Source: Phenylobacterium sp. (GTDB lineage Bacteria > Pseudomonadota > Alphaproteobacteria > Caulobacterales > Caulobacteraceae). Taken from it: 64,000 bases of DNA. The stretch is taken from assembly GCA_004799545.1 (NCBI GenBank), contig SSMU01000009.1, positions 1 through 64,000 of the forward strand, in the 5' to 3' direction. Shown here one piece after another: positions 1 through 64,000 of this stretch. Positions within the stretch are counted from its first letter, which is position 1. Each line of letters opens with the position of its first letter. The position numbers were made by a program, and so were the translations under genes. The notes under the pieces are model-generated. The model was not told where the DNA came from, did no database searches, and was given only the letters and a program-made list of their open reading frames with translations.

Positions 1-605
1 GACACGTCGCGGGTGATCGAGGGGTTGTCCGACTTGCGGCTGATCTTGTCGACCTCGTCGATGTAGACGATGCCGCGCTGCGCCCGCTCGACGTTGTAGT
101 CGGCCGCCTGCAGCAGCTTCAGGATGATGTTCTCGACATCCTCGCCGACGTAGCCGGCCTCGGTCAGGGTCGTCGCGTCGGCGACGGTGAACGGCACGTC
201 GATGATTCGAGCCAGCGTCTGGGCCAGCAGGGTCTTGCCGGTGCCGGTCGGGCCGACCAGCAGGATGTTGGCCTTGCCCAGTTCCACGTCGTTGTTCTTC
301 GAGGCGTGGTTCAGGCGCTTGTAGTGGTTGTGCACCGCGACCGAGAGGACCTTCTTGGCGTGGTCCTGGCCGATCACATAATCGTCAAGGACTTCGCGGA
401 TCTCCTTCGGGGTCGGGACACCGTCCTTCGACTTGACGAAGGAGATCTTGTGCTCTTCGCGGATGATGTCCATGCACAGCTCGACGCATTCATCACAGAT
501 GAACACCGTCGGACCGGCGATAAGCTTGCGGACCTCATGCTGGCTCTTGCCGCAGAATGAGCAATAAAGGGTGCTCTTCGAATCTCCGCTCGCGGCCTTT
601 GTCAT
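1..605 (-). CDS. clpX: ATP-dependent Clp protease ATP-binding subunit ClpX (5' part, truncated by window edge)
   Basis: ClpX is the AAA+ unfoldase that recognises substrates and feeds them to the ClpP peptidase in the cytoplasm; in Caulobacter this protease drives cell-cycle proteolysis. About 201 N-terminal codons are visible. The N-terminal zinc-binding domain has four cysteines in two CxxC pairs (residues ~15/18 and 37/40), followed by the linker and a Walker A motif GPTGTGKT near residue 118 and the Walker B IDEVDK. The start is ATG at 605. The gene runs off the left edge on the minus strand. The partner clpP lies ~1.2 kb away on the same strand, separated by two plus-strand genes. Family assignment is secure. 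Confidence 0.97.
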
Positions 606-830
606 GGTCGTTTCTCACTCTCTAGGCGACCCGGGGGGCCGGCGAGCCCCTGCATCGCCCTTCGGGGTGGTCTCACCCCATCAATGCAGAATACGCGCCG
701 CGGGTTGTCTAAGTCTTGACATTCCCCGATCCGCCTAAGGATCACAAGCCTTCGCTCATGGGAGCGACAATTGGCGACGTGGCGCCCCATCCCAGGACGC
801 ACCGTGGTTCTAAATGGGAATCGCCTCGAA

Positions 831-1469
831 ATGGCACAAGATCGTCGCCGAACCGAAGTAAATCGGCCGCAGCCCCCGCTGGTGGCCTTCGACTTCGACG
901 GGACGATCACGGTCCGGGACAGTTTCACGGCCTTCCTGAAGTGGCGGGCGGGCCCGCTGCGCTACGCCCTGGGCGTGCTGCGGCTGGCCCCCGGCCTGAT
1001 CGGCTATCTCGTGCATCGCGACCGGGGCCGCTTAAAGGCCCAGGCGGTCCGGGAGTTCCTGCAAGGGCTAGGCCGCGAGGCGCTGGAGGCCGAGGCCCGC
1101 AGCTTCGCAGAGATCTTTGGGCCCCGCCTGCTGCGTCCCGACGCCCTGGCCGCCTGGCGTCGCTGGCGGGCGGAGGGCGCGCGCCTGGTCATCGTCTCGG
1201 CCTCGCCCAGCGTGGTGGTCGCTCCGTTCGCCGAGAAGCTGGGCGCCGACGCCCTGATCGCCACCGAGCTGGCCTACGACGTCCAGGATCGGGTGGCGGG
1301 CGCCTTCGCCACGCCCAACTGCCGCGGCCCGGAGAAGATCGTCCGGCTGCGCGCCGCCTTCGGCCCCGACATGGCGCTGAAAGCCGCCTACGGCGACACC
1401 TCCGGCGACCGCGAGATGATCGCCTTAGCCGAGATCAAGGGCTACCAGGTGTTCCGGGGGAAGCCATGA
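831..1469 (+). CDS. cicA: HAD-IB family phosphatase, CicA-like
   Basis: A 212-residue haloacid-dehalogenase superfamily protein resembling phosphoserine phosphatase-type (HAD-IB) enzymes. Motif I is DFDGT near residue 21, motif II is in VSASPS, and motif IV is YGDTSGD near the C-terminus, so the catalytic aspartates are present. In Caulobacter crescentus the gene between clpP and clpX is cicA, a phosphotransferase-superfamily gene whose dosage affects growth and morphology; position and family match that gene here. The track ORF begins at 771. I chose ATG 831 because homologous sequence begins only shortly before motif I; the upstream 20 codons lack family character. The physiological substrate is unknown. 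Confidence 0.85.
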   Translation: MAQDRRRTEVNRPQPPLVAFDFDGTITVRDSFTAFLKWRAGPLRYALGVLRLAPGLIGYLVHRDRGRLKAQAVREFLQGLGREALEAEARSFAEIFGPRLLRPDALAAWRRWRAEGARLVIVSASPSVVVAPFAEKLGADALIATELAYDVQDRVAGAFATPNCRGPEKIVRLRAAFGPDMALKAAYGDTSGDREMIALAEIKGYQVFRGKP

Positions 1470-1479
1470 GGACGCCGGC

Positions 1480-1737
1480 ATGAGGCACGCCAGACCTGAG
1501 GACCTCGGTCCGCTGGAGCGACTGCTCGCGGACCTGCGCGCCCTGCCCGGCCTCACCGAGCGGTCTCCCGGGACCTTCTACCGGAAGGCCCGCGCCTTCC
1601 TGCATTTCCACGAGGACCCCAAGGGCCTGTTCGCCGACGTCCGCGGGCCGGACGACGGCCCCTTCGAACGGATCGACGTCACGGGCGCGGAAGGTCAGGC
1701 CGAGCTGCTCCGCGTGGCGCGGGAGCGGCTGGCCTAG
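1480..1737 (+). CDS. small conserved protein, possibly MmcQ/YjbR-like
   Basis: An 85-residue protein starting 10 bases after the cicA stop, so probably cotranscribed with it. It contains the segment FYRKARAFLHFHEDPKGLFADVR, which looks like a conserved core, and ends in a charged helix. The pattern of aromatic and acidic residues is reminiscent of small MmcQ/YjbR-like proteins, but I cannot confirm this by eye. No signal peptide or membrane segment is evident. Codon use matches the surrounding genes, and third positions are G/C-rich, supporting a real gene. Its function is not known. The gene ends before a hairpin shared with the convergent clpP. Confidence 0.7.
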   Translation: MRHARPEDLGPLERLLADLRALPGLTERSPGTFYRKARAFLHFHEDPKGLFADVRGPDDGPFERIDVTGAEGQAELLRVARERLA

Positions 1738-1743
1738 ACGCCG

Positions 1744-1763
1744 TTCTCCCGCAGGGGGGAGAA
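1744..1763. terminator. hairpin between convergent genes
   Basis: TTCTCCC and GGGAGAA form a perfect 7-bp stem around a 6-base loop in the 32-base gap between the convergent small gene (ends 1737) and clpP (ends 1770). The position suggests a bidirectional terminator. The same stem occurs at 23999-24017, so it may instead be a copy of a dispersed repeat. There is no long T tract. Confidence 0.45.
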
Positions 1764-1769
1764 GGAAGC

Positions 1770-2387
1770 TTACTTTTCGTCGCCCTCGCGGCGCTCCCAC
1801 ACGTGGTCGACCAGGCCCCAGGCCTTGGCCTCTTCGGCGGTCATGAAGAAGTCGCGGTCCAGCGTCTCCTCGACCACCTCGATCGGCTGGCCGGTGTGCT
1901 TGGCGTAGAGCTCGTTCAGCCGCCGCTTGGTCTTGATGATGTCCTCGGCGTGCCGCTGGATGTCGGTGGCCTTGCCGGAGAAGCCGCCGGAGGGCTGGTG
2001 GACCATGATCCGCGCGCTCGGCAGCGCGATGCGCTGGCCCTTCTCGCCGGCCATCAGCAGGAACGAGCCCATGGAGGCCGCCATGCCCATGCACAGGGTG
2101 ATCACCGGGCTCTTGATGTATTGCATGGTGTCGTAGATCGCGAGGCCGCTGGTGACGATGCCGCCCGGCGAGTTGATGTACATCTGGATCTCTTTTTTCG
2201 GGTTCTCCGCCTCCAGGTGCAGCAGTTGGGCGCAGACCAGCGCGGCCATGCCGTCCTCGATCGGGCCCGCCACGAAGACGATCCGGTCCTTCAGCAGGCG
2301 GGAGAAGATGTCGTAGGCGCGCTCGCCGCGACTGGTCTGTTCGACCACCATCGGAACCAGGCCGAGCGCGGTTGTGGGGTCACGCAT
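1770..2387 (-). CDS. clpP: ATP-dependent Clp protease proteolytic subunit ClpP
   Basis: ClpP is the serine peptidase of the ClpXP/ClpAP complexes. The 205-residue length is normal for the family. The nucleophile serine lies in [12 protein letters not shown], the catalytic histidine in VHQPSGG, and an aspartate follows in [11 protein letters not shown]. The track ORF extends to 2942, but the conserved N-terminus ([17 protein letters not shown]) begins at ATG 2387, which is the expected ClpP start. The upstream extension overlaps the start of the divergent M20 peptidase gene and is spurious. It is encoded on the same strand as clpX but separated from it by cicA, a Caulobacter-like arrangement. 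Confidence 0.97.
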
Positions 2388-2565
2388 ATTGGGGGAAGCC
2401 CTTCTGGAGATGTCTTCGGCGGGCGTCGCACGAACGCCCGCGCTGTCCCTCCGATATCGCGTGCCTGACGCGTCGGCGCAAGGTGAGCGTCGCCGCAGGC
2501 CCCCTTGCGCCAGGGTCCCGCCCGCGCGACAGCCAAGCCTGGCCCGGATCGGGCGGGAGGGTTCC

Positions 2566-3810
2566 ATGCGTAAGACCTGTTTCACAGCTACGGCCGCCGC
2601 CGCCCTGTTGGCTTGCGGCGCGGCGGAGGCGGCCCCCAAGGACGCCAGGATGTGGGCCGCGGCCGAGGCCGCCCGCCCGGCGCAGCTCGCCCTCCTGCAA
2701 CAGGTGGTCGACATCGATTCCGGCACCGGCGACGCCGAGGGCGGCCGCAAGGTCGCCGGGGTCCTCACCCCTCGCTTGCAGGCGCTCGGCATGAGCGTCG
2801 AATCCGTGCCCGCCGAGGCCGAGGGCCTGCCCGACAACCTGGTCGCCCGGCTCGATGGGACCGGCAAGGGCCGCATCCTGATCATCGCCCATATGGACAC
2901 GGTGTTCGGCCCCGGCACGGTGGCCAAGCGGGCCTTCCGCACCGACGCCGAGCGCGCCTATGGCCCGGGCGTCGGCGACGAGAAGGGTGGCGTGATCGAG
3001 GCCCTCACCGCCCTCCAGCTGCTGCACGACCAGGGCTTCAAGGACTTCAAGCAGGTCACCTTGCTGATCGAGACCTCGGAGGAGCGCGGCTCGCCCGGGA
3101 CCCAGAAGCTGATCAGCCGCCTGCTCCAGGACGCCGACGTCGAGCTCAACATGGAGCCGGGCGACGCCCCGGACATGCTCACCGTCTGGCGCAAGAGCTC
3201 GTCCACCTTCCACATCGTGGTGAAGGGCCGCGCCGCCCACGCCGGCATGGCGCCGCAGGACGGCCGCAATGCCGCCGTCGAGCTGATCCACCAGATCCAG
3301 GCCGACGACGTCTTCCCAAAATCCGGCGACGGGCTGACCGCCAACCTCACCGTCATCACCGGCGGCACGCGGGCCAACATCATCCCCGAGGACGCCGAGG
3401 GCCAGATCAACGTCCGGGTCCGCGACCTCAAGCAGATGGACGAGGTCCAGGCGGTGCTGGTGAAGAACGCCCAGACCACCGTCATCCCCGACACCAAGGT
3501 GACGATCTGGCGCGAGGGCGCCTTCCCGCCGCTGCAGGTCAACCCGGCGACCGAGGACCTCGCGGCCCGCGCCAAGGCGATCTACGCCGGGATCGGCCTG
3601 ACGCTCGCGGAGGGCGGCAACGGCGGCGCCTCGGAATCGGCGCTGGCCGCGGCGGCCGGCGTCCCCGCGCTCGACGGCCTGGGCCCGGTCGGCGGCGGCT
3701 TCCACTCCGACAAGGAATACATCGAGCTGAACACCGTCACGCCCCGGCTCTACATGCTGACCAAGCTGATCCAGGACCTTGGCCGCAACCCGCCGCCCCG
3801 CATGAAGTGA
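2566..3810 (+). CDS. M20 family metallopeptidase, glutamate carboxypeptidase-like, exported
   Basis: A 414-residue zinc metallopeptidase of the M20 family, most like carboxypeptidase G2-type enzymes that cleave C-terminal glutamate or related amide bonds. It starts with a signal peptide ([16 protein letters not shown] followed by APK), implying periplasmic location. Metal-ligand motifs are visible: [20 protein letters not shown] and a C-terminal GFHSDKEY. The dimerisation domain with [15 protein letters not shown] is present. The track start at 2374 lies inside the clpP coding region; ATG 2566, after a GGGAGG sequence, is far better. It is divergent from clpP. The exact substrate cannot be read from sequence. 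Confidence 0.88.
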
Positions 3811-3906
3811 GCCGCCGGGACGGTTTTGTCGGCCGCCGTCCGGCCGGCGCGTCCTAAGGCTCGAGGCGGGGATGGCCCGCGAGACGCATCAACGAAGGAG
3901 ACACCC

Positions 3907-4236
3907 ATGGCGAAGTTCCTGGCGATCTACACCGGCCAACCCGGCGCCGGCGGCCCACCCGATCCGGCGACCATCGCCAAGGGCATGCAGGCCTGGACCG
4001 ACTGGATGAGCCGCCACGCCAGCCAGGTGGTCGAGGGCGGCGGACCGCTCGGCAAGACCAAGCGGGTCACCAAGGCCGGCGTCGCCGACGCCCAGAACAC
4101 CATGGCCGGCTATGTCATCGTCGAGGCCGACGACCACGCGGCCGCGGCCAAGATGTTCGAAGGCCACCCGCACTTCGCCATCTTCCCGGGCGACGGCGTC
4201 GACGTGATGCCGGTCATGCCGATCCCGGGCGCCTGA
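3907..4236 (+). CDS. YCII-related domain protein
   Basis: A 109-residue soluble protein with the alpha/beta dimeric ferredoxin-like fold expected of YCII-related/DGPF proteins: MAKFLAIYTG at the start, a central WTDWMSRHASQVVEGGGPLG segment, and a C-terminal ADDHAAAAKMFEGHPHF stretch that is typical for the family. Some members act as small dehydrohalogenase-like enzymes or sit beside ECF sigma factors; neither role is shown here. ATG 3907 is preceded by a clear GAAGGAGA ribosome-binding site, so the longer track start at 3826 is rejected. It follows the M20 peptidase by about 100 bases and may be independent. Confidence 0.8.
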   Translation: MAKFLAIYTGQPGAGGPPDPATIAKGMQAWTDWMSRHASQVVEGGGPLGKTKRVTKAGVADAQNTMAGYVIVEADDHAAAAKMFEGHPHFAIFPGDGVDVMPVMPIPGA

Positions 4237-4347
4237 CCGCGGGCGGGTTACGGCGGCGATAAAACAGACCGGTTGCTCAAAAACGCGGCTAGCCACCCGG
4301 ACGATCCCGGGGTTAACCTGCCGGCCAGGCCGTCAGGGAGCCGCACC

Positions 4348-5232
4348 ATGTCCGTCGCCGTCCGCCTCGCCGCGCCAACGCCCGACCTCGACGAAGCGCG
4401 CCGCCAGCTGGACGCGCTGGGCTATTGCGTCGTGCCGAACGTGCTCTCCGCCGCCGAGGTCGCCGCCCTGAAGGCCCGGCTGGTCGAGCAGGCCGAGGGC
4501 GAGCGGGCCCGCGGCGTCGCCTTCCGCGACGGCGGGCCGTCGCAGCCGAACCAGCGGATCTGGATGCTGCTTAACAAGGGCCGGGTGTTCCGCGACCTGA
4601 TGCTGCATCCGATCGTGGGCGCCCTGATGGGCCACCTGCTGGGCCCCGACTTCCTGGTCTCCAGCTTCACCGCCAACATCGCCCATCCCGGCGGCGAGCC
4701 GATGGTGCTGCACACCGACCAGGGCTACGTCGGCTTCTGGACGCCCTCGCCGGTGGTGGCCAACATCGCCTGGATGCTGGACGACTTCACCGAGGCCAAC
4801 GGCGGCACTCGCCTGGTCCCCGCCAGCCACCTCAACTCGGCCGCCACCCCGCGCTCGTCGGCCTATGCCCCGGCCGAGCCGGCCAACATGCCGACCCTCG
4901 AGGACACGATCGGCGCGGAGGGCAAGGCCGGCTCGATCCTCTGCTTCGACGGCCGCATCTGGCATGGCACCGGCGCCAACCGCACCGACGAGCCGCGCCA
5001 CGCCCTGCTCAGCTACCACTGCCGTCCCTACATCCGGCAGCAGGAGAACATGGTGCTGGGCCTCGATCCGGCCGTCCGCGCCGCCGAGCGCCCGGCCCTG
5101 CTCAACCGGCTGGGCTTCGCCACCTGGGCCGGGCTCGGCCGGGTCGAGAGCCCGCGCCCCGCCACGCCGCTGTTCGTCTCGTCCGGCGCCGTGGGGCCGC
5201 TCGGCGCCGACGGCGTCCCCATCGACGCCTGA
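4348..5232 (+). CDS. phytanoyl-CoA dioxygenase (PhyH) family protein
   Basis: A 294-residue protein of the non-haem Fe(II)/2-oxoglutarate-dependent PhyH family. The iron-binding facial triad is visible as HTD in LHTDQGY and the distal histidine in IWHGTGANRTDEPRHAL, followed by an arginine suited to 2-oxoglutarate binding. The N-terminal part (QLDALGYCVVPNVLSAAEVAALKARL) is the usual helix-strand opening. ATG 4348 follows a CAGGGAG sequence, and the longer track start at 4273 has no ribosome-binding site. It is followed 20 bases later by an aldo/keto reductase gene on the same strand, so the two may form a small catabolic unit. The substrate is unknown. Confidence 0.88.
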   Translation: MSVAVRLAAPTPDLDEARRQLDALGYCVVPNVLSAAEVAALKARLVEQAEGERARGVAFRDGGPSQPNQRIWMLLNKGRVFRDLMLHPIVGALMGHLLGPDFLVSSFTANIAHPGGEPMVLHTDQGYVGFWTPSPVVANIAWMLDDFTEANGGTRLVPASHLNSAATPRSSAYAPAEPANMPTLEDTIGAEGKAGSILCFDGRIWHGTGANRTDEPRHALLSYHCRPYIRQQENMVLGLDPAVRAAERPALLNRLGFATWAGLGRVESPRPATPLFVSSGAVGPLGADGVPIDA

Positions 5233-5252
5233 CCGCCGGAGACCCTAAGCTC

Positions 5253-6233
5253 ATGACCCTCCGCAAGCTCGGCTCGACGGGCCTCTCCATCGGCCCCCTG
5301 GGCCTGGGCAGCGTCAACTTCTCCTGGCTGACCGACGAGCCGCACTCGTTCGCCATCCTCGACGCCGCCTTCGAGCGCGGGGTGAACCTGCTGGACACCT
5401 CGGACAACTACAACGCCGGCCAGAGCGAGGCCCTGATCGGCCGCTGGTTCGCGCAGGGGAACGGCCGGCGCGAGAAGACCGTGCTCGCCACCAAGGTCTA
5501 TTCCGCGCCCATGGAGTGGGGCTCGCCCGACCCGGTGAAACGCTCCGGCTCCTGGGTCGGCCCGAACCAGAAGGGGCTCTCGGCCAAGCACATCCGCGAG
5601 GCCTGCGAGGCCAGCCTGAAGCGGCTCAACACCGACTACATCGACCTCTACCAGATGCACCACGTCGACCGCGGGACCCGCTGGGAAGAGATCTGGCAGG
5701 CCATGGAGGTGCTCGTGGCCCAGGGCAAGGTGCTCTACGTGGGCTCCTCCAACTTCGCCGGCTGGCACATCGCCCAGGCCAACGAGAGCGCGAGGCGCCG
5801 CGACTTCCTGGGCCTGGCGTCCGAGCAGAGCGTCTACAACCTGATGAAGCGGACCGTGGAGCTGGAGGTGCTGCCGGCCTGCGCCGCCTACGGCATGGCC
5901 TTCCTGCCCTACAGTCCGCTGGCCGCCGGCGCGCTCGGCGGGGCGCCGAAGGGCAATGACAAGGGCCGCCGCGCCTACGTCCAGAAGGGCGAGGCCGTGG
6001 TGGCCTTCGAGGCGCTCTGCGAGACGCTCGGCCGCGCGCCCGCCGACGTGGCCCTGGCCTGGCTCGCCCACCGCCCCGGCGTCACCGCCCCGATCGTCGG
6101 CCCGCGGACCCTGGAGCAGTTCGAAGCCAACCTCGCCGCCGTCGAGCAGCCGCTGGAGCCCGACACCCTCGCCGAGCTCGACCGCATCTTCCCCGGCCCC
6201 GGCGGCCCCGCCCCCGAAGCCTACGCCTGGTGA
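5253..6233 (+). CDS. aldo/keto reductase
   Basis: A 326-residue NADPH-dependent oxidoreductase with the full (beta/alpha)8 family pattern. The catalytic Asp and Tyr lie in LLDTSDNYNAGQSEALIGRW, the lysine in LATKVY and the histidine in LYQMHHVDRG. Later are the SSNFAGW loop and the C-terminal cofactor-binding APIVGPRTLEQFEANL. The length is normal for the YghZ/AKR11-14-like groups. It lies 20 bases downstream of the phytanoyl-CoA dioxygenase-like gene and convergent with the DsbA-type gene at 6241. No regulator is adjacent. The physiological substrate cannot be inferred. Confidence 0.93.
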   Translation: MTLRKLGSTGLSIGPLGLGSVNFSWLTDEPHSFAILDAAFERGVNLLDTSDNYNAGQSEALIGRWFAQGNGRREKTVLATKVYSAPMEWGSPDPVKRSGSWVGPNQKGLSAKHIREACEASLKRLNTDYIDLYQMHHVDRGTRWEEIWQAMEVLVAQGKVLYVGSSNFAGWHIAQANESARRRDFLGLASEQSVYNLMKRTVELEVLPACAAYGMAFLPYSPLAAGALGGAPKGNDKGRRAYVQKGEAVVAFEALCETLGRAPADVALAWLAHRPGVTAPIVGPRTLEQFEANLAAVEQPLEPDTLAELDRIFPGPGGPAPEAYAW

Positions 6234-6240
6234 TCCAGGC

Positions 6241-6879
6241 CTAGGCCGCGATCCGCCGGATCCAGTCCTTCAGCACGCCCACGACATCGTCGGGCGGAGC
6301 GTAGCCGCGGGTGACCACGCCATAGACCCCGGCCTCGTTCGGCCCGCCCACCAGGGTCGGGAAGGCGGTGACCCCGGCCCGCTGCGAGACCGCGTAGTCG
6401 CGCCAGGTCTCCTGCTTGGCCGCTTCCGAAGTCCACTGCTCGAGGAAGCTGATGCGGTCGACGCCCAGCTCCTCGGCGAGGTCGGCCAGCACCTCGCCGG
6501 AGGTCAGGTCCCGGCCCTCGGCGTAGAAGGCCTTCTGGGCGCGGGCCAGGTAATTCACCGCCAGCTCCTCGCCCTCCCGGCGCACCACCACCACGGCCCG
6601 CGCGCCCGGATCGGTGTCGTAGACGAAGCCTGCGCGGTCCATGGCGTGGGTGTCGAACGGCAGGCCGGTCGCCTCGTGCACATGGGTCCAGTGGTTCAGC
6701 ACCTCGCGCTTGGCCGCCTCGGTCATCGGCTCGGCGGTTCCGGGCCTGAGGCCGCCCATGATGGTCCGAACCGGCAGGCCGCGGCCGAACGCCTTGCGGA
6801 TCGCCGCGATCACCGGCGAGAAGCCGTAGCACCAGGAGCACATGGGATCGGCGAAGTAGATCAGGTGCGGCTCGTCCAT
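6241..6879 (-). CDS. DsbA family protein (FrnE-like thioredoxin-fold oxidoreductase)
   Basis: A 212-residue thioredoxin-fold protein with the active-site CSWC in YFADPMCSWCYGFSP close to the N-terminus, a large helical insertion, and the cis-proline region VTAFPTLVGG, as in the DsbA/FrnE/2-hydroxychromene-2-carboxylate isomerase superfamily. No signal peptide is present, so it is probably cytoplasmic, as in FrnE-type disulfide isomerases. The start ATG 6879 has a strong GAGGAGG ribosome-binding site 6 bases upstream; the track start at 6930 is upstream of it. It is divergent from the nitrile hydratase operon across a 98-base gap, leaving open a link to cysteine oxidation or protection in that enzyme. 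Confidence 0.87.
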   Translation of the reverse strand: MDEPHLIYFADPMCSWCYGFSPVIAAIRKAFGRGLPVRTIMGGLRPGTAEPMTEAAKREVLNHWTHVHEATGLPFDTHAMDRAGFVYDTDPGARAVVVVRREGEELAVNYLARAQKAFYAEGRDLTSGEVLADLAEELGVDRISFLEQWTSEAAKQETWRDYAVSQRAGVTAFPTLVGGPNEAGVYGVVTRGYAPPDDVVGVLKDWIRRIAA

Positions 6880-6977
6880 GACTGGCCTCCTCAATCCCCA
6901 AAGCATCGCGCCGAACGGCCGCTCCGTCACGCGAAACGCTTCACAGCCGGCGGCGCTTCCGCCACTCTCCGCCCGCC

Positions 6978-7604
6978 ATGGCCCACGACCACCACGACGA
7001 CCACGATCATCATCACGATCACGAGCCCGGCCAGCACCCGCCCTCGGACATGGAGCTGCGGGTCAAGGCGCTGGAGTCCCTGCTGGTCGAGAAGGGCCTG
7101 GTCGATCCCGCCGCCCTCGACGCCATCGTCGACCACTTCGAGCATCGGGTCGGCCCGCGCAATGGGGCCCGCGTGGTGGCCCGCGCCTGGACCGATCCGG
7201 CCTATCACGCCCGCCTGATGGCCGACGCCACCGCCGCCATCGGCGAGCTCGGCTACGACAGCCGCCAGGGCGACCACATGCGGGCGGTCGAGAACACGCC
7301 GGGCGTCCACAACATGGTCGTCTGCACCCTGTGCTCCTGCTACCCGTGGCCGGTGCTGGGCCTGCCGCCGGTCTGGTACAAGTCCAACGCCTACCGCTCG
7401 CGCGCGGTGATCGATCCGCGCGGCGTGCTGGCCGAGTTCGGCGTGACGCTGCCGTCCGGGACCGAGGTCCGCGTCTGGGATTCCACCGCCGAGCTCCGCT
7501 ACCTGGTGATCCCCGAACGGCCGGCCGGGACCGAGGGCCTGGGCGAGGACGCGCTCGCCGCCCTGGTCACCCGCAACGGCATGATCGGCACGGCCCGGCT
7601 GTGA
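6978..7604 (+). CDS. nthA: nitrile hydratase alpha subunit, cobalt type, with His-rich N-terminus
   Basis: Metal-binding subunit of nitrile hydratase, which converts nitriles to amides. The claw-setting motif VCTLCSC spans residues 115-121 with Cys116, Cys119, Ser120 and Cys121; Thr at the third position is characteristic of cobalt rather than iron enzymes. The 208-residue protein opens with about ten histidines in the first 22 residues ([15 protein letters not shown]), then the family core with [19 protein letters not shown] and [16 protein letters not shown]. It is first in a three-gene operon; its TGA overlaps the GTG start of nthB (GTGA). No strong ribosome-binding site precedes the ATG. 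No amidase gene is nearby. Confidence 0.96.
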
Positions 7605-8254
7605 ACGGCGTCCACGACATGGGCGGCATGGCCGGCCTGGGCCCCCTCGCGCCCGAGGCCGGCGAGCCGGTCTTCCACCATCGGTGGGAAGGCCGCGTGC
7701 TGGCCATGACCATCGCCTCCCCCACCCGCTCGAACATCGACGCCGGCCGGCATCAAAGGGAGCTGATTCCCGGCCCCGACTACCTGGCCATGACCTATTA
7801 CGAGAAGTGGTTCCGCTCGCTCAGTGAGCTGGTCTTCAAGCACGGCCTGGCGACGCCGGAGGAGATCGCCCGCGGCCGCGCCGCCCCGGGCTTCGAGGCC
7901 GCCACGCCGCACCTCCAGGCCGCCCAGGTCGAGACCATGTTCGCCACGCCGGGCGGCTACCGGCGCGAGGTCGCCGCCGCCCCGGCGTTCAAGCCCGGCG
8001 ACGCGGTCCGTGGCCGCAACCTCAATCCGCCCGGCCACACCCGCCTGCCGCGCTACGCCCGCGGCCGGACCGGCGAGGTGATCGCCTGGCACGGCGCGCA
8101 TGTGTTCCCGGATTCCCACGCCCACGGCCTGGGGGAGGATCCGCGCCACCTCTACACCGTCCGCTTCGCCGCCTGCGAGCTGTGGGGCGAGGCGGCCGAT
8201 CCGCGCGACAGCGTCAGCCTCGACCTGTGGGAGCCCTATCTTGAGCCCGCCTGA
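7601..8254 (+). CDS. nthB: nitrile hydratase beta subunit
   Basis: The 217-residue beta subunit, which pairs with NthA to form the catalytic heterodimer. The N-terminus [14 protein letters not shown] is the family signature, followed by [10 protein letters not shown] and YYEKWFRSL in the N-terminal helical domain. The C-terminal SH3-like barrel contains [23 protein letters not shown] and ends with [10 protein letters not shown]. The start is GTG at 7601, overlapping the nthA stop by four bases, which implies translational coupling. The track reports it inside a longer ORF from 6878 that runs through nthA in another frame; only the part from 7601 is real. Confidence 0.95.
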
Positions 8255-8591
8255 CCTGCTCGCCCTCCCGCAGCTGCCGAAGGACGCGCCCCAAGACTCT
8301 GGCGGTCCGGTGTTCGCCGAGCCCTGGCAGGCGCAGGCCTTCGCGCTCGCCCTGCGGCTCCACGCGCAGGGGGCCTTCACCTGGCCCGAATGGGCGCAGG
8401 CCCTGTCGGAGGAGTTGAAGGCGGCGGGTCCTATGGACGATCCGGCGTTCTACTACGAGCGCTGGCTGGCGGCGCTGGAGCGGCTCGCCATCGCCAAGCG
8501 TCTGGCCGGACGACAGGCCCTCGCGGACCGCAAATCGGCCTGGGCCGACGCCTACCGCCGGACGCCGCACGGTAAGCCGATTACGCTGTAA
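8241..8591 (+). CDS. nitrile hydratase accessory/activator protein
   Basis: A 116-residue protein of the nitrile hydratase accessory family (p14K/NthE type). It is homologous to the N-terminal domain of the beta subunit, and in cobalt enzymes it mediates cobalt insertion by alpha-subunit swapping. Typical segments are FAEPWQAQAFALALRLHAQG, FTWPEWAQALSEEL and YYERWLAALERLAIAKRL. The likely start is TTG 8241, which overlaps the nthB stop (nthB ends 8254); the earlier ATG in the track lies deep inside nthB. The nthA-nthB-accessory order is standard for cobalt-type operons. Use of TTG is inferred from the start of homology. Confidence 0.88.
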   Translation: MSPPDLLALPQLPKDAPQDSGGPVFAEPWQAQAFALALRLHAQGAFTWPEWAQALSEELKAAGPMDDPAFYYERWLAALERLAIAKRLAGRQALADRKSAWADAYRRTPHGKPITL

Positions 8592-8820
8592 ATCCGGCCC
8601 CAACCTGGGCGATCCATCAACTGATGGCCACGGTTCGTGAGCGGCCGAAGAGATCGCAGGCATCGCCGGGCGCCCCGATCTGATCTTGTGGCGCCCCTCG
8701 TCTTCTCGACACCTGGGACTCAGGTCAGCAATCGACGCTCGGCGCCGCGCCGGTCCTCCCTGCACCTGCGGGAACTTTCGCGCGGCGTAGACGCTGAAAC
8801 CTCCGCGAGGGATATGCCGA

Positions 8821-9033
8821 ATGGTCCAATACGCGGTGACGCTGAAGGAAGGCGACTGGACCGTCTTCAAGGACGGGGAAGCCATCGAGAGCGGCCTTAG
8901 CCGCTCAGCCGCCGTGCAGCTGGCCAAGGACCTCGCCTTCGACGCCGAGGAGACCGGCGACACCGTCGAGCTGCTGATCCAGGGCTACTACGGCGACCTG
9001 TCCCGCCGCCTCACCGGCGGCGGGGGCGACTAA
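8821..9033 (+). CDS. small conserved protein, DUF2188-like
   Basis: A 70-residue protein beginning MVQYAVTLKEGDWTVFKDGEAIESGLSRSAAVQLAKDLA, a short beta-hairpin plus helix pattern like the DUF2188 class of small proteins, although that assignment is tentative. It ends in a glycine-rich tail. There is no signal or membrane segment. A GCGAGGGA sequence upstream could be the ribosome-binding site. The preceding ~230 bases after the nitrile hydratase operon show no other gene. The function is unknown. Confidence 0.7.
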   Translation: MVQYAVTLKEGDWTVFKDGEAIESGLSRSAAVQLAKDLAFDAEETGDTVELLIQGYYGDLSRRLTGGGGD

Positions 9034-9069
9034 GCGCCAGCCAGCAAAAGTGGCTCGGTCAGTAGGCGG

Positions 9070-9420
9070 CTAGCGGCGGGCCGCCGACTTCGCTTCGCGC
9101 CGGGCGCGGGCGTCGGCCTTGGCGGCCGCCTTGCGGTCCTTGCGCTCGTTGCGCTTCAGATCGAGCTGGTGCTGCTCGTCGTTCTCCAGCGCCAGCCGCT
9201 GGGCTTCCGCCTCGGCTTCGGCGCGCAGGCGGGCCTCTTCCTTGTCGGCGACCCGCTTGGCGCGGACCTCTTCCAGTTCGCGCGCCTTGCGCTGCTCGCT
9301 GGTCTCGAAGGTCACCGGCCGGATGGTGGGCTTGGGCTTGAACTTCTCAAGCAGCGCCTTCTTGGCTTCGGCCTGATCGGTCAGGCGATCGGAAAAGCTT
9401 CCGAGTTTCATCGCACGCAT
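9070..9420 (-). CDS. DUF6481 family, highly charged helical protein
   Basis: A 116-residue, very charged protein dominated by one long predicted helix or coiled coil (EVRAKRVADKEEARLRAEAEAEAQRLAL) with a Lys/Arg-rich tail ending ARREAKSAARR. It matches the small alphaproteobacterial DUF6481 family. The N-terminus MKLGSFSDRLTDQAEAKKALLEKFK is the conserved part. ATG 9420 (MRAMKLG) or ATG 9411 are both possible; neither has a strong Shine-Dalgarno. It lies downstream of ndk on the same strand, about 100 bases away. The role is unknown; the basic tail could bind nucleic acid. Confidence 0.75.
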   Translation of the reverse strand: MRAMKLGSFSDRLTDQAEAKKALLEKFKPKPTIRPVTFETSEQRKARELEEVRAKRVADKEEARLRAEAEAEAQRLALENDEQHQLDLKRNERKDRKAAAKADARARREAKSAARR

Positions 9421-9521
9421 ATTCAAGTGGGTTGGGTTCCTTGTTTCGCGCCAGAACACCCCGGGCGCGGTTCGGGTTGCTCGGAAGCGTGAACTTCCGG
9501 GCTCTCAAGGGAGGGGTGGGC

Positions 9522-9941
9522 TTAGCCGACGATCTCGTCGTCGGTGAAGAACTGGGCGATCTCGAGCCGGGCGTTGTCCTGGCTGTCGGAGCCGTGGACC
9601 GAGTTCTCGCCGACGTTGTTCGCATAGAGCTTGCGGATGGTGCCGTCCGCCGCCTGGGCGGGGTTGGTGGCCCCCATCACTTCGCGGTACTTGGCCACGG
9701 CGCCCTCGCCTTCCAGCACCTGCACGACCACCGGGCCGGAGGTCATGAACTCCACCAGCTCGCCGTAGAACGGCCGCTCGGCGTGGACCTCGTAGAAGGT
9801 CTTGGCCTGGGCGTCGCTCATGCGGATGCGCTTCTGGGCGACGATGCGCAGGCCGGCGTCTTCGATCACCGTGTTGATCTTGCCCGTCAGGTTCCGCTTG
9901 GTGGCGTCGGGCTTGATGATCGAGAAGGTGCGTTCGGTCAT
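9522..9941 (-). CDS. ndk: nucleoside diphosphate kinase
   Basis: Transfers the gamma phosphate from ATP to nucleoside diphosphates through a phosphohistidine. The 139-residue length is typical of bacterial hexameric or tetrameric enzymes. The opening [17 protein letters not shown] is the family signature. The catalytic histidine lies in ENSVHGSDS, and the ATP-binding segments [23 protein letters not shown] and [14 protein letters not shown] are intact. It is divergent from the ABC-F gene across a ~247-base region in which I see no gene. Identification is secure. Confidence 0.97.
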
Positions 9942-10188
9942 GGGGCGGTCTGGACTTCCAAATTCAGGGAATCCCGGGCGCGAAGCGCCGCGAGGTGGCG
10001 GGCTCTATAGCGGCAAGGTCCGCCCTCGCCAAGCACCGCGGCGACACATATGGGAAGCCGCGACGTCTTCTGCTATGCACCGCGCCGGATCAGGTGGCGG
10101 CCCGGCTTCATTCATCCTGATCCTTCCGCCCATCCCGCAGTCCTGCGCGAGGCGCGCTGTCGCGCCCGCCCGATCCCCTACCCGTCCA

Positions 10189-12075
10189 ATGCTTCAGATC
10201 CACGACCTTGTTTTCGACGCCTGGGGCCGCCGGTTCCTGGACCACGCCACCGTCACCCTGCCGCGCGACGCCAAGGTCGGGCTGGTGGGCCGCAACGGCG
10301 TGGGCAAATCGACCCTGTTCAAGCTGATCCTCGGCCAGCTGACCCAGGGCGACGGCGACATCGGCCTGCCCAAGGACGCCCGCATCGGCTCGGTGGATCA
10401 GGAGCATCCGGCGACGCCCGTGCCGCTGCTGGAGACCGTGCTCGCCGCCGACGTCGAGCGCGACGCCCTGCTGACCGCCCTGGAGACCGCCGAGCCCGAG
10501 CGCCTGGGGGAGATCTACGACCGGCTGCTGGCCATCGACGCCGACCGCGCCCCGTCGCGCGCCGCCGAGATCCTGGCCGGCCTCGGCTTCACCCACGCCG
10601 ACCTGACGCGGCCGATGGCCGAGTTCTCCGGCGGCTGGCGGATGCGGGTGGCGCTGGCCGCCTCGCTGTTCGCCGAGCCCGACCTCCTGCTGCTCGACGA
10701 GCCCACCAACTACCTGGACCTGGAAGGCGCCCTGTGGCTGGAGGCGCGCCTGCGGAAGTATCCGCACACCGCCATCATCATCAGCCACGACCGCGAGCTC
10801 TTGAACAACTCGGTCGACCACATCCTGCACATGAAGGACGGCAAGCTCACCCTCTTCGCCGGCGGCTACGATTCCTTCGAGCTGCAGCTCTCCGAGAAGC
10901 TGCGCCTGCAGGAGGCCGCCCGCGTCAAGGTCGAGGCCAAGCGCGCCCACATGCAGTCCTTCGTCGACCGCTTCCGCGCCACGGCCTCGAAGGCCCGCCA
11001 GGCCCAGTCGCGGCTGAAGGCCATCGCCAAGCTGCCGCCGATCTCCGCGGTGATCGAGGAGCACGTCGCCCCCTTCACCCTGCCCTCGCCGGACCGTCCG
11101 CTGGCCCCGCCGCTGCTGCGCCTGGAAGGCGCCACCGTCGGCTACGGCGGCCCGCCGATCCTGCGCAAGATGGACCTGCGCCTCGACGTCGACGACCGCA
11201 TCGGCCTCTTGGGCGTCAACGGGGCCGGCAAATCGACCTTCGCCAAGCTGGTCGCCGGCGCCCTGAAGCTGGAGGCCGGCCACATGCACCGGTCGGCCAA
11301 GATGCGGGTGGGCTGGTTCCACCAGCACCAGATCGAGGCGCTCGATCCCTCCGACACCCCGCTGGAGATCATCCGCCGCGCCCTGCCGGAGTCCTCGGAA
11401 TCGCAGCGCCGCTCGAAGCTGGCGCAGTTCGGCCTCGGCTTCGCCAAGCAGTCCACCACCGTCGCCAACCTGTCCGGCGGCGAGCGCGCCCGCCTGCTGC
11501 TGAACCTGGTGGCCATGGAGGCCCCGCACCTCTTGATCCTCGACGAGCCAACCAACCACCTGGACATCGACAGCCGCCGGGCCCTGCTCGAGGCGCTGAA
11601 CGACTACGAGGGCGCGGTCATCCTGATAACCCACGACCGTTCGCTGATGGAGCTGGTCGCCGACCGGCTGTGGCTCGCCGCCGACGCGACCATCACCCCG
11701 TTCGACGGCGACATGGAGGACTATGCCCGCTTCGTGCTGGACCGGGCCCGCGCCGCCGGCCGCGCGCCGACCCAGGTCAGGGCCGAGCCGGAGCCCGAGC
11801 CGCCGCCCCCGCCGCCAACGCCCGCCGGCCGCAAGCCGCCGAGCGGCAACGCCCGGCGCCGGGTCGAGGCCGCCGAGGCCGCCCTGGCCCGCGCCGCCGA
11901 GGCGCTGGAGGCGATCGACGCGGTGCTCACCGATCCCAGGACCTTCGCCGGCGACCCGGCCCGCGCCGCCGAGTTCGGCCACAAGCGCGGCGAGGCCCAC
12001 GCCGCCCTGGAGGCCGCCGAGCGCGAATGGCTGGCCGCCCAGGAAGCCTACGAGACGGTCAAGCCCGCGAGCTGA
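10189..12075 (+). CDS. ABC-F family ATP-binding cassette protein (Uup-like)
   Basis: A 628-residue soluble protein with two ABC ATPase domains and no membrane segments. Domain 1 has Walker A GRNGVGKST near residue 40, signature FSGGWRMR and Walker B LLLLDEPTNYLD. After a linker with the ABC-F arm, domain 2 has GVNGAGKST, LSGGERARL and LLILDEPTNHLD. The C-terminal ~90 residues are a proline-rich linker and a charged helical hairpin, as in Uup. ABC-F proteins act on the ribosome or on branched DNA intermediates; which applies is not shown. ATG 10189 (MLQIHDLVF) is the domain start; the longer track ORF is rejected. The 3' end overlaps the convergent K+ channel gene by 28 bases. Confidence 0.93.
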   Translation: MLQIHDLVFDAWGRRFLDHATVTLPRDAKVGLVGRNGVGKSTLFKLILGQLTQGDGDIGLPKDARIGSVDQEHPATPVPLLETVLAADVERDALLTALETAEPERLGEIYDRLLAIDADRAPSRAAEILAGLGFTHADLTRPMAEFSGGWRMRVALAASLFAEPDLLLLDEPTNYLDLEGALWLEARLRKYPHTAIIISHDRELLNNSVDHILHMKDGKLTLFAGGYDSFELQLSEKLRLQEAARVKVEAKRAHMQSFVDRFRATASKARQAQSRLKAIAKLPPISAVIEEHVAPFTLPSPDRPLAPPLLRLEGATVGYGGPPILRKMDLRLDVDDRIGLLGVNGAGKSTFAKLVAGALKLEAGHMHRSAKMRVGWFHQHQIEALDPSDTPLEIIRRALPESSESQRRSKLAQFGLGFAKQSTTVANLSGGERARLLLNLVAMEAPHLLILDEPTNHLDIDSRRALLEALNDYEGAVILITHDRSLMELVADRLWLAADATITPFDGDMEDYARFVLDRARAAGRAPTQVRAEPEPEPPPPPPTPAGRKPPSGNARRRVEAAEAALARAAEALEAIDAVLTDPRTFAGDPARAAEFGHKRGEAHAALEAAEREWLAAQEAYETVKPAS

Positions 12076-12950
12076 TCCGCCTCCGCGGCCACCGGCTCGG
12101 TCTCATGCATGCGGGTGAGGTCGAGCTGCACCGCGCCGTCCGGGAGGTCGGTCAGGATGTGCGCGAACCTGCGCCCGACCTCGATATCCTCCGGCAGGTA
12201 GCTGTGCCGGTCATTGATCTGCGAGGAGATCGCCTCGTCGAATCCGCTGATCGATACCATCAGGCGCGGCGTTTCCGCCGCCATCCGCTCCTTGGTCAGG
12301 TGGAACAGCGGGCTCGCTTCATCGATCGGATGGATCAGGGTCCAGGACAGCGACAGCACCGGGTTCTCGTTGCGCACCAGCTTCAGGTCGTAGAACCGCC
12401 TGAGGTTGCCGCCGCCCTGCAGCTCGATGGTCTTCAGGTAGCTGATCCGGCCGCGCACCTCGCTGATCGCGTGGATCCGCCGGCTTGCCACGCGCACCAT
12501 CAACGCCCGGCCGCCCTCGTAGGGCGCGATCACCGCCGTGCGGCTGAAGATCAGCCGCGGCTGCGGCCGGGCGAACCGGGCGAAGAATCCGCCAGTGACG
12601 AAGGCGGTGAGGAACAGGCCGACCAGGATCTCGATCGTCGAGACCACGTGGCCGTAGCCGTTGGCCGGCGTCATCTCCCCGTAGCCCACCGTCGCCAGGG
12701 TCTCGACGCTGAAGAAGAAGGCGTCGGCGTAGCTGTGCGGATGGGCGTTGGCCAGCGACCCAGGCGCTAGCCAATAGAGGACCGCGAAGATCACGTTGAC
12801 GCCCAGGATCAGCGCCACCACGGAGAGCAGGAAGGCCCGCCAGCTCATCGCCAGGATCAGGTAGTAGGGATCGTCCAGGCTGAACCGCGACGTGCCAAGC
12901 TTGACCGTCGAGAAGCCGTTCTGGTCGAGGCGGGCGGAGCGCTGTCGCAT
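12048..12950 (-). CDS. inward-rectifier-type K+ channel (KirBac family)
   Basis: A 300-residue bacterial inward rectifier potassium channel. A slide-helix region (DPYYLILAMSWRAF) precedes TM1 (~38-62), then the pore helix and selectivity filter TVGYGEM at residues 87-93, and TM2 (~101-122, ending GGFFARFARP). The C-terminal cytoplasmic immunoglobulin-like domain of ~175 residues includes FSRTAVIAPYEGGRALMVRVASRR and WTLIHPIDEASPL, both hallmark Kir segments. ATG 12950 starts the protein. The stop codon lies inside the 3' end of the convergent ABC-F gene. It conducts K+ across the inner membrane; the gating ligand is unknown. Confidence 0.95.
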   Translation of the reverse strand: MRQRSARLDQNGFSTVKLGTSRFSLDDPYYLILAMSWRAFLLSVVALILGVNVIFAVLYWLAPGSLANAHPHSYADAFFFSVETLATVGYGEMTPANGYGHVVSTIEILVGLFLTAFVTGGFFARFARPQPRLIFSRTAVIAPYEGGRALMVRVASRRIHAISEVRGRISYLKTIELQGGGNLRRFYDLKLVRNENPVLSLSWTLIHPIDEASPLFHLTKERMAAETPRLMVSISGFDEAISSQINDRHSYLPEDIEVGRRFAHILTDLPDGAVQLDLTRMHETEPVAAEADQLAGLTVS

Positions 12951-13097
12951 GGCTGAGCCATAGCATGCGGCCCCGCAGGCGATGCAACGCCTGGCCGTTC
13001 GGCGGGGGTCGCGCGTTCAGGCTTGAGCGTGCGGGCCGGAACCGCGGGCGACGTGCGGGCATTGCCGCCCGCGTCGGACACTTAGGGGACCCCTTGC

Positions 13098-14117
13098 ATG
13101 GCGCGGCTCATTCGCAGGCTGCTGTTCGACGCCGCGCCGATCGCCGTGCTGGCCGGCGTCGGCGTCCTGGCCCTGCGCCGGCAATCCCCCGACGCGCCGA
13201 GCCCGGGCGCCCGGGTGCGCTCGCCGCTGCGTATCTCGGCCCGGGCCTGGAAGGAGATTCTGCTCCGCGCCCAGAAGGAGTTCATGGACGACCAGATCCC
13301 GCTGATCGCGGCGGGGGTGAGCTTCTACAACCTGCTGGCCCTGTTCCCCGCGCTCGTGGCCTTCGTGGCCCTCTACGGCCTGTTCTCCGACGTGCAGCAC
13401 GTGCAGCACCACCTGCAGGTGCTCAGCATCTTCCTGCCGGGCGCGTCGCTGACCTTCCTCGGCGACCAAATGATCCGCATGGCGGAAGCCCAGAAAGGCG
13501 GCCTGTCGCTCACCCTGGTCATCGGCCTGCTGACCTCGATCTGGAGCGCCAACGGGGCGGTCAAGGCCCTGATGACCGGCCTCAACATCGCCTACGAACA
13601 GCACGAGACGCGAAATTTCCTCCACAAGACTCTGCTTTCATTGGTCTTCACCCTCGGCCTCATGGCGTTCAGCCTGACCGCCCTTGGCGTGCTGGGCGCG
13701 GGCCCCGCCGCCGAGGCCTTCGTCGGCCACCACGCCGCGGTCATGCTCAACCTGGTCAGCTGGCCGATCCTGGTGGCGGCGCTTGGCCTGTTCATCGCCC
13801 TGCTCTACCGCTATGGCCCCAGCCACCGGCCCGTGCCCTTCCAATGGGTCAGCTGGGGCAGCCTCGCGGCCCTGGCCGCCTGGATGGCGCTCTCGGCGGC
13901 GCTGTCGCTCTACGTCGGCAACTTCGCCCACTACGACAAGACCTACGGCTCGCTGGGCGCGGTGATCGGCTTCATGATGTGGAACTGGCTGTCCAACATC
14001 GTCATCCTGGCCGGCGCCGAGCTCAACGCCGAGGTCGAGCAGCAGGCCGGCCTGGATACAAATGCGGGCGCGCCCGGCCCCAAGAAGAGCCTGCGGCGCG
14101 CCCTGAAGAAGGCCTAG
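13098..14117 (+). CDS. YihY/BrkB family inner-membrane protein
   Basis: A 339-residue polytopic membrane protein with the YihY/virulence factor BrkB (formerly RNase BN) pattern. The amphipathic segment WKEILLRAQKEFMDDQIPLIAAGVSFYNLLALFPALVAF leads into TM1, followed by five more predicted membrane helices. The core includes LTLVIGLLTSIWSANGAVKALMTGLNIAYE, and the end has YGSLGAVIGFMMWNWLSNIVILAGAELNAE. A ribosome-binding-like AGGGGACC precedes ATG 13098. The N-terminal ~45 residues hold an extra TM-like stretch. The cellular function of this family is not established. Confidence 0.9.
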   Translation: MARLIRRLLFDAAPIAVLAGVGVLALRRQSPDAPSPGARVRSPLRISARAWKEILLRAQKEFMDDQIPLIAAGVSFYNLLALFPALVAFVALYGLFSDVQHVQHHLQVLSIFLPGASLTFLGDQMIRMAEAQKGGLSLTLVIGLLTSIWSANGAVKALMTGLNIAYEQHETRNFLHKTLLSLVFTLGLMAFSLTALGVLGAGPAAEAFVGHHAAVMLNLVSWPILVAALGLFIALLYRYGPSHRPVPFQWVSWGSLAALAAWMALSAALSLYVGNFAHYDKTYGSLGAVIGFMMWNWLSNIVILAGAELNAEVEQQAGLDTNAGAPGPKKSLRRALKKA

Positions 14118-14139
14118 GCCCCCCAGATCGTCTTGGGGC

Positions 14140-14412
14140 TCAGGTGATGTGCTTGGGGCTGATCGGGTCGGAGCCCGGGAAGGTCTCCTCGATCGCCTCG
14201 TCCAGCAGGGCCTCCTGGCGGTCTTCCGCACGGGCTTCCTTCTCGGCCAGCTGGTCGTGCTTCTCGCCTTCCGCCAGGGGTTCGGCCGGGCGCGAATGCG
14301 GCACGTCGATGTGGCGATCCTCGTGCTTCACGGAGCCCTCAACGGCCATGTCGGCGTTGGCGCCGCTGGAGCCGTGGGTGAAGTGCTTATCCTCGGGTTG
14401 CTTCTTGCGCAT
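14140..14412 (-). CDS. small acidic hydrophilic protein of unknown function
   Basis: A 90-residue, strongly hydrophilic, probably disordered protein. The C-terminal motif LLDEAIEETFPGSDPISPKHIT is a recurrent signature of small alphaproteobacterial proteins with a DE(A/G)IEE(T/S)FP(A/G)SDP core. The rest is rich in Glu, Lys, His and Asp. No membrane segment or signal peptide is visible. It lies on the minus strand downstream of the PHA-system gene (14453) with a 40-base gap and convergent with the YihY gene, so it may be cotranscribed with the former. The function is unknown. Confidence 0.75.
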   Translation of the reverse strand: MRKKQPEDKHFTHGSSGANADMAVEGSVKHEDRHIDVPHSRPAEPLAEGEKHDQLAEKEARAEDRQEALLDEAIEETFPGSDPISPKHIT

Positions 14413-14452
14413 GCGGTCGTCTCCTCGGGGTCGATCGGATGGATGGGGATGG

Positions 14453-14761
14453 CTATTTCTTCTCGAGCAGCAGCTGGCCTTCCTGCTGCAGGCGGCCCTT
14501 GAGCTTGCCGGCCATCATCGCCAGCAGGTTGGGCAACAGGATGTGCAGGGTCACCACCCGGTCGGCCACGTCGACGCCGCCGGTGACCGCCTGGCCCATG
14601 GCGGAGAAGGCGAACGACAGCCGGTCGCCGTTCCAGCTCTTCGACACGGCGCCCAGGCCGCCGAGATGGCGCGACAGGTCGCCGAACCCCGCCTCGACGC
14701 GGCGGCGGGCCTCGGCGGCGCCGAGATCGTGCGCGATGGTGACGGTGACAGGCCGGCTCAT
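14453..14761 (-). CDS. polyhydroxyalkanoic acid system family protein
   Basis: A 102-residue protein matching the PHA-granule-region family (PHA_gran_rgn): MSRPVTVTIAHDLGAAEARRRVEAGF at the start, the central SWNGDRLSFAFSAMGQAVTGGVDVADRVVTLHILLP, and the tail MAGKLKGRLQQEGQLLLEKK. Members are associated with polyhydroxyalkanoate granules or PHA operons in some proteobacteria, but their biochemical role is unclear. The PHA synthase of this genome fragment is ~29 kb away (43223), so this is not a local PHA operon. It is divergent from the VanZ-like gene at 14828. Confidence 0.8.
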   Translation of the reverse strand: MSRPVTVTIAHDLGAAEARRRVEAGFGDLSRHLGGLGAVSKSWNGDRLSFAFSAMGQAVTGGVDVADRVVTLHILLPNLLAMMAGKLKGRLQQEGQLLLEKK

Positions 14762-14827
14762 ACCTCTCTAACGGCCGGGAGTTCGGAAGGGGTTCCGCAT
14801 CCGAGCGAAGCTGCCTAGCTTTCCGCC

Positions 14828-15274
14828 ATGAGCGACGCTGGCCCGCAGGCGGAGGACCGCACCTTCTTCGGCGACGGCCGCTATCCCGACACCGGCCTGC
14901 TGGCGATCCTCGCCCGGCTGGCCTTCCTGGGCACGCTGCTGGCCGTGGTCGTCGCGGTGTTCCTGCCGCGCAGCCTGGTGCCGGAGTTCCTGCATTCCCA
15001 CTACCTGGAGCACTTCGCGGCCTTCTACGTGGCGACCCTTTTCGGCATGGCGGCCATGCCGCGCACCCAGCTGCGCCGCATCGGCCTGGGCTACCTGCTG
15101 TTCGCCGCCATCCTGGAGTCGACCCACCTGCTGGCCGGGGCCGAGTTCCGGCCGCTGCTCGACAAGTGGGTGGCCGACGCGGGGGGGCTCACCGCGGCCG
15201 TGGCCCCGGTGGTGGTGGAGCGCTTCCGCCGCCGCTTCCCGCGCAAGCCGAAGCGCCAGAAGCCGGCCGCCTAG
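14828..15274 (+). CDS. VanZ-like small membrane protein
   Basis: A 148-residue protein with three or four hydrophobic segments (about residues 23-45, 60-78, 86-103 and weaker 117-130) and a strongly basic C-terminus (RFRRRFPRKPKRQKPAA). The HYLEHFAAFYVATLFGMA segment and later GLGYLLFAAILESTHLL resemble VanZ-like membrane proteins, where a conserved helix carries EH and a later one an acidic residue. The assignment is by pattern only. It is convergent with the BON-domain gene five bases downstream. The function is unknown. Confidence 0.65.
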   Translation: MSDAGPQAEDRTFFGDGRYPDTGLLAILARLAFLGTLLAVVVAVFLPRSLVPEFLHSHYLEHFAAFYVATLFGMAAMPRTQLRRIGLGYLLFAAILESTHLLAGAEFRPLLDKWVADAGGLTAAVAPVVVERFRRRFPRKPKRQKPAA

Positions 15275-15279
15275 AGGTT

Positions 15280-15816
15280 CTAGAGGAACGTCCAGCGGCC
15301 GCGGTCGCGGACCCGCAGGTTGTTCTGCACATGGCGCACGCCGCGGACATCCGAGACGTCCTCGATGCGGCGCTTGTCCTCCTTGTTGCGGACGGTGCCG
15401 TTCAAGGTCACCTCGCCATCGTCCACCCGCACCTCGACGTCGTGCAGGTCGAGGCCGCGCTGCGCCTTCAACCGCTCGGCGATCACCGTCCAGAGCACCC
15501 GGTCGGAGGGTCCCTCGCGGCGGCGCGCGCCGCCGAACCAGGAGCGCGGCTCGCGCTCGGTCTCGGCGGGACGGACGTTCGGGTCCTCCTCCGAGAACCG
15601 CCGATAGGGGCCGGTGTCGGGATCGTAGCCGTAGTCGCGGGAATAGTCGGCCTGGCCGAAGTCGTCGCGCCGCTCGACGCGGTCGGCGCGATAGCCGCTG
15701 CGGGCGGCCGGGTCGTAGCCGTAGTCGCTGGAGTAGTCGGCCTGGCCGAAGTCTTCCCGGTCGGGCCCATCGCCGCGAGGTCCGTCGTCGCGACCGCGCG
15801 AGTCAAAACGGGGCAT
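15280..15816 (-). CDS. BON domain-containing protein with tandem low-complexity repeat
   Basis: A 178-residue protein. The N-terminal ~100 residues are Asp/Arg/Tyr-rich and contain the segment DFGQADYS-DYGYDP twice, so a short unit has been duplicated. The C-terminal ~75 residues form a BON domain (VIAERLKAQRGLDLHDVEVRVDDGEVTLNGTVRNKEDKRRIEDVS), a fold often tied to envelope or phospholipid interaction and osmotic stress. There is no signal peptide. ATG 15816 has an AGGAGA ribosome-binding site seven bases upstream, so the track start at 15855 is less likely. Stress-related function is inference from family. Confidence 0.85.
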   Translation of the reverse strand: MPRFDSRGRDDGPRGDGPDREDFGQADYSSDYGYDPAARSGYRADRVERRDDFGQADYSRDYGYDPDTGPYRRFSEEDPNVRPAETEREPRSWFGGARRREGPSDRVLWTVIAERLKAQRGLDLHDVEVRVDDGEVTLNGTVRNKEDKRRIEDVSDVRGVRHVQNNLRVRDRGRWTFL

Positions 15817-15918
15817 GACACATCTCCTTGCGCCGTGGGGTGCTCTAGTTGACAACCTGCGCCCTCACGATCGGTTCCACGCCGCGCGACCGGGAACCGC
15901 CGCCCCGCCCGCCGCTTA

Positions 15919-17019
15919 GTGATCACCGCGACTCGACCGAGACTTGAGGCCGACGTGCTGAAACCCGCTTCCCCGACCGGCGCCTCGACCCCCGAGGCCA
16001 AGCCGCCCCAAGGCCTCGGGCCCCAGGGCCTCGGGCCAAACCCCGTCGAGGACGAGCTGGCCAAGGGCTTGCCGGCGGTGGAGGCCCATCCCCTGGCCCG
16101 CGTCACCAAGCTCGCCCTGCGCATCGTGCCGCTGGTCCTGCTGGTGGTCGCCTTCTTCGTGCTGCGCCACGAGTTCCGCGGCCTGAGCTGGACCGCCGTC
16201 GCCAAGGCCATGGACGGCTGGGGCCATCCGGCCATCGCCGCGGCCATCGGCCTGTCGGTCTTCAGCTTCCTGCTGATGGGGATCATCGAGCAGCTCGGCC
16301 TGCGCTGGGTGGGCGCGCGGCTGCCCTGGCGCGTCGCCATCGCCGGCTCCTTCCTGGCCAGCGCCATCGGCCACGCCATCGGCGCGAACCTGCTGGTCGC
16401 CGGGGCCATCCGGGCCCGCCTCTACGACCGCTACAACGTGGGCCTCACCCAGGTCGCGGCCACCACCCTGTTCGGCGGCATGTCCTTCGCCGTGGGCCTG
16501 GGCGCCCTGGGCGGCGGCGGTCTGATCCTGGCCACCACGGCCGAGCTGTCGGCCACCGCCATTCCGCTCTGGCTCGCCCGCACCGCCGGCGCCCTGATGC
16601 TGGCCGGCGCCCTGGGCTGGATCGCCATCTGCTTTATCCGCCACGAGAAGCCGATCAGCGCCTTTGGGCGCAGCGTCCGCCTGCCCTCGACCCGCGACGC
16701 GGTGATCCAGCTGGTCATCGGCGTGATCGACAACGGCGTCGCCGCGGCCATCGTCTGGGTGCTGCTGCCGCACGGGACCACCAGCTACGCGAGCTTCGTG
16801 GGGGCCTACGCCGTGGCCTGCGTGGCCGGCCTGATCTCCTCGGTGCCGGGCGGCGCGGGCGTGTTCGAGAGCGCCATCACCACCCTCCTGCCCTCGGCCA
16901 ACGCCGCGGCCCTGGCCGCCGCCTTCCTGGGCTACCGCCTGGTCTTCTACCTGGCGCCCCTGGTCATCGCCGCCGTGGCCCTGGCCGCCGACACGGTGTT
17001 CCGCTCGCACAGGCGCTGA
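15919..17019 (+). CDS. lysylphosphatidylglycerol synthase/UPF0104-type integral membrane protein
   Basis: A ~366-residue inner-membrane protein with about eight predicted helices, matching the flippase-like transmembrane domain of MprF (UPF0104) without the aminoacyl-transferase domain. A cytoplasmic N-terminal tail contains the duplicated PQGLG segment. The membrane domain includes IGHAIGANLLVAGAIRARLYDRYNVGLTQ and a later SSVPGGAGVFESAI, both typical. The track start is GTG 15919; GTG 15955 is an alternative. Stand-alone members of this family are suspected lipid transporters; the substrate is unknown. It is convergent with the oxidoreductase gene at 17029. Confidence 0.82.
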   Translation: MITATRPRLEADVLKPASPTGASTPEAKPPQGLGPQGLGPNPVEDELAKGLPAVEAHPLARVTKLALRIVPLVLLVVAFFVLRHEFRGLSWTAVAKAMDGWGHPAIAAAIGLSVFSFLLMGIIEQLGLRWVGARLPWRVAIAGSFLASAIGHAIGANLLVAGAIRARLYDRYNVGLTQVAATTLFGGMSFAVGLGALGGGGLILATTAELSATAIPLWLARTAGALMLAGALGWIAICFIRHEKPISAFGRSVRLPSTRDAVIQLVIGVIDNGVAAAIVWVLLPHGTTSYASFVGAYAVACVAGLISSVPGGAGVFESAITTLLPSANAAALAAAFLGYRLVFYLAPLVIAAVALAADTVFRSHRR

Positions 17020-17028
17020 GCGCGCCCG

Positions 17029-18027
17029 CTAGACCTTCACCATCCGCTTGCCGCGGTTCTCGCCGTTCAGCAGGCCGATCAGCGCCGCGGGCGTGTTCTC
17101 CAGCCCTTCCAGGATGTCCTCCTGCACCTTGAGCTTGCCCTCGGCGACCCAGGTCTGCAGGTCCTTCAGCGCCTGCTCGCGCTTGTCGTCGAAATCCATC
17201 ACCACGAAGCCCTTGAGCGTCAGCCGCTTGGTGACGATCAGGCCGGGCACGCCGCGCGGCCCGTGCGCCGGCGCCGCCCCGTCATACTGCGAGACCGCCC
17301 CGCAGCAGGCGATCCGGCCGTGGAGGTTCATGGCGAACAGGCAGGCCTCCAGGATGTCGCCGCCGGTGTTGTCGAAATAGACGTCGACCCCGTCCGGGCA
17401 GGCGGCCTTCAGCTGGCCGCGCAGGTTCCCGGCCTTGTAGTCGATGGCCGCGTCGAACCCGAGCTCGTCCACCAGCCAGCGGCCCTTGGCCTCGCCGCCG
17501 GCCACGCCGACCACCCGGCACTCCTTGATCTTGGCGATCTGGCCGACCAGCGAGCCCACCGAGCCCGCCGCGGCCGAGACCACCACCGTCTCGCCGGCGT
17601 TCGGCCGGCCGCATTCCAGCAGGCCGAAATAGGCGGTCAGCCCCGCCACGCCATAGACGCTCAAGAGGTGGGTCACCGGCTCCAGGGCCGGCAGCTTGGC
17701 CAGCCGCTTGGCCGGGGCCACGGCATATTCCTGCCAGCCCACGTCGCCCCACACCAGGTCGCCCGGCTTCAGCGACGGATCGCGGGATTCCACCACCTCC
17801 GACAGCGACCCGCCGGCCATCACCTGGCCCGAGGTCAGGGCGGAGCGGTAGGTCGCGCCCTGCATCCAGGCGCGGTTGGCGGCGTCGAGGGAGATGTAGC
17901 GGGTGCGCACCAGCACCTCCCCGTCGCCGGGATGCGGCACCGCGGCCTCGACCAGCTTGAAATGCTCCGGCCCCAGCTTCCCCTGCGGGATCTGGTCCAG
18001 GACGATCTGCCGATTGGTTTCGGCCAT
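17029..18027 (-). CDS. NADP-dependent oxidoreductase, medium-chain (zinc-independent) family
   Basis: A 332-residue enzyme of the medium-chain dehydrogenase/reductase superfamily, leukotriene B4 12-hydroxydehydrogenase/CurA-like branch. The Rossmann motif is VVVSAAAGSVGSLVGQIAKI; substrate-domain segments include PGDGEVLVRTRYISLDAANRAWM and YFDNTGGDILEACL. Zinc ligands of alcohol dehydrogenases are absent, as expected. ATG 18027 is preceded by GGGGAGG at good spacing, so the 15-codon longer track start is rejected. It probably reduces alpha,beta-unsaturated carbonyl or quinone substrates. It lies 50 bases downstream of the DUF3089 gene. Confidence 0.92.
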   Translation of the reverse strand: MAETNRQIVLDQIPQGKLGPEHFKLVEAAVPHPGDGEVLVRTRYISLDAANRAWMQGATYRSALTSGQVMAGGSLSEVVESRDPSLKPGDLVWGDVGWQEYAVAPAKRLAKLPALEPVTHLLSVYGVAGLTAYFGLLECGRPNAGETVVVSAAAGSVGSLVGQIAKIKECRVVGVAGGEAKGRWLVDELGFDAAIDYKAGNLRGQLKAACPDGVDVYFDNTGGDILEACLFAMNLHGRIACCGAVSQYDGAAPAHGPRGVPGLIVTKRLTLKGFVVMDFDDKREQALKDLQTWVAEGKLKVQEDILEGLENTPAALIGLLNGENRGKRMVKV

Positions 18028-18076
18028 GGCGCGCCTCCCCGGCTTGCGGTGTGTTCGCCGAACCGAGCGCACGACC

Positions 18077-19183
18077 TCAGCGGTGGGTCAAGGCCGCGAC
18101 CCGGGCCAGGGCGTCGGCCTCCAGGTCGCCGTAGAACAGGTTGTACGGCGGGACCTTCCGCCGGTCGGCCCAGGAGCCGGTGCGCTTGAAGACGCCGGAC
18201 TTGGGCTCGCTGACCTCCAGCACGCCCGCCTTGCACTGGGCGCCCACCTGGCGGGCCAGGAAGGCCGGCCGCGCGTCCCACTCCAGCCGGGTGGCGTTGG
18301 CCGCCCCGAGGTTCAGCCGGGCCGGCGCCGGGGCGTCGGTCACCACCCCCAGGATCGGGTTGAAGCACAGCGGCGTGCGCCCGTTCAGCGTCACCAGCTG
18401 GCCCTCCGCGTCCCAGGCCAGCGGCCGCTCCGAGAGCACCTGCCCGCGCCCCAGCTCGCCCGCGAAGGCGCTGACCCAGGCCGCCAGGCAGCCGGTCTGG
18501 CCCTTGCGGACGCAAGGCGGGATCGGGGCGGCGTCGGCCGGCACCACGGTCTCCACCAGATAGGCCGCCACCAGTCGGCCCTGCACCGCCGGGTTCGCCG
18601 CCACCGCGTCGGTCAAGAGGCGTGAGCCCAGCGTTCCGCCCTGCTCAACGCCCACCAGGATGAACGGCCGGCCCTGGTTGTAATGGCTCAGGTAGAAGTC
18701 GAACGCCTGGGCCACGTCGCCATAGGCGAACTCGCGGGCCGCCACGGCGTCTTCGCGGAGCGTCAGCTCGGTGTAGAGGCTGGCCTGCCGGTAGCGCGGC
18801 GCGAAGATCCGCCCCACGCGGACGAACGGCCCGGCGTAGTTGGGCGCCATGGCCCGCTCGAACAGCTTGCCGCCCTTGCGATCGTCGATCGGGGCGTTCC
18901 ACTGCTCGCCGCCGTCATAGGTGGTGGGCGACAGGAAGAAGATGTCCGCCGCCGGCGACGCCGCCCCCACACTGCTGGGGTCGGTCGGCATCAGGTACCA
19001 GGCCTTGCGCTGGGCGTAGTCGGGGGCCCTGGTCGGCTTGTAGGTCTGGAAAGGCAGCTTGGGATCCAGCGCATTGCGCTGCAGGTCGTCCCAGAACACC
19101 GCAACGCCCGCCGCCAGCACCAGCGCCACGGCTGCGAGCACGAGCGCCGGCCAGCGCCAGCGGCGCAGCTGGGGCTCGGCCAC
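18077..19183 (-). CDS. DUF3089 domain protein, alpha/beta-hydrolase-like, membrane-anchored
   Basis: A 368-residue protein with a single N-terminal hydrophobic segment (PALVLAAVALVLAAGVAVFW, residues ~12-31) that serves as an anchor or uncleaved signal, followed by a DUF3089 domain. Recognisable parts are ADIFFLSPTTYDGGEQWNAP, the segment APRYRQASLYTE, and a nucleophile-elbow-like ILVGVEQGGTLGSRLL. The canonical GxSxG serine is replaced here by GVEQGG, so a classical serine hydrolase is doubtful. It sits five bases upstream of the hldD stop on the same strand, so it may be the last gene of the LPS precursor operon. The function is unknown. Confidence 0.8.
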   Translation of the reverse strand: MAEPQLRRWRWPALVLAAVALVLAAGVAVFWDDLQRNALDPKLPFQTYKPTRAPDYAQRKAWYLMPTDPSSVGAASPAADIFFLSPTTYDGGEQWNAPIDDRKGGKLFERAMAPNYAGPFVRVGRIFAPRYRQASLYTELTLREDAVAAREFAYGDVAQAFDFYLSHYNQGRPFILVGVEQGGTLGSRLLTDAVAANPAVQGRLVAAYLVETVVPADAAPIPPCVRKGQTGCLAAWVSAFAGELGRGQVLSERPLAWDAEGQLVTLNGRTPLCFNPILGVVTDAPAPARLNLGAANATRLEWDARPAFLARQVGAQCKAGVLEVSEPKSGVFKRTGSWADRRKVPPYNLFYGDLEADALARVAALTHR

Positions 19184-19187
19184 CGGA

Positions 19188-20189
19188 CTACCGGTAGGGG
19201 TCGGGCTGGGCGAGGTAGTGGGTGACGTAGTCGCCGATCCCCTCCTCCAGCGGCGTCATCGGCTTGCCGTAGCCCGCGGCCTTCAGCCGATCCATCCGGG
19301 CCTCGGTGAAATACTGGTACTTGTCGCGGATCGCCGGCGGCATGGGGGTGTAGTCGATCTTCGCCGGCTTGCCGGCCGCCGCGAACACCGCCTTGGCCAT
19401 GTCCTCGAAGCTCCGCGCCTGGCCCGAGCCCAGGTTGAAGATGCCGTTCACCGTGGGCGTCTGCAGCAGCCACTCGGTCACCTCGGCGGCGTCGCGCACA
19501 TAGACGAAGTCGCGCTTCTGGCCGCCGTCGGGCACGTCGTCGCGGTAGCTCTTGAACAGCTGCACGCCCTCGCCCTTCTTGACGTGCGGCCAGATCTGCG
19601 CGGCCACCGACTTCATGGAGCTCTTGTGCTCCTCGTTGGGCCCGTAGACGTTGAAGAACTTCAGCCCCACCCACTGCGGCGGCGCGTAGTCGCGCAGGGC
19701 CTGGCGCAGGGCGAACAGGTCGAACAGCGCCTTCGACCAGCCGTAGGTGTTGAGCGGCCGGAGCCTGGCCAGCGCCTCATAGTCGTTGTCGTCGTCGAAG
19801 CCGTTCTCGCCGCCGCCATAGGTCGCCGCCGACGAGGCGTAGACCAGCCTGCGCTGGCGGTCGGCGCACCAGCGGAACAGGTCGCGGCTCAGGGTGAAAT
19901 TCGAATGGACGATCTTGTCGGCGTCCGGCTCGGTGGTCGAGGAGACGGCGGCCATGTGGACCACGATCTCCACGTCGCGCCAGCGCTTCTCCAGCCAGTC
20001 GAACATGTCCTCCGGCGCCACGAAGTCGCCGATCGGATGCTTGGCGATGTTCTTCCACTTGCCGAGCTCGGCCTCGCGCAGCCGGTCGCAGACCACCACG
20101 TCCAGCGTCCGGTCCTCGGCCAGCTTGGCGGCGATGTTGGAGCCGATGAACCCGGCCCCGCCGGTCACGAAGGCGATGCGGCGGGTCAT
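19188..20189 (-). CDS. hldD: ADP-glyceromanno-heptose 6-epimerase
   Basis: Converts ADP-D-glycero-D-manno-heptose to the L-glycero form for LPS inner core. The 333-residue protein is an extended short-chain dehydrogenase: the NAD(P)-binding GGAGFIGSNIA is at the N-terminus, the catalytic YGWSK (Tyr/Lys) is central, and there is a YASSAATYG segment. FFNVYGPNEEHKSSMKSVAAQIWPHV and the C-terminal KYQYFTEARMDRL are typical of HldD. The ATG at 20189 overlaps the hldE stop codon (ATGA), showing translational coupling in kdsA-hldE-hldD order. Confidence 0.95.
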   Translation of the reverse strand: MTRRIAFVTGGAGFIGSNIAAKLAEDRTLDVVVCDRLREAELGKWKNIAKHPIGDFVAPEDMFDWLEKRWRDVEIVVHMAAVSSTTEPDADKIVHSNFTLSRDLFRWCADRQRRLVYASSAATYGGGENGFDDDNDYEALARLRPLNTYGWSKALFDLFALRQALRDYAPPQWVGLKFFNVYGPNEEHKSSMKSVAAQIWPHVKKGEGVQLFKSYRDDVPDGGQKRDFVYVRDAAEVTEWLLQTPTVNGIFNLGSGQARSFEDMAKAVFAAAGKPAKIDYTPMPPAIRDKYQYFTEARMDRLKAAGYGKPMTPLEEGIGDYVTHYLAQPDPYR

Positions 20190-21670
20190 TGCGAAGACAC
20201 CTTGGGGGCCTTCCGGCTCATCTTGGCGATGGCGGCGGTGGTGGAATAGCCCTCGACGATGGCCGCGAGCCGCACCTCCCCGCCCCAGGACCGCACCTCC
20301 TTGCCGCCCACCACCTCCTCCTCGGAATAGTCGGCGCCCTTGACCAGCACGTCCGGACGCGCCGCTTCGATCAGCGTCAGCGGCGTCGCCTCGTCGAACG
20401 GCACGACCAGGTCCACCGAGCCCAGGCCGGCCAGCACCAGGGCGCGGCTTTCCAGGTCGTTCACCGGCCGCCCCTCGCCCTTCAGCTCGCGCACGCTGTC
20501 GTCGGAGTTCAGCCCGACGATCAGCCGGTCGCACCAAGCCTTGGCCTGGGCCAGATAGGCCACATGGCCCTTGTGCAGGATGTCGAAGCAGCCGTTGGTG
20601 AACCCGACCCGGAGACCCCGCGCCCGCCAGCGCGCCACCTCGTCGGCCATCCGCTGCAGGGTGGCGATCTTGGCCTCGGCAGGCGCCAGGTGGGCCGAGA
20701 TCGCGGCCTCCACCAGCTCTTCCGGCGAGACCGTCGAGGTGCCGGCCTTGCCGACCGCGACGCCGGCCGCCAGCTGGGCGAAGGCGATGGCCACCTCCGT
20801 CGCCACGCCGGTGGAGAGCGCCAGGCCCAGGGCCGCCAGGGTCGTGTCGCCCGCGCCGGAGGCGTCGAACACCTCGCGCGGCACGGTCGGGAAATGCCGC
20901 ACGCCCGCGCCGCGCACCGCCAGGGAGACGCCCTTGCCGGCCCGGGTCACCAGGATCGCCTTGGCCTCCCAGAGGCTGAGCGCATGGGCCAGGGCCGCCT
21001 CGACCTCGGCGTCGGTCTCGGCGGGCAGGCCGGTGGCGTGGGCCAGCTCGGCGGCATTGGGCTTGATCAGGTCGACCGCGCCATAGCGGGCGAAGGAGCG
21101 GGCCTTGGAATCCACCACCACCTGACCGCCCCCGGCCGCCGCGGCGTCCAGGCAGGCGGCGATCACCGCGTCGGTCACCACCCCCTTGCCGTAGTCGGAG
21201 ATCAGGATCACGCCCGCCCCGTCCACCGCGTCGCGGATGGTGCGGACCAGGCGCTGCTCGACGCCGCCGGTCACCGCCCGGCTCGCCTCCAGGTCGACGC
21301 GCAGCAGCTGCTGGTTGGCCGAGACGAACCGGGTCTTCAGGGTCGTGGGCCGTTCGCCGTCGGTGATCAGATAGCCCTCGACCGCGGTCTCCTCGCCCAC
21401 CAGCCGCATCGCCTCGTGGCCCTCGGCGTCGCCGCCGATCACGCCGACCAGGGCCACCGCCCCGCCGAGCGCCGCCACGTTGCGCGCCACGTTGCCAGCC
21501 CCGCCCAGCATCACCAGCTCGCGGGTGCGGGCCAGCACCGGGATCGGCGCCTCCGGCGACACCCGCGTCACCTCGCCATAGACGAAGCGGTCGACCATCA
21601 GGTCGCCAACGCAGACCACGCGCCGGCCGGTCGACTGGCTGAGCAGGTGCTGGAGGGCGGAAAGGTCCAT
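20186..21670 (-). CDS. hldE: bifunctional heptose-7-phosphate kinase / heptose-1-phosphate adenylyltransferase
   Basis: Carries both the beta-phosphorylation and the ADP-activation steps of heptose synthesis. The N-terminal ribokinase-like domain (residues ~10-320) has VCVGDLMVDRFVYGEV, GGAGNVARNVAALG and the kinase signature DASGAGDTTLAALGLAL. The C-terminal nucleotidyltransferase domain begins VGFTNGCFDILHKGHVAYL, with the HxGH-type motif HKGH, and continues with LIVGLNSDDSVRELKG. At 494 residues it is a normal length. ATG 21670 is preferred over the TTG at 21700 in the track. It ends overlapping hldD and follows kdsA by ~34 bases. Confidence 0.95.
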   Translation of the reverse strand: MDLSALQHLLSQSTGRRVVCVGDLMVDRFVYGEVTRVSPEAPIPVLARTRELVMLGGAGNVARNVAALGGAVALVGVIGGDAEGHEAMRLVGEETAVEGYLITDGERPTTLKTRFVSANQQLLRVDLEASRAVTGGVEQRLVRTIRDAVDGAGVILISDYGKGVVTDAVIAACLDAAAAGGGQVVVDSKARSFARYGAVDLIKPNAAELAHATGLPAETDAEVEAALAHALSLWEAKAILVTRAGKGVSLAVRGAGVRHFPTVPREVFDASGAGDTTLAALGLALSTGVATEVAIAFAQLAAGVAVGKAGTSTVSPEELVEAAISAHLAPAEAKIATLQRMADEVARWRARGLRVGFTNGCFDILHKGHVAYLAQAKAWCDRLIVGLNSDDSVRELKGEGRPVNDLESRALVLAGLGSVDLVVPFDEATPLTLIEAARPDVLVKGADYSEEEVVGGKEVRSWGGEVRLAAIVEGYSTTAAIAKMSRKAPKVSSQ

Positions 21671-21704
21671 GCCGGTCAGGGTGTGCGGCGGGTCGGCCAA
21701 AGGG

Positions 21705-22562
21705 TCAAGACCGGGCCACCGCGGCGTGGACGGCCTTCAGCGTCGCCAAGAGGTCCCTGGCGCTATCCAGCGGCAGGCAGCTCGGCCCGTCGCATAGCGC
21801 CTTGTCCGGCTCCGGATGGAATTCCAGGAACACCCCGTCGGCGCCCGCCGCCACCGCCGCCTTGGCGATCACCGGCACGCCGCTCCGTCGCCCGCCCGTC
21901 GAGGCGGCGTTGGTGCGCGGATCGGCGCCCGGCAGCTGCACCGCATGGGTGGCGTCGATAGTCACCGGCACGCCCAGGCCCTGCATCTCCTCGATGCCCA
22001 GCATGTCGACCACCAGGTTGTTGTAGCCGAACGAGGCGCCGCGCTCGCAGAGGATCAGGAAGTCGTCCCCCGGCGCGGCCTCGCGGACCTTGTCGCGGAT
22101 GTTGCGGCAGTCCCAGGGCGCCAGGAACTGGCCCTTCTTGACGTGCAGCCAGCCGCCTGCCGCCCGGGTCGCCCGGGCCGCGGCGGTCACCAGGTCGGTC
22201 TGGCGGCACAGGAAGGCGGGGATCTGCACGATCTCGGCGACGGCGGCGACCACCTCGGCCTGCTCCGGGGTGTGGATGTCGGTGGCGATCGGCACCTGCA
22301 CCTGCCGCTTCACCTCGGCCAGCACCCGCAGGCCCTCCTCCAGGCCCGGCCCGCGGTAGCTCATGATCGAGGAGCGGTTGGCCTTGTCGAAGCTCGCCTT
22401 GAACACATAGGGCAGGCCGAGCTCGGCGCAGACGCCTTTCAGGTGGTGCGCGGTGGCCAGCGCCAGCGCCTCGTCCTCGATCACATTCAGGCCGGCGATC
22501 ACCAGCAACGGCCGGCCGTCGCCGATCGCGAGGTTCCAGCGGTCCAGGGTCAAGACGGCCAT
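21705..22562 (-). CDS. kdsA: 3-deoxy-8-phosphooctulonate (KDO-8-P) synthase
   Basis: Condenses phosphoenolpyruvate with arabinose-5-phosphate to give KDO-8-phosphate for lipid A-core linkage. The 285-residue TIM barrel shows VFKASFDKANRSS, TDIHTPEQAEVVA, QIPAFLCRQTDLV, the VKKGQFLAPWD segment and FGYNNLVVDM, all diagnostic. ATG 22562 begins MAVLTLDRWNLAIGDGRPLLVIAGLNVIE; the track extension to 22658 is upstream of homology. It is first of the kdsA-hldE-hldD operon, a grouping of inner-core LPS precursor genes. The ~170-base gap to the divergent cfa gene should contain the promoters. Confidence 0.96.
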   Translation of the reverse strand: MAVLTLDRWNLAIGDGRPLLVIAGLNVIEDEALALATAHHLKGVCAELGLPYVFKASFDKANRSSIMSYRGPGLEEGLRVLAEVKRQVQVPIATDIHTPEQAEVVAAVAEIVQIPAFLCRQTDLVTAAARATRAAGGWLHVKKGQFLAPWDCRNIRDKVREAAPGDDFLILCERGASFGYNNLVVDMLGIEEMQGLGVPVTIDATHAVQLPGADPRTNAASTGGRRSGVPVIAKAAVAAGADGVFLEFHPEPDKALCDGPSCLPLDSARDLLATLKAVHAAVARS

Positions 22563-22734
22563 GGCGGCTCCGAAGCGGGATTTCAGACCGGCGCTAAGTG
22601 GCCCGGCCCGCCCGGCTTCACAAGCGCCGATCGCCGCGTCCGGCCCGCGATCGCGCACGTAGGTGTTGCGAAAACGCCGCGCACGCGGCTGACTAAGGCT
22701 GTTATGGTCCTTGTCGGGATCAAGGGGGGACGCG

Positions 22735-23991
22735 ATGAGCTTGGCTCATGAGACGTCGCTGGCGAGCTTGGCCTTCGATCGGAAGGCCTTTCGGCGCTTG
22801 CCCGAGCTGATCGGCGCGCCGCGCGCCTTCCGCGCCGCGCTGCGGCTGATGGCGCGCAACTGGATGGCCGGCGCGCTGACCTTCGTCACGCCCTCGGGAG
22901 GCGAGCTTCGGCTGGTCGGCGAAAAGCCGGGCCCGTCGGCCCGCCTGGTGATCCACGACTACCGCTTCATGCGCCGGGTGCTGGCCACCGGCGACATCGG
23001 CTTCGCCGAGGGCTTCATGGCGGGCGAGTGGGACACGCCGGACCTCTCCGCCGTCCTGCACGTGCTCACCCTGAACGTCGACCGCCTGCAGCGGATGCTG
23101 CACCGCAATCGCGCCGCGCGGATGCTGAACCGCGTCCGCCACGCCCTGCGGGCCAACACGCGCATCGGCTCGAAGCGCAACATCCACGCCCACTACGACC
23201 TGGGGAACGCCTTCTATTCGCGCTGGCTCGACGCCACCATGACCTACTCCGCGGCCCGCTATCAGCGCCCCGGCCAGGCCCTCGACCAGGCGCAGACCAA
23301 CAAGTACCGCACGCTCGCCAAGGGCATGGCGCTGGGCCCCGACCACCACGTGCTGGAGATCGGCTGCGGCTGGGGCGGCTTCGCCGAGTTCGCCGCCCGC
23401 GACGTGGGCGCCCAGGTCACCGGCATCACCATCTCCCAGGAGCAGTACGACTTCGCCAGGAAGCGGATGTTCGACCAGGGGCTGGCGGAGCGCGCCGACA
23501 TCCGGCTGATCGACTACCGCGACGTCGAGGGCCGCTTCGACCGGGTGGCCTCCATCGAGATGTTCGAGGCGGTGGGCGAGCGCTACTGGCCGGCCTATTT
23601 CGAGAAGATCTCCGAGACCCTGGCCCCCGGCGGCCGCGCCGGCCTGCAGATCATCACCATCCGCGACGAGCTGTTCGAGGGCTATCGCCGCCGGCCGGAC
23701 TTCATCCAGAAGCACATCTTCCCGGGCGGCATGCTGCCCTCGGAGGCGCGGCTGAAGGCCGAGACCGACCGCGCCGGCCTGGCCTGGGCCGGGATCAGCC
23801 GCTTCCCGCAGCACTACGCCGACACCCTGGCCGAATGGGCCAGCCGCTTCGAGGCCGCCTGGGACGACATCCGCAAACTGGGCTTCGACGAACGCTTCCG
23901 TAGGCTCTGGCGCTTCTACCTCAGCTACTGCGAAGCCGGCTTCCGCAGCGAACGCACCAACGTCGTGCAACTGACCCTGTCGAAGGCCTGA
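22735..23991 (+). CDS. cfa: cyclopropane-fatty-acyl-phospholipid synthase family protein
   Basis: A 418-residue SAM-dependent methyltransferase that adds a methylene bridge to unsaturated acyl chains of membrane phospholipids. The N-terminal lipid-binding domain contains DYRFMRRVLATGDIGFAEGFMAGEWDTPDL, with IHAHYDLGNAFYSRWLD before the SAM fold. SAM-binding motif I is VLEIGCGWGGFAEFAA; later are GQALDQAQTNKYR and YRRRPDFIQKHIFPGGMLPSE, all standard. ATG 22735 follows AAGGGGGGA at good spacing. It is divergent from kdsA. It may modify membranes in stationary phase or acid stress, as known for the family. Confidence 0.94.
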   Translation: MSLAHETSLASLAFDRKAFRRLPELIGAPRAFRAALRLMARNWMAGALTFVTPSGGELRLVGEKPGPSARLVIHDYRFMRRVLATGDIGFAEGFMAGEWDTPDLSAVLHVLTLNVDRLQRMLHRNRAARMLNRVRHALRANTRIGSKRNIHAHYDLGNAFYSRWLDATMTYSAARYQRPGQALDQAQTNKYRTLAKGMALGPDHHVLEIGCGWGGFAEFAARDVGAQVTGITISQEQYDFARKRMFDQGLAERADIRLIDYRDVEGRFDRVASIEMFEAVGERYWPAYFEKISETLAPGGRAGLQIITIRDELFEGYRRRPDFIQKHIFPGGMLPSEARLKAETDRAGLAWAGISRFPQHYADTLAEWASRFEAAWDDIRKLGFDERFRRLWRFYLSYCEAGFRSERTNVVQLTLSKA

Positions 23992-23993
23992 AC

Positions 23994-24165
23994 CCCCTTT
24001 CTCCCCTTGCGGGAGAAGGTGTCAGCGAAGCTGGCGGATCAGGGGCCACTCAATCCTCTCCGCCCGCGGCGCAGCCGCAAGCCTTCGAACCACGGAAACA
24101 CACGGAAACACACGGACGCGCAGCTTCCCTGTCCGTGTTCGTCCGTATGCGTCCGTGTTCAAGAA
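23994..24165. repeat. composite intergenic inverted-repeat element
   Basis: Two parts are visible downstream of cfa. First is a hairpin TTCTCCC-CTTGC-GGGAGAA (23999-24017), followed by GTGTCAGCGAAGCTGGCGG. Second is a run of CACGGAAA-type units (24089-24120) facing their inverse, CCGTGTTCGTCCGTATGCGTCCGTGTTC (24132-24160), giving a long imperfect hairpin. The second part resembles the inner arms of the 51.5 kb element. No gene overlaps it. Confidence 0.75.
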
Positions 24166-24182
24166 ACCTGGGATGCCGCACC

Positions 24183-24839
24183 TCACGCCTCCGCCGTCGC
24201 GCGCGCCTGGCACATCAGGGCCATCGGCTGGCCTTCGCTGTCGCGGAACTCCGCCATCCATTCCTCGGTGCCGTCGGGATGGCGGTGGAGCATGTGCGGC
24301 GCATTGATGAAGCCGACGCCGCGGCCCTCCAGCTGGCGGTGCGCCGCGTGGATGTCCTCCACCCGGAAATAGAGGATGGATTCGGCGGCGGCCGTCTCGG
24401 CCTGCTGCAGGTAGAGCCGCGTCTCGCCCAGCCGGAAGAAGGCCATGCCGGGAAAGGCGTAGAGCAGCTCGAGGCCGAGCACGTCGCGGTGCCAGGCCTT
24501 GGCGCGCTCGAGGTCGGCCACATGGCGGCCGATCTGGGCGAGCGGACCGAGGGAAACGGGGTCGGCCATGGCCGGATCCTTCCTCTTCAGGGCGCTGTCG
24601 CGGCGCACGCCGTCCCAGCGCTTGAGCTCCGCGCGGCTCGTGAGGCCGAGCTTCAGGAGCGTGTTGCTCACGTGGTACTTCACCGCGTCCAGGCTGACGC
24701 CGAGCCGCGCCGCGATCCGCGGATTGGTCAGGCCATGGCGCACGGCCTCCACCACCCGCCACTCGGCCGGCGTCAGCACGTCGCCGTATTTGGGCCGGCC
24801 GCGGGGGTTCCGGTTGGCCAAGGCGGGGCGCCTCCTCAT
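24183..24839 (-). CDS. LuxR-type HTH domain fused to a VOC (glyoxalase/bleomycin-resistance fold) domain
   Basis: A 218-residue two-domain protein. Residues ~15-75 form a LuxR/GerE-like helix-turn-helix: VLTPAEWRVVEAVRHGLTNPRIAARLGVSLDAVKYHVSNTLLKLGL. Residues ~95-212 form a VOC domain: QIGRHVADLERAKAWHRDVLGLELLYAFPGMAFFRLGETRLYLQ and later ILYFRVEDIHAAHRQLEGRG, with a final GTEEWMAEFRDSEGQPMALM. Potential metal ligands (His and Glu at the usual strand positions) are present. This looks like a one-component regulator sensing a small molecule or carrying an enzymatic sensor. It is divergent from cysK, which could be a target. The architecture is directly visible; its role is inference. Confidence 0.85.
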   Translation of the reverse strand: MRRRPALANRNPRGRPKYGDVLTPAEWRVVEAVRHGLTNPRIAARLGVSLDAVKYHVSNTLLKLGLTSRAELKRWDGVRRDSALKRKDPAMADPVSLGPLAQIGRHVADLERAKAWHRDVLGLELLYAFPGMAFFRLGETRLYLQQAETAAAESILYFRVEDIHAAHRQLEGRGVGFINAPHMLHRHPDGTEEWMAEFRDSEGQPMALMCQARATAEA

Positions 24840-24933
24840 GCCGTGAGCGCAAGCTAGGCCACGGCGGCGCGAATTACCCTACCCGACGGCGCCCCCTCTA
24901 TTCGATCGCGCAATCGCCCCTTAAGTAGCGACC

Positions 24934-25938
24934 ATGGAGATTGCGCGCAGCGTCCTCGACGCCATCGGGAACACGCCCCTGATCCGCCTGCGGCGCGCCA
25001 GCGAGCTCACCGGCTGCGATATCCTGGGCAAGGCGGAGTTCTGCAACCCCGGCCAGTCGGTGAAGGACCGCGCCGCCCTCTTCATCATCCGCGACGCCGA
25101 AAGCCGCGGCCTGCTGCGCCCCGGCGGCCGGATCGTCGAAGGCACCGCCGGCAACACCGGCATCGGCCTGGCCATGGTCGGCAAGGCGCTGGGCTATGCC
25201 TCGACCATCGTCATCCCGCGCACCCAGAGCCAGGAGAAGAAGGACGCCATCCGGCTCTACGGCGCCGAACTGGTGGAGGTGGACCAGGTCCCCTACGCCA
25301 GCGAGATGAATTACCAGCACGTTTCCAGACGCTTGGCGGCGCAACTTGATGCGGAATTGCCGAACGGCGCGGTCTGGGCCAACCAGTTCGACAACCTCGC
25401 CAACCGCGAGGCCCACGTGCAGACCACCGGCCCGGAGATCTGGGCCCAGACCGACGGAAAGGTCGACGGCTTCATCTGCGCCATCGGCTCCGGCGGCACC
25501 CTGGCCGGCGTCGCCCAGGCGCTGCGCGAGCGCAGGCCCGACGTCCAGATCGGCCTGGCCGACCCGCACGGCGCTTCGCTCTACAGCTACTACACCGACG
25601 GCGAGCTCCGCTCCGAGGGGACCTCGATCAGCGAAGGCATCGGCCAGGCGCGGATCACCGCCAATATCGAGGGGCTGACCATCGATCGTCCCTACCGGGT
25701 CTCCGACGAGGACATGCTGCTGGCCCTCTATGACCTGGTGGAGCACGAGGGCCTGGCCATGGGCGGCTCGACCGGGATCAATGTGGCCGGCGCGGTCCGC
25801 ATGGCGCAGGACATGGGGCCCGGCCACACCATCGTGACGGTGCTCTGCGACCACGGCTCGCGCTACCAGTCGAAGATCTACAACCCGCTGTTCCTCAGGG
25901 AGAAGGGCCTTCCGGCCCCGCCGTGGATCCCCGCATGA
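24934..25938 (+). CDS. cysK: cysteine synthase A (O-acetylserine sulfhydrylase)
   Basis: A 334-residue PLP enzyme that makes cysteine from O-acetylserine and sulfide. The PLP lysine lies in NPGQSVKDRAALFII, the substrate loop in EGTAGNTGIGLA, the phosphate-binding loop in GSGGTLAGVAQAL, and a C-terminal serine region in MGGSTGINVAGAVRMA. The sequence is of the CysK type without a CBS regulatory domain, though several positions also suit cystathionine beta-synthase-like enzymes. It is first in a probable operon: the stop overlaps the sseA start (ATGA). It is divergent from the LuxR-VOC gene. Confidence 0.9.
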   Translation: MEIARSVLDAIGNTPLIRLRRASELTGCDILGKAEFCNPGQSVKDRAALFIIRDAESRGLLRPGGRIVEGTAGNTGIGLAMVGKALGYASTIVIPRTQSQEKKDAIRLYGAELVEVDQVPYASEMNYQHVSRRLAAQLDAELPNGAVWANQFDNLANREAHVQTTGPEIWAQTDGKVDGFICAIGSGGTLAGVAQALRERRPDVQIGLADPHGASLYSYYTDGELRSEGTSISEGIGQARITANIEGLTIDRPYRVSDEDMLLALYDLVEHEGLAMGGSTGINVAGAVRMAQDMGPGHTIVTVLCDHGSRYQSKIYNPLFLREKGLPAPPWIPA

Positions 25939-26777
25939 GCGACCCTCTCGTCTCCACCGCCTGGCTGGCCGAGCGCCTGGGATCGCCCGATGTGCAGGTG
26001 GTCGACGCCAGCTGGCACATGCCGGCCGAGGCCCGCTCCGGCCGGGCGGAGTTCGAGGCCGCCCACATCCCGGGCGCGGTGTTCTTCGGCATCGACGACA
26101 TCGCCGACAAATCCACCGACCTGCCGCACATGCTGCCCTCGCCCGACGCCTTCGCCGAGGCCGCGGGCGCGCTTGGCCTGCGCCGCGACGCCGACATCGT
26201 GGTCTATGACAGCCACGGCATCTTCTCCGCCCCGCGGGTCTGGTGGACGCTCAAGGTCATGGACTTCCCGACGGTCCACGTGCTCGACGGCGGCTTCAAG
26301 GCCTGGCGCGCGGAGGGCCGGCCGGTCGAGAGCGGCGCCGCCGCCCCGCAGCCGGCCGCCGTGGAGGCCGCCTTCCGGCCGGGCCTGGTCCGCAACCTCG
26401 ACGACGTCCGCCGCCTGGTCGCCGGCCGCGCCGGCCAGATCGTCGACGCCCGGCCCGGCGGCCGCTTCCGCGGCGAGGTCTCCGAGCCCCGCGCGGGCCT
26501 GCGCGCCGGCCACATGCCGGGCGCCCTAAGCCTGCCGTTCGGCGAGCTGCTCAACCCCGACGGCACGATGAAGTCGGCCCACGAGATCCACGCCGCTTTC
26601 CAGGCCGCCGGCGTCAACCTCTTTCGCCCGATCGTCACCACCTGCGGCTCCGGCGTCAGCGCCTCGCTGCTGGCCCTGGCGCTGGCCCGGCTGGGCCGCG
26701 AGGACGCGGCGGTCTACGACGGTTCCTGGACCGAGTGGGGCGGCCGGGCCGACACCCCGGTCGTCACGGGAGCCTGA
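25935..26777 (+). CDS. sseA: 3-mercaptopyruvate sulfurtransferase (tandem rhodanese domains)
   Basis: A 280-residue protein with two rhodanese domains. The N-terminal inactive domain (residues ~5-140) has VQVVDASWHMP and VVYDSHGIFSAPRVWWTLK. The C-terminal catalytic domain (~165-275) has the active-site cysteine in TTCGSGVSAS, a CGSGVSA loop as in mercaptopyruvate rather than thiosulfate sulfurtransferases. ATG 25935 overlaps the cysK stop, indicating coupling; the earlier GTG in the track is not needed. It moves sulfur from mercaptopyruvate to thiol acceptors, so it sits naturally with cysteine metabolism. Confidence 0.93.
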   Translation: MSDPLVSTAWLAERLGSPDVQVVDASWHMPAEARSGRAEFEAAHIPGAVFFGIDDIADKSTDLPHMLPSPDAFAEAAGALGLRRDADIVVYDSHGIFSAPRVWWTLKVMDFPTVHVLDGGFKAWRAEGRPVESGAAAPQPAAVEAAFRPGLVRNLDDVRRLVAGRAGQIVDARPGGRFRGEVSEPRAGLRAGHMPGALSLPFGELLNPDGTMKSAHEIHAAFQAAGVNLFRPIVTTCGSGVSASLLALALARLGREDAAVYDGSWTEWGGRADTPVVTGA

Positions 26778-26780
26778 GGC

Positions 26781-27953
26781 ATGCGCGACGAGACCCGCCT
26801 GATCCGCGCCGGCGGCTCGCCCCAAAAATCGGGAAAACAGCTGGCCAAAACCGTCGGCCCGCCGATCCAGAAAGGCTCGACCGTCCTGCTGCCCGACGCC
26901 GCGGCGCTCTACGACGACGCCCACCAGGTGACCTACGGCCGCCAGGGCCTGGCCGCTCACGACGCCCTGCGCGAGGCCCTGGCCGAGCTGGAAGGCGCCA
27001 AGGGCGTGACCCTCTATCCCTCCGGCGTCTCGGCGCTCGCCGGCGCCCTGCTGGCGGTGCTCGGGGCCGGCGACGAGATCCTGGTCACCGACGCGGTCTA
27101 CAAGCCCATGCGCCGGTTCTGCGACCAGATGCTGAGCCGGTTCGGCGTGAAGGTTTCCTACTACGACCCGCGCATCACCCCCGAGGCCCTGGTCGGCGAG
27201 GCCTCGGACAAGGTCCGGCTGATCCTCATGGAGAGCCCAGGCTCGCTGAGCTTCGAGATGCAGGACGTGGCCGCCGTGGCCCGGCTCGCCAAGGGCCGCA
27301 AGATCCTCACCGCCATCGACAACACCTGGGGCGCGGGCCTGATCTACCGGCCCCTGGCGCACGGCGTCGACCTGTCGATCCAGGCGCTGACCAAATATGT
27401 GGGCGGCCACTCCGACCTGTTCATGGGCTCGGCCGCGGCGTCCGACCCGAAGCTGGTGCGGGCGCTCACCGACGGCGTCATCCACATGGGCTGGAGCGTC
27501 TCGCCGGAGGACGCCTACCAGATGCTCCGCGGCCTGCGCACCCTGCCGGTGCGCATGGCCCGCCACCACGAGAGCGGCCTCGCCGTCGCCCGCTGGCTTG
27601 CCGAACAGCCGGAGGTGACCCAGGTCCTGCACCCCGCCTTGCCCGGCGCCCCGGACCACGCGCTCTGGAAACGCGACTATTCCGGCGCCTGCGGCCTCTT
27701 CGCCTTCGTCCTGACGCCCGGCCCGAACACCGCCGTCGACGCCTTCCTGGACGCGCTCGCCCTGTTCGGCCTGGGCTTCTCCTGGGGCGGCTTCGAGAGC
27801 CTGGCGATCAACTGCGATCCGCAGCTCAAGGCCCGCAAGCTGGCGCGAGACTACGGCGGCCCGCTGATCCGCCTGCACATCGGCCTGGAGGACGCCGGGG
27901 ACCTGATCGCCGACCTCCGCCAGGCCCTCGACGTCTACGCCGCCAAGCTCTGA
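26781..27953 (+). CDS. metC: cystathionine beta-lyase
   Basis: A 390-residue PLP enzyme of the Cys/Met metabolism (gamma) family. The PLP lysine lies in LSIQALTKYVGGHSDLFMG, the phosphate/PLP loop in SGVSALAGALLAVL, an aromatic substrate/PLP region in VTYGRQGLAAHDALREALAELEGAK, and the aspartate in TAIDNTWGAGLIYRPL. The VEVT/YVGGHSD pattern and the QKGSTVLLPD start favour cystathionine beta-lyase (MetC) over gamma-synthase. The start is three bases after the sseA stop and the end is three bases before the kinase gene, so the four genes form a tight operon. It produces homocysteine, pyruvate and ammonia. Confidence 0.92.
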   Translation: MRDETRLIRAGGSPQKSGKQLAKTVGPPIQKGSTVLLPDAAALYDDAHQVTYGRQGLAAHDALREALAELEGAKGVTLYPSGVSALAGALLAVLGAGDEILVTDAVYKPMRRFCDQMLSRFGVKVSYYDPRITPEALVGEASDKVRLILMESPGSLSFEMQDVAAVARLAKGRKILTAIDNTWGAGLIYRPLAHGVDLSIQALTKYVGGHSDLFMGSAAASDPKLVRALTDGVIHMGWSVSPEDAYQMLRGLRTLPVRMARHHESGLAVARWLAEQPEVTQVLHPALPGAPDHALWKRDYSGACGLFAFVLTPGPNTAVDAFLDALALFGLGFSWGGFESLAINCDPQLKARKLARDYGGPLIRLHIGLEDAGDLIADLRQALDVYAAKL

Positions 27954-27956
27954 GCG

Positions 27957-28799
27957 ATGGACGGGCTCGAGGCCTTCCTGGCGGCGGAGGACCTGCCGCC
28001 GGCCTTCCGGCGCACCGTCGAGCGGGTCTGCGAGCCCCTGGCCGACCGGGCGCAGGCGGCCCACGCCCGGCTCGGTCGCACCGCCGTCATCGCCCTGTGC
28101 GGCGCCCAGGGCTCGGGCAAGTCGACGATCGCGGCGGCCACACGGGCGATCCTCATCCAGCGCGGGGTCGATGCGCTGGTCCTGTCGCTCGACGACCTCT
28201 ACCTGCCGCACGCGGCCCGCGAGCGCCTGGCCCGCGAGGTCCATCCGCTGCTGATCACCCGCGGCCCGCCCGGCACCCACGACGTCGAGCTCGGCCTGCA
28301 GGTGCTGGCCGCCGTGGCCCGCGACCGGACCATCGCCCTGCCCCGCTTCGACAAGGCCACCGACAATCCGGCCCCGATCACCGAGCGGCCCGCCTTCGTC
28401 GGCCCGGCCCAGGTGGTGCTGTTCGAAGGTTGGTGCGTCGGCGCCCGCGCCCAGCCGCGCGAGGCCCTGCGCGCGCCCATCAACGCCCTGGAGCGCGACG
28501 AGGACCCGGACGGCCGCTGGCGGCGGTTCGTCAACACCGCGCTGGCCGCCGCCTATCCCTCCCTCTTCGAACGCCACGACGAGCTGGTGCTGCTGGCCGC
28601 CCCCAGCTTCGAGGTGGTGGCCGGCTGGCGGGCCGAGCAGGAGGCGAAGCTGCGCGCCCGCACCGGCGGCGGCATGTCGCCCGAGGCCATCGCCCGCTTC
28701 GTCGCCCACTACGAGCGCCTGACCCGCTGGATCCTCGAGGAGATGCCGGCCCGCGCCGACTGGACCGTGCCGCTCGGCCCGGACCGCGCGCCAGCCTAG
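27957..28799 (+). CDS. P-loop kinase, D-glycerate 3-kinase-like
   Basis: A 280-residue P-loop NTPase with Walker A GAQGSGKST at residues 49-57, then SLDDLYLPHAARERLA, PGTHDVELGLQVL, LPRFDKATDNP and FEGWCVGARAQP, which together match the plant/cyanobacterial GLYK type of D-glycerate 3-kinase and related uridine-kinase-fold proteins. It is the last gene of the cysK-sseA-metC operon, three bases after metC. A glycerate kinase would link to serine synthesis through 3-phosphoglycerate, which feeds O-acetylserine; this connection is inference. No transmembrane or signal sequence. Confidence 0.85.
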   Translation: MDGLEAFLAAEDLPPAFRRTVERVCEPLADRAQAAHARLGRTAVIALCGAQGSGKSTIAAATRAILIQRGVDALVLSLDDLYLPHAARERLAREVHPLLITRGPPGTHDVELGLQVLAAVARDRTIALPRFDKATDNPAPITERPAFVGPAQVVLFEGWCVGARAQPREALRAPINALERDEDPDGRWRRFVNTALAAAYPSLFERHDELVLLAAPSFEVVAGWRAEQEAKLRARTGGGMSPEAIARFVAHYERLTRWILEEMPARADWTVPLGPDRAPA

Positions 28800-28998
28800 C
28801 GCCCATGCGCCCGGGTCACCGTGACCTGGGTCACGCCTCCGGGCCGTGCGCCGGTGATAGGCTCCCCGGGTTCAGTGTCGATCCAGAGTTCGGCGCCCCG
28901 CGCCGGACGGACGAGCCCGCTCGCGCCGCCCGCCGCCGTGCGCCCGCCGATCCCCGTCGCCTCAAGCGCGCCCCGCGCGCGACATCCAGGAGCCTCCC

Positions 28999-30555
28999 AT
29001 GGAAGCCGGACACAGCAAGATCCAGGGCAGCGAACGCCAAGCCCCCGCCGCCGCCTACCTCCACGCCGCCGCCGCCGATGAACCGGTCGAGGTCAGCATC
29101 TACCTGAAGGACCAGGAGCCCGATCCCCTGGCCCCGGGCTATCGCCCGCAGACCGAGGCCGAGCTGGGCCAGGCGCGCCAGGCGCTCTACGGCCCGCAGC
29201 TCGCCCAGCTGTCCGAATTCGCCACCCAGCACGGCATGACGGTGCTCGACAGCGACCCGATGCGCCGCCGGCTGAAGGTGACCGGCCCCGCCAGCGCCCT
29301 GCAGACGGCCTTCGGCACCCAGCTCGGCTACTACCGCGCCGACGGCCAGGCGCCGTTCCGCGCCCGCGTCGGCGTGCTCTCCGCGCCCAGCGACATCGCC
29401 GCCAACATCGAGGCGGTGCTGGGCTTCGACACCCGCCCGCTCGCCACGCCGAAGCTGCGGCTGGCCGAAAACCCGCACGCGGCGACCCAGCTGACCCCGA
29501 ACGTGGTGGCCAAGCTCTACCAGTTCCCGGTCGCCAAGGCCGCCAACCAGTGCATCGGCCTGATCGAGCTCGGCGGCGGTTTCCGCGCGAGCGACAACAA
29601 CCGCGCCTTCAAGGCCATGGGCCTGCCGACCCCGAAGGTCACGGCGGTCTCGGTCTCCGGCGGCAAGAACCAGCCCGGCGTCAACACCAACGCCGACGGC
29701 GAGGTGGCCCTGGACATCCAGGTGGCCGGCGGCGCCGCGCCCGGCGCGGCCATCGCGGTCTATTTCGCCCCCAACACCACCCAGGGCTTCGTCGACGCCA
29801 TCACCCACGCGGTGCACGACCAGCAGTTCAAGCCCTCCGTGCTGTCGATCAGCTGGGGCTCTTCCGAGAACGGCTGGACCCAGCAGACCATCAACGCCAT
29901 GAGCTCGGCCTTCCGCGACGCCGCGCGCCTCGGCGTCACCGTCTGCGCCGCGGCCGGCGATAACCTCGCCCCCGACGGCCAGACCGACGGCAAGGCGCAC
30001 GCCGACTACCCGGCCTCCGACCCCTACGTCGTCGGCTGCGGCGGCACCTACATCACCTTCGAGGCCAATGAGATCACCAGCGAGGTGGTCTGGAACCGCG
30101 GCGATTCCGGCACCGGCGGCGGCTATAGCGCCCTGTTCCCGAAGCCGCCCTACCAGCAGGCGACGCCGGGCGTGGCCCAGGCCCACCGCGGCGTCCCCGA
30201 TGTCGGCGGCGACGCCGATCCCAACAGCGGCTACGACATCGTGGTCGGGGGGGTCGGCGGGGCGATCGGCGGCACCAGCGCCGTGGCGCCCCTGTGGGCC
30301 GCGCTCTTCGCCCTGATCAACCAGGACCTCGGCAAGCCGGTCGGCCTGCCGCACGCCGTGCTCTACGCCTCGCCCAAGGCCTTCCGCGACATCGTCAAGG
30401 GCGACAACAAGGCGGGCGGCGTCGGCTTCAGCGCCGCCCCGGGCTGGGATCCCTGCACCGGGCTCGGGGCGCCGATCGGCGGCGCCGTGCTGACCTCCTT
30501 CCGCGCGGCCGCCACCACCACCACCACGGCGCCGGCGAAGGTCAACGCCGACTGA
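28999..30555 (+). CDS. S53 family peptidase (sedolisin / kumamolisin-like)
   Basis: A 518-residue serine-carboxyl peptidase. The N-terminal ~165 residues are a Pro-kumamolisin activation domain (VEVSIYLKDQEPDPLAPGYRPQTEAE and FATQHGMTVLDSDPMRRRLKVTGPA). The catalytic residues are visible as Glu235 and Asp239 in EVALDIQV, the oxyanion Asp321 in AAAGDN and the nucleophile Ser427 in GGTSAVAPLWAAL. The calcium-site region near the C-terminus (RDIVKGDNKAGGV and GWDPCTGLGAPIG) is intact. There is no N-terminal signal peptide, which is notable because characterised members act in acidic extracellular settings. ATG 28999 follows AGGAGCC. Confidence 0.93.
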   Translation: MEAGHSKIQGSERQAPAAAYLHAAAADEPVEVSIYLKDQEPDPLAPGYRPQTEAELGQARQALYGPQLAQLSEFATQHGMTVLDSDPMRRRLKVTGPASALQTAFGTQLGYYRADGQAPFRARVGVLSAPSDIAANIEAVLGFDTRPLATPKLRLAENPHAATQLTPNVVAKLYQFPVAKAANQCIGLIELGGGFRASDNNRAFKAMGLPTPKVTAVSVSGGKNQPGVNTNADGEVALDIQVAGGAAPGAAIAVYFAPNTTQGFVDAITHAVHDQQFKPSVLSISWGSSENGWTQQTINAMSSAFRDAARLGVTVCAAAGDNLAPDGQTDGKAHADYPASDPYVVGCGGTYITFEANEITSEVVWNRGDSGTGGGYSALFPKPPYQQATPGVAQAHRGVPDVGGDADPNSGYDIVVGGVGGAIGGTSAVAPLWAALFALINQDLGKPVGLPHAVLYASPKAFRDIVKGDNKAGGVGFSAAPGWDPCTGLGAPIGGAVLTSFRAAATTTTTAPAKVNAD

Positions 30556-30561
30556 TCGCCG

Positions 30562-30598
30562 GGCGCGGGCGTCCCGCCCCGCAAGGGACGTCCGCGCC
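30562..30598 (+). terminator. GC-rich hairpin after the sedolisin gene
   Basis: GGCGCGGGCGTCCC pairs with GGGACGTCCGCGCC (14-bp stem with one G-T mismatch, 9-base loop) starting six bases after the S53 peptidase stop. There is no T tract after it, so it is a weak or factor-assisted terminator at best. Confidence 0.45.
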
Positions 30599-30635
30599 GC
30601 TGGCGAAGCCGCCGGCCGGCCGCTACTAAGGCGCC

Positions 30636-31517
30636 ATGACCCCAGCCCGGCCCCGCGTCGTCTTCGCCTATGATTTCGACGGCACGCTTGCGCCAGGCTT
30701 CATGCAGAACCACGCCTTCATCCCCGACGAGCTGGGGCTGAACCGCGGCGAGTTCTGGAAGGAGGTCAACCTCCTGGCCCGGGCGCAGCGCGGCGACGAG
30801 ATCCTCGCCTACATGCACCTGATGCTGGCCAAGGCCCGCGAGAAGGGCTTGGAGCTCAGCCTGGAGAGCTGGCGGCGCCGCGGCGCCACCCTGCAGCTGT
30901 TCCCCGGCGTCGAGGACTGGTTCGAGCGGCAGAACGCCCGCGCCGCCGCCCTCGACCTCGACCTGCGCCACTTCATCATCTCGTCCGGCAACCGCGAGCT
31001 GATCGAGGGCTCGCCGATCGCCCGCCACTTCGAGCGGATCTACGCCTCGGCCTTCATGTTCAACCCCGAAGAAGACGCCATCGGCATCGCGCTGGCCGTC
31101 AACTACACCTCGAAGACCCAGTACCTGTTCCGGATCAACAAGTGGACGCTGGAGGAGTGGGACTCCTCCACCCTCAACCGCGCCCAGGAGAAGGACGAGC
31201 GGGCGGTGCCCTTCGACCGCATCGCCTATTTCGGCGACGGCTTCACCGACGTGCCGACCATGCGCCTGGTCACCGACCAGGGCGGCTACGCCGTGGCGGT
31301 CTACGACGCCGACGAGAAGACCAGCCAGGCCGCCGCGGTCAGCCTGCGCGAGGAAGGCCGCGCCCGCCTGGCCGGCCCCGGCGACTACCGCGAGGGCGCC
31401 ACCCTCGACCTGCTGGCCGAGGCGATGCTGAAGGAGATCGGCGCGCGGGCCCATACCCCCGCCCTGGTCCGCTGGCCCGACATCGACCCCCAGCCCGAAC
31501 TGCCGCTGGACGACTAG
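30636..31517 (+). CDS. HAD family hydrolase
   Basis: A 293-residue haloacid-dehalogenase superfamily hydrolase. Motif I is AYDFDGTLAPGF, motif II is the serine in FIISSGNREL, and motif IV is YFGDGFTDVPTM. A large cap domain lies between motifs I and II. It resembles phosphoserine phosphatase-like members of unknown specificity. No signal peptide is present. It stops at 31517, directly before the left boundary repeat of the AT-richer islet, so it is the last native gene on that side. The substrate cannot be assigned. Confidence 0.88.
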   Translation: MTPARPRVVFAYDFDGTLAPGFMQNHAFIPDELGLNRGEFWKEVNLLARAQRGDEILAYMHLMLAKAREKGLELSLESWRRRGATLQLFPGVEDWFERQNARAAALDLDLRHFIISSGNRELIEGSPIARHFERIYASAFMFNPEEDAIGIALAVNYTSKTQYLFRINKWTLEEWDSSTLNRAQEKDERAVPFDRIAYFGDGFTDVPTMRLVTDQGGYAVAVYDADEKTSQAAAVSLREEGRARLAGPGDYREGATLDLLAEAMLKEIGARAHTPALVRWPDIDPQPELPLDD

Positions 31518-31519
31518 AG

Positions 31520-31530
31520 CCTGGCGCGCC
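31520..31530 (+). repeat. left copy of 11-bp direct repeat flanking the islet
   Basis: CCTGGCGCGCC here is identical to 33663-33673, which overlaps the 3' end of the tRNA-Arg gene. The two copies bracket the AT-richer islet, the arrangement left by site-specific insertion at a tRNA 3' end. Being short and GC-rich, it could be coincidental. Confidence 0.5.
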
Positions 31531-31539
31531 GGATGGAGG

Positions 31540-32427
31540 TCAGTCGCTCGTGGTAGCCGATTCTGTACGCGACCCGCGCGAAGCGGAGGTCCACTTCAGG
31601 CTACCGATCGTCAAATCCCAAAATATATCGCGACCATCCGCCAGGATCGCGTAAGCGATGGTGAACGGAAACTCCGAGCCCCGCAGGTATCTCGATATCG
31701 ACCAGGCTGCGTCGAAAACCTGCCGGACGATCCTCGAAGAAGGAGGTGGGTCCTCAGTAAAAAGGCAAGTGTTCCCCGTCGTCACGAGCATTTCCACGAT
31801 CTGGGATTGCGTCATAACCCTGCCTTGACCGTGAAAGAGGTCTACAAGGCTATCAAGCCTAGCGTGTACGCGAACGTCGTGCGGTACGTCGCTAAGCTCT
31901 CTTCTCAATATGGATCGACCACCGCTCGCCTTCTGTTCAAACGACGAGGCGGAAGCGGACCAAATCCATTGTGGCGCGACAAACCCTCTCTGGAGATCCG
32001 AGGTGTCGAACCCACAACCCAATCCTTCTGCAGCCCATGCGCCGGAAACATCGAGCGTCGCATTTATGCTGAGCCGATTTGAGAAGCGATTCGTGGGTTC
32101 CAGAAGAATGACCGCCCGACCCTCCCGAAGAAACTCGTCGGCCGCCACCACGGCTTCCGCAACCGGATAGGTAAGCCCTCCGCGACGATAGGAAGTCGAT
32201 TCAACCCCTCCATCCGACCGAACCAGAACGGCGTCCTGCCCTATGGCGTGAGCGAACGCCCGTACGGCTTGGACCAGGGTTGGGTAGTCAGCGACCGCAG
32301 GAATAAACGCCGCATTCAGGGTCTTCAAACCTGCCAGCCGAAGGAGGCATAGCGACCACCACTTCGGATAGTCCCGTCGGCTCGCCTGCTCCATCAAGGC
32401 ATCGCCGTCCAAGAAGCTCAAAATCAT
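31540..32427 (-). CDS. uncharacterised protein with weak ATP-grasp / PEP-synthase-like signatures
   Basis: A 295-residue protein that I do not recognise with confidence. Features that recall ATP-grasp or PEP/pyruvate-binding domains are an N-terminal helical start with GLKTLNAAFIP, an arginine in AVLVRSDGGVES, a strand with a glutamate in GRAVILLEPTNRF, and AAEGLGCGFDTSDLQRGFVAP. The last ~110 residues have LVDLFHGQGRVMTQSQIVEML and end with a strand-rich stretch and Ser/Thr/Arg tail. ATG 32427 overlaps the HIT gene stop (ATGA), so the pair is translationally coupled; the longer track start at 32523 lies inside the HIT gene. Base composition is lower in GC than the flanks. A nucleotide-dependent ligase or transferase role is only a hypothesis. 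Confidence 0.7.
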   Translation of the reverse strand: MILSFLDGDALMEQASRRDYPKWWSLCLLRLAGLKTLNAAFIPAVADYPTLVQAVRAFAHAIGQDAVLVRSDGGVESTSYRRGGLTYPVAEAVVAADEFLREGRAVILLEPTNRFSNRLSINATLDVSGAWAAEGLGCGFDTSDLQRGFVAPQWIWSASASSFEQKASGGRSILRRELSDVPHDVRVHARLDSLVDLFHGQGRVMTQSQIVEMLVTTGNTCLFTEDPPPSSRIVRQVFDAAWSISRYLRGSEFPFTIAYAILADGRDIFWDLTIGSLKWTSASRGSRTESATTSD

Positions 32428-33077
32428 CGCGATGGCATCTCTGATTCTTGCTCGTAATCCATTGCATATCGCAACAGGAGCGCCGTGCGCCGCATGTTCT
32501 CGCCGAACGGATAAGATCGCCAATCGAACATCTTCGGCTGGCCCAAAGCGCCGGCGGTTGCTCGCCTAATAAACTGCCTCTGGAATCGTGCGGCGTTATC
32601 CCAGACCAACCATTCCCCCGGACTCAACGAAAGCGACAGATACGATCGCCCTGCATAGGTGCGGAGTTCCTCGAACCCAGTGAGGCGCTTTCCCTGCCCC
32701 CCTCTGCTTTCGTATGTTTTGAGTACTTCTAGGGAAGCATCTTCCACAGGAATGAAATGCATGTGCGCGTGCTCGCAGCACGCCGCAGTTGGATCTGTTG
32801 GTTCGCCAGAGCCATGCTCCGCAACGACGATAGGTCCACAAGCCGCGACAACGGCCGCGCGCACGCGCTCCACGAATTCCGAAAGTCGAAGTATTGCGTC
32901 TTGATCCAGATGAGCCATGCTATTGATGTGGGCACGCGAAACAACAAGGCTGTAGCCGACCACGAAACAGCCGAGCGTCGGAAGGGCTATGTGCTCTTCG
33001 CTAGAGGCGAAGCTAAGACCATCGTTTGCGCCAACTCGATTTACCTCATCGCAAAAGCTGCACTCCATCGATTCCAT
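32424..33077 (-). CDS. HIT-like domain protein
   Basis: A 217-residue protein with a histidine-triad domain in its first ~130 residues. The N-terminal CSFCDEV suggests a zinc-binding CxxC, GCFVVGYSLVVSRAHINSMAHL is the usual strand-helix of HIT hydrolases, and the triad is CEHAHMHFIPV. HIT proteins hydrolyse or transfer nucleoside monophosphates. The ~80-residue C-terminal extension (YESRGGQGKRLTGFEELR and later SLSPGEWLVWDNAARFQRQFIRRATAGALGQP) resembles extended HIT proteins with a second substrate-contact region. The start is ATG 33077 or 33068; neither has a clear ribosome-binding site. It is divergent from the membrane protein gene across only 56 bases. Confidence 0.82.
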   Translation of the reverse strand: MESMECSFCDEVNRVGANDGLSFASSEEHIALPTLGCFVVGYSLVVSRAHINSMAHLDQDAILRLSEFVERVRAAVVAACGPIVVAEHGSGEPTDPTAACCEHAHMHFIPVEDASLEVLKTYESRGGQGKRLTGFEELRTYAGRSYLSLSLSPGEWLVWDNAARFQRQFIRRATAGALGQPKMFDWRSYPFGENMRRTALLLRYAMDYEQESEMPSR

Positions 33078-33133
33078 CCACTATTTTTGGGTCGGATAGC
33101 TTTGGTCGCCTCAGGATACAGCGAGAAGGGTCT
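33078..33133. promoter_or_regulatory. 56-bp divergent intergenic region inside the islet
   Basis: This short gap separates the HIT gene start (minus) from the membrane protein start (plus), so promoters for both directions must overlap or lie in the coding ends. An AGAAGGG ribosome-binding site for the plus-strand gene ends three bases before ATG 33134. No clear -35/-10 pair can be assigned by eye. Confidence 0.4.
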
Positions 33134-33652
33134 ATGACAACAAATTCGCGCGAGGCGCCACAGAGCAACTCAGCCAAGACAGCAAGTCCGAAGAGATCGG
33201 ATGAATTTGAATTGGAAGTCTTCAAGCAATTGTCTGAAGATTTCCGACAGCTGAATCAAATTTTCTGGCAGGCTCCAGTCATCATTATAACAATCACTGG
33301 AGGACTCGGAGTTGCTATAGCTAGTTTGGATGTAACCCGGAGTCTTCGGGTATTTTTACTAATTTTTGCCGGTATATGCAATATATCTTGGATAATTATC
33401 CTTGTTCGACTAAGAATGGTAGTAATGTCAAGATTACTTGATCAGATACATCAATTTTCTCACGATTATTTTCCAGAAGAGAAAAAATCTCCTGCCTCTA
33501 GGCATGTCGTAATGTATATGTTTTGCTTCTTGTTATCGATCACGGGAGTCGCGTGCTTCTACGGGGCCGCAAACAGCGGCGAATTCTTTTCCAACAAAGG
33601 CAAAGAAAAAGGCGCGGCAGAGTATCACGTGACCGTAGTCGTCAAGAAATAA
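33134..33652 (+). CDS. AT-rich three-TM membrane protein of unknown function
   Basis: A 172-residue protein. A soluble, charged N-terminus (SDEFELEVFKQLSEDFRQLNQIFW) is followed by a closely spaced pair of hydrophobic segments (about residues 51-67 and 75-95), a charged segment RLRMVVMSRLLDQIHQFSHDYFPEEKKS, then a third membrane segment (VVMYMFCFLLSITGVACFYGA) and a short polar C-terminus. The two-TM hairpin with flanking helices is reminiscent of small 2TM effector families (for example SLATT-like) in defence systems, but no specific family is recognised. ATG 33134 has a good AGAAGGG site. The gene is far more AT-rich than anything else in the window, suggesting recent acquisition. It is divergent from the HIT operon. 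Confidence 0.75.
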   Translation: MTTNSREAPQSNSAKTASPKRSDEFELEVFKQLSEDFRQLNQIFWQAPVIIITITGGLGVAIASLDVTRSLRVFLLIFAGICNISWIIILVRLRMVVMSRLLDQIHQFSHDYFPEEKKSPASRHVVMYMFCFLLSITGVACFYGAANSGEFFSNKGKEKGAAEYHVTVVVKK

Positions 33653-33662
33653 CTCGGGAATT

Positions 33663-33673
33663 CCTGGCGCGCC
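33663..33673 (+). repeat. right copy of 11-bp direct repeat, at the tRNA-Arg 3' end
   Basis: CCTGGCGCGCC is identical to 31520-31530. On the minus strand it reads GGCGCGCCAGG and includes the last acceptor bases, discriminator and encoded CCA of tRNA-Arg, a common attachment-site position. Confidence 0.5.
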
Positions 33674-33741
33674 CGGCAGGACTCGAACCTGCAACCACCA
33701 GCTTAGAAGGCAGGTGCTCTATCCGGTTGAGCTACGGGCGC
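33665..33741 (-). tRNA. tRNA-Arg (anticodon TCT)
   Basis: The minus strand folds as a complete 77-base cloverleaf: acceptor GCGCCCG/CGGGCGC, D-arm GCTC...GAGC, anticodon loop CTTCTAA giving TCT, T-arm GCAGG/CCTGC with TTCGAGT, discriminator G and an encoded CCA. The anticodon stem reads CCTGC/GCTGG, leaving a central T-T mismatch. It reads AGA codons, which are rare in this GC-rich sequence. Confidence 0.93.
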
Positions 33742-33754
33742 TCGCTCCAGGAAT

Positions 33755-34063
33755 TCAATGCGTCCAGGGGACCTTGCGGTTGAAGGCGAAGTTGTCGGCG
33801 TAGGCCTTGATGATCCGTTTGGCAGGCTTCGGATCGAGCAGCTGGAAGGCGATGCCGTGCTGGTCGGCGTAGCGCACCGCCTCCTCCTTGCTGTCGAACC
33901 ACAGCTGCACCTGGGTGGAGGCGGTGTCGGCGGTCACCGTCCAGCCCATCAGCGGGTCGGAGCGCAGCGCCGATCTCGGCTCGAACTCCAGCACCCATTC
34001 CTGGGTCTTGGCCTTGCCGGACTGCATGGCGGTCTTGGAGGGGCGGAAGATGCGCGCGAGCAT
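33755..34063 (-). CDS. NADH dehydrogenase accessory subunit, NDUFS4-like (ETC complex I conserved region)
   Basis: A 102-residue protein corresponding to the ETC complex I subunit conserved region (NDUFS4/18 kDa), found in alphaproteobacteria and mitochondria. Diagnostic segments are ARIFRPSKTAMQSGKAKTQEWVLEFEP, DPLMGWTVTADTASTQVQLWFDSKEEAVRYADQHG and the end KAYADNFAFNRKVPWTH. It is an accessory, not catalytic, subunit that stabilises the NADH-oxidising module. It lies between two tRNA genes, away from any nuo operon, which is usual for this gene. The start is ATG 34063. Confidence 0.93.
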   Translation of the reverse strand: MLARIFRPSKTAMQSGKAKTQEWVLEFEPRSALRSDPLMGWTVTADTASTQVQLWFDSKEEAVRYADQHGIAFQLLDPKPAKRIIKAYADNFAFNRKVPWTH

Positions 34064-34090
34064 AGTGGTATCCCAATCTCCTCCCAGTCG

Positions 34091-34167
34091 TGGTCGGGGC
34101 GGCAGGATTTGAACCTGCGACCCTCTGCTCCCAAAGCAGATGCGCTACCAGGCTGCGCTACGCCCCG
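34091..34167 (-). tRNA. tRNA-Pro (anticodon TGG)
   Basis: The minus strand gives a 77-base cloverleaf: acceptor CGGGGCG/CGCCCCG, anticodon stem TCTGC/GCAGA with loop TTTGGGA giving TGG, T-arm GCAGG/CCTGC with TTCAAAT, discriminator A and an encoded CCA. All stems are paired. Confidence 0.95.
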
Positions 34168-34283
34168 ATCGGACCGGAAGCCCTGCGATATAAGCGTTTT
34201 CGCGCCCGCGCAAACTTGCCGTGGAGTTGCACACAACCTCCGTGCCGTGGACAGGCCCGGAGCGGCCCCGCATCTCTCGGCCC

Positions 34284-34457
34284 ATGACGTTCCTGGCGCG
34301 ACGAGGCATTTCCGGCGGCCGGCTGCGCACCACGCAGTGGAAGAAGCGCGCCCGCGAGAAATTCTGGATCGAGCATCGCGAGACGGTCCACATGGTGCTG
34401 ATCGGCGGCGCGATCGTCGTCGCCGCCAGCTGCGTCGCCTTCGTGGCTCTGGGCTAG
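34284..34457 (+). CDS. small single-TM protein
   Basis: A 57-residue protein with a basic N-terminus (RRGISGGRLRTTQWKKRAREKFWIEHRETVH) and one C-terminal hydrophobic helix (MVLIGGAIVVAASCVAFVAL), a tail-anchored layout. ATG 34284 is preferred over the longer track start, which begins close to the tRNA. It overlaps the convergent thioesterase stop by four bases. No family is recognised; coding status rests on the typical small-protein layout and codon bias. Confidence 0.55.
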   Translation: MTFLARRGISGGRLRTTQWKKRAREKFWIEHRETVHMVLIGGAIVVAASCVAFVALG

Positions 34458-34876
34458 CGCGCCATCAGCTTGAACACGCCGGAGGCGCGGACCACGTCGT
34501 GGCCGCCGACGTAGGCGCGGCCCTCGGCGAAGGCCACCTCCTGCGTCGCGCGGGTCAGCCGGGCCTCGCCCATCACCCATTCGCCGGTCCGGGCCATGTG
34601 CAGGAAGTCGATGGACAGGTGGATGGTCACCGCCCGCCGCTGGGCGCTGCGCCAGACCGCGCCCGCCAGCACTCCGTCCATGAAGGCCGAGAGCATGCCG
34701 CCGTGCACCAGGCCCACGCCGTTGCAGTGGCGCGGCAGGGCGAAGAACGCCTGCTCAACGAGGCCGCCCTCAGACGGCGGCTTCGTGAAATAGGGGCCAT
34801 TGTGGGTGGAGAACAGCCCGCGGCCCTCGGCGAGGACGAACCCCTCCGGCGGCGCGGGCGCAGCCTCGCGCGTCAC
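34454..34876 (-). CDS. PaaI family thioesterase (hotdog fold)
   Basis: A 140-residue hotdog-fold acyl-CoA thioesterase-like protein. The core is NGVGLVHGGMLSAFMDGVLAGAVW, where the HGG and downstream Asp are the family's catalytic-region pattern, followed by TIHLSIDFLHMARTGEWVMGEARLTRATQEVAFAEGRAYVGG. It probably hydrolyses a CoA thioester in the cytoplasm; the substrate is unknown. ATG 34876 overlaps the stop of the upstream DUF192 gene (34873), indicating coupling of the two. The gene is convergent with the small TM protein. Confidence 0.9.
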   Translation of the reverse strand: MTREAAPAPPEGFVLAEGRGLFSTHNGPYFTKPPSEGGLVEQAFFALPRHCNGVGLVHGGMLSAFMDGVLAGAVWRSAQRRAVTIHLSIDFLHMARTGEWVMGEARLTRATQEVAFAEGRAYVGGHDVVRASGVFKLMAR

Positions 34877-35400
34877 CGACCGAAGATCCGCTGCTCCACC
34901 TTGTCGCCCGGCTGCAGGCCGAGCTCGGCGGCGCGGCCGGCGCGGATCTCAAGCACCGCGCGGATCGTCCCGCCAGCCGGGATCGGGCTCTCGTCCAGCG
35001 GCGCGGCGTTGCGGGCGATCGACAGGATGGTCCCGTCCGGCCGGATGTAGACGATGTCCAGGCCGATCAGGGTGTTGCGCATCCAGAAGCCGACGTTGTC
35101 GGTGGGGCCGCCGAAGTCGAACAGCATGCCGCGGTCGCCGGCCAGCGCCTTGCGGCACATCAGGCCGAACTCCTGCTGCATCGGGGTCATGGCCATCTCG
35201 ACCATGAACCGCGCCGCGCCCTTGGCGCCCACGATGGTCAGCGGCTGCAGCGGGGTGATCTCCGCCTGGCCGCGGCAGTTGGCCGGATCCTGCCTGGGCA
35301 GCTCGGCGTGGGCGGCGGGCGGTTGGGCGCAGGCGCCGAGCACAAGCGCCAGGGCCAGCGCGGCCAGGCCGCGCCGGGCGATCGGTAAGGAGGTTGGCAA
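34873..35400 (-). CDS. DUF192 domain lipoprotein or periplasmic protein
   Basis: A 175-residue exported protein. The N-terminus LALALVLGACAQPPAAHA contains both a lipobox-like LGAC and an AHA signal-peptidase I site, so either maturation is possible. The mature part is a DUF192 domain: ARFMVEMAMTPMQQEFGLMCRKALAGDRGMLFDFGGPTDNVGFWMRNTLIGLDIVYI, with a final VLEIRAGRAAELGLQPGDKVEQ. The function of DUF192 is unknown. It lies 20 bases downstream of the cold-shock gene on the same strand and overlaps the thioesterase gene, forming a probable three-gene unit. Confidence 0.9.
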   Translation of the reverse strand: MPTSLPIARRGLAALALALVLGACAQPPAAHAELPRQDPANCRGQAEITPLQPLTIVGAKGAARFMVEMAMTPMQQEFGLMCRKALAGDRGMLFDFGGPTDNVGFWMRNTLIGLDIVYIRPDGTILSIARNAAPLDESPIPAGGTIRAVLEIRAGRAAELGLQPGDKVEQRIFGR

Positions 35401-35420
35401 GCGAAACTCCGGGCTCGAAT

Positions 35421-36005
35421 CTAGTCCGGATCAGACGCCTCGATCTCGGCGACAACAAGACCCTTCGGGCCCTCGCCGAACCGCACGATGACGTCCTCGC
35501 CGGGCTGCAGGTCCTCCATCCCGGCGCGCCTGAGCGTCTCGATGTGGACGAAGATGTCGCCCGGCTCGTTGTCGCGCACCACGAAGCCGTAGCCCTTGGT
35601 GCGGTTGAACCACTTCACCTTGGCCCGTTCGCGGGGGCCGGTGGCCTGCAGGGGCTTGCGAGCCGGCCGGGCGGTGGCGAAGGAGGTGTTGTCGCGCGCC
35701 TCGCGCGGCCGGCGCTCGGCCGGTGGCGTGGCGGAGGTCTCGTCGAGGTCGAGCACCTCGGCCACCTGCCAGCCCTTCGGCCGGCGGACCACGTCGCAGG
35801 TGATCATCGAGCCCTCGAGCGCGTTCTCCCGCCCGCAGCTGCGCAGCGACGTCACATGCAACAGAACGTCTTTGAGATCGGTCTGGCCCGGGTCGTCGGG
35901 AACGACGAACCCATAGCCCTTGCCTGCGTCGAACCACTTGACGCGCCCGGTGATCCGCAGCGCAACAGCGGCTGCTTCCACCTGGTCAAATTCAAAACCC
36001 GCCAT
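35421..36005 (-). CDS. cold-shock protein with two CSD domains
   Basis: A 194-residue protein with two cold-shock domains joined by a disordered basic linker. Domain 1 (residues ~16-85) has [19 protein letters not shown] and domain 2 (~125-190) has [35 protein letters not shown]; the RNP1 (KGYGFV) and RNP2 (FVH/LLHV) motifs are recognisable in both. Two-domain Csp proteins are characteristic of Caulobacter-type alphaproteobacteria, where some are stationary-phase rather than cold induced. The protein binds single-stranded nucleic acid. ATG 36005 begins [10 protein letters not shown]. Confidence 0.94.
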
Positions 36006-36130
36006 ATGCCCCTCGGCCCATCACACGGCCAAGAAGAACACTGTTCTCGTACGGGGCTTTTCGTCAATGATGAATTTCAGGCAAGCAACATCGCAGCGAA
36101 TCGCTGGATCGCCGCGGGTCCGGGTTCGCG

Positions 36131-36205
36131 TGGCAGTCCCTAGGGGAGTCGAACCCCTCTTTTCAGGTTGAAAACCTGACGTCCTAACCGATAGACGAAG
36201 GGACC
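36131..36205 (-). tRNA. tRNA-Glu (anticodon TTC)
   Basis: The minus strand forms a 75-base cloverleaf: acceptor GGTCCCT/AGGGACT, anticodon stem TCAGG/CCTGA with loop TTTTCAA giving TTC, T-arm AGGGG/CCCCT with TTCGACT, discriminator G and an encoded CCA. The first acceptor pair is a G-T wobble. Confidence 0.95.
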
Positions 36206-36292
36206 GCGGGACGCGAAGGGCGGCTCTATATCCGCCTTCCCCCAGGGGCGCAAGACGCGGCCGTTCAGCGACCTTGGGCCTGGCCCACGCAA

Positions 36293-36442
36293 GCCCTTCC
36301 CCTCGATGGGGAAGGGTTGGGATGGGGTGTGTACGCCGAGGCGAAGGCTGGCCCAACCGGCGCCTGCGCCATCAGCGCCCTTCACCCGATCCCTCGCGCA
36401 CACCCCAATCCCCGCCCTTTCCCCATCGAGGGGAAAGGGGGA
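36293..36442. repeat. long intergenic inverted repeat (hairpin element)
   Basis: Arm 1, CCCTTCCCCTCGATGGGGAAGGG followed by TTGGGATGGGGTGTG, faces arm 2, CACACCCCAATCCCCGCCC then TTTCCCCATCGAGGGGAAAG. This gives a ~40-bp outer stem with a smaller hairpin at each end. It fills most of the 278-base gap between tRNA-Glu and recJ; no gene is seen there. Confidence 0.8.
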
Positions 36443-36483
36443 GCGCTCACCACCGCGCCCGAAGCGAGAATGATTGGTCGGAC

Positions 36484-38316
36484 CTAGACTTGCCGCGGAT
36501 CGGCGACGTCCTCGATCTCCAGCTCGACGCCTTCGCGGCCCCGCCAGTCGTCGGGCTTGAGCCGGCCGACCACGTGGACGGCGCCGCCCTCCTGCAGCAG
36601 CCGGCGGCCGGTCTCGGTCTCGGCGACCCGCCAGGCCACCGCCTTCAGCCTGCCGCCCGAGCCGTCGGTCAGGGTGCAGCGCACGTGGCCGCCCTTCAGC
36701 GCCATGGGCCGCTCGACCCGCGCCGAGGCGGCGGCGAACACCGGCTCCGGATTGCCCGGGCCGAACGGGGCCAGCCGCTGGAAGTCGCTCCACAGCGCCC
36801 GGTCGCAGGCCCGGGTGGTCACCAGGGCGTCGATCTCCAGGGCGTCCTCGGCCGCCGCGACGTCCGCCTCGTCCTTCAGCCGCGCGCAGAGGAATTCGCG
36901 CAGCTCCGGGATGGTGTCGGGCCGCACCGAAAGCCCCGCGGCCATGGCGTGGCCGCCCCCGGCCAGCAGCAGGCCCGCGTCGTAGGCCGCCTGCACCGCC
37001 CGGCCGAGGTTGACCCCCGGCTGCGAGCGGCCGGAGCCCTTGCCGACATTGGCGGCGCGGTCGACGCCCACCACGATCACCGGCTTGCGATAGCGTTCGC
37101 GCAGGCGCCCGGCGACGATGCCGATGACCCCCGGATGCCAGTCGTCCTGGGAGACCAGCAGGCAGGCGGCGTCGGCCTGGTTGCTCTCGCGCTCGATGAC
37201 CCGGACGGCGGCCTCGACCACCTCCTTCTCCACCTCCTTGCGCGAGGCGTTGAGCGCGTCGAGCTCGGCGGCCAGCGACGCCGCCTCCTCCGGATCGTCG
37301 GTGGAGAGCAGGCGGGCGCCCAGGTCGGAGCGGCCGATCCTTCCCCCCGCGTTGATCCGCGGACCCAGGATAAAGCCCACATGGAAGACCGAGGCTGGGC
37401 CTTGGCTCTTGGCCACGTCCATCAGCGCCTTCAGCCCCGGATTGCGCCAGCCGGACATCACCTTCAGGCCCTGCGCCGCCAGCGCCCGGTTGAAGCCCGT
37501 CAGCTGGGTCACGTCGCAGATCGCGCCCATGGCGGCCAGGTCGAGCATGCTGCGGATGTCGGGCTCGGCCCGGTCGCCGAACAGGCCGCGCTTGCGCGCC
37601 TCGCGGTTCAGCGCCGCCAGCAGCACGAAGGTCACCCCCGCCGCCGCCAAATGCCCCTGCCCGGAGACGCAGTCCGGACGGTTGGGGTTCACCAGGGCCG
37701 CCACCTTGGGGATCTCGTCGCCGCGCATCAGGTGGTGGTCGATCACCACCACCTCCAGGCCGATCTCGCCGGCGCAGGCCAGGGCGTCGTGCGCCGCCGC
37801 CCCGCAATCGACGGTGATCACCAGTTCCGCGCCCTCAGCCTGCAGATGCCGGAAGGCGGCCGGCGACGGGCCATAGCCCTCGGTGATCCGGTCGGGGACA
37901 TAGATCGGCAACTCGTGGCCCATGGCCCGGAACCAGCGGACCAGCTGGGCCGCCGAGGACGCCCCGTCCACGTCATAGTCGGCGAACACCGCCATCGGCC
38001 GCCGCCGCTCCAGCGCATCCACCAGGATCTCCGCCGCGCGGTCCATGTCCTGGAAGCTGGAGGGATCGGGGAACTGGGTCTTCAGGCTGGGGCTGAGGTA
38101 GACCTCGCCTTGCCCGTCCGCGATCCCGCGGGCCGCCAGCGCCCGCGCCAACGGCTCCGAGAGTCCCAGCGCATGCTGATGCCGCCGCACCGTCTCCGCG
38201 TCGGCCGGCCGCTCCCGCCATAGCCGCCCGCTCAGCGAGCGCGTGACCCCGAGGTAGCCATCGATTGGTCCGCCGCCGTCCGGCAATCGCCGCTCCCCTG
38301 ATCCGCGCCGAGGCAC
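36484..38316 (-). CDS. recJ: single-stranded-DNA-specific exonuclease RecJ
   Basis: A 610-residue 5'-3' exonuclease for recombination and repair. The DHH-superfamily motifs are intact: motif I in VFADYDVDGASSAAQLVRWF, motif III DHH in VVVIDHHLM, the DLAAMGAICDV motif, and the DHHA1 GGGHAMAAGLSV near residue 470. The C-terminal OB-fold region has KAVAWRVAETETGRRL and VVGRLKPDDWRGREGVELEIEDV. The track start is GTG 38316; the family homology begins around GYLGVTRSL at residue ~20. It lies downstream of glpX on the same strand, separated by a repeat element. Confidence 0.95.
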   Translation of the reverse strand: MPRRGSGERRLPDGGGPIDGYLGVTRSLSGRLWRERPADAETVRRHQHALGLSEPLARALAARGIADGQGEVYLSPSLKTQFPDPSSFQDMDRAAEILVDALERRRPMAVFADYDVDGASSAAQLVRWFRAMGHELPIYVPDRITEGYGPSPAAFRHLQAEGAELVITVDCGAAAHDALACAGEIGLEVVVIDHHLMRGDEIPKVAALVNPNRPDCVSGQGHLAAAGVTFVLLAALNREARKRGLFGDRAEPDIRSMLDLAAMGAICDVTQLTGFNRALAAQGLKVMSGWRNPGLKALMDVAKSQGPASVFHVGFILGPRINAGGRIGRSDLGARLLSTDDPEEAASLAAELDALNASRKEVEKEVVEAAVRVIERESNQADAACLLVSQDDWHPGVIGIVAGRLRERYRKPVIVVGVDRAANVGKGSGRSQPGVNLGRAVQAAYDAGLLLAGGGHAMAAGLSVRPDTIPELREFLCARLKDEADVAAAEDALEIDALVTTRACDRALWSDFQRLAPFGPGNPEPVFAAASARVERPMALKGGHVRCTLTDGSGGRLKAVAWRVAETETGRRLLQEGGAVHVVGRLKPDDWRGREGVELEIEDVADPRQV

Positions 38317-38380
38317 TATCGCGCCGAGTCCGCGACCTCCGCCAGCGTGGCATGGCCGCCCCCTGCGTCAGATCCGGACG

Positions 38381-38531
38381 CCCCCTTTCCCTCCCCTCGA
38401 GGGGAGGGACGGACCGCGCAGCGGTCAGGGTAGGGACGTCACGACCGGGCGAAGACTCGGAGCTTGGCCCACACTTCCCTACCCGGCCGACGCTTTCGCG
38501 TCGTCCTCCCTCCCCTCGAGGGGAGGGAAAG
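38381..38531. repeat. long intergenic inverted repeat between glpX and recJ
   Basis: Arm 1, CTTTCCCTCCCCTCGAGGGGAGGGACGG, and arm 2, CGTCCTCCCTCCCCTCGAGGGGAGGGAAAG, are near-perfect inverses, each with its own internal palindrome. The intervening GCAGCGGTCAGGGTAGGGA and its partner TTCCCTACCCGGCCGACGC also pair. It abuts the glpX stop codon at 38532. Confidence 0.8.
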
Positions 38532-39485
38532 CTACACCGGCCGCTTCATCCGCACTTCGCGCACGGTCCGCGTGGCGGAGTTCATCACCAGCGTATGGGT
38601 GTGCACGAAGCCCGCCTCGATCTTCACCCCGTCCAGCAGCGCGCCCTTGGTCACCCCGGTGGCGGCGAAGATGGCGTCGGCGCGGACCATCTCGTGCAGG
38701 TCGTACTTCTTATCGAAGTCGGTGATCCCGACGCGGGCGGCGCGGGCCCGCTCGTCGGCGTTGCGGAACACCAGCCGCCCCTGGAACTGGCCGCCGACGC
38801 ACTTCAGCGCCGCGCAGGCCAAGACGCCCTCCGGCGCCCCGCCCTGGCCGACATACATGTCGACGCCGGTGGTCGGATCGGCGGTGTTGATCACGCCCGC
38901 CACGTCGCCGTCGGTGATCAGGTGCACGCGCGCGCCCACCTCGCGCAGGCTGGCGATGATTTCGGCGTGCCGCGGCCGATCCAGCACGCAGACCGTCACC
39001 GCTGAGGGCGCGACGCCCTTGGCCTTGGCCACCGCCCTGACGTTCTCGGCCGGGCTCTTGTCCAGGTCGATGACCCCCTTCGGCAGGCCGGGGCCGCAGG
39101 CGATCTTGTCCATGTAGGTGTCGGGCGCGTTGAGCAGGGTGCCCTTCGGCGCCCAGGCCATCACCGCCAGCGCATTGGCCATCGCCTTGGCGGTCAGCGT
39201 GGTGCCTTCCAGCGGGTCGAGGGCGATGTCGATCTTGTGCTTGCCGCCCTTGCCCACCTTCTCGCCGATGTAGAGCATCGGCGCCTCGTCGCGCTCGCCC
39301 TCGCCGATGACGATCTCGCCCTCGACGTCGAGGTCGTTGAGCGCGGTGCGCATGGCGTCGACGGCGGCCTGGTCGGCGGCCTTCTCGTCGCCGCGCCCGA
39401 CCAGCTCCCAGGCGGCCACGGCGGCGATCTCGGTCACCCGCACCGCGTCCAGCACCAGGCTGCGATCCAGAACTTCAGAACTCAT
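38532..39485 (-). CDS. glpX: class II fructose-1,6-bisphosphatase
   Basis: A 317-residue GlpX-type FBPase of gluconeogenesis; some members also act on sedoheptulose bisphosphate. Family segments are LVLDAVRVTEIAAVAAWELVGRGDEKAADQAA, the metal-binding GEGERDEAPMLYIGE, DPLEGTTLTAKAMANALAV and GVDMYVGQGGAPEGVLACAALKC. ATG 39485. It is positioned between hom and recJ on the same strand, a gene order also found in Caulobacter relatives. It ends immediately at a repeat element, with no conventional terminator. Confidence 0.95.
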   Translation of the reverse strand: MSSEVLDRSLVLDAVRVTEIAAVAAWELVGRGDEKAADQAAVDAMRTALNDLDVEGEIVIGEGERDEAPMLYIGEKVGKGGKHKIDIALDPLEGTTLTAKAMANALAVMAWAPKGTLLNAPDTYMDKIACGPGLPKGVIDLDKSPAENVRAVAKAKGVAPSAVTVCVLDRPRHAEIIASLREVGARVHLITDGDVAGVINTADPTTGVDMYVGQGGAPEGVLACAALKCVGGQFQGRLVFRNADERARAARVGITDFDKKYDLHEMVRADAIFAATGVTKGALLDGVKIEAGFVHTHTLVMNSATRTVREVRMKRPV

Positions 39486-39533
39486 ATCGACTGCGTCTCC
39501 TCGGGCGCCGGCGGCGCGGGCTGTGTTCGTCCC

Positions 39534-40832
39534 TCAGATGCGCGCAATGCGCAACAACCTTGGACGGTCGATCACCGCCGGCAGGCCCGCGATACGATCT
39601 ATGGCGGCCTTCAGCACCGATTCCGCGACAGCGTGGGTGGTCAGCACGATCGGCACCCCGTCGGCGTTTTCCACCGGCTTCTGCAGGAAGCTCTCGATGC
39701 TGACGCCCGCCTCGGCCAGGGTCTCGGACACCGCGGCGATCACGCCGGGCTCGTCCTTCACCAGGAAGCGCAGATAGGCGCGGCCGACGCTCTTCGACGG
39801 ATCGACGGGCGTGAACGGCGCCAGCGACTTGGCCGGGCCCTGGAACACCGGCCGCACAGCCCCGGTCATCACGTCGGCGATGTCGGCGGCCACCGCCGCG
39901 GCGGTCGGGCCGGCGCCCGCGCCCGGCCCCTGCAGGAAGATGCGGCCGATCCGCGTCCCCTCGATGAACAGGGCGTTGAGCGCCCCGCCGGCCTGGGCCA
40001 GCGGATGGTTCAGCGGCGCCAGCGACGGATGCACCCGCACCAGCACCCCGTCCGGCGAGCGGTCGGCGGAGGCCACCAGCTTGATCCGGTAGCCCAGGTC
40101 GCGGGCCAGGCGGATGTCCAAGAGGTCGATCGCCTCGATGCCCTCGATCTCGGCGGCGGCGAAATTGGGGGCGCAGCCGAACGCCAGGGCCGCCAGGATG
40201 GAGATCTTGTGCGCCGCGTCGAAGCCGCCCACGTCCATGGTCGGATCGGCCTCGGCGTAGCCCAGCCGCTGGGCCTCGGCCAGCACCTCGGCGAACGGCC
40301 GGCCGGTGGCCTCCATCTCGGTCAGGATATAGTTGCAGGTGCCGTTGAGGATGCCGGCCACCGACTTGATCTCGTCGCCGACCATGGCCTCGCGCAACAT
40401 CTTCACCGCCGGCGTGCCGCCCATCACCGCGGCCTCGAACAGCAGGGGCGCGCCGGTCTCTTCGGCGAGGGCCGCGAGTTCCGCGCCATGCTCGGCGATC
40501 AGCGCCTTGTTGGCGGTCACCACCGGCTTGCCAGCCTTCAGCGCCGCCTCGACCGCCGCCTTGGCCGGCCCGTCCGAGCCACCGATCAGCTCGACGAACA
40601 GGTCCACATCCGGGCTGTTCGCCAGCGCCACCGGATCGTCGAACCAGGGCAGCTTCGAGATATCGAACGGCCGCGGCCGCGACCGCGACCGCGCCGACAC
40701 GCCCGTCACGCCCACCTTCCCGCCGGCCGGGGCGAAGTCCGGCCGCTCGGCCAGGAAGCTCAGCAGCCCCGCCCCCACCGTCCCCAGCCCCGCGACGCCC
40801 ACGCGCCAGGTCTTTTGAGAATTGCCAGTCAT
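39534..40832 (-). CDS. hom: homoserine dehydrogenase
   Basis: A 432-residue NAD(P)-dependent enzyme that reduces aspartate semialdehyde to homoserine for threonine and methionine synthesis. The Rossmann motif is GVAGLGTVGAGLL; the catalytic-domain signature includes PLLFEAAVMGGTPAVKMLREAM, GILNGTCNYILTEME and EADPTMDVGGFDAAHKISILA. The C-terminal ~80 residues form an ACT domain (RFLVKDEPGVIAAVSETLAEAGVSIESFLQ) for allosteric control, typically by threonine. ATG 40832 overlaps the 3' end of the DUF559 gene, hinting at cotranscription with alaC. Confidence 0.96.
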   Translation of the reverse strand: MTGNSQKTWRVGVAGLGTVGAGLLSFLAERPDFAPAGGKVGVTGVSARSRSRPRPFDISKLPWFDDPVALANSPDVDLFVELIGGSDGPAKAAVEAALKAGKPVVTANKALIAEHGAELAALAEETGAPLLFEAAVMGGTPAVKMLREAMVGDEIKSVAGILNGTCNYILTEMEATGRPFAEVLAEAQRLGYAEADPTMDVGGFDAAHKISILAALAFGCAPNFAAAEIEGIEAIDLLDIRLARDLGYRIKLVASADRSPDGVLVRVHPSLAPLNHPLAQAGGALNALFIEGTRIGRIFLQGPGAGAGPTAAAVAADIADVMTGAVRPVFQGPAKSLAPFTPVDPSKSVGRAYLRFLVKDEPGVIAAVSETLAEAGVSIESFLQKPVENADGVPIVLTTHAVAESVLKAAIDRIAGLPAVIDRPRLLRIARI

Positions 40833-41344
40833 TCGCCAGTCTTCTCCCCTCCCCTCGATGGGGAGGGGTCAGGGGTGGGGTGTGGCCTCTGAGCGCCGGA
40901 AAGGCCCGCACGAGACGTCAGCGCCTCTCGCGCGCTTCGCCCCAAGGCTGTCGGCTCACCCCAACCCAACCCTTCCCCATCGAGGGGAAGGGCGAGATGG
41001 TGCTTCACCCGTTCGACCACGGCAGAGACGTCTGCTTCAACTTCCCGGTTCGTGAACCGGACCACCGTGTAGCCCTGGCTGCGAAGCCAGTCACTCCGCT
41101 CCCGATCGCGCAGCGCGACCTCGGCTAGGCGCTCATGCAGTTCGCCATCCACCTCGATGACCAGCCGCCGCGAATGACAGGCGAAGTCTGCGACGTAGGA
41201 GCCGATGGGCGCTTGGCGACGAATATGAGCGTCCAGCTTCCGGAGTTCGCGCCAGAGCGTCTGCTCGGCCGGCGTCATCGCGTTGCGCAGGCGCCTCGCG
41301 TGAGCGACAGAGCGCCTGGGATTGCCCTCCCGCTCGAACATCAT
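40829..41344 (-). CDS. DUF559 endonuclease-like domain protein with repeat-derived C-terminus
   Basis: A 171-residue protein with a DUF559 (Vsr/restriction-endonuclease-like) domain: RRLRNAMTPAEQTLWRELRKLDAHIRRQAPIGSYVADFACHSRRLVIEVDGELH and VVRFTNREVEADVSAVVERV. The Asp and the EVDGE segment match the presumed nuclease centre. The last ~53 residues, from LPLDGEGLGWGEP to PDPSPSRGGEKTGE, are encoded by the intergenic repeat at 40843-40996 and are not part of the fold. ATG 41344 overlaps the alaC stop (ATGA), and the stop overlaps the hom start by four bases. The biological role of DUF559 is unknown. Confidence 0.85.
   Translation of the reverse strand: MMFEREGNPRRSVAHARRLRNAMTPAEQTLWRELRKLDAHIRRQAPIGSYVADFACHSRRLVIEVDGELHERLAEVALRDRERSDWLRSQGYTVVRFTNREVEADVSAVVERVKHHLALPLDGEGLGWGEPTALGRSAREALTSRAGLSGAQRPHPTPDPSPSRGGEKTGE
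40843..40996. repeat. inverted-repeat element embedded in the 3' end of the DUF559 gene
   Basis: Arm 1, CTCCCCTCCCCTCGATGGGGAGGGG then GGGGTGGGGTG, faces arm 2, CACCCCAACCCAACCC then TTCCCCATCGAGGGGAAGGG. The layout is the same as 36293-36442. It forms the last third of the DUF559 reading frame and ends next to the hom start. Confidence 0.8.
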
Positions 41345-42561
41345 TGCGCCGCCAGGGTGTTGTGGGCGCGGCCGAGGATCTCGTCGGCGCCGGAGAGGAA
41401 TTTCTTCACGTTGCGCGCCGCCTGGCGGATGCGCTGCTCGTTCTCCACCAGGCCGATCCGCACATAGCCCTCGCCGTACTCGCCGAACGCGATGCCGGGC
41501 GCCACGGCGACGCCCGCTTCCTCGATCAACAGCTTGGAGAACAGCATCGAGCCCGCCTCGCGGTATTGCTCCGGCAGCGGCGCCCAGGCGAACATCGAGG
41601 CCGGCGGCGAGGGGATCTCCCACCCGGCCCGCGCCATGGCGTCCACCAGGGTGTCGCGGCGCTTGCGGTAGATGCCGCGGATCTCGGCCACGCAGTCCTG
41701 CGGCCCGTTCAGCGCCGCCGCCGCCGCCACCTGGATCGGGGTATAGGCGCCGTAGTCGAGGTAGGACTTCACCCTGGCCAGGGCCGCGCACATCCGCTCG
41801 TTGCCGACCACCATGCCGACCCGCCAGCCGGCCATGGCGTAGGTCTTGGAGAGCGAATTGACCTCCACGGCGATGTCGCGTGCGCCGTCGACCTGCAGGA
41901 TCGAGGGCGGCGGGTTGTCGTCGAAATAGATCTCCGAATAGGCGATGTCGGAGAGCACCAGCATCTCGTGCTTCTTGGCCAGCGCCACCACCTCCCGATA
42001 GAAGTCGAGGTCGACCCATTGGGCCGTCGGGTTGGACGGATAGCTGACGATCACCACGCTGGGCGGCGGCGCGGAGTGCTTCACCGCCCGGCTGATGCCG
42101 GCCAGGTATTCCTCCGGCGTGGGCGCGGGCACGTGGCGGATCACCCCGCCAGCCATGATGAAGCCGTAGGCGTGGATCGGATAGGCCGGGTTCGGGCAGA
42201 CGATCACGTCGCCGGGCGCGGTCAGCGCCTGGGCGAGGTTGGCGAACCCCTCCTTCGACCCCAGGGTGGCGATCACCTCGCGGTCCGGATCGAGCTTCAC
42301 GCCGAACCGGCGGTCGTAGTAGCCGGCCATGGCCTTCCTGAGGCCCGCGATGCCCTTGGAGGCGGAATAGCGGCCCGCCTTGGGATCGCGCGCCGTCTCG
42401 ACCAGCTTGTCGACGATGTGCTTCGGCGTCGGCATGTCGGGATTGCCCATGCCGAAGTCGATGATGTCGACGCCCTCGGCGCGCAGTCGGGCCTTGATAC
42501 GGTTGACCTCCTCGAAGACGTAGGGCGGGAGGCGTCGGATGCGGTGGAATTCGGGAGTCAT
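41341..42561 (-). CDS. alaC: alanine-type aminotransferase (AlaC-like, class I/II PLP)
   Basis: A 406-residue class I/II aminotransferase. The PLP lysine lies in EVNSLSKTYAMAGWRVGMVVG; other landmarks are IDFGMGNPDMPTPKHIVDKL, GSKEGFANLAQALTAPGDVIVCPNPAYPIH, SYPSNPTAQWVDLDFY and YVRIGLVENEQRIRQA. The sequence resembles AlaC, a glutamate-pyruvate transaminase, and related LL-diaminopimelate aminotransferases. ATG 42561 begins MTPEFHRIRRLPPYVF, the family N-terminus; the track extension to 42651 is discarded. The stop overlaps the DUF559 start. Substrate preference is assigned from overall resemblance only. Confidence 0.88.
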   Translation of the reverse strand: MTPEFHRIRRLPPYVFEEVNRIKARLRAEGVDIIDFGMGNPDMPTPKHIVDKLVETARDPKAGRYSASKGIAGLRKAMAGYYDRRFGVKLDPDREVIATLGSKEGFANLAQALTAPGDVIVCPNPAYPIHAYGFIMAGGVIRHVPAPTPEEYLAGISRAVKHSAPPPSVVIVSYPSNPTAQWVDLDFYREVVALAKKHEMLVLSDIAYSEIYFDDNPPPSILQVDGARDIAVEVNSLSKTYAMAGWRVGMVVGNERMCAALARVKSYLDYGAYTPIQVAAAAALNGPQDCVAEIRGIYRKRRDTLVDAMARAGWEIPSPPASMFAWAPLPEQYREAGSMLFSKLLIEEAGVAVAPGIAFGEYGEGYVRIGLVENEQRIRQAARNVKKFLSGADEILGRAHNTLAAQ

Positions 42562-42685
42562 TTGAAAGCTCTGGCGCCGCGGGATGCCCAGGTGCGGCTG
42601 GAGGGAGCTGAGACGTCGGGCATGGATAGTCTCCGGGCGGGAGCCAGCCAAGCCATGGTGCGAAAATTCAGCCTCCGCGGGCCCC

Positions 42686-43144
42686 TCAGTTCGGGGGCGG
42701 CGGAGGCGGGGTAGCTCGCTTCCGCTGGGTGTTGGCGAAGTCGGCGGTGTCGCCGCTGGCGGTGGGCGCCGGCTCGTCGCCGGCTTCGGCGCGGGCCTTG
42801 GCGGCGAACGCCTCGGTGTCGCTCAGCGACCAGGTCTCGGGCGCCGTCTGCCGCTCCAGCTGGGCGCGGGTCTTCTCCACGGCCGCGGCGTCGCGGCCGT
42901 ATTGCTTCACCGGCCGCACGTCCTTCGGCATCGCCGGGATGCCGGCGAAGGTCGGATAGGTGGTGTTGGCGGGCACGATCCTGGCCACCTCCGCGGCGAC
43001 CGGCGAGCTGGGATCGATCTGGGCGTCACGGAACGGATTGCCGACGCAGGCGCTGACCAGGGCGCAGCCGCCCACGCCGGCCATCAGCCGGACGAGGGTG
43101 CGAATCTGACTCCGAATCGCAAAAGGGCGCGCGGTGGCATACAT
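42686..43144 (-). CDS. predicted lipoprotein of unknown function
   Basis: A 152-residue protein. The N-terminus MYATARPFAIRSQIRTLVRLMAGVGGCALVSACVGN contains a hydrophobic stretch and a lipobox (LVSAC), so a lipid-anchored envelope protein is likely; an internal Met in front of the hydrophobic core may be the true start. The mature protein is Ala/Pro-rich, with VARIVPANTTYPTFAGIPAMPKDVRPV as the most conserved-looking stretch, and ends in a poly-proline tail (PPPPPPN). The track frame continues upstream to 43510 through a region overlapping phaC, which is spurious. It is divergent from phaC. Confidence 0.75.
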   Translation of the reverse strand: MYATARPFAIRSQIRTLVRLMAGVGGCALVSACVGNPFRDAQIDPSSPVAAEVARIVPANTTYPTFAGIPAMPKDVRPVKQYGRDAAAVEKTRAQLERQTAPETWSLSDTEAFAAKARAEAGDEPAPTASGDTADFANTQRKRATPPPPPPN

Positions 43145-43222
43145 TTCAGCCTCGGTCTTATGCGATGATCGGGGCCGTTGGAAGGGCGCGCGCCATCGCG
43201 TCCCCTCAAGAAAGGGCGCGCC

Positions 43223-45148
43223 ATGAGTGAGCAGACGCAGGCTCCCGACAAGGCCCCCTCTCCGGGCAAGGCGGGCAAGCGCACCGAGCCGGCGCCCGAC
43301 GGCGAGGCGCCCCAGGCCACGGCGAAGGCCGCGCCTGAAACCGCCTCGGTCGCCCAGGAAGCCCTTAGCTTCACCGCCGAGCAGCGGGCGCAGATCGAGA
43401 AGATCTCCATGAACCTGGCCCGGGTGGCGATGAACGCCCAGGGCGCGCTGGCCGAAATGGCCCTGAAGAACGCCGAGCGCCCCGCCGCCCTGACCCCCGA
43501 CCCGTTCCACGTCACGCCCGCGCTCACCGAGGTGATGGGCCGCCTCGCCGCCCAGCCGGACAAGCTGATGCGCGCCCAGGCCGACCTGTTCGCCCGCTAC
43601 CTCGACCTCTGGCAGTCCGCCGCCCGCCGCATGGGCGGCGAGACCCCCGAGCCGGTGGCCGCCCCCGCCAAGGGCGACAAGCGCTTCGCCGACCCCGACT
43701 GGACCGACAACCCGGTCTTCGACGTGATCAAGCAGTCCTACCTGCTCACCTCCGGCTGGCTGAACGGCCTGGTGGAGGGCGTCGAGGGCGTCGATCCGAT
43801 GACCAAGCGGCGGGTCGAGTTCTTCATGAAGATGCTCACCGACGCCTTCTCGCCGACCAACTTCCTGGCCTCAAACCCGGCGGCGCTCAAGGAGCTGGCG
43901 GCCTCCGGCGGCGACAGCCTGGTGCGCGGCATGGACAACTTCATGGCCGACCTGGAGCGCGGCGGCGGCCAGCTCTCCATCGCCCAGACCGACTATCAGA
44001 TGTTCAAGATCGGCGAGAACGTCGCCACCGCCCCCGGCAAGGTGGTGTTCCGAAACGAAATCATCGAGCTGCTGCAATTCTCTCCGACGACGGACGAAGT
44101 CTACGAGATCCCGCTGGTGATCTTCCCGCCGTGGATCAACAAGTTCTACATCCTCGACCTGCGCCCCGAGAACTCGATGATCCGCTGGCTGGCCAGCCAG
44201 GGCGTCACCGTCTTCGTCGCCTCCTGGGTGAACCCCGACGCCAGCCTCGCGGAGAAGACCTTCGAGGACTACATGCGCGAGGGCATCTACGCCGGCGTCG
44301 CCGCGGCCATGGAGCAGTGCGACGTCCCGCATGTGAACACCGTTGGGTATTGCATCGGCGGCACCCTGCTCTCCTCCACCCTGGCCCACATGGCCTCGCG
44401 CAAGGTCGAGCCGATCGCCTCGGCCACCTTCTTCGCCGCCCAGCAGGACTTCTCCGAGGCCGGCGACCTCCTGCTGTTCACCAGCGAGGACTGGCTGAAC
44501 GACCTCGAGAAGAAGATGGACGAGGGCGGCGGCGTGCTCTCCGGCCAGACCATGGCCGACACCTTCAACGCGCTTCGGGCCAACGACCTGATCTGGTCGT
44601 TCTTCGTGAACAACTACCTCTTGGGCAAGGAGCCGAAGCCCTTCGACCTGCTGTTCTGGAACTCCGACCAGACCCGGATGCCCAAGACCCTGCACCTCTT
44701 CTACCTGCGCAAGTTCTACGGCGAGAACGCGCTCGCCAAGGGCGAGCTCACCCTCGACAACGTCCGGCTGGACCTCAAGGACGTGAAGACCCCGATCTAC
44801 GTGCAGTCCTCGAAGGAGGACCACATCGCCCCGGCCCGCTCGGTCTACAAGGGCGCCCAGCTGTTCGGCGGCCCGGTGACCTTCACCCTGGCCGGCTCCG
44901 GCCATATCGCCGGCGTGATCAACGCCCCTGTCGCCAACAAGTACCAGCACTGGACCAACGCGGACCTGCCGCCCACCCTCGCAGAGTGGCAAGCCAACGC
45001 GGTGGAGCATCCCGGCTCCTGGTGGCCGCACTGGGCGACCTGGCTGAAGGCCCGCTCCGGCCAGCTGGTCCCCGCCCGCGACCCCGCCAAGGGCAAGCTC
45101 AAGCCGCTCGGCGACGCGCCGGGGACCTACGTCAAGGTGAAGAGCTGA
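43223..45148 (+). CDS. phaC: class I poly(3-hydroxyalkanoate) synthase
   Basis: A 641-residue class I PHA synthase that polymerises 3-hydroxyacyl-CoA into storage granules. The lipase-like box GYCIGG carries the catalytic Cys377. Downstream are the aspartate in VQSSKEDHIAP and the histidine in LAGSGHIAGVIN. PWINKFYILDLRPENSMIRWLASQGVTVFVASWVNPD is the hallmark segment. The N-terminus has a ~60-residue Ala/Pro-rich extension. ATG 43223 begins MSEQTQAPDK; the 15-codon-longer track start is unlikely. No phaA or phaB is adjacent. It is convergent with the DUF296 gene three bases beyond. Confidence 0.96.
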   Translation: MSEQTQAPDKAPSPGKAGKRTEPAPDGEAPQATAKAAPETASVAQEALSFTAEQRAQIEKISMNLARVAMNAQGALAEMALKNAERPAALTPDPFHVTPALTEVMGRLAAQPDKLMRAQADLFARYLDLWQSAARRMGGETPEPVAAPAKGDKRFADPDWTDNPVFDVIKQSYLLTSGWLNGLVEGVEGVDPMTKRRVEFFMKMLTDAFSPTNFLASNPAALKELAASGGDSLVRGMDNFMADLERGGGQLSIAQTDYQMFKIGENVATAPGKVVFRNEIIELLQFSPTTDEVYEIPLVIFPPWINKFYILDLRPENSMIRWLASQGVTVFVASWVNPDASLAEKTFEDYMREGIYAGVAAAMEQCDVPHVNTVGYCIGGTLLSSTLAHMASRKVEPIASATFFAAQQDFSEAGDLLLFTSEDWLNDLEKKMDEGGGVLSGQTMADTFNALRANDLIWSFFVNNYLLGKEPKPFDLLFWNSDQTRMPKTLHLFYLRKFYGENALAKGELTLDNVRLDLKDVKTPIYVQSSKEDHIAPARSVYKGAQLFGGPVTFTLAGSGHIAGVINAPVANKYQHWTNADLPPTLAEWQANAVEHPGSWWPHWATWLKARSGQLVPARDPAKGKLKPLGDAPGTYVKVKS

Positions 45149-45151
45149 GGG

Positions 45152-45577
45152 CTAGCTTTCGTCGTCCGAGCGCCGCGGCTTCACGCTGAGCTCGCCATGA
45201 CCGGTGGCGGGATCCAGCGGCCGGCGGAACGCCAGCTCATCCAGCTCCCCGATCACCAGCTCGGCGGTGGTGTTGACGATGCAGCCGGAAACCAGGTGCC
45301 CGCCGATGCAGGCGCCGTCGCCGCGCGCCAGGCTGATGTGGACGTGCATCCCGTCCGGACCCAGGGTGCCGGCCAGCGACACGATCTCCATCGGCTCGAC
45401 GAAGGTCCGGAAGTCCTCCGCCTCGCCCGCGGCGCCAGCCATCCTCAGCCGCGCCCGCGAAAGGCTGCCCACGCCGGACAGGATGCAGCCGGCGCGCAAG
45501 CCCTGCGTTTCGGTCAGCCGCGCCAGCTCGGCCTTCAGATCGGTCCCCGGCGTCAGGCGGAAGGCGAGCGTACGCAT
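45152..45577 (-). CDS. DUF296/PPC domain protein
   Basis: A 141-residue protein with a plants-and-prokaryotes conserved (PPC/DUF296) domain: LRAGCILSGVGSLSRARLRMAG, EPMEIVSLAGTLGPDGMHVHISLARGDGACIGGHLVSGCIVNTTAELVI. The HVHIS and GGHL segments contain the histidines expected for a metal-binding trimer; in plants the domain is in AT-hook DNA-binding proteins, but bacterial proteins lack that hook and their role is unknown. ATG 45577. It is convergent with phaC. Confidence 0.9.
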   Translation of the reverse strand: MRTLAFRLTPGTDLKAELARLTETQGLRAGCILSGVGSLSRARLRMAGAAGEAEDFRTFVEPMEIVSLAGTLGPDGMHVHISLARGDGACIGGHLVSGCIVNTTAELVIGELDELAFRRPLDPATGHGELSVKPRRSDDES

Positions 45578-45630
45578 GCCCCCAACCTATGCCATCGTCC
45601 CGGCGACGATAGAAGCACAGGTGGGTTCGG

Positions 45631-46089
45631 CTAGGCCGGCTCCGACACAGCCTCGTCCGGCGCCGCCCCGAAAACCTCGAGGCCGGGGGGACACGGCAGC
45701 GTCTCGTCTCCCGTCATGCGGCCGAGCAGGTAGGCCACCGCCTTCGCCACGTCCGCGGGCGTGTAGGGCTTCGGCAGGGATCCGATCGCGTCGGTCCGCG
45801 CCGACCTCGCCCGGCCGGTCTGGCCGCTGATGAACAGGCTGGGAACGCCGAGCCCTTTCAGGTCGCGGGCGAGGGCAATGCCGTCGTCACGTCCCTCGAG
45901 CTCGATGTTCACCAGGGCAAGGTCCGGCCTATGGTCTTTCGCCGCCTGGAGCGCCTCCTGGCGGCGGCCGGTGAGGTCGAGCACGTGATAGCCGGCGTCC
46001 TCGAGCTCGTCCCGCAAGCTTATCGCAGGCAGGACGTCGTCCTCGACGATCAAGAGGGTCTGGCCCAGGCCAGACGTCTTCGTGTCCAT
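45631..46089 (-). CDS. receiver-domain response regulator with Asn at the phospho-acceptor position
   Basis: A 152-residue single receiver-domain protein. The acidic pair lies in LLIVEDDVLPA (residues ~16-18), the switch Ser88 in LFISGQ and the conserved Lys107 in LPKPYTP. At the position of the phospho-accepting aspartate the sequence is ALVNIELEG, with Asn61 (codon AAC). It therefore may not be phosphorylated in the usual way. It has a short C-terminal tail but no output domain. It lies 39 bases downstream of the histidine kinase gene, so the two are probably cotranscribed. Closely similar receivers usually pair with HWE/HisKA_2 kinases. Confidence 0.88.
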   Translation of the reverse strand: MDTKTSGLGQTLLIVEDDVLPAISLRDELEDAGYHVLDLTGRRQEALQAAKDHRPDLALVNIELEGRDDGIALARDLKGLGVPSLFISGQTGRARSARTDAIGSLPKPYTPADVAKAVAYLLGRMTGDETLPCPPGLEVFGAAPDEAVSEPA

Positions 46090-46128
46090 TGCTGGACTCC
46101 ATTTTCAGTTTTCGTAGCCCGCAGATCG

Positions 46129-47220
46129 CTAGGCTGCGGGGCGCGCGACAGCCTGTGTCATGCCATCGCGCTCGGCGTCGTCTTTCACGAGCGCGATTTG
46201 CGTGTGGGCTATCACTACACGAGTACCCGGATGCGCCGGGCCGATGTCCACGCTGGCCTCCAACTGCTTGGCCAGGGCTTCGACGATGCTGGTGCCCAAC
46301 CCCGTGCGGATCAGCGCCGGGTCGCGGGGCATTCCGACGCCATCGTCGGTCACCGACAGTGACCAATTGGCGTTGCGGAAATCGCAGTCGACGATGATCT
46401 TGCCGACCCGCCCGTCCGGGAAGGCGTGTTTCAGCGCGTTGATGACGAGCTCCGTGACGATCAGGCCGAGGCTTGTGGACACCCTGGCGTCCACGATGCC
46501 GCCTGGCCCGGTCACGGTCAGCGCATGGGGTTCGCTGCGGCCGATCATCGAGGCGGCGATGCTGTCGCAGAGGTTTTTGAAGTAGGCCCCCAGTTCCACG
46601 TCACCGTCGCCGGAACTGGCAAGTTGCCGTTCGAGCGCCGCGACCGACATCACCCGATCATGCGCGTCGCGCAGATGACCGCGCGTTTCATCGGACTCCG
46701 TCTTCCGGGCGTTCTGCAGCAGGACGCTGGCGATGATCTGCAGGCTGTTGGCGACCCGGTGGCGGACTTCCTGCAGCAGCACGAGGTTCTGCCGCAGGGC
46801 CTCCTCCTTGATCTTCTCGTTGGCGCGCGCGTCCGTCACATCGGACACGGCCATGAGGACCCGCCGGTTGTCGAGGTCGAGATAGATCAGCTTCTGGGCA
46901 TGTATCACCAGTCGGCGTGTCCCGTGGCCGGGCCGCCTGAGGTCGATTTCGTAGGCCTCGATCTTGGCCGCGCCGGTGAGCGTGGCGTCCAGCAGCGAAC
47001 GGAGCTGGGGTTCGGCCCACTCGCCCACGCCGAGGCTGGACAAGGGCTGACCGGTCGCCGCGGCGCCATCGACCTCGAAAACCTCCGAGAACGACGTGGA
47101 CGCGGCGACGATGTTGAGCGCGCCGTCCAAAAGCAGCAGCGGCCCCGGCGACGAAACGACGACAGCCAATGTCAGGCTGAGTGCGGCTTCCTCGGTATAG
47201 CTTGATGTTCGGTCAGCCAC
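46129..47220 (-). CDS. PAS-containing sensor histidine kinase, HisKA_2 type
   Basis: A 363-residue soluble kinase. The first ~130 residues hold a PAS domain (SPGPLLLLDGALNIVAASTSFSEVFEV up to VSDVTDA). The HisKA_2 dimerisation domain follows with the phospho-histidine His154 in EVRHRVANSLQIIASVLL, then an HATPase domain with N-box LIVTELVINALKHAFP and G-boxes DDGVGMP and GLGTSIVEALAKQL. There is no membrane segment, so the signal is probably cytoplasmic. The track start is GTG 47220. It is upstream of the Asn-receiver gene. A ~195-base AT-rich region precedes it and should contain the promoter; no clear promoter pair was assigned. Confidence 0.92.
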   Translation of the reverse strand: MADRTSSYTEEAALSLTLAVVVSSPGPLLLLDGALNIVAASTSFSEVFEVDGAAATGQPLSSLGVGEWAEPQLRSLLDATLTGAAKIEAYEIDLRRPGHGTRRLVIHAQKLIYLDLDNRRVLMAVSDVTDARANEKIKEEALRQNLVLLQEVRHRVANSLQIIASVLLQNARKTESDETRGHLRDAHDRVMSVAALERQLASSGDGDVELGAYFKNLCDSIAASMIGRSEPHALTVTGPGGIVDARVSTSLGLIVTELVINALKHAFPDGRVGKIIVDCDFRNANWSLSVTDDGVGMPRDPALIRTGLGTSIVEALAKQLEASVDIGPAHPGTRVVIAHTQIALVKDDAERDGMTQAVARPAA

Positions 47221-47415
47221 GGCCGGCTTTCAAATACTGGAGGCTTTCGAGACAAAAACCTCACCCAGGTAAATATTCCAGTAGATCGTTAAAGACAACG
47301 CGTGGCGGTCATTTAGGCGCCCCAGATGTCATTAAGTTTTCAGATTTAATTTTTGTTACAATCCTCCCCCAGGCCTCGGCGCCGTGCATGCCGAGCGATC
47401 GTACCGCGCCGCGCG
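47221..47415. promoter_or_regulatory. AT-rich intergenic region upstream of the histidine kinase
   Basis: This 195-base gap is markedly AT-richer than its flanks (for example TTTTCAGATTTAATTTTTGTTACA) and carries no ORF of note. It must contain the promoter of the kinase-receiver pair. I looked for an alphaproteobacterial general-stress promoter (GGAAC plus CGTT) and found only a poor GGAAT match with wrong spacing. Confidence 0.4.
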
Positions 47416-48795
47416 TCAGGCCGGCTTCGCCGCCAGATCGGCCAGCACCACGCGGGCCAGGCTGGCCGTGCGCAGCCGCAGGTCCGGCACGGCGACGGCT
47501 TCCCAGAAGGCCCCCCGGGTGAGCGGCCCCACCGCGTAGAGGCCGGGGCTCGGCGCGTCGCCGCCGCCGGTCAGCCGCCCCGCCGCATCGACGGCCAGCC
47601 CGAGCCGCAGGGCGTCCGGGTGGGCCAGGCCGCGCGCCAGCAGGTCGGCCAGCAGCGGGTTCGACGGCAGGTCGCCGGTCGGCCCCATGCAGTTCACCAC
47701 GGCGCGGAACAGGCGGGTGATCGGATGGCGCTGGCCGCGCGGGCGCAGCGTCGCCTCGAAGCCGCCCTCGCACGGCTCGAGCCGCAGGATGCGGCCGGCC
47801 AGGATCTCCAGCCGCTCGCCCCAGATGGCCGCGCCCAGCTGGCTCGCCACCCAGGGCGCCATCCGGTGCCGGTGGACGTCCCAGCGGGCCCGCAGGTGGC
47901 GCAGGAAGCGGCGCTGCTCGGCCTCGGGCCAGCTCCGCCAGATGGCCGTGGTGGCCGGGCGGATGCTGTCCACGGCGCTGCGCCAGCCCACCGCGCGGGC
48001 GTGGGCGCGGAGCGTCCGCAGCGCCCGCCGCGGCGTCTCCATCGGACCCTCGGGCGGCGCGACGGTCGCCGCCGAGGCGTGGGTCTGCGGCAGCAGGCCG
48101 TGGCGCGACAGCACCGTGAATTCGCGGCCCGGCCGGTCGAGGCTCAGCAGCACGTCGATCATCGTCAGGCCCGAGCCGATCAGCAGGATCTCGCCCTCCG
48201 GCAGGCCGGCCAGGTCGCCCCGCCAGGGGTCGCCCACATAGTCGCGGCGGCTGAGGATATCGGGGGGCGCGAAGGCCGGCCGGCCGGGCGGCCCGAACCC
48301 GACGGCCAACACCACCGCATCGGCGCGGAAACTGCGGCCGACGGAGAGCCGCACCTGATAGCCGCCGCCCCCGCCTCCGCCTCCGGCGTCGTCATCGTCC
48401 GGGACGACCGCCACCGCCTCGTCCTGCTCCAGCAGCAGCCGGCCCCGCGCGCCCGGCCCGCGCATCGCGGTGCGCAGCAGGCCTTGCAGGTAGTCGCCAT
48501 AGCGCCGGCGGCTGACGAAGGCGTCCGGGCCGGCGTCCTCGCCCTGGGCGGCGAGCCAGGCCTGGAACTCGCCCGGCCGGTCCGGGAAGGCGCTCATGTT
48601 CGCCGCCCGCACGTTCAGGAGGTGGTCCGGATTGCCCACCGCATAGGCCCGCCCGCGCCCGAACCGCGGCGCCCGCTCCACCAGGCGCACGATGACCGCC
48701 GGGTCGCGCTCCAACAGGTGGATCGCGGTCAACAGCCCGCTGAACCCCCCGCCCACCACCGCCACGGTGCGCGCCGCTCCCCGTCGATCCGCCAT
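47416..48795 (-). CDS. FAD/NAD(P)-binding protein
   Basis: A 459-residue flavoprotein-like protein. The N-terminal dinucleotide-binding motif is TVAVVGGGFSGLLTAIHLLERD, followed by GRGRAYAVGNPDHLLNVRAANMSAF, which is typical of the FAD-NAD(P)-binding family (PF13454 type). A second nucleotide-binding stretch, GEILLIGSGLTMIDVLLSL, is at mid-protein. An unusual DDDD plus eight-glycine run near residue 145 looks like a flexible loop. The C-terminus has GLYAVGPLTRGAFWEAVAVPD. It may act in amine or siderophore hydroxylation or a related oxidation; no substrate can be assigned. It lies upstream of, and on the same strand as, the kinase pair. Confidence 0.88.
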   Translation of the reverse strand: MADRRGAARTVAVVGGGFSGLLTAIHLLERDPAVIVRLVERAPRFGRGRAYAVGNPDHLLNVRAANMSAFPDRPGEFQAWLAAQGEDAGPDAFVSRRRYGDYLQGLLRTAMRGPGARGRLLLEQDEAVAVVPDDDDAGGGGGGGGYQVRLSVGRSFRADAVVLAVGFGPPGRPAFAPPDILSRRDYVGDPWRGDLAGLPEGEILLIGSGLTMIDVLLSLDRPGREFTVLSRHGLLPQTHASAATVAPPEGPMETPRRALRTLRAHARAVGWRSAVDSIRPATTAIWRSWPEAEQRRFLRHLRARWDVHRHRMAPWVASQLGAAIWGERLEILAGRILRLEPCEGGFEATLRPRGQRHPITRLFRAVVNCMGPTGDLPSNPLLADLLARGLAHPDALRLGLAVDAAGRLTGGGDAPSPGLYAVGPLTRGAFWEAVAVPDLRLRTASLARVVLADLAAKPA

Positions 48796-48926
48796 CTCGC
48801 CTCCAGACTCGCGCGCAGACTAACACCTACTCAATTTGTAGGAATTCGAAATCACCTTCGCGTCCCGCCCCGCTAGACAGTATCGCCCGCCCGGTTCAGC
48901 CTCGGCGGGCAACTCGGGGGGCTCGC

Positions 48927-49712
48927 ATGTCAGATGGCGCGACACACGCCGTGCGGGGCGGGGCCATCGCGCCGGCCGTCGCCCGCGCGATCCGCAACGC
49001 CCCCGGGGTCTTCCTGATCCTCTGGGCGACCCGCTGGGCGCTGGGCGCCCTCACCCCGGTCCTGCAGGCCCAGGGCGCCGTGCCGCCGGCGGCCGGCCAC
49101 GGGACCTGGCTCCTCCTGCCCTGGCTCGCCGGCCTGGGCGTGGCCGCCGTCGACGCCCTGGTGATCCGCTGGCTCCTGGCGCCCCGCCGTGAGAGCCTGC
49201 GCCCCGACCTGGGCCTCGCCGCCTATGTCGTGCTGATCGCCCTGTCCAACCTCCCGATGTGGCTGCTGATCCGGCTGCTACGGCCGACGCCGGGCGGCGT
49301 CGGCGCGCTCTCGGAGATGGCCAGGCGCGCGGTCCTGATCACCACGTCCACCATCGGCTGGGACCTCATCCTGGCAACCCTGGCGCTCTGGCCGATCGCG
49401 CTCCTGATGGGTGACCGGATCTCCCTGCCCCGCGCCGTGCGCCTGATGGGCCCGGCCTACCTCATCTGGATCGCGGCGCTGATCGTTCTGTTGCTGCCCA
49501 GCCTCGCCTGGACCTGGCTCCCCATCCTGCTGCATCACGTCCATCGCAGCCTGACCGATCGGCTGATCAGCACGGCGATCAGCACCTTCACCGGCGCGCT
49601 CGGCGTCTTCGTCCTGGCCTACATCTACGCCCGCCGGGTTCGCGGCGCGGACCTGCCGGCCGCCCTTCCCTCCCTTGATGGGGAGGGACAGACCGCGCAG
49701 CGGTCAGGGTGA
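48927..49712 (+). CDS. polytopic membrane protein of unknown function
   Basis: A 261-residue protein with about six hydrophobic helices (residues ~24-45, 56-77, 91-112, 128-155, 165-190 and 215-238) and little sequence between them. No family is recognised. The last ~15 residues, LPSLDGEGQTAQRSG, are encoded by a repeat element (49664-49730), so the native protein probably ended near ARRVRGADLP. ATG 48927 follows a CTCGGGGGG sequence. The upstream 130 bases separate it from the divergent FAD protein. Confidence 0.75.
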   Translation: MSDGATHAVRGGAIAPAVARAIRNAPGVFLILWATRWALGALTPVLQAQGAVPPAAGHGTWLLLPWLAGLGVAAVDALVIRWLLAPRRESLRPDLGLAAYVVLIALSNLPMWLLIRLLRPTPGGVGALSEMARRAVLITTSTIGWDLILATLALWPIALLMGDRISLPRAVRLMGPAYLIWIAALIVLLLPSLAWTWLPILLHHVHRSLTDRLISTAISTFTGALGVFVLAYIYARRVRGADLPAALPSLDGEGQTAQRSG

Positions 49713-49730
49713 GGGAGTCACGACCGGGCT
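49664..49730. repeat. single-arm repeat element over a gene 3' end
   Basis: TTCCCTCCCTTGATGGGGAGGGACAGACCGCGCAGCGGTCAGGGTGAGGGAGTCACGACCGGG matches one arm of the element at 38381-38531 (CTCCCCTCGAGGGGAGGGACGGACCGCGCAGCGGTCAGGGTAGGGACGTCACGACCGGG). The second arm is missing. It supplies the last codons and stop of the upstream membrane protein gene. Confidence 0.75.
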
Positions 49731-49769
49731 CGGTGAGGGTCGGCTGAAGCCTACAGCGCCGCGCCCGCC

Positions 49770-49973
49770 CTAGCGGCCGTTGCGACGCTCCTCCCGCGTG
49801 AGCTCGACGATCGCGAGGCCCATGACGCGGCGGCCCCAACTGGTGAGCATGCCTCTGGCGAGCCGCTGCTGAGCCGCTTCGAGCGCCAGCGCCCCGTGCC
49901 GTCGCTTCAGGAGCTCGACCTCATCGCGTGCTTCCGCGCGGGCCCGCTGGCGCCGTCGCCACCATCTCAGCAT
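49770..49973 (-). CDS. small basic protein of unknown function
   Basis: A 67-residue Arg-rich protein (LRWWRRRQRARAEARDEVELLKRRHGALALEAAQQRLARG) that is probably mostly helical. The longer track ORF extends upstream without extra support; ATG 49973 is chosen because the charged helix begins there. It lies between two repeat elements, so its expression is uncertain. No family is recognised, and it may be a weakly supported gene. Confidence 0.5.
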   Translation of the reverse strand: MLRWWRRRQRARAEARDEVELLKRRHGALALEAAQQRLARGMLTSWGRRVMGLAIVELTREERRNGR

Positions 49974-50356
49974 AAGACGCCCACGGCACGCGCAAGCTGC
50001 GCCGGCTCCAGATCGAGCCCTCCGCGTCCCACATATCAACGTTCCGCCGACCCTCGCCACGCCGCTCCGGTTGTGGGGGTCCGGCCCTGCATCTCACAGA
50101 TTGCCGCCTGCCCCCTTCCCTCCCCAAAATGGGCAGGAACAGACTGCGACTCCACTCCTCAGGGGTGGCTTGCGAAGCAAGGGGAGACCGGGTCGCGACG
50201 CGACCCGGCGGGCGGTCAGGGTGAGGCAATCGCGACCGGCCTGGGAGGGCCCTGGGTGGAAGAGCCTCCTCCCCTACGGTGGCAAAAGCCGGACAACCCG
50301 GCTTCCTACCGTCCCCCACCCCATGCTTCTATGCCCGGACAACAGGGGGCGCAGAC
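49974..50356. other. 383-base gap without a gene, holding a degenerate repeat element
   Basis: No convincing coding frame is present. The segment 50110-50300 resembles the other hairpin elements: CCCTTCCCTCCCC, then an internal palindrome CCGGGTCGCGACGCGACCCGG (50189-50209), then GGCGGTCAGGGTGAGGCAATCGCGACCGG, as in 49664-49730. The arms are diverged. The remaining flanks hold nothing recognisable. Confidence 0.6.
50110..50300. repeat. diverged intergenic repeat element with internal palindrome
   Basis: The GGTCAGGGTGAGGCAATCGCGACCGG segment parallels GGTCAGGGTGAGGGAGTCACGACCGG at 49701-49726, showing common origin. A 21-base perfect palindrome CCGGGTCGC/GACGCGACCCGG-type hairpin is embedded. 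It lies upstream of the 50357 gene and could be part of its leader. Confidence 0.6.
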
Positions 50357-50737
50357 ATGTCGCGGGTGCTTCTGGTCGGGCTCGTGCCCGAGACGGTGGA
50401 CTTCACGGATCCGGCCCTGCCGCCGGGGATGACCCCTGAGAAGATCCATGTCGGCGTGGCGCTCGCCATGCAGCAGATGGCCGAGCGCGGGTGGCAGGCC
50501 GAGAACCTGATGTTCCACCCCGAGACCGCCGCCGAGGAGCTCCGGGCGAAGCTGGCCGGCCAGGCCTACGACTGCATCGTGGTCGGCGGCGGCGTGCGCC
50601 TGCCGCCCCGGAACTTGCCGCTGCTGGAGACGGTGCTCAACACCCTCGCCGTGGCGGCCCCCGGGGTGCCCATCGCTTTTAACACCACGCCCCACGACAG
50701 CGCCGACGCCGCCGCCAGGTGGCTGGGCCGCCGCTAG
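50357..50737 (+). CDS. conserved hypothetical protein
   Basis: A 126-residue soluble protein beginning MSRVLLVGLVPETVDFTDPALPPGMTPEKIHVGVALAMQQMAERGW, with YDCIVVGGGVRLPP and a C-terminal APGVPIAFNTTPHDSADAAARWLGRR. The alternation of strands and helices (VLLVGL, CIVVGGG, IAFNT) suggests a small Rossmann-like alpha/beta fold. Proteins of this pattern occur widely in alphaproteobacteria, but no function is known. ATG 50357 is chosen over the longer track start, which runs through the repeat element. A GGGGGCGCAG sequence precedes it. Confidence 0.8.
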   Translation: MSRVLLVGLVPETVDFTDPALPPGMTPEKIHVGVALAMQQMAERGWQAENLMFHPETAAEELRAKLAGQAYDCIVVGGGVRLPPRNLPLLETVLNTLAVAAPGVPIAFNTTPHDSADAAARWLGRR

Positions 50738-50803
50738 TCCCCGCTCCATCCCGATATGCAAAATCCTTGACTCCCGCCGCCCCGTATGTTCTTCTTTTGT
50801 TCC

Positions 50804-51763
50804 ATGTCGGACGACCCCGAACAGACCCAGCGGCGGATGGCCATGCTGCAGAGGCTGGCCGAGCTTGCGATGCGCTCGGCGGAGGACCTGTGCGCGCGCC
50901 AGCTGGCCGCCCAGACGCCGGCCGAGGCCGCGGCCCTGGCGTCGGCTCTGCACCGGATGAGCCGCACGGTCCGCCAGACCCTGCTGCTGGAAGCCAGGTT
51001 CTCCCGGGACGACCGCAGCGAGGCGCGCGAGGCTGAGGGCCAGGCCCGGGCCGACGCCGCCGAGGCGGCCAAGGCGCTGCACCGCGACCGCAAGGCCCGG
51101 GTGCGCCGGGCCATGGAGGAGGTCCTCTGCGAGCGCTGCGAGACCCAGGAGGAGGTCGACGACCTGGTCCTGGAAATGGACCTGCGGCTCGACGACCACA
51201 TCCGCGCCCACGACTTCGAGACGGCCACCTTCGAGGCGCTGATCGACGGCCTCTGCCGCTCCCTGGGCCTCGACCTGCTGGCCGACGAGGACGAGGCCGA
51301 GGCGGACGAAGACGCCGACGAGACCGGCGACGAGACCCCCGCGGCGACGCACGAAGCGGCGTTCGACGCCGCCCCCGCGCCGCCCCCCGGCCCCCACCTC
51401 GTCCAGATGCCCGACTGCGGCTGGGCCGCGGCGCCAGACAGCTCCTTAGGGAACCACGGATTGCACGGATGGCGCTTCGCGCCGCTTTGCCACGAACCCA
51501 CACGAAAAACACGAACGGCGCCCTGCGAGCGTCAGCGAGCGCGCCTTTCCTGCCGCCTCGATCTCATCGCGCCTACGGCGCAGTCCATACGGCCTGTTCG
51601 TGTGCGTTCGTGTGGGTTCGTGGCCAATCAAAAAGCCGCGCCCCAACCGCCTCAAACCCGCCGGAAAACCCCCATCCGTGAAATCCGTGGTTCCCTCCCT
51701 TCCCCTCCCCGCCCACGTCACCCTGCGACGTTACTAAGGTTTAATGCCAGCTACCTTGCATAA
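50804..51763 (+). CDS. conserved hypothetical protein with repeat-derived C-terminal tail
   Basis: A 319-residue frame. The first ~205 residues form a plausible protein: helical and charged (MSDDPEQTQRRMAMLQRLAELAMRSAEDL, then an Ala/Arg/Glu-rich helix and DDLVLEMDLRLDDHIRAHDFETATFEALIDGLC), with an acidic Asp/Glu-rich stretch around residues 162-182. The final ~100 residues are Pro/Arg-rich and are encoded by the nested inverted repeat at 51449-51695; they lack protein-like composition. The original gene probably ended near residue 220, before the insertion. ATG 50804 is preferred to the track start. The function is unknown. Confidence 0.65.
   Translation: MSDDPEQTQRRMAMLQRLAELAMRSAEDLCARQLAAQTPAEAAALASALHRMSRTVRQTLLLEARFSRDDRSEAREAEGQARADAAEAAKALHRDRKARVRRAMEEVLCERCETQEEVDDLVLEMDLRLDDHIRAHDFETATFEALIDGLCRSLGLDLLADEDEAEADEDADETGDETPAATHEAAFDAAPAPPPGPHLVQMPDCGWAAAPDSSLGNHGLHGWRFAPLCHEPTRKTRTAPCERQRARLSCRLDLIAPTAQSIRPVRVRSCGFVANQKAAPQPPQTRRKTPIREIRGSLPSPPRPRHPATLLRFNASYLA
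51449..51695. repeat. nested two-level inverted repeat
   Basis: Outer arms GGGAACCACGGATTGCACGGATGG (51449-51472) and CCATCCGTGAAATCCGTGGTTCCC (51672-51695) enclose inner arms GCCACGAACCCACACGAAAAACACGAAC (51489-51516) and GTTCGTGTGCGTTCGTGTGGGTTCGTGGC (51596-51624). Both pairs are near-perfect inverses, so the whole could fold as one long hairpin. It lies within the 3' part of the 50804 frame. Confidence 0.85.
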
Positions 51764-51808
51764 CCCACTACCTTGCGGTACTCACCGGCCCACAAGGAGA
51801 GCTTGGCC

Positions 51809-52135
51809 GTGCCCGAAGGGATCGAGATCCAACTGAAGAAAGGGGTGCTGGACCTCTGCGTCCTGGCCCTGCTCTCGCAGCACGACAGCTACGCCTATGA
51901 GATCGCCGCCCGCCTGGCCGACGACATCGGCATGGGCGAAGGCACCATCTACCCCTTGATGCGCCGGCTGCAGAACGAGGGCCTGGTGGAGACCTACCTC
52001 GAGGAGAGCCCGTCGGGGCCCTCCCGCAAATACTACCGGCTGAGCGACGCCGGCCGCGCGAGCTTCGTCTCGCAGAAGTTGGCGTGGGCCTCCTTCGCCC
52101 ACGCCGTGGAGAGCATCCTAGGAGGGGCGCAATGA
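51809..52135 (+). CDS. PadR family transcriptional regulator
   Basis: A 108-residue winged-helix repressor-like protein: EIQLKKGVLDLCVLALLSQHDSYAYEIAARL, MGEGTIYPLMRRLQNEGLVETYLEESPSGPSRKYYRLSDAGRASF. The winged-helix DNA-binding region and the short C-terminal dimerisation helix are typical of PadR subfamily 1. GTG 51809 is eight bases after an AAGGAGA ribosome-binding site; the ATG at 51773 in the track is upstream of this. The stop overlaps the next gene start (ATGA), so it heads an operon with the DUF1700 and DUF2807 genes and probably autoregulates it. The effector is unknown. Confidence 0.92.
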   Translation: MPEGIEIQLKKGVLDLCVLALLSQHDSYAYEIAARLADDIGMGEGTIYPLMRRLQNEGLVETYLEESPSGPSRKYYRLSDAGRASFVSQKLAWASFAHAVESILGGAQ

Positions 52136-52713
52136 CCCGTCAGGCCTTCATGGCCCGGCTGCGGGAGGGCCTGCGTGGCCTGCCCGCCCAGACCCAGGCC
52201 GATATCATGGCCGACTACGAGAGCCACTTCGCCGACGGCCAGTCCGCCGGACGCTCCGAGGCCGAGGTGGCCGCGGCGCTCGGCGATCCCGACCGGCTGG
52301 CCCGCGAGCTGCGCGCCGAGGCCGGGCTGAAGCGCTGGGAAGAGGCGCGCAGCCCCTCCTCCGCGGGCGCCGCGGTGTTCGCGGTGCTGGGCCTTGGCGC
52401 CATCGACATCATCTTCCTGCTGCCGATCCTGATGGGGGTGGTGGGCGCCCTGGTCGGCATCGCCGTGGCGGTGCTCGCCGTGTTCTTCGCCGGCGGGGTG
52501 ATGTTCGCGGCCGGCCCGTTCACCGATCCGCCGGGCGGCGCCGTCGCGGCCCTGATGGGCGGCCTCGGCCTGATGGCCGGCGCCACCTCGGCCGGCGCGG
52601 TCCTGACCATTGTAAGCATCGGCCTGCTCAACGCCCTCGTCTGGTACGGGCGGCTGCACTACCGCCTGCTCAAGCCGGCCCTCGAGCCGCAAGCGCAAGG
52701 AACGCTCGCATGA
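52132..52713 (+). CDS. DUF1700 (HAAS-type) membrane protein
   Basis: A 193-residue protein with a cytoplasmic N-terminal domain of the DUF1700 type (MTRQAFMARLREGLRGLPAQTQADIMADYESHFADGQSAGRSEAEVAAALGDPDRLARELRAE), followed by hydrophobic segments (residues ~78-128 and 140-172) giving about three or four membrane helices and a short cytoplasmic tail. ATG 52132 overlaps the PadR stop; its own stop overlaps the DUF2807 gene start. In other bacteria PadR-DUF1700-DUF2807/DUF4097-like genes form an envelope-stress-linked module, but the activity is unknown. Confidence 0.9.
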   Translation: MTRQAFMARLREGLRGLPAQTQADIMADYESHFADGQSAGRSEAEVAAALGDPDRLARELRAEAGLKRWEEARSPSSAGAAVFAVLGLGAIDIIFLLPILMGVVGALVGIAVAVLAVFFAGGVMFAAGPFTDPPGGAVAALMGGLGLMAGATSAGAVLTIVSIGLLNALVWYGRLHYRLLKPALEPQAQGTLA

Positions 52714-53504
52714 TCCGCGTGCTCGCCATGATCGCCGTGTCCGGCTTCGTGCTGGCCACCGTCTGCCTCTCCGTCGCCGTCGGCCTCGCCGGGCCCGAGG
52801 CCGTCGCCCAGGGCTTCGCCTGGAGCTGGGGCGACCACGACTGGGGCGACCACCACGGCGACGGCCGCCATGGCTGGAACTGGACCTATAGCCACTCCAC
52901 CACGGACGGGCCGGGCGAGAGCCGCGACCTGGCCTGGACCGGCGGCGAGGCCCTGGACATCGACGTCCCGGCCGAGGTCACCTTCACCCAGGCCGCGGGG
53001 GCCGGGAAGCTGGTGGTCCACGGGCCGAAGGACGAGATCGACCACCTGGTGGTCGAGAACGGCCATATCCGCTTCAACCAGCCGATGTCCGAGGTCTCCG
53101 ACCTGACGATCGAGCTGACCGCGCCGAAGATCACCCGCTTCGCGCTGAACGGCAGCGGCAAGCTCGACATCCACGGCTACCGGCAGGACGCGCTCGACCT
53201 GAACATCGCCGGCTCCGGCGAGGCGACGGCGGAAGGCTCCGCCAAGCGCGTCGGCCTGACGCTCGCCGGCTCCGGCGGCGCCGACCTAGCGGGCCTGGCG
53301 ACCGATGGCGCCGACGTCACCATCTCGGGTTCGGGCGAGGCCAAGGTCGGCCCGAAGCGCTGGGTCAAGCTCGACATCTCGGGTTCGGGCAACGTCACCC
53401 TCACCAGCCACCCGGCGCGCCAGGAGACCCACATCTCCGGCTCCGGCCACATCGAGCAGGACGACGGCTCGGACGAAAGCTCGGACTCCGGCGATAAGAC
53501 CTAG
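52710..53504 (+). CDS. DUF2807 (head-GIN) secreted beta-repeat protein
   Basis: A 264-residue exported protein. The N-terminal signal is FVLATVCLSVAVGLAGPEAVA. The mature part is dominated by a DUF2807 repeat of strand-turn units, each centred on a GSG: NGSGKLDIHG, AGSGEATAEG, AGSGGADLAG, SGSGEAKVG, SGSGNVTLTS and SGSGHIEQDD. This predicts a right-handed beta-helix-like shape. A WSWGDHDWGDHHGDGRH stretch near residues 35-52 is rich in histidine and aspartate, suggesting metal binding. It overlaps the DUF1700 gene (ATGA) and its end overlaps the convergent msrB gene by four bases. Confidence 0.88.
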   Translation: MIRVLAMIAVSGFVLATVCLSVAVGLAGPEAVAQGFAWSWGDHDWGDHHGDGRHGWNWTYSHSTTDGPGESRDLAWTGGEALDIDVPAEVTFTQAAGAGKLVVHGPKDEIDHLVVENGHIRFNQPMSEVSDLTIELTAPKITRFALNGSGKLDIHGYRQDALDLNIAGSGEATAEGSAKRVGLTLAGSGGADLAGLATDGADVTISGSGEAKVGPKRWVKLDISGSGNVTLTSHPARQETHISGSGHIEQDDGSDESSDSGDKT

Positions 53505-53998
53505 GCGGGCACGAACTTCAGCGCCACGCCGTCGTTGCAGTAGCGCAGGCCGGTGGGCCGGGGGCCGTCCTTGAACACGTGGCCCTGATGGCCCAGGCAC
53601 TGGGCGCAGTGGTACTCGGTGCGCTCCTCGAACGGCAGGCCGTGGTCGGACTTCTTGGCCAGGGCCCCGGGAATCTCGGTGTAGAAGCTCGGCCAGCCGG
53701 TGCCGCTGTCGAACTTCCAGTCGGACTTGAACAGCGCCAGTCCGCAGCCGGCGCAGGCGAAGGTCCCCTTGCGGTGCTCGTTCAGCAGCGGGCTGGTGCC
53801 CGGCCGCTCGGTGCCCTCGTGGCGCAGCACATCGTAGGCCTCCGGCGACAGCTTCTTCTTCCATTCCGCGTCGGAGACCTTGCGCCAGGGCGAGGCGGCG
53901 TACTTATCGGCCGGGTCGGCGAGCGCCGCGGCCGGCAGGAGGGCGGCGCAGGCGGTGGCCATCAGGAAGGTGCGGCGGTCGGGATCGAGCTGGCTCAT
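53501..53998 (-). CDS. msrB: peptide-methionine (R)-S-oxide reductase, Tat-targeted
   Basis: A 165-residue MsrB that reduces methionine-R-sulfoxide in proteins. The N-terminus DRRTFLMATACAALLPAAALA has the twin-arginine motif and a hydrophobic core, so the enzyme is probably exported folded to the periplasm. Two zinc-binding CxxC pairs (CAGCG and CAQCLG), the segment FDSGTGWPSF and the catalytic cysteine in RYCNDG are present. ATG 53998 begins MSQLDPDRR; the track start at 54034 is longer. It overlaps the end of the DUF2807 gene. It is encoded alone, without msrA or msrP nearby. Confidence 0.94.
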   Translation of the reverse strand: MSQLDPDRRTFLMATACAALLPAAALADPADKYAASPWRKVSDAEWKKKLSPEAYDVLRHEGTERPGTSPLLNEHRKGTFACAGCGLALFKSDWKFDSGTGWPSFYTEIPGALAKKSDHGLPFEERTEYHCAQCLGHQGHVFKDGPRPTGLRYCNDGVALKFVPA

Positions 53999-54049
53999 GG
54001 CTTGATTACGTACGCCGCCGAGGCGCGGATGCAAGGCCGGCCGCCGCGA

Positions 54050-54490
54050 TCAGGGCCGCCATTCGTACAGCGCGTCCGGCTCCTTCTCCTCGTTGCCGGC
54101 GCCGTCGGTGAGCTCGATCAGCTTGAAGCCGCGGTCCTCGTAGAACTTCCGGGCGCGGGTGTTCTTCTGGAAGGTCCACAGCCGCCGCGTCTGGCGGTAC
54201 TGCAGCGGCTTGGACAGGAGTTCCGGTCCCAGCCCCCGCCCCTGCCAGTCCGGGTGGACATAGAGGTGGTCGATCCAGCCCTCGCGGAAGCCGATGAAGC
54301 CGGCGATCGCGCCGCCGCCCACCTCCACCACCCAGACCTCGTCGCGCACCAGCATCTGCTCGCGCACGAACCACAGGTCCTCTTCCGCCGTGTGCAGCTC
54401 CGGCAGGAAGGGCAGCGAGACGCGGAAGGCGGTGCGCAGCACCACCGCGATCGCCTGGGCGTCCTCCGCTGTGGCCCGCCGCAGGATCAA
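54050..54490 (-). CDS. GNAT family N-acetyltransferase
   Basis: A 146-residue acetyltransferase of the GNAT family. Landmarks are LRRATAEDAQAIAVVLRTAFR, an AGFIGFREGWIDHLYVHPDWQGRGLGPELL acetyl-CoA-binding motif (the Q/RxxGxG/A element is WQGRGLG), and the terminal NTRARKFYEDRGFKLIEL. The protein begins at TTG 54490, which overlaps the argC stop (TTGA), implying coupling; the track places it inside a long ORF in another frame from 55297. The acceptor substrate is unknown. Its position after argC may be fortuitous. Confidence 0.85.
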   Translation of the reverse strand: MILRRATAEDAQAIAVVLRTAFRVSLPFLPELHTAEEDLWFVREQMLVRDEVWVVEVGGGAIAGFIGFREGWIDHLYVHPDWQGRGLGPELLSKPLQYRQTRRLWTFQKNTRARKFYEDRGFKLIELTDGAGNEEKEPDALYEWRP

Positions 54491-55464
54491 AGCCCCGCGC
54501 CCTCCTCCAGGCCGAGCATCAGGTTGAGGTTCTGGACGCAGGCGCCCGAGGCGCCCTTGCCCAGGTTGTCCAAGAGCGCCACCAGCCGCGCCTGGCCGCG
54601 GGCCGGATTGCCGAACACGAAGAGGCGCATCCGGTTGGTGCCGTTCAGCCCCTCCGGATCGAGCCCGGCCACATAGCCCCCGGCCCCGGCCCGCGCCTGG
54701 GCCAGCTCGGCGCACTCCGCCGCCGAGGCCACCTCCACGAACCGCTCGCCGGCGTAGTAGTCGGCCAGCGCCTCGCGCAGCCGCTCCGGCTCCGGCGTGG
54801 AAGGCAGCGCCCAGAGCTGCAGCGGGACCTCGACGATCATCCCCTGGGCGTAGCGGCCCACCGCGGGCGCGAACAGCGGCGGATGGTCCAAGCCCGTGCG
54901 CAGCTGCATCTCCGGCACATGCTTGTGGGTCAGCGCCAGGCCGTAGGTGCGGTAGGCGTCGGCCACGCCCTCCGGCGCCGGGCCCTCCATCTCCGCGATC
55001 AGCCCCTTGCCGCCGCCGGTGTAGCCGGACACCGCGTTGCAGGTGACCGGCCAGTCGGTGGGGATGAAGCCGCTGTCGATCAGCGGCCGAACCAGGGCGA
55101 TGAAGCCGGTCGAATAGCAGCCGGGATTGCTCACCCGCTTCGAGGCGCTGATCGCCTCGCGCTGGCCCTTGGCGAGTTCCGGGAAGCCGAACGCCCAGCC
55201 GGGCGCCACCCGGTGCGCCGTCGACGGATCGACCACGCGGACGCTGTTGGAGGTGATCAGCTCCACCGCCTCGCGCGCCGCGTCGTCCGGCAGGCACAGC
55301 ACCACCGCGTCGACGCCGTTCAGCAGCTCGGCGCGGGCCTGCGGGTCCTTGCGCTTCGCCGGGTCGATGGAGACCAGCTGCAGGTCGCGCCGGGCCGCCA
55401 GCCGCTCCCGAATCTGCAGGCCGGTGGTGCCGGCTTCGCCGTCGATGAAGATGGTGTGGGCCAT
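54487..55464 (-). CDS. argC: N-acetyl-gamma-glutamyl-phosphate reductase (type 2 ArgC)
   Basis: A 325-residue NADPH-dependent enzyme of arginine synthesis. The N-terminus IFIDGEAGTTGLQIRERLAA is the nucleotide-binding part of the shorter, type 2 AGPR family; the catalytic cysteine lies in VSNPGCYSTGFIAL, with GYTGGGKGLIAEME and HVPEMQLRTGL downstream. ATG 55464. It is separated from the rpsI end by a terminator hairpin and overlaps the GNAT gene. The rpsI-argC adjacency recurs in alphaproteobacteria. No other arg gene is in the window. Confidence 0.94.
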   Translation of the reverse strand: MAHTIFIDGEAGTTGLQIRERLAARRDLQLVSIDPAKRKDPQARAELLNGVDAVVLCLPDDAAREAVELITSNSVRVVDPSTAHRVAPGWAFGFPELAKGQREAISASKRVSNPGCYSTGFIALVRPLIDSGFIPTDWPVTCNAVSGYTGGGKGLIAEMEGPAPEGVADAYRTYGLALTHKHVPEMQLRTGLDHPPLFAPAVGRYAQGMIVEVPLQLWALPSTPEPERLREALADYYAGERFVEVASAAECAELAQARAGAGGYVAGLDPEGLNGTNRMRLFVFGNPARGQARLVALLDNLGKGASGACVQNLNLMLGLEEGAGL

Positions 55465-55474
55465 GGTCCGGTCC

Positions 55475-55512
55475 GAAAAGAGAAAGGGCGCTCCGGTCTC
55501 CCGAAGCGCCCT
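55475..55512 (-). terminator. rho-independent terminator of the rplM-rpsI operon
   Basis: On the minus strand AGGGCGCT (55512-55505) and AGCGCCCT (55492-55485) form an 8-bp stem, followed by TTCTCTTTT. It lies just downstream of rpsI and before argC. Stem plus T-rich tail is the standard intrinsic form. Confidence 0.75.
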
Positions 55513-55541
55513 GATCCGTTCGCGAGCTTTCGCTCCGCGGC

Positions 55542-56030
55542 TTAGCGCTTCGAGAACTGGAAGCTGCGTCGGGCCTTGGCCTTGCCGTACTTCTTCCGCT
55601 CGACGATCCGCGGGTCGCGGGTGAGCAGGCCGTGCGGCTTCAGCGCCGCCCGCAGGCCCGGCTCGTAATAGGTCAGCGCCTTGGAGATGGCGTGGCGGAT
55701 CGCGCCGGCCTGGCCGGAGAGGCCGGAGCCTTCGACCGTGGCGATCACGTCGAACTGGCCGGCGCGGTCGCTGAGCTGGAACGGCTGGGCGAGCATCATC
55801 CGCAGCACGGGACGGGCGAAGTAGACCTCCTCGTCGCGGCCGTTGATGGTGATCTTGCCCTTGCCCGGCTTGATCCAGACGCGGGCGATGGCGTTCTTCC
55901 GCTTGCCGGTCGCATAGGCGCGGCCCTGGGCGTCGATCTTCGGCTCGCGGACGATCTCTTCCGAGGCCTGCGTGCCCATGCCCTTCAGGGCGTCGAAGCC
56001 TTGGGCCTCGGGGGTGGGGGATTCCGACAT
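55542..56030 (-). CDS. rpsI: 30S ribosomal protein S9
   Basis: A 162-residue S9. The core is [46 protein letters not shown], then [10 protein letters not shown]-like [54 protein letters not shown], whose C-terminal SKR reaches the ribosomal P site. It has the ~30-residue N-terminal extension seen in alphaproteobacteria. ATG 56030. It is five bases downstream of rplM, forming the classic operon, and ends before a terminator. Confidence 0.98.
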
Positions 56031-56035
56031 CGCTC

Positions 56036-56509
56036 TTACGCGCTCCGCACGTTCTTGGCGTTCAGATCGGCGAACGCGATGGCTTCGGGGTTCTGCGCCT
56101 CATGGGGATGCGCGTCGCCGGTGTAGATGCGCAGGTGCGTCATCTGCTTGCGGGCGAGCGGGCTTTCCTTGGGCAGCATGCGCTCGACGGCCTTCTCGAG
56201 CACGCGCTCGGGATACTTGCCGCCGAGGATCTGGCCGGCGGTGCGCTGCTTGACGCCCCCCGGGTGGCCGGTGTGCCAGTAGAACACCTTGTCCGACAGC
56301 TTCTTGCCGGTGAACCGCACCTTGTCGGCGTTGAGCACGACGACGAAGTCGCCGCAGTCGACGTGCGGGGTGTAGTCGGGCCGGTGCTTGCCGCGAAGAC
56401 GCATAGCGATGAACGAAGCCAGGCGGCCGACCACGGCGTCCTTGGCGTCGATCACGATCCACTTCTTCTCGACCTCGGCGGGCTTCAGCGAAGCCGTGGT
56501 CTTCATCAT
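56036..56509 (-). CDS. rplM: 50S ribosomal protein L13
   Basis: A 157-residue L13: [57 protein letters not shown], then [40 protein letters not shown], and a slightly extended C-terminus common in alphaproteobacteria. Two adjacent ATG codons (56509 and 56506) could start it; the longer track extension to 56566 has no homology. First gene of the rplM-rpsI operon. Confidence 0.97.
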
Positions 56510-56656
56510 GGGAAAGGTCCGTAATAGCTGTCGGGACGGATGGCCGCCCCGAGGTGAGCGGCGCATATGCCGACATCGCGCGAGAGTGTCAACTCGCGAT
56601 CACGGGCAAAGCGTCAGAGATTTGAATTCGCTCAATTTTCCGAGCAGGGTAAAATA

Positions 56657-57283
56657 CTACCTCGGCCGAGCCGCCTCGTCCTTCAGGTAGTTGGCGCTCA
56701 GCGTCTTCATCGCCTGCGCCTTGGGCAGCAGCGTCGGGTAGAACTGCACGAAGGTGGTGTCGACCGCCGCGTGGGCCTCGTGGCAGGCGATGCAGCCCGC
56801 CTTGGCGGGGATCATCGCGGCGGGCTTCTCGCCCTGGAAGCCGAAGAACGCCCAGCCGCCGGTGTCCTTGAAGCGCGCCACGTCCTTCACGTGCACCTCG
56901 TTGGCCATTCGGATGGCCTGGAAATGGCCGCGCTTGTTGATCGAGCCGTTCTGTGTCGCCAGGCGGGCCTCCAGCACCATCACCGTCTTGTCGGGCCAGG
57001 TCCCGGTCTTCTGAAAGACGTCATAGGCCTCGCGGTTGACGAACACGCTGTCGAACATGTGCATGTTCGGATCGTCGGAACCCTCGGAGTAGGACATGTC
57101 CATGCCCGTGGAGAGGTAGATCCAGGTCCGATAGTCGGCGGGAAATTCCATCTTGCCGTCGGCGGTGTAGCGGACAGGCCCCTCAGGCGCCGCAGCCCGC
57201 GAGGCGGCCGCGACCATCAGGCCGCCGGCCAGCGCAATGGCGCCGGCCATGATGAACAGCTGAAGACGCGCTTTCCGGGTCAT
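56657..57283 (-). CDS. cytochrome P460 family protein
   Basis: A 208-residue exported c-type haem protein. The N-terminal segment LFIMAGAIALAGGLMVAAASRAAA is a signal peptide. The mature domain carries PADYRTWIYLSTGMDMSYSEGSDDPNMHMFDSVFVNREAYDVFQKTGTWPDKTVMVLEAR, a P460-family signature, and a single CIACH haem-attachment motif near the C-terminus. Cytochromes P460 oxidise hydroxylamine or detoxify nitrogen oxides in ammonia oxidisers and methanotrophs; similar proteins in heterotrophs are of uncertain role. ATG 57283. It stands alone upstream of rplM. Confidence 0.9.
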   Translation of the reverse strand: MTRKARLQLFIMAGAIALAGGLMVAAASRAAAPEGPVRYTADGKMEFPADYRTWIYLSTGMDMSYSEGSDDPNMHMFDSVFVNREAYDVFQKTGTWPDKTVMVLEARLATQNGSINKRGHFQAIRMANEVHVKDVARFKDTGGWAFFGFQGEKPAAMIPAKAGCIACHEAHAAVDTTFVQFYPTLLPKAQAMKTLSANYLKDEAARPR

Positions 57284-57380
57284 CGCCCACCCCCTAGGTC
57301 GCTCTGCAAGTGAGTCCTTGTCGCGCCGAGGCGGCTGGGCCGCAATGACGGCTATCCCTCTTTTCCAGCCACGGCCGGGG

Positions 57381-58412
57381 TCAGACGCGCCGCACCCGCC
57401 AGGCGAAGGCGACCGCTAGGCTGAAGACCGCCGCCGCCATCAGCTGGTGGATCATGCCGAGCGCGAAGGGCACGGCGGCCATCAGGGTGGCGATCCCCAG
57501 CAGGGCCTGGATGATCACCGCCCCGGCCACGACCGCGCCCAGCACCTTGCTCTCCTGCGCCAGATGGCTGGTCCGCCAAGCCATGACCGCCATCGCGACG
57601 GCCACGATGAGCACCAGGTAGGCGACCATCCGGTGATCGGCCTGCACGGCGCCCAGGCTGTGGGCGAGCGTGCCCCAGAGCCCCGCCCCCGCGTAGTCCG
57701 CGGGCCACAGTCGGCCGTTGAACAGCGGCCAGTCATTGTAGACCAGGCCCGCGTGGTTGCCGGCCACGAGCGCCCCCAGCAGCACCTGCAGATAGATCAG
57801 GCCCACGAGCCAGAGCGCGCGGGCGCCCCAGGAGCTGGGCAGGGTCTGCCGCGCCCAGCCGGCCCAGGCGTCGAGCCCCGTCCAGACCAGGGCCCCGAGC
57901 AGGGCGAAGGCCAGGCCCAGGTGGATCATCAGCCGCTCCGGCGCGACATAGACCCGGCCCTCCAGCCCGCTCGCCACCATCCACCAGCCGACCAGGCCCT
58001 GCAGCCCGCCCAGGACGAAGAGGATCGCCAGCCGCCAGGCCATCCGCCGGTTGATCTGCCTGCGCCAGGCAAACCAGACGAACGGCACGAAGAACGCCAC
58101 CCCCAGCAGCCGGCCGAGCAGTCGGTGCGACCACTCCCACCAATAGAGCGACTGGAATTCGCCAAGGCTCATGCCGCGGTTCAGCAGCCGGTACTGCGGG
58201 ATCTGCTGGTAGCGGGCGAACTCGGCCTGCCACTCGGCGAGGCCCATCGGCGGGATCACGCCCTTGATCGGCTTCCACTCGGTGATCGACAGCCCCGACC
58301 CAGTCAGCCGCGTCGCCCCGCCGACCACCACCATGGCGGTGACCAGGGCCGCCACCGCGAACAGCCAGATGGCCACGGCGCGCGTACGGTCGGATTTCAG
58401 GAAGGACGTCAT
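57381..58412 (-). CDS. ctaA: haem A synthase (COX15/CtaA)
   Basis: A 343-residue inner-membrane enzyme that converts haem O to haem A for cytochrome c oxidase. About eight membrane helices are predicted. Alphaproteobacterial/mitochondrial-type landmarks are VVVGGATRLTGSGLSITEWKPIKGVIPP, WWEWSHRLLGRLLGVAFFVPF (with a conserved His), GLQGLVGWWMVASGL and VAGNHAGLVYNDWPLFNGRLWP. The haem-ligand histidines are present in EWSHRLLG, MIHLGLA, SLGAVQADHRM and GMIHQLMAA. ATG 58412. Confidence 0.95.
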   Translation of the reverse strand: MTSFLKSDRTRAVAIWLFAVAALVTAMVVVGGATRLTGSGLSITEWKPIKGVIPPMGLAEWQAEFARYQQIPQYRLLNRGMSLGEFQSLYWWEWSHRLLGRLLGVAFFVPFVWFAWRRQINRRMAWRLAILFVLGGLQGLVGWWMVASGLEGRVYVAPERLMIHLGLAFALLGALVWTGLDAWAGWARQTLPSSWGARALWLVGLIYLQVLLGALVAGNHAGLVYNDWPLFNGRLWPADYAGAGLWGTLAHSLGAVQADHRMVAYLVLIVAVAMAVMAWRTSHLAQESKVLGAVVAGAVIIQALLGIATLMAAVPFALGMIHQLMAAAVFSLAVAFAWRVRRV

Positions 58413-58517
58413 GGACCCGGCTTAAAGGCTCCAATCGGGCGGAACCAGGGCGGCTAACGCCAAACGCGCCCCGCGTCCATGCTTCCGCCGGCCGTCGGCG
58501 CCCGCTATGAGGCCGCC

Positions 58518-58715
58518 ATGAGCGCGCGCGTCCGCAAGCTGATCGGCATGGTCGGCATCCTGGTGTTCCTGACCGCCTACGTGGTGGCGGTCGCCACCCT
58601 GGGCGATCGGCTGCCGAAGCTGTGGTTCGTCCAGGTGCTCTATTACAGCGTGGCCGGCATCGTCTGGGGCCTTCCCCTGTTCCCGCTGATCAGCTGGATG
58701 AACCGCGGGCGCTAG
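58518..58715 (+). CDS. DUF2842 small membrane protein
   Basis: A 65-residue protein with two membrane helices (residues ~8-28 and 37-57): VRKLIGMVGILVFLTAYVVAVATLGDRL and LWFVQVLYYSVAGIVWGLPLFPLISWM. The pattern matches DUF2842, a small alphaproteobacterial inner-membrane family. ATG 58518 is inside the longer track frame. It is divergent from ctaA and converges on the TonB-C protein gene with a one-base gap. It may relate to respiratory assembly given its position, but that is a guess. Confidence 0.88.
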   Translation: MSARVRKLIGMVGILVFLTAYVVAVATLGDRLPKLWFVQVLYYSVAGIVWGLPLFPLISWMNRGR

Positions 58716-58716
58716 A

Positions 58717-59793
58717 TCACTGCGGCTTGGGATAGACGATCGTGAGGCGGGCGCGAGCATGCGCCGGTGACTGTCCGTCGGGTAAAGGGGCGGCGCTGAT
58801 GTAGTGATCCTTCGCCATCCGGAGCGCCGAGTCGTCAAAACCCCAGCCGACGGGAAACGCCGAGAACACGGTGCAGTCGTTGAGCGCGCCATCGTCGTTG
58901 ACGCGACAATCGACGACCGCGGCTCCCGGCACGCCCGCCCGGGCAGCCGCATCTGGATAGTAGCCGCCTGGTGGGCCGAGCCCGGCGACCGCATGTGTGG
59001 TCTTGTAGAGCACCTGGCGATCCGGGGGCTCGACCGGAATGACGCGCGGAGGTCCCCCAGGCCAATCATCCTCGTCTGCCAGGGACCGCGCGGCGAAATC
59101 CACCTCGAATGTCCACCAGAGTTCCGCCTGCTCAGATGCGCCCGGCGGCAAGGGCGCGGCGGTCATCCAACCGCGCGCCGCCATCCGCAGCACGGCGTCG
59201 CCGAAGCCAAGACTGGGCGCGGTGTCCCAAACCAACCGACATGCCTTCAGCTTGAGGTCCGCCGCGACCTGGCATTGGATGGTTACGTGGCCACCCTGAT
59301 CCAGAAGAAGCGCGCGGTCAGGCCAGTATGGACCCGCCGGAGCGAACTTGCGGAAACGCCGCTCCGGAATTTTATACACCGCTTCGCGGTGACGCTCGTC
59401 CGCCGCCTCGGCCGGAAGAGCAAAGCGGATCGGAATGCGCACCCCGTGGGCCTGCGCCTCGGAACAAGGTGGGGTCGTGCGGATCAAGCCGGCGAGCTTC
59501 AAGGCGGCCGCGCCGAATTCGTATTGCGCTGGATCTTCAGACTCGACGACGCAGCCGGCCAGCGATCCATCCGCTTGAGCAGCGCACTGCAGGATCGCCA
59601 AACCCTTCACGCCATCCTTCCGCGCCTTAGCCGGATAGGCAGCGATCATGTCGTCGGCTGAAGGTACGCGGGTCCAACTCGGAGAGGGGCAGGACGTCTC
59701 GGCGAGCGCGCGAGCGCTCACCAAACTGAAGATCGCCGACGCTAAGGCCACCCTGGCCAGCGGCGCCGCCCCAGCTATCCTGGAAATCTTCAT
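58717..59793 (-). CDS. exported protein with three TonB-C-like modules
   Basis: A 358-residue protein with an N-terminal signal peptide (VALASAIFSLVSARALA). It contains three similar modules, each with a pair of cysteines about 13 residues apart: ILQCAAQADGSLAGC, TIQCQVAADLKLKAC and VVDCRVNDDGALNDC. Each is followed by a helix and a final RxPI/F-type strand, as in TonB C-terminal domains. No N-terminal TonB membrane anchor or proline-rich spanning region is visible, so it is not a classic TonB. The disulfide-like pairs suggest a periplasmic fold. ATG 59793 or 59799 could start it; the track start at 59841 is longer. Confidence 0.8.
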   Translation of the reverse strand: MKISRIAGAAPLARVALASAIFSLVSARALAETSCPSPSWTRVPSADDMIAAYPAKARKDGVKGLAILQCAAQADGSLAGCVVESEDPAQYEFGAAALKLAGLIRTTPPCSEAQAHGVRIPIRFALPAEAADERHREAVYKIPERRFRKFAPAGPYWPDRALLLDQGGHVTIQCQVAADLKLKACRLVWDTAPSLGFGDAVLRMAARGWMTAAPLPPGASEQAELWWTFEVDFAARSLADEDDWPGGPPRVIPVEPPDRQVLYKTTHAVAGLGPPGGYYPDAAARAGVPGAAVVDCRVNDDGALNDCTVFSAFPVGWGFDDSALRMAKDHYISAAPLPDGQSPAHARARLTIVYPKPQ

Positions 59794-59880
59794 GCCCATC
59801 CCCACACGACTTCGCGGCCAATTTAGCGTTTGCCGCCGCACCGCAAGCGGCTAGAAGACCGCCCTCGCCGCCTGGGCCCG

Positions 59881-59957
<77 letters not shown>

Positions 59958-59986
59958 GCGGCCCGGCGGCGAGACTTCCCGAGAGC

Positions 59987-61225
59987 TCAGGCGTCGTCGC
60001 GCAAGGGCGCAGCGACCACGGCGTCCGACGCCGACATGCCGAGCGCGTCGGCGAGCTTGGCGTCCCAGCCGTAGTGGTCGGCGGCGAAGCGCACCTCGCC
60101 CTGGTCGACATAGGCCGTCTCATAGACCAGGCGCACGGGCACGTCGGCGCCCAGCGACACCGAGCCGGTTTCGCCGGTGGCCAGGCGGTCGTCGAAGCGG
60201 TCCGCGGCGCCGAAGGCGTCGGCCACGATACGGGCGAAGCCCACGGCGTCCTCAACCCGGATACAGCCGTGGCTGAGGTTGCGGTTGCTGCGATCGAAGG
60301 CCGCCTGCACCGGCGTGTCGTGGAGGTAGATCGCCTGGTCGTCGTTGAGGTCGAACTTCACGCGGCCAAGGGCGGAGTCGGGACCCGGGTCCTGCACGAC
60401 GCGACCGTTGACCAGGCGCATATCGTGGCGGGCCATGTAGCCCGCGCCCTTCGGCAGGATCTCGCGCTTGGCGATGTCCGGCGGCACGGTCCAGCCGGGA
60501 TTGGTGACGATCCGCCGGAAGCTTGCCTGCAGCAGAGGCGTCTCGTGGCCGGGCGCGCCCGCCACAACCTTGCGGGAATCCAGCAGGATGCCGTCCTTGA
60601 AGAACCAGAGCCTGGTCGCGGCGACATTGACGTCGATCCGCGTCGGGGCCGCGCCGCGGGCCAGCCAGCGGCGCCGTTCCAGGTTCAGCGCCAGGGTGCG
60701 CGCCTTCAAGTCGAGCGCCTTGGACCCCGGATGCCGCCCGGCGGCCGCGCGGGCCTGCAGATAGGCCTCCGACAGGGTGCGGTAGTCGTCATCCTGCGGG
60801 GCGAGGCTGGCGAGCCAGGGGCCGAGCCGGTCCTCGCGCAGCGCCTGGGCAAGCTCGGCGTCCAGGGGCCGGCGGTTGGTCTCCAGGCTGAACACCACAT
60901 TCAGGCGCCGGGGATCGACCATGCCGAGCGCCAGGGCGCGGGCGTAGGTCAGGGCGATGCGGTTGAGCCGCGTCGCGTCGCCGGGACCGGCGGCCTCGAC
61001 CGCACGGGCCAGGTCGGAGGCGTCCAGGCCGTGGGCGTCGGCATGGCGCAGCGCCGTGGCCAGGGCGGCGGCGCTGGCCGGCGTCCAGGCGGCGGCGACG
61101 GGCGCGGCCGCGACGGTCTGGGATTGGGCGAGCACAGCGGTGGGAAGGCCGCCCAAGGTCAAGGCCGCCAGGGCGGTGAGGCCCAAGCTGTTGTGGCGGA
61201 ATATCTTTCGGCGGGCGGCGAACAT
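59987..61225 (-). CDS. L,D-transpeptidase (YcbB/ErfK-type) with signal peptide
   Basis: A ~412-residue periplasmic enzyme. The N-terminus [33 protein letters not shown] is a signal peptide. The middle contains a scaffold region ([27 protein letters not shown] and [15 protein letters not shown]) as in the YcbB group. The C-terminal YkuD catalytic domain has the hallmark [26 protein letters not shown] with the active cysteine in SHGCIRV. It makes 3-3 crosslinks or attaches lipoproteins to peptidoglycan. ATG 61225 is preferred; the track start at 61252 adds nine residues. It lies on the minus strand opposite tRNA-Pro. Confidence 0.92.
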
Positions 61226-61294
61226 CGCCACCGGAAACTCCGGCGGCGCCATCGGGATGCAACAGCCGAGCTTCAGCGCGAACGATTTCCGGCC

Positions 61295-61705
61295 TTACCG
61301 CGCCAGCACGGCGTCCAGTCGCTGCTTGACGCTCTCCAGCTCGTCCAGGATCTCCAGCAGCCGGTCGCGGCCGATCCGGTCGGCGTGGAGGTCGCTCGGG
61401 AGCGCGTTGTCGGGCGCCGCTGCGATCGTCGAGGCGCCCTCGCCCGATGCGACCAGGCGCTTGGCGCCCTCCTCGCGATACAGTCGCTGGACGCCCTTGA
61501 TCGTGTAGCCCTCGTCGTGCAGCAGGCGGCGCACGCCCTTCAGCACGGCGATGTCGCCGGGCCGATAGAATCGGCGGCCGCCGGCCCGCTTCATGGGCCG
61601 GATGAAGGCGAACTTGGTTTCCCAGAAGCGCAGCACATGTTGCGGCACATTCAGCTCGTCGGCCGCCTCGGAAATGGTCCGAAAGGCTTCCGGGCCCTTG
61701 GCCAC
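61295..61705 (-). CDS. MerR family transcriptional regulator
   Basis: A 136-residue MerR-type regulator. The winged-helix HTH is [74 protein letters not shown], with a C-terminal helical tail ([19 protein letters not shown]) and no metal-binding cysteines. A gene of this type follows ihfA in many alphaproteobacteria. The targets are unknown. ATG 61705 is 15 bases after the ihfA stop, so it is probably in the plsX-fabH-ihfA operon. Confidence 0.93.
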
Positions 61706-61720
61706 GAGCCTAGCGGGTCC

Positions 61721-62023
61721 TCACCGCGCCAGCGCCCGGTCGACCCGGGCCTTCATCACCTGCGAGGCGCGGAATCCGATCACCCGGCGGGGTTCGATCG
61801 CCGCCGGCTCACCGGTCTTGGGATTGCGGCCCATGCGGGCCCGCTTGGCGCGCACCTGGAACACGCCGAAGCCCGAGAGCTTGACCTGTTCACCGCGCTC
61901 CAGCGCCTGGGACATGAGCTCGAGGACGCGCTCGACCAACTCGCCACAGTCCTGGCGGGTCAGTCCCACTTCCTCGTGGACCGCCTCACAGAGATCGGCC
62001 CGCGTCACGGTTTCACCCTTCAT
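61721..62023 (-). CDS. ihfA: integration host factor alpha subunit
   Basis: A 100-residue DNA-bending protein of the HU/IHF family: TVTRADLCEAVHEEVGLTRQDCGELVERVLELMSQALERGEQVKLSGFGVFQVRAKRARMGRNPKTGEPAAIEPRRVIGFRASQVMKARVDRAL. The conserved RxGRNPKTG arm inserts its proline into the minor groove. ATG 62023 begins MKGETVTRADLCEAV; the track extension to 62125 lies upstream. In Caulobacter IHF takes part in cell-cycle promoter architecture. It follows fabH, in the conserved order plsX-fabH-ihfA-MerR. Confidence 0.97.
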   Translation of the reverse strand: MKGETVTRADLCEAVHEEVGLTRQDCGELVERVLELMSQALERGEQVKLSGFGVFQVRAKRARMGRNPKTGEPAAIEPRRVIGFRASQVMKARVDRALAR

Positions 62024-62140
62024 GCTCGCCCGTTCCCCCGAAGCGATTTGTGCAGCCTGCCCTGATTGTCTCATTAGGTCAAAGACTTCAAGCTCTGGTT
62101 TGCGGTCCGTGCTTAACGGCCCCAAATCGCTTGGCCGGTG

Positions 62141-63121
62141 TCACAAGCGCAGCACGCAGGCGCCCCAGGTCAGGCCGCCGCCCATGGCCTCCAGCAGCAG
62201 CAGCTGGCCGGGCTTCACGCGCCCGTCCTTCACCCCTTGGTCGAGGGCCAGGGGGATCGAAGCCGCCGAGGTGTTGGCGTGCTGGGCGACGGTGGAGATC
62301 ACCTTGTGCTCGTCGATGCCCACCCGCCTGGCGACGCCTTCCAGAATGCGCTGGTTGGCCTGGTGGGGGATGAACCAGTCGACGCTGGCCACCGGGACGC
62401 CCGCGTCCTCCGCCGCGGCGTGGATGGCCTCGGAGATGTTCACCACCGCGTGGCGGAACACCTGGTTGCCCTGCATCCGCAAGAAGCCGCGGGTGCCGGT
62501 GGTGCCCGGGCCGCCGTCCACGAACAGCAGGTCCTGCTTGGTGCCGTCGGCGCGCAGGGCGAAACCCAGGAGGCCGCGGTCGCTCACCGCCCCCTCGCCG
62601 TCCTGCGGCTCCAGCACCACCGCGCCGGCCCCGTCGCCGAACAGCACGCAGGTGCCGCGGTCGTTCCAGTCCATCAGCCGGGTCATGGTCTCCGAGCCGA
62701 TGACCAGGGCGCATTTCGACCGGCCGCGCGCCACGAAGCCGTCGGCCACCGAGAGGGCGTAGACGAAGCCCGAACAGACCGCCTGGACGTCGAAGGCGAT
62801 GCCGATCGGACAGCCCAGCTTGCGCTGCACCAGGGCCGCGGTGGCCGGGAAGGTCAGGTCCGGGGTGGTGGTGGCGACGATGATCAGGTCGACGTCGTCC
62901 GGCGTGCGGCCCGCGGCCTCCAGGGCGCGCTGGGCGGCGATGACCGCGAGGTCGGAGGCCGCCTGGTCGTCGTCGGCCTTGTGGCGCTGGTGGATGCCGG
63001 TGCGCTCGCGGATCCATTCGTCGGAGGTGTCGACGAACATCGCCAGGTCCTGGTTGGTCACCACCTTGTCCGGCAGATAGCCGCCGACGCCGGTCACCAC
63101 GCTACGCAAGACCTTCGTCAC
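62141..63121 (-). CDS. fabH: beta-ketoacyl-ACP synthase III
   Basis: A 326-residue enzyme that initiates fatty acid synthesis by condensing acetyl-CoA with malonyl-ACP. The N-terminus VVTGVGGYLPDKVVTNQDLAMFVDTSDEWIRERTGIHQRH is characteristic. The catalytic cysteine lies in DVQAVCSGFVYAL, with the histidine and asparagine in FIPHQANQRI and AQHANTSAASIPLALDQG. The start is GTG 63121, immediately after the plsX stop. It is the second gene of the plsX-fabH-ihfA-MerR operon. Confidence 0.97.
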   Translation of the reverse strand: MTKVLRSVVTGVGGYLPDKVVTNQDLAMFVDTSDEWIRERTGIHQRHKADDDQAASDLAVIAAQRALEAAGRTPDDVDLIIVATTTPDLTFPATAALVQRKLGCPIGIAFDVQAVCSGFVYALSVADGFVARGRSKCALVIGSETMTRLMDWNDRGTCVLFGDGAGAVVLEPQDGEGAVSDRGLLGFALRADGTKQDLLFVDGGPGTTGTRGFLRMQGNQVFRHAVVNISEAIHAAAEDAGVPVASVDWFIPHQANQRILEGVARRVGIDEHKVISTVAQHANTSAASIPLALDQGVKDGRVKPGQLLLLEAMGGGLTWGACVLRL

Positions 63122-64000
63122 TTAGGCGGCTCCATCGGCAGGCTCGGGACTCGCCTCGGCGAGCGCGGCGGGCAGCCGTCTCATATTGCGTTCGATCTCT
63201 GCGGCGAAGTCGCTTCGGGCCAGATCGGCCGCGACACGGAGCGCCTGGCCGAAGTCGCGGCCGTTCGCCCCGCCGTGGACCTTCAACACCAGGCCATTGA
63301 GGCCGAGGAGAGGCGCGGCGGGTGGTGGGTTCAGCTTCTCACGGAACTTGCCGAGCCCGCCGCGGGCGAGCAGGGCGCCGAGCTTCGCCGCCGGGCTCGA
63401 TGTCAGCGCCGTGCGCAGCTCGCCGGTGATGAAGCGCAGCGCGCCCTCCATGGACTTCAGCGCCACATTGCCGGTGAAGCCGTCGGTGACCACAACGTCC
63501 ACCGCGCCCTTGGTGATGTCGTCGCCCTCCACGAAGCCGCGGTAGTCCATCTCGAAGCCGCCCGCGCGCAGCACCCGGTTGGCCTCGCGCACCTCCTCGT
63601 GGCCCTTCATCTCCTCGGCGCCGACATTGAGCAGGCCGATGCTGGGCCGCGCCTTGCCGTGGGCCGCGCGATGGTAGGCCTCGCCCATGATGGCGAACTC
63701 CACCAGCCGCTCGGCGTCGCAGTCGACGTTGGCGCCCACGTCCAGGAAGGTGGTGGCCCCCTTGGGCGTCGGGATGCTGGTCACCAGGGCCGGCCGGTCG
63801 AGGTCGGCGCTCATCCGCAGGATCAGCATGGAGATGGCCATCAGAGCGCCGGTGTTCCCAGCCGAGACGGCGGCCGCCGCCTCCCCTTCGCGGATCGACT
63901 CCACCGCGTTCCACATGGACGAGCCCTTGCCGCGGCGCATCGCCTGGGCCGGTTTCTCGTCCATGCCGATCACCTTGTCAGCATGGCGGATGGTGACGCG
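63122..64000 (-). CDS. plsX: phosphate acyltransferase PlsX (C-terminal part, cut by window edge)
   Basis: The enzyme makes acyl-phosphate from acyl-ACP for phospholipid synthesis. The visible ~290 residues include GMDEKPAQAMRRGKGSSM, EGEAAAAVSAGNTGALMAIS, VTSIPTPKGATTFLDVGANVDCDAERLVEFAIMGEAY, GLLNVGAEEMKGHEEV and DVVVTDGFTGNVALKSMEGAL, all PlsX signatures. The start codon lies beyond the right edge, and the frame is open to 64000. It directly precedes fabH: its TAA stop is immediately followed by the fabH GTG, so these are cotranscribed. Confidence 0.96.
   Translation of the reverse strand, partial: RVTIRHADKVIGMDEKPAQAMRRGKGSSMWNAVESIREGEAAAAVSAGNTGALMAISMLILRMSADLDRPALVTSIPTPKGATTFLDVGANVDCDAERLVEFAIMGEAYHRAAHGKARPSIGLLNVGAEEMKGHEEVREANRVLRAGGFEMDYRGFVEGDDITKGAVDVVVTDGFTGNVALKSMEGALRFITGELRTALTSSPAAKLGALLARGGLGKFREKLNPPPAAPLLGLNGLVLKVHGGANGRDFGQALRVAADLARSDFAAEIERNMRRLPAALAEASPEPADGAA

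Follow-up and report, generated by a model that had tools for sequence, protein, structure and literature searches.

By comparing orthologues, we show that selection holds a single-domain receiver of a Phenylobacterium sp. in a form that lacks the phospho-accepting Asp, with the remaining active site kept. The gene lies in a stretch of 64,000 nucleotides that we analysed as a whole (the window). The receiver is real and conserved, and appears to be without a description in the open-access literature searched; it belongs to the Asp-less receivers, a known class, and receiver-like proteins that inhibit kinases are likewise a known idea. A built-in kinase regulator is likelier than a phosphate switch because the loss of Asp has been kept across eight genera, usually beside the same kinase. 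We give roughly even chances to the reading, drawn by analogy with other receiver-like proteins, that the receiver is a phosphorylation-independent and probably inhibitory regulator of this kinase, which would itself phosphorylate other receivers.

Receiver gene and active site

The PF00072 match of the receiver scores 44.5 bits against a gathering cut-off of 30.2, so the protein contains a response-regulator receiver domain (Table 1). At the end of β3, where a phospho-accepting response regulator has Asp, the protein has N61, which places it among the aspartate-less receivers or pseudo-receivers (PF00072 domains without the phospho-Asp) and not among the phospho-acceptors. The acceptor strand reads LALVNIELEG, and the nearest paralogue in the same genome has LALVDINL where the receiver has LALVNIEL. 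The first-pass annotation had claimed that Asn replaces the acceptor Asp, that the acidic pair, the switch Ser and the Lys are conserved, and that the gene lies directly downstream of a HisKA_2 kinase. All of this held when we re-examined it: the coordinates, strand and translation are correct, residue 61 is encoded by AAC, the conserved residues are E16/D17, S88 and K107, and the two genes are on the same strand with a gap of 39 nt.

Table 1. Positions in the window of the receiver gene, its active-site codons and the neighbouring kinase gene.
Feature	Position	Strand	Basis or remark
Single-domain Asp-less receiver, 152 aa	45631..46089	-	PF00072 residues 13-118, E 2e-11; ATG 46087-46089, stop 45631-45633
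Ribosome-binding site of the receiver gene, GGAG	46097..46100	-	sequence
Asn61 codon AAC, site of the expected phospho-acceptor Asp	45907..45909	-	translation; N in 49/49 orthologues
E16 D17, metal-binding acidic pair	46039..46044	-	invariant, 63/63 aligned receivers
Ser88, switch Ser/Thr position	45826..45828	-	S in 49/49 Asn-type; Asp-type mostly T
Lys107, conserved active-site Lys	45769..45771	-	invariant, 63/63 aligned receivers
PAS-HisKA_2 histidine kinase, 363 aa, directly upstream	46129..47220	-	PF08448, PF07568, PF02518
Kinase R153-H154, phospho-accepting His and preceding diagnostic Arg	46759..46764	-	linked-kinase alignment

An AlphaFold2 model built with the family alignment has a confident receiver fold (pLDDT 87, pTM 0.82). 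The model matches many PDB receivers with the (βα)5 fold; the pseudo-receiver FrzS and DivK rank among the best, and these matches are not discriminating. Beyond the receiver domain there is a C-terminal PxxLEVF tail (window 45670-45690) that is kept in both Asn-type and Asp-type members; this segment is predicted with confidence in the model, with a short extra strand at 138-139.

In surveys, Asp-less receivers account for ~4% and pseudo-receivers for 6-13% (PMC4395418, PMC12632262), and an Asp-less receiver as such is therefore not rare. Asn is the second commonest replacement among Asp-less receivers (16%), and the second acidic residue is retained by just 29% of the published ones (PMC4395418). 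When we scanned the genome that contains the window (4.03 Mb, 30 contigs) with PF00072, we found ~71 receiver domains, and after alignment about 7 distinct receivers are without Asp, 4 of them with Asn. The present receiver is the sole one of these that keeps the acidic pair, the Ser/Thr and the Lys. A fixed single-substitution clade coupled to a kinase is less ordinary than an Asp-less receiver as such. The other Asp-less receivers of this genome (L149, L163, L245, L256, L259 and L260) have Ser, Asn, Glu or Gly at the acceptor position and have lost further active-site residues too; one of them, with VDLVIVNTAA, may be the second receiver in a PleD-like protein.

Orthologues and selection on residue 61

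Searches that covered 101 genomes from the genus, ~390 from the family, 398 from the order and 385 from the class yielded 49 distinct orthologues in 8 genus groups; 7 of these groups belong to the Caulobacteraceae and 1 to another family of the same order. Within the Caulobacteraceae sample, 44 of 390 genomes have an orthologue of the Asn receiver. The same receiver is present in a contig labelled as a Brevundimonas vancanneytii MAG and in a genome of group g4 (L054, L106); this group also contains genomes well above the usual Brevundimonas size, and the label may be wrong.

All 49 distinct orthologues have Asn at position 61, encoded by AAC in 35 and by AAT in 14. On the protein tree this codon has changed at least 12 times, with no change to Asp, and these synonymous changes suggest that Asp at position 61 is itself selected against. 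Asp is present in 14 of 14 Asp-type outgroup receivers. In a tree that includes them, the Asn receivers make up one side of a branch with an SH-aLRT value of 97 (outgroup branches are long), and because they form one clade, a single D-to-N change suffices. For close pairs, dN/dS is roughly 0.1-0.4, and the median is 0.33; dN/dS is thus well below 1 (Nei-Gojobori, partly saturated). E16, D17, G33, A46, L64, K107 and P108 are invariant across the Asn and Asp groups, and S88, G89, Q90 and S104 are invariant only within the Asn group.

The first-pass annotation had raised the prospect of orthologues with Asp together with a sequencing error in this genome, and what we found was the opposite. A sequencing error or a degenerating gene would fit with AAC being one transition from the Asp codon GAC, and with an Asn relative (L113:1612-1926, G1074) that has a stop codon directly after the conserved Lys-Pro and is possibly a decaying or truncated copy. 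This explanation is refuted by the presence of Asn in every orthologue from many independent assemblies, by purifying selection and by the invariant pocket, and its probability is close to nil. Phosphorylation of D68, D69 or a Ser in place of the missing Asp is highly unlikely: D69 is D in 48 of 49 orthologues, but it lies in the β3-α3 loop, 8 residues past the acceptor, where an acidic residue is ordinary, and the equivalent residue is also D in 3 of the 14 Asp-type outgroup receivers. S88 and S104 are the sole invariant Ser residues nearby.

The complete rest of the active site, kept under selection, would also be expected of a slow-maturing receiver in which deamidation of Asn61 to Asp, delayed or on signal, yields a normal phospho-receiver. 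In addition, the ALR review reports one case of an Asn-bearing receiver domain that reverted to Asp, which we counted in favour of deamidation (PMC4395418). Against it, not one of the codon changes at residue 61 led to Asp, and when we compared neighbouring genes between genomes, we found no deamidase gene travelling with the receiver and its kinase. Ile after Asn is a slow context for spontaneous deamidation, and the residue that follows Asn61, Ile62, is invariant. We consider maturation by deamidation very doubtful.

Kinase-receiver cassette and solitary receivers

The kinase encoded upstream of the receiver has PAS_4, HisKA_2 and HATPase_c domains with the H, N, G1 and G2 boxes, and is thus a HisKA_2 histidine kinase. 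We found that 28 of the 49 receivers lie directly behind one kinase clade, always in the order kinase then receiver and on the same strand, with a gap that is typically 20-107 nt (alignment ends). Across the 101 genomes of the genus, 17 of 17 kinases of this clade adjoin an Asn receiver, and these 17 are exactly the kinases with over ~64% identity to the window kinase. The linked kinases form one clade (SH-aLRT 99) apart from 33 unlinked relatives. Nearly all linked kinases are predicted to be active, because 27 of 28 retain the phospho-His (H154) and the N, G1 and G2 boxes are intact. In the cassette kinase L109 (G1024:C24), residues 153-154 have Arg in place of the phospho-His (EVRRRVANS), so that this pair has neither the His nor the Asp of a two-component system.

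Eight kinase positions separate linked from unlinked kinases, and four of these (R153, N170, T174 and E197) lie in the HisKA_2/DHp segment, with which receivers make contact. Linked kinases have Arg for Gln just before the phospho-His (R153 is present in 28/28 linked vs 1/33 unlinked kinases) and, in every sequence, Glu for Gln at 197. The residues in the DHp segment may be mere clade markers, as four of eight positions in a fifth of the protein is weakly above chance. The correlation between kinase and receiver distances is modest (r = 0.48) and confounded by species history.

The genes around the two-gene unit mostly differ among genomes, and thus the conserved unit is the kinase-receiver pair; we rejected a conserved operon of more than two genes for the same reason. 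The two genes constitute a kinase/pseudo-receiver cassette of the Caulobacteraceae that appears to be undescribed in the open-access literature searched. In the window, the gene after the receiver (45152-45577) encodes a PCC-domain protein, and beyond it is a convergent gene for PhaC polyhydroxyalkanoate synthase (43178-45148); neither has a counterpart next to the cassette in other genomes.

Caulobacter is known to have receivers that act as allosteric activators of kinases, and an Asn receiver that mimics one state of a true receiver might stimulate the kinase or its phosphatase activity. The observation that the kinase never occurs without the receiver in the 101 genomes of the genus would fit such a positive co-factor. 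However, FixT and Osp, the closest single-domain precedents for which kinetics have been measured, inhibit their kinases, and we regard stimulation as distinctly improbable.

The remaining 21 of the 49 receivers, among them every one of the 11 in one of the two main branches, are not adjacent to a cassette kinase, which means that the receiver has another target now or had one in the past. In four genomes (G026, G029, G989 and G1058) a paired and a solitary copy are present together. We considered whether the kinase had moved elsewhere in genomes with a solitary receiver and rejected this, as solely other, unlinked kinase clades were found there. The first-pass annotation had proposed a phosphorylation-independent partner of the adjacent kinase. 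A partner that acts independently of phosphorylation is well supported, as all orthologues have Asn, and the kinase pairing is real and evolutionarily stable; however, with ~40% of receivers solitary, partnership with the kinase is not the sole role.

The solitary receivers, with an entire branch among them, indicate that a kinase-independent role exists, and some pseudo-receivers bind partners that are not kinases, for example FrzS (PMC12632262). The receiver could thus be an adaptor with a non-kinase target and one fixed conformation, and the kinase gene would be coupled to it for co-expression, or the kinase would regulate it indirectly. Against such an adaptor, no kinase of the clade lacked the receiver in the 101 genomes of the genus, the clade-specific residues of the kinase include one beside the phospho-His, and a plain scaffold needs no pocket that is complete except for Asp. 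We consider an adaptor of this kind unlikely, though it has to be reckoned with.

Precedents and possible action on the kinase

FixT of Sinorhizobium meliloti and Caulobacter crescentus, like the window receiver, is a single-domain receiver-like protein in a system with a PAS kinase (PMC7078487, PMC9430884). FixT blocks autophosphorylation of FixL (PMC7078487, PMC9430884), and phosphorylation of S. meliloti FixT is not detectable (PMC7078487, PMC9430884). In contrast to the window receiver, which has a single Cys in 152 aa, Caulobacter FixT holds an Fe-S cluster via four Cys (PMC7078487); its target FixL is a different kinase. Osp of Rhodobacter sphaeroides, also a single-domain receiver-like protein, binds the kinase transmitter of CckA and blocks CckA independently of phosphorylation, and an engineered D51N version is functional (PMC9430884). 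The window receiver is a mirror image of Osp: Osp keeps the Asp and has lost the acidic pair and the Lys, whereas the window receiver keeps E16, D17 and K107 and is without the Asp. Unlike the window receiver gene, osp is not beside the gene of its kinase. RitR (Asn53), FrzS and ChxR share a receiver fold without the phospho-acceptor Asp, but their pockets are altered and they carry effectors or further domains, whereas the window receiver is a single domain with an otherwise intact pocket and is tied to a kinase.

The PRK13435-type or FAT GUY receivers MrrA, SdrG and Sma0114 belong to the same broad subfamily (NCBIfam; PDB sequence matches 2lpm and 5ieb) and go with the same kinase class (HWE/HisKA_2). 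These receivers have Asp, and MrrA and SdrG have the motif PFXFATG(G/Y), which defines FAT GUY receivers (PMC5964349); in contrast, the window receiver has Asn and PSLFISGQ, and (F/L/Y)ISGQ is found in all orthologues. The best score of the window receiver with the PRK13435 response-regulator models (NCBIfam NF009971 and sisters) is 89.8 bits against a cut-off of 151, and Asp-type outgroup receivers tested likewise score under the cut-off.

By analogy with FixT acting on FixL and Osp acting on CckA, we infer that the receiver docks directly on the kinase and inhibits it; the same analogy leads us to favour inhibition over activation. The receiver would dock on the DHp helices of the kinase as a normal receiver does, with its metal site and Lys in place, and would be unable to accept the phosphoryl group. 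While docked, it would restrain autophosphorylation or phosphotransfer, and the level or release of the receiver would set the output of the kinase. Stand-alone receivers probably act likewise on related kinases. It is also conceivable, though rather improbable, that the receiver is a dead-end substrate mimic in which the metal site, Ser and Lys bind the phospho-His in transfer geometry and the Asn, or regulated deamidation, stalls the complex. If this is true, the receiver would serve a histidine kinase as a trap or timer that is under selection and genetically linked to it.

If the receiver is an inhibitory regulator as proposed, the kinase would pass its phosphoryl groups to other receivers, for which MrrA- or PhyR-like proteins encoded at other loci are plausible candidates, and the decoy role raised in the first-pass annotation is plausible in this sense. 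The genome that contains the window encodes PhyR- and MrrA-like receivers with Asp; the MrrA-like receiver (L003) has the motif PFAFATGY, and the PhyR-like gene adjoins a HisKA_2 kinase. In Caulobacter, MrrA receives phosphoryl groups from HWE/HisKA_2 kinases and in turn feeds PhyK and PhyR (PMC5964349). Upstream of linked kinases, we found the EcfG/SigT motif GGAAC-N15-18-GTT in 1 of 29 cases against 0.55 expected by shuffling, and control of the kinase by this stress sigma factor is unsupported, the count being near the shuffled expectation. Upstream of solitary receivers the motif is present in 2 of 17 cases against 0.27 expected, which is too few to use. We thus found no stress-sigma promoter at the cassette, and its involvement in the general stress response is possible but has no support. 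Two genomes carry a kinase-receiver hybrid (L179:5498-6910, L184:5499-6911) immediately upstream of the cassette. This hybrid is similar to one of the HWE type (L197:3025-4440) that ends in a FATGYG receiver and lies near the PhyR-like gene of the genome that contains the window.

A 2025 review calls the on/off switching of bacterial pseudo-receivers a mystery (PMC12632262). In the Asn clade, the key position is changed and the pocket is kept, there is a linked candidate kinase, and paired and solitary versions exist in nature. The clade therefore lends itself to a clean test of direct action on the kinase by a single-domain receiver without Asp. Kinase inhibition, if true, would extend receiver-type inhibition to the HisKA_2 kinases of the alphaproteobacterial stress network.
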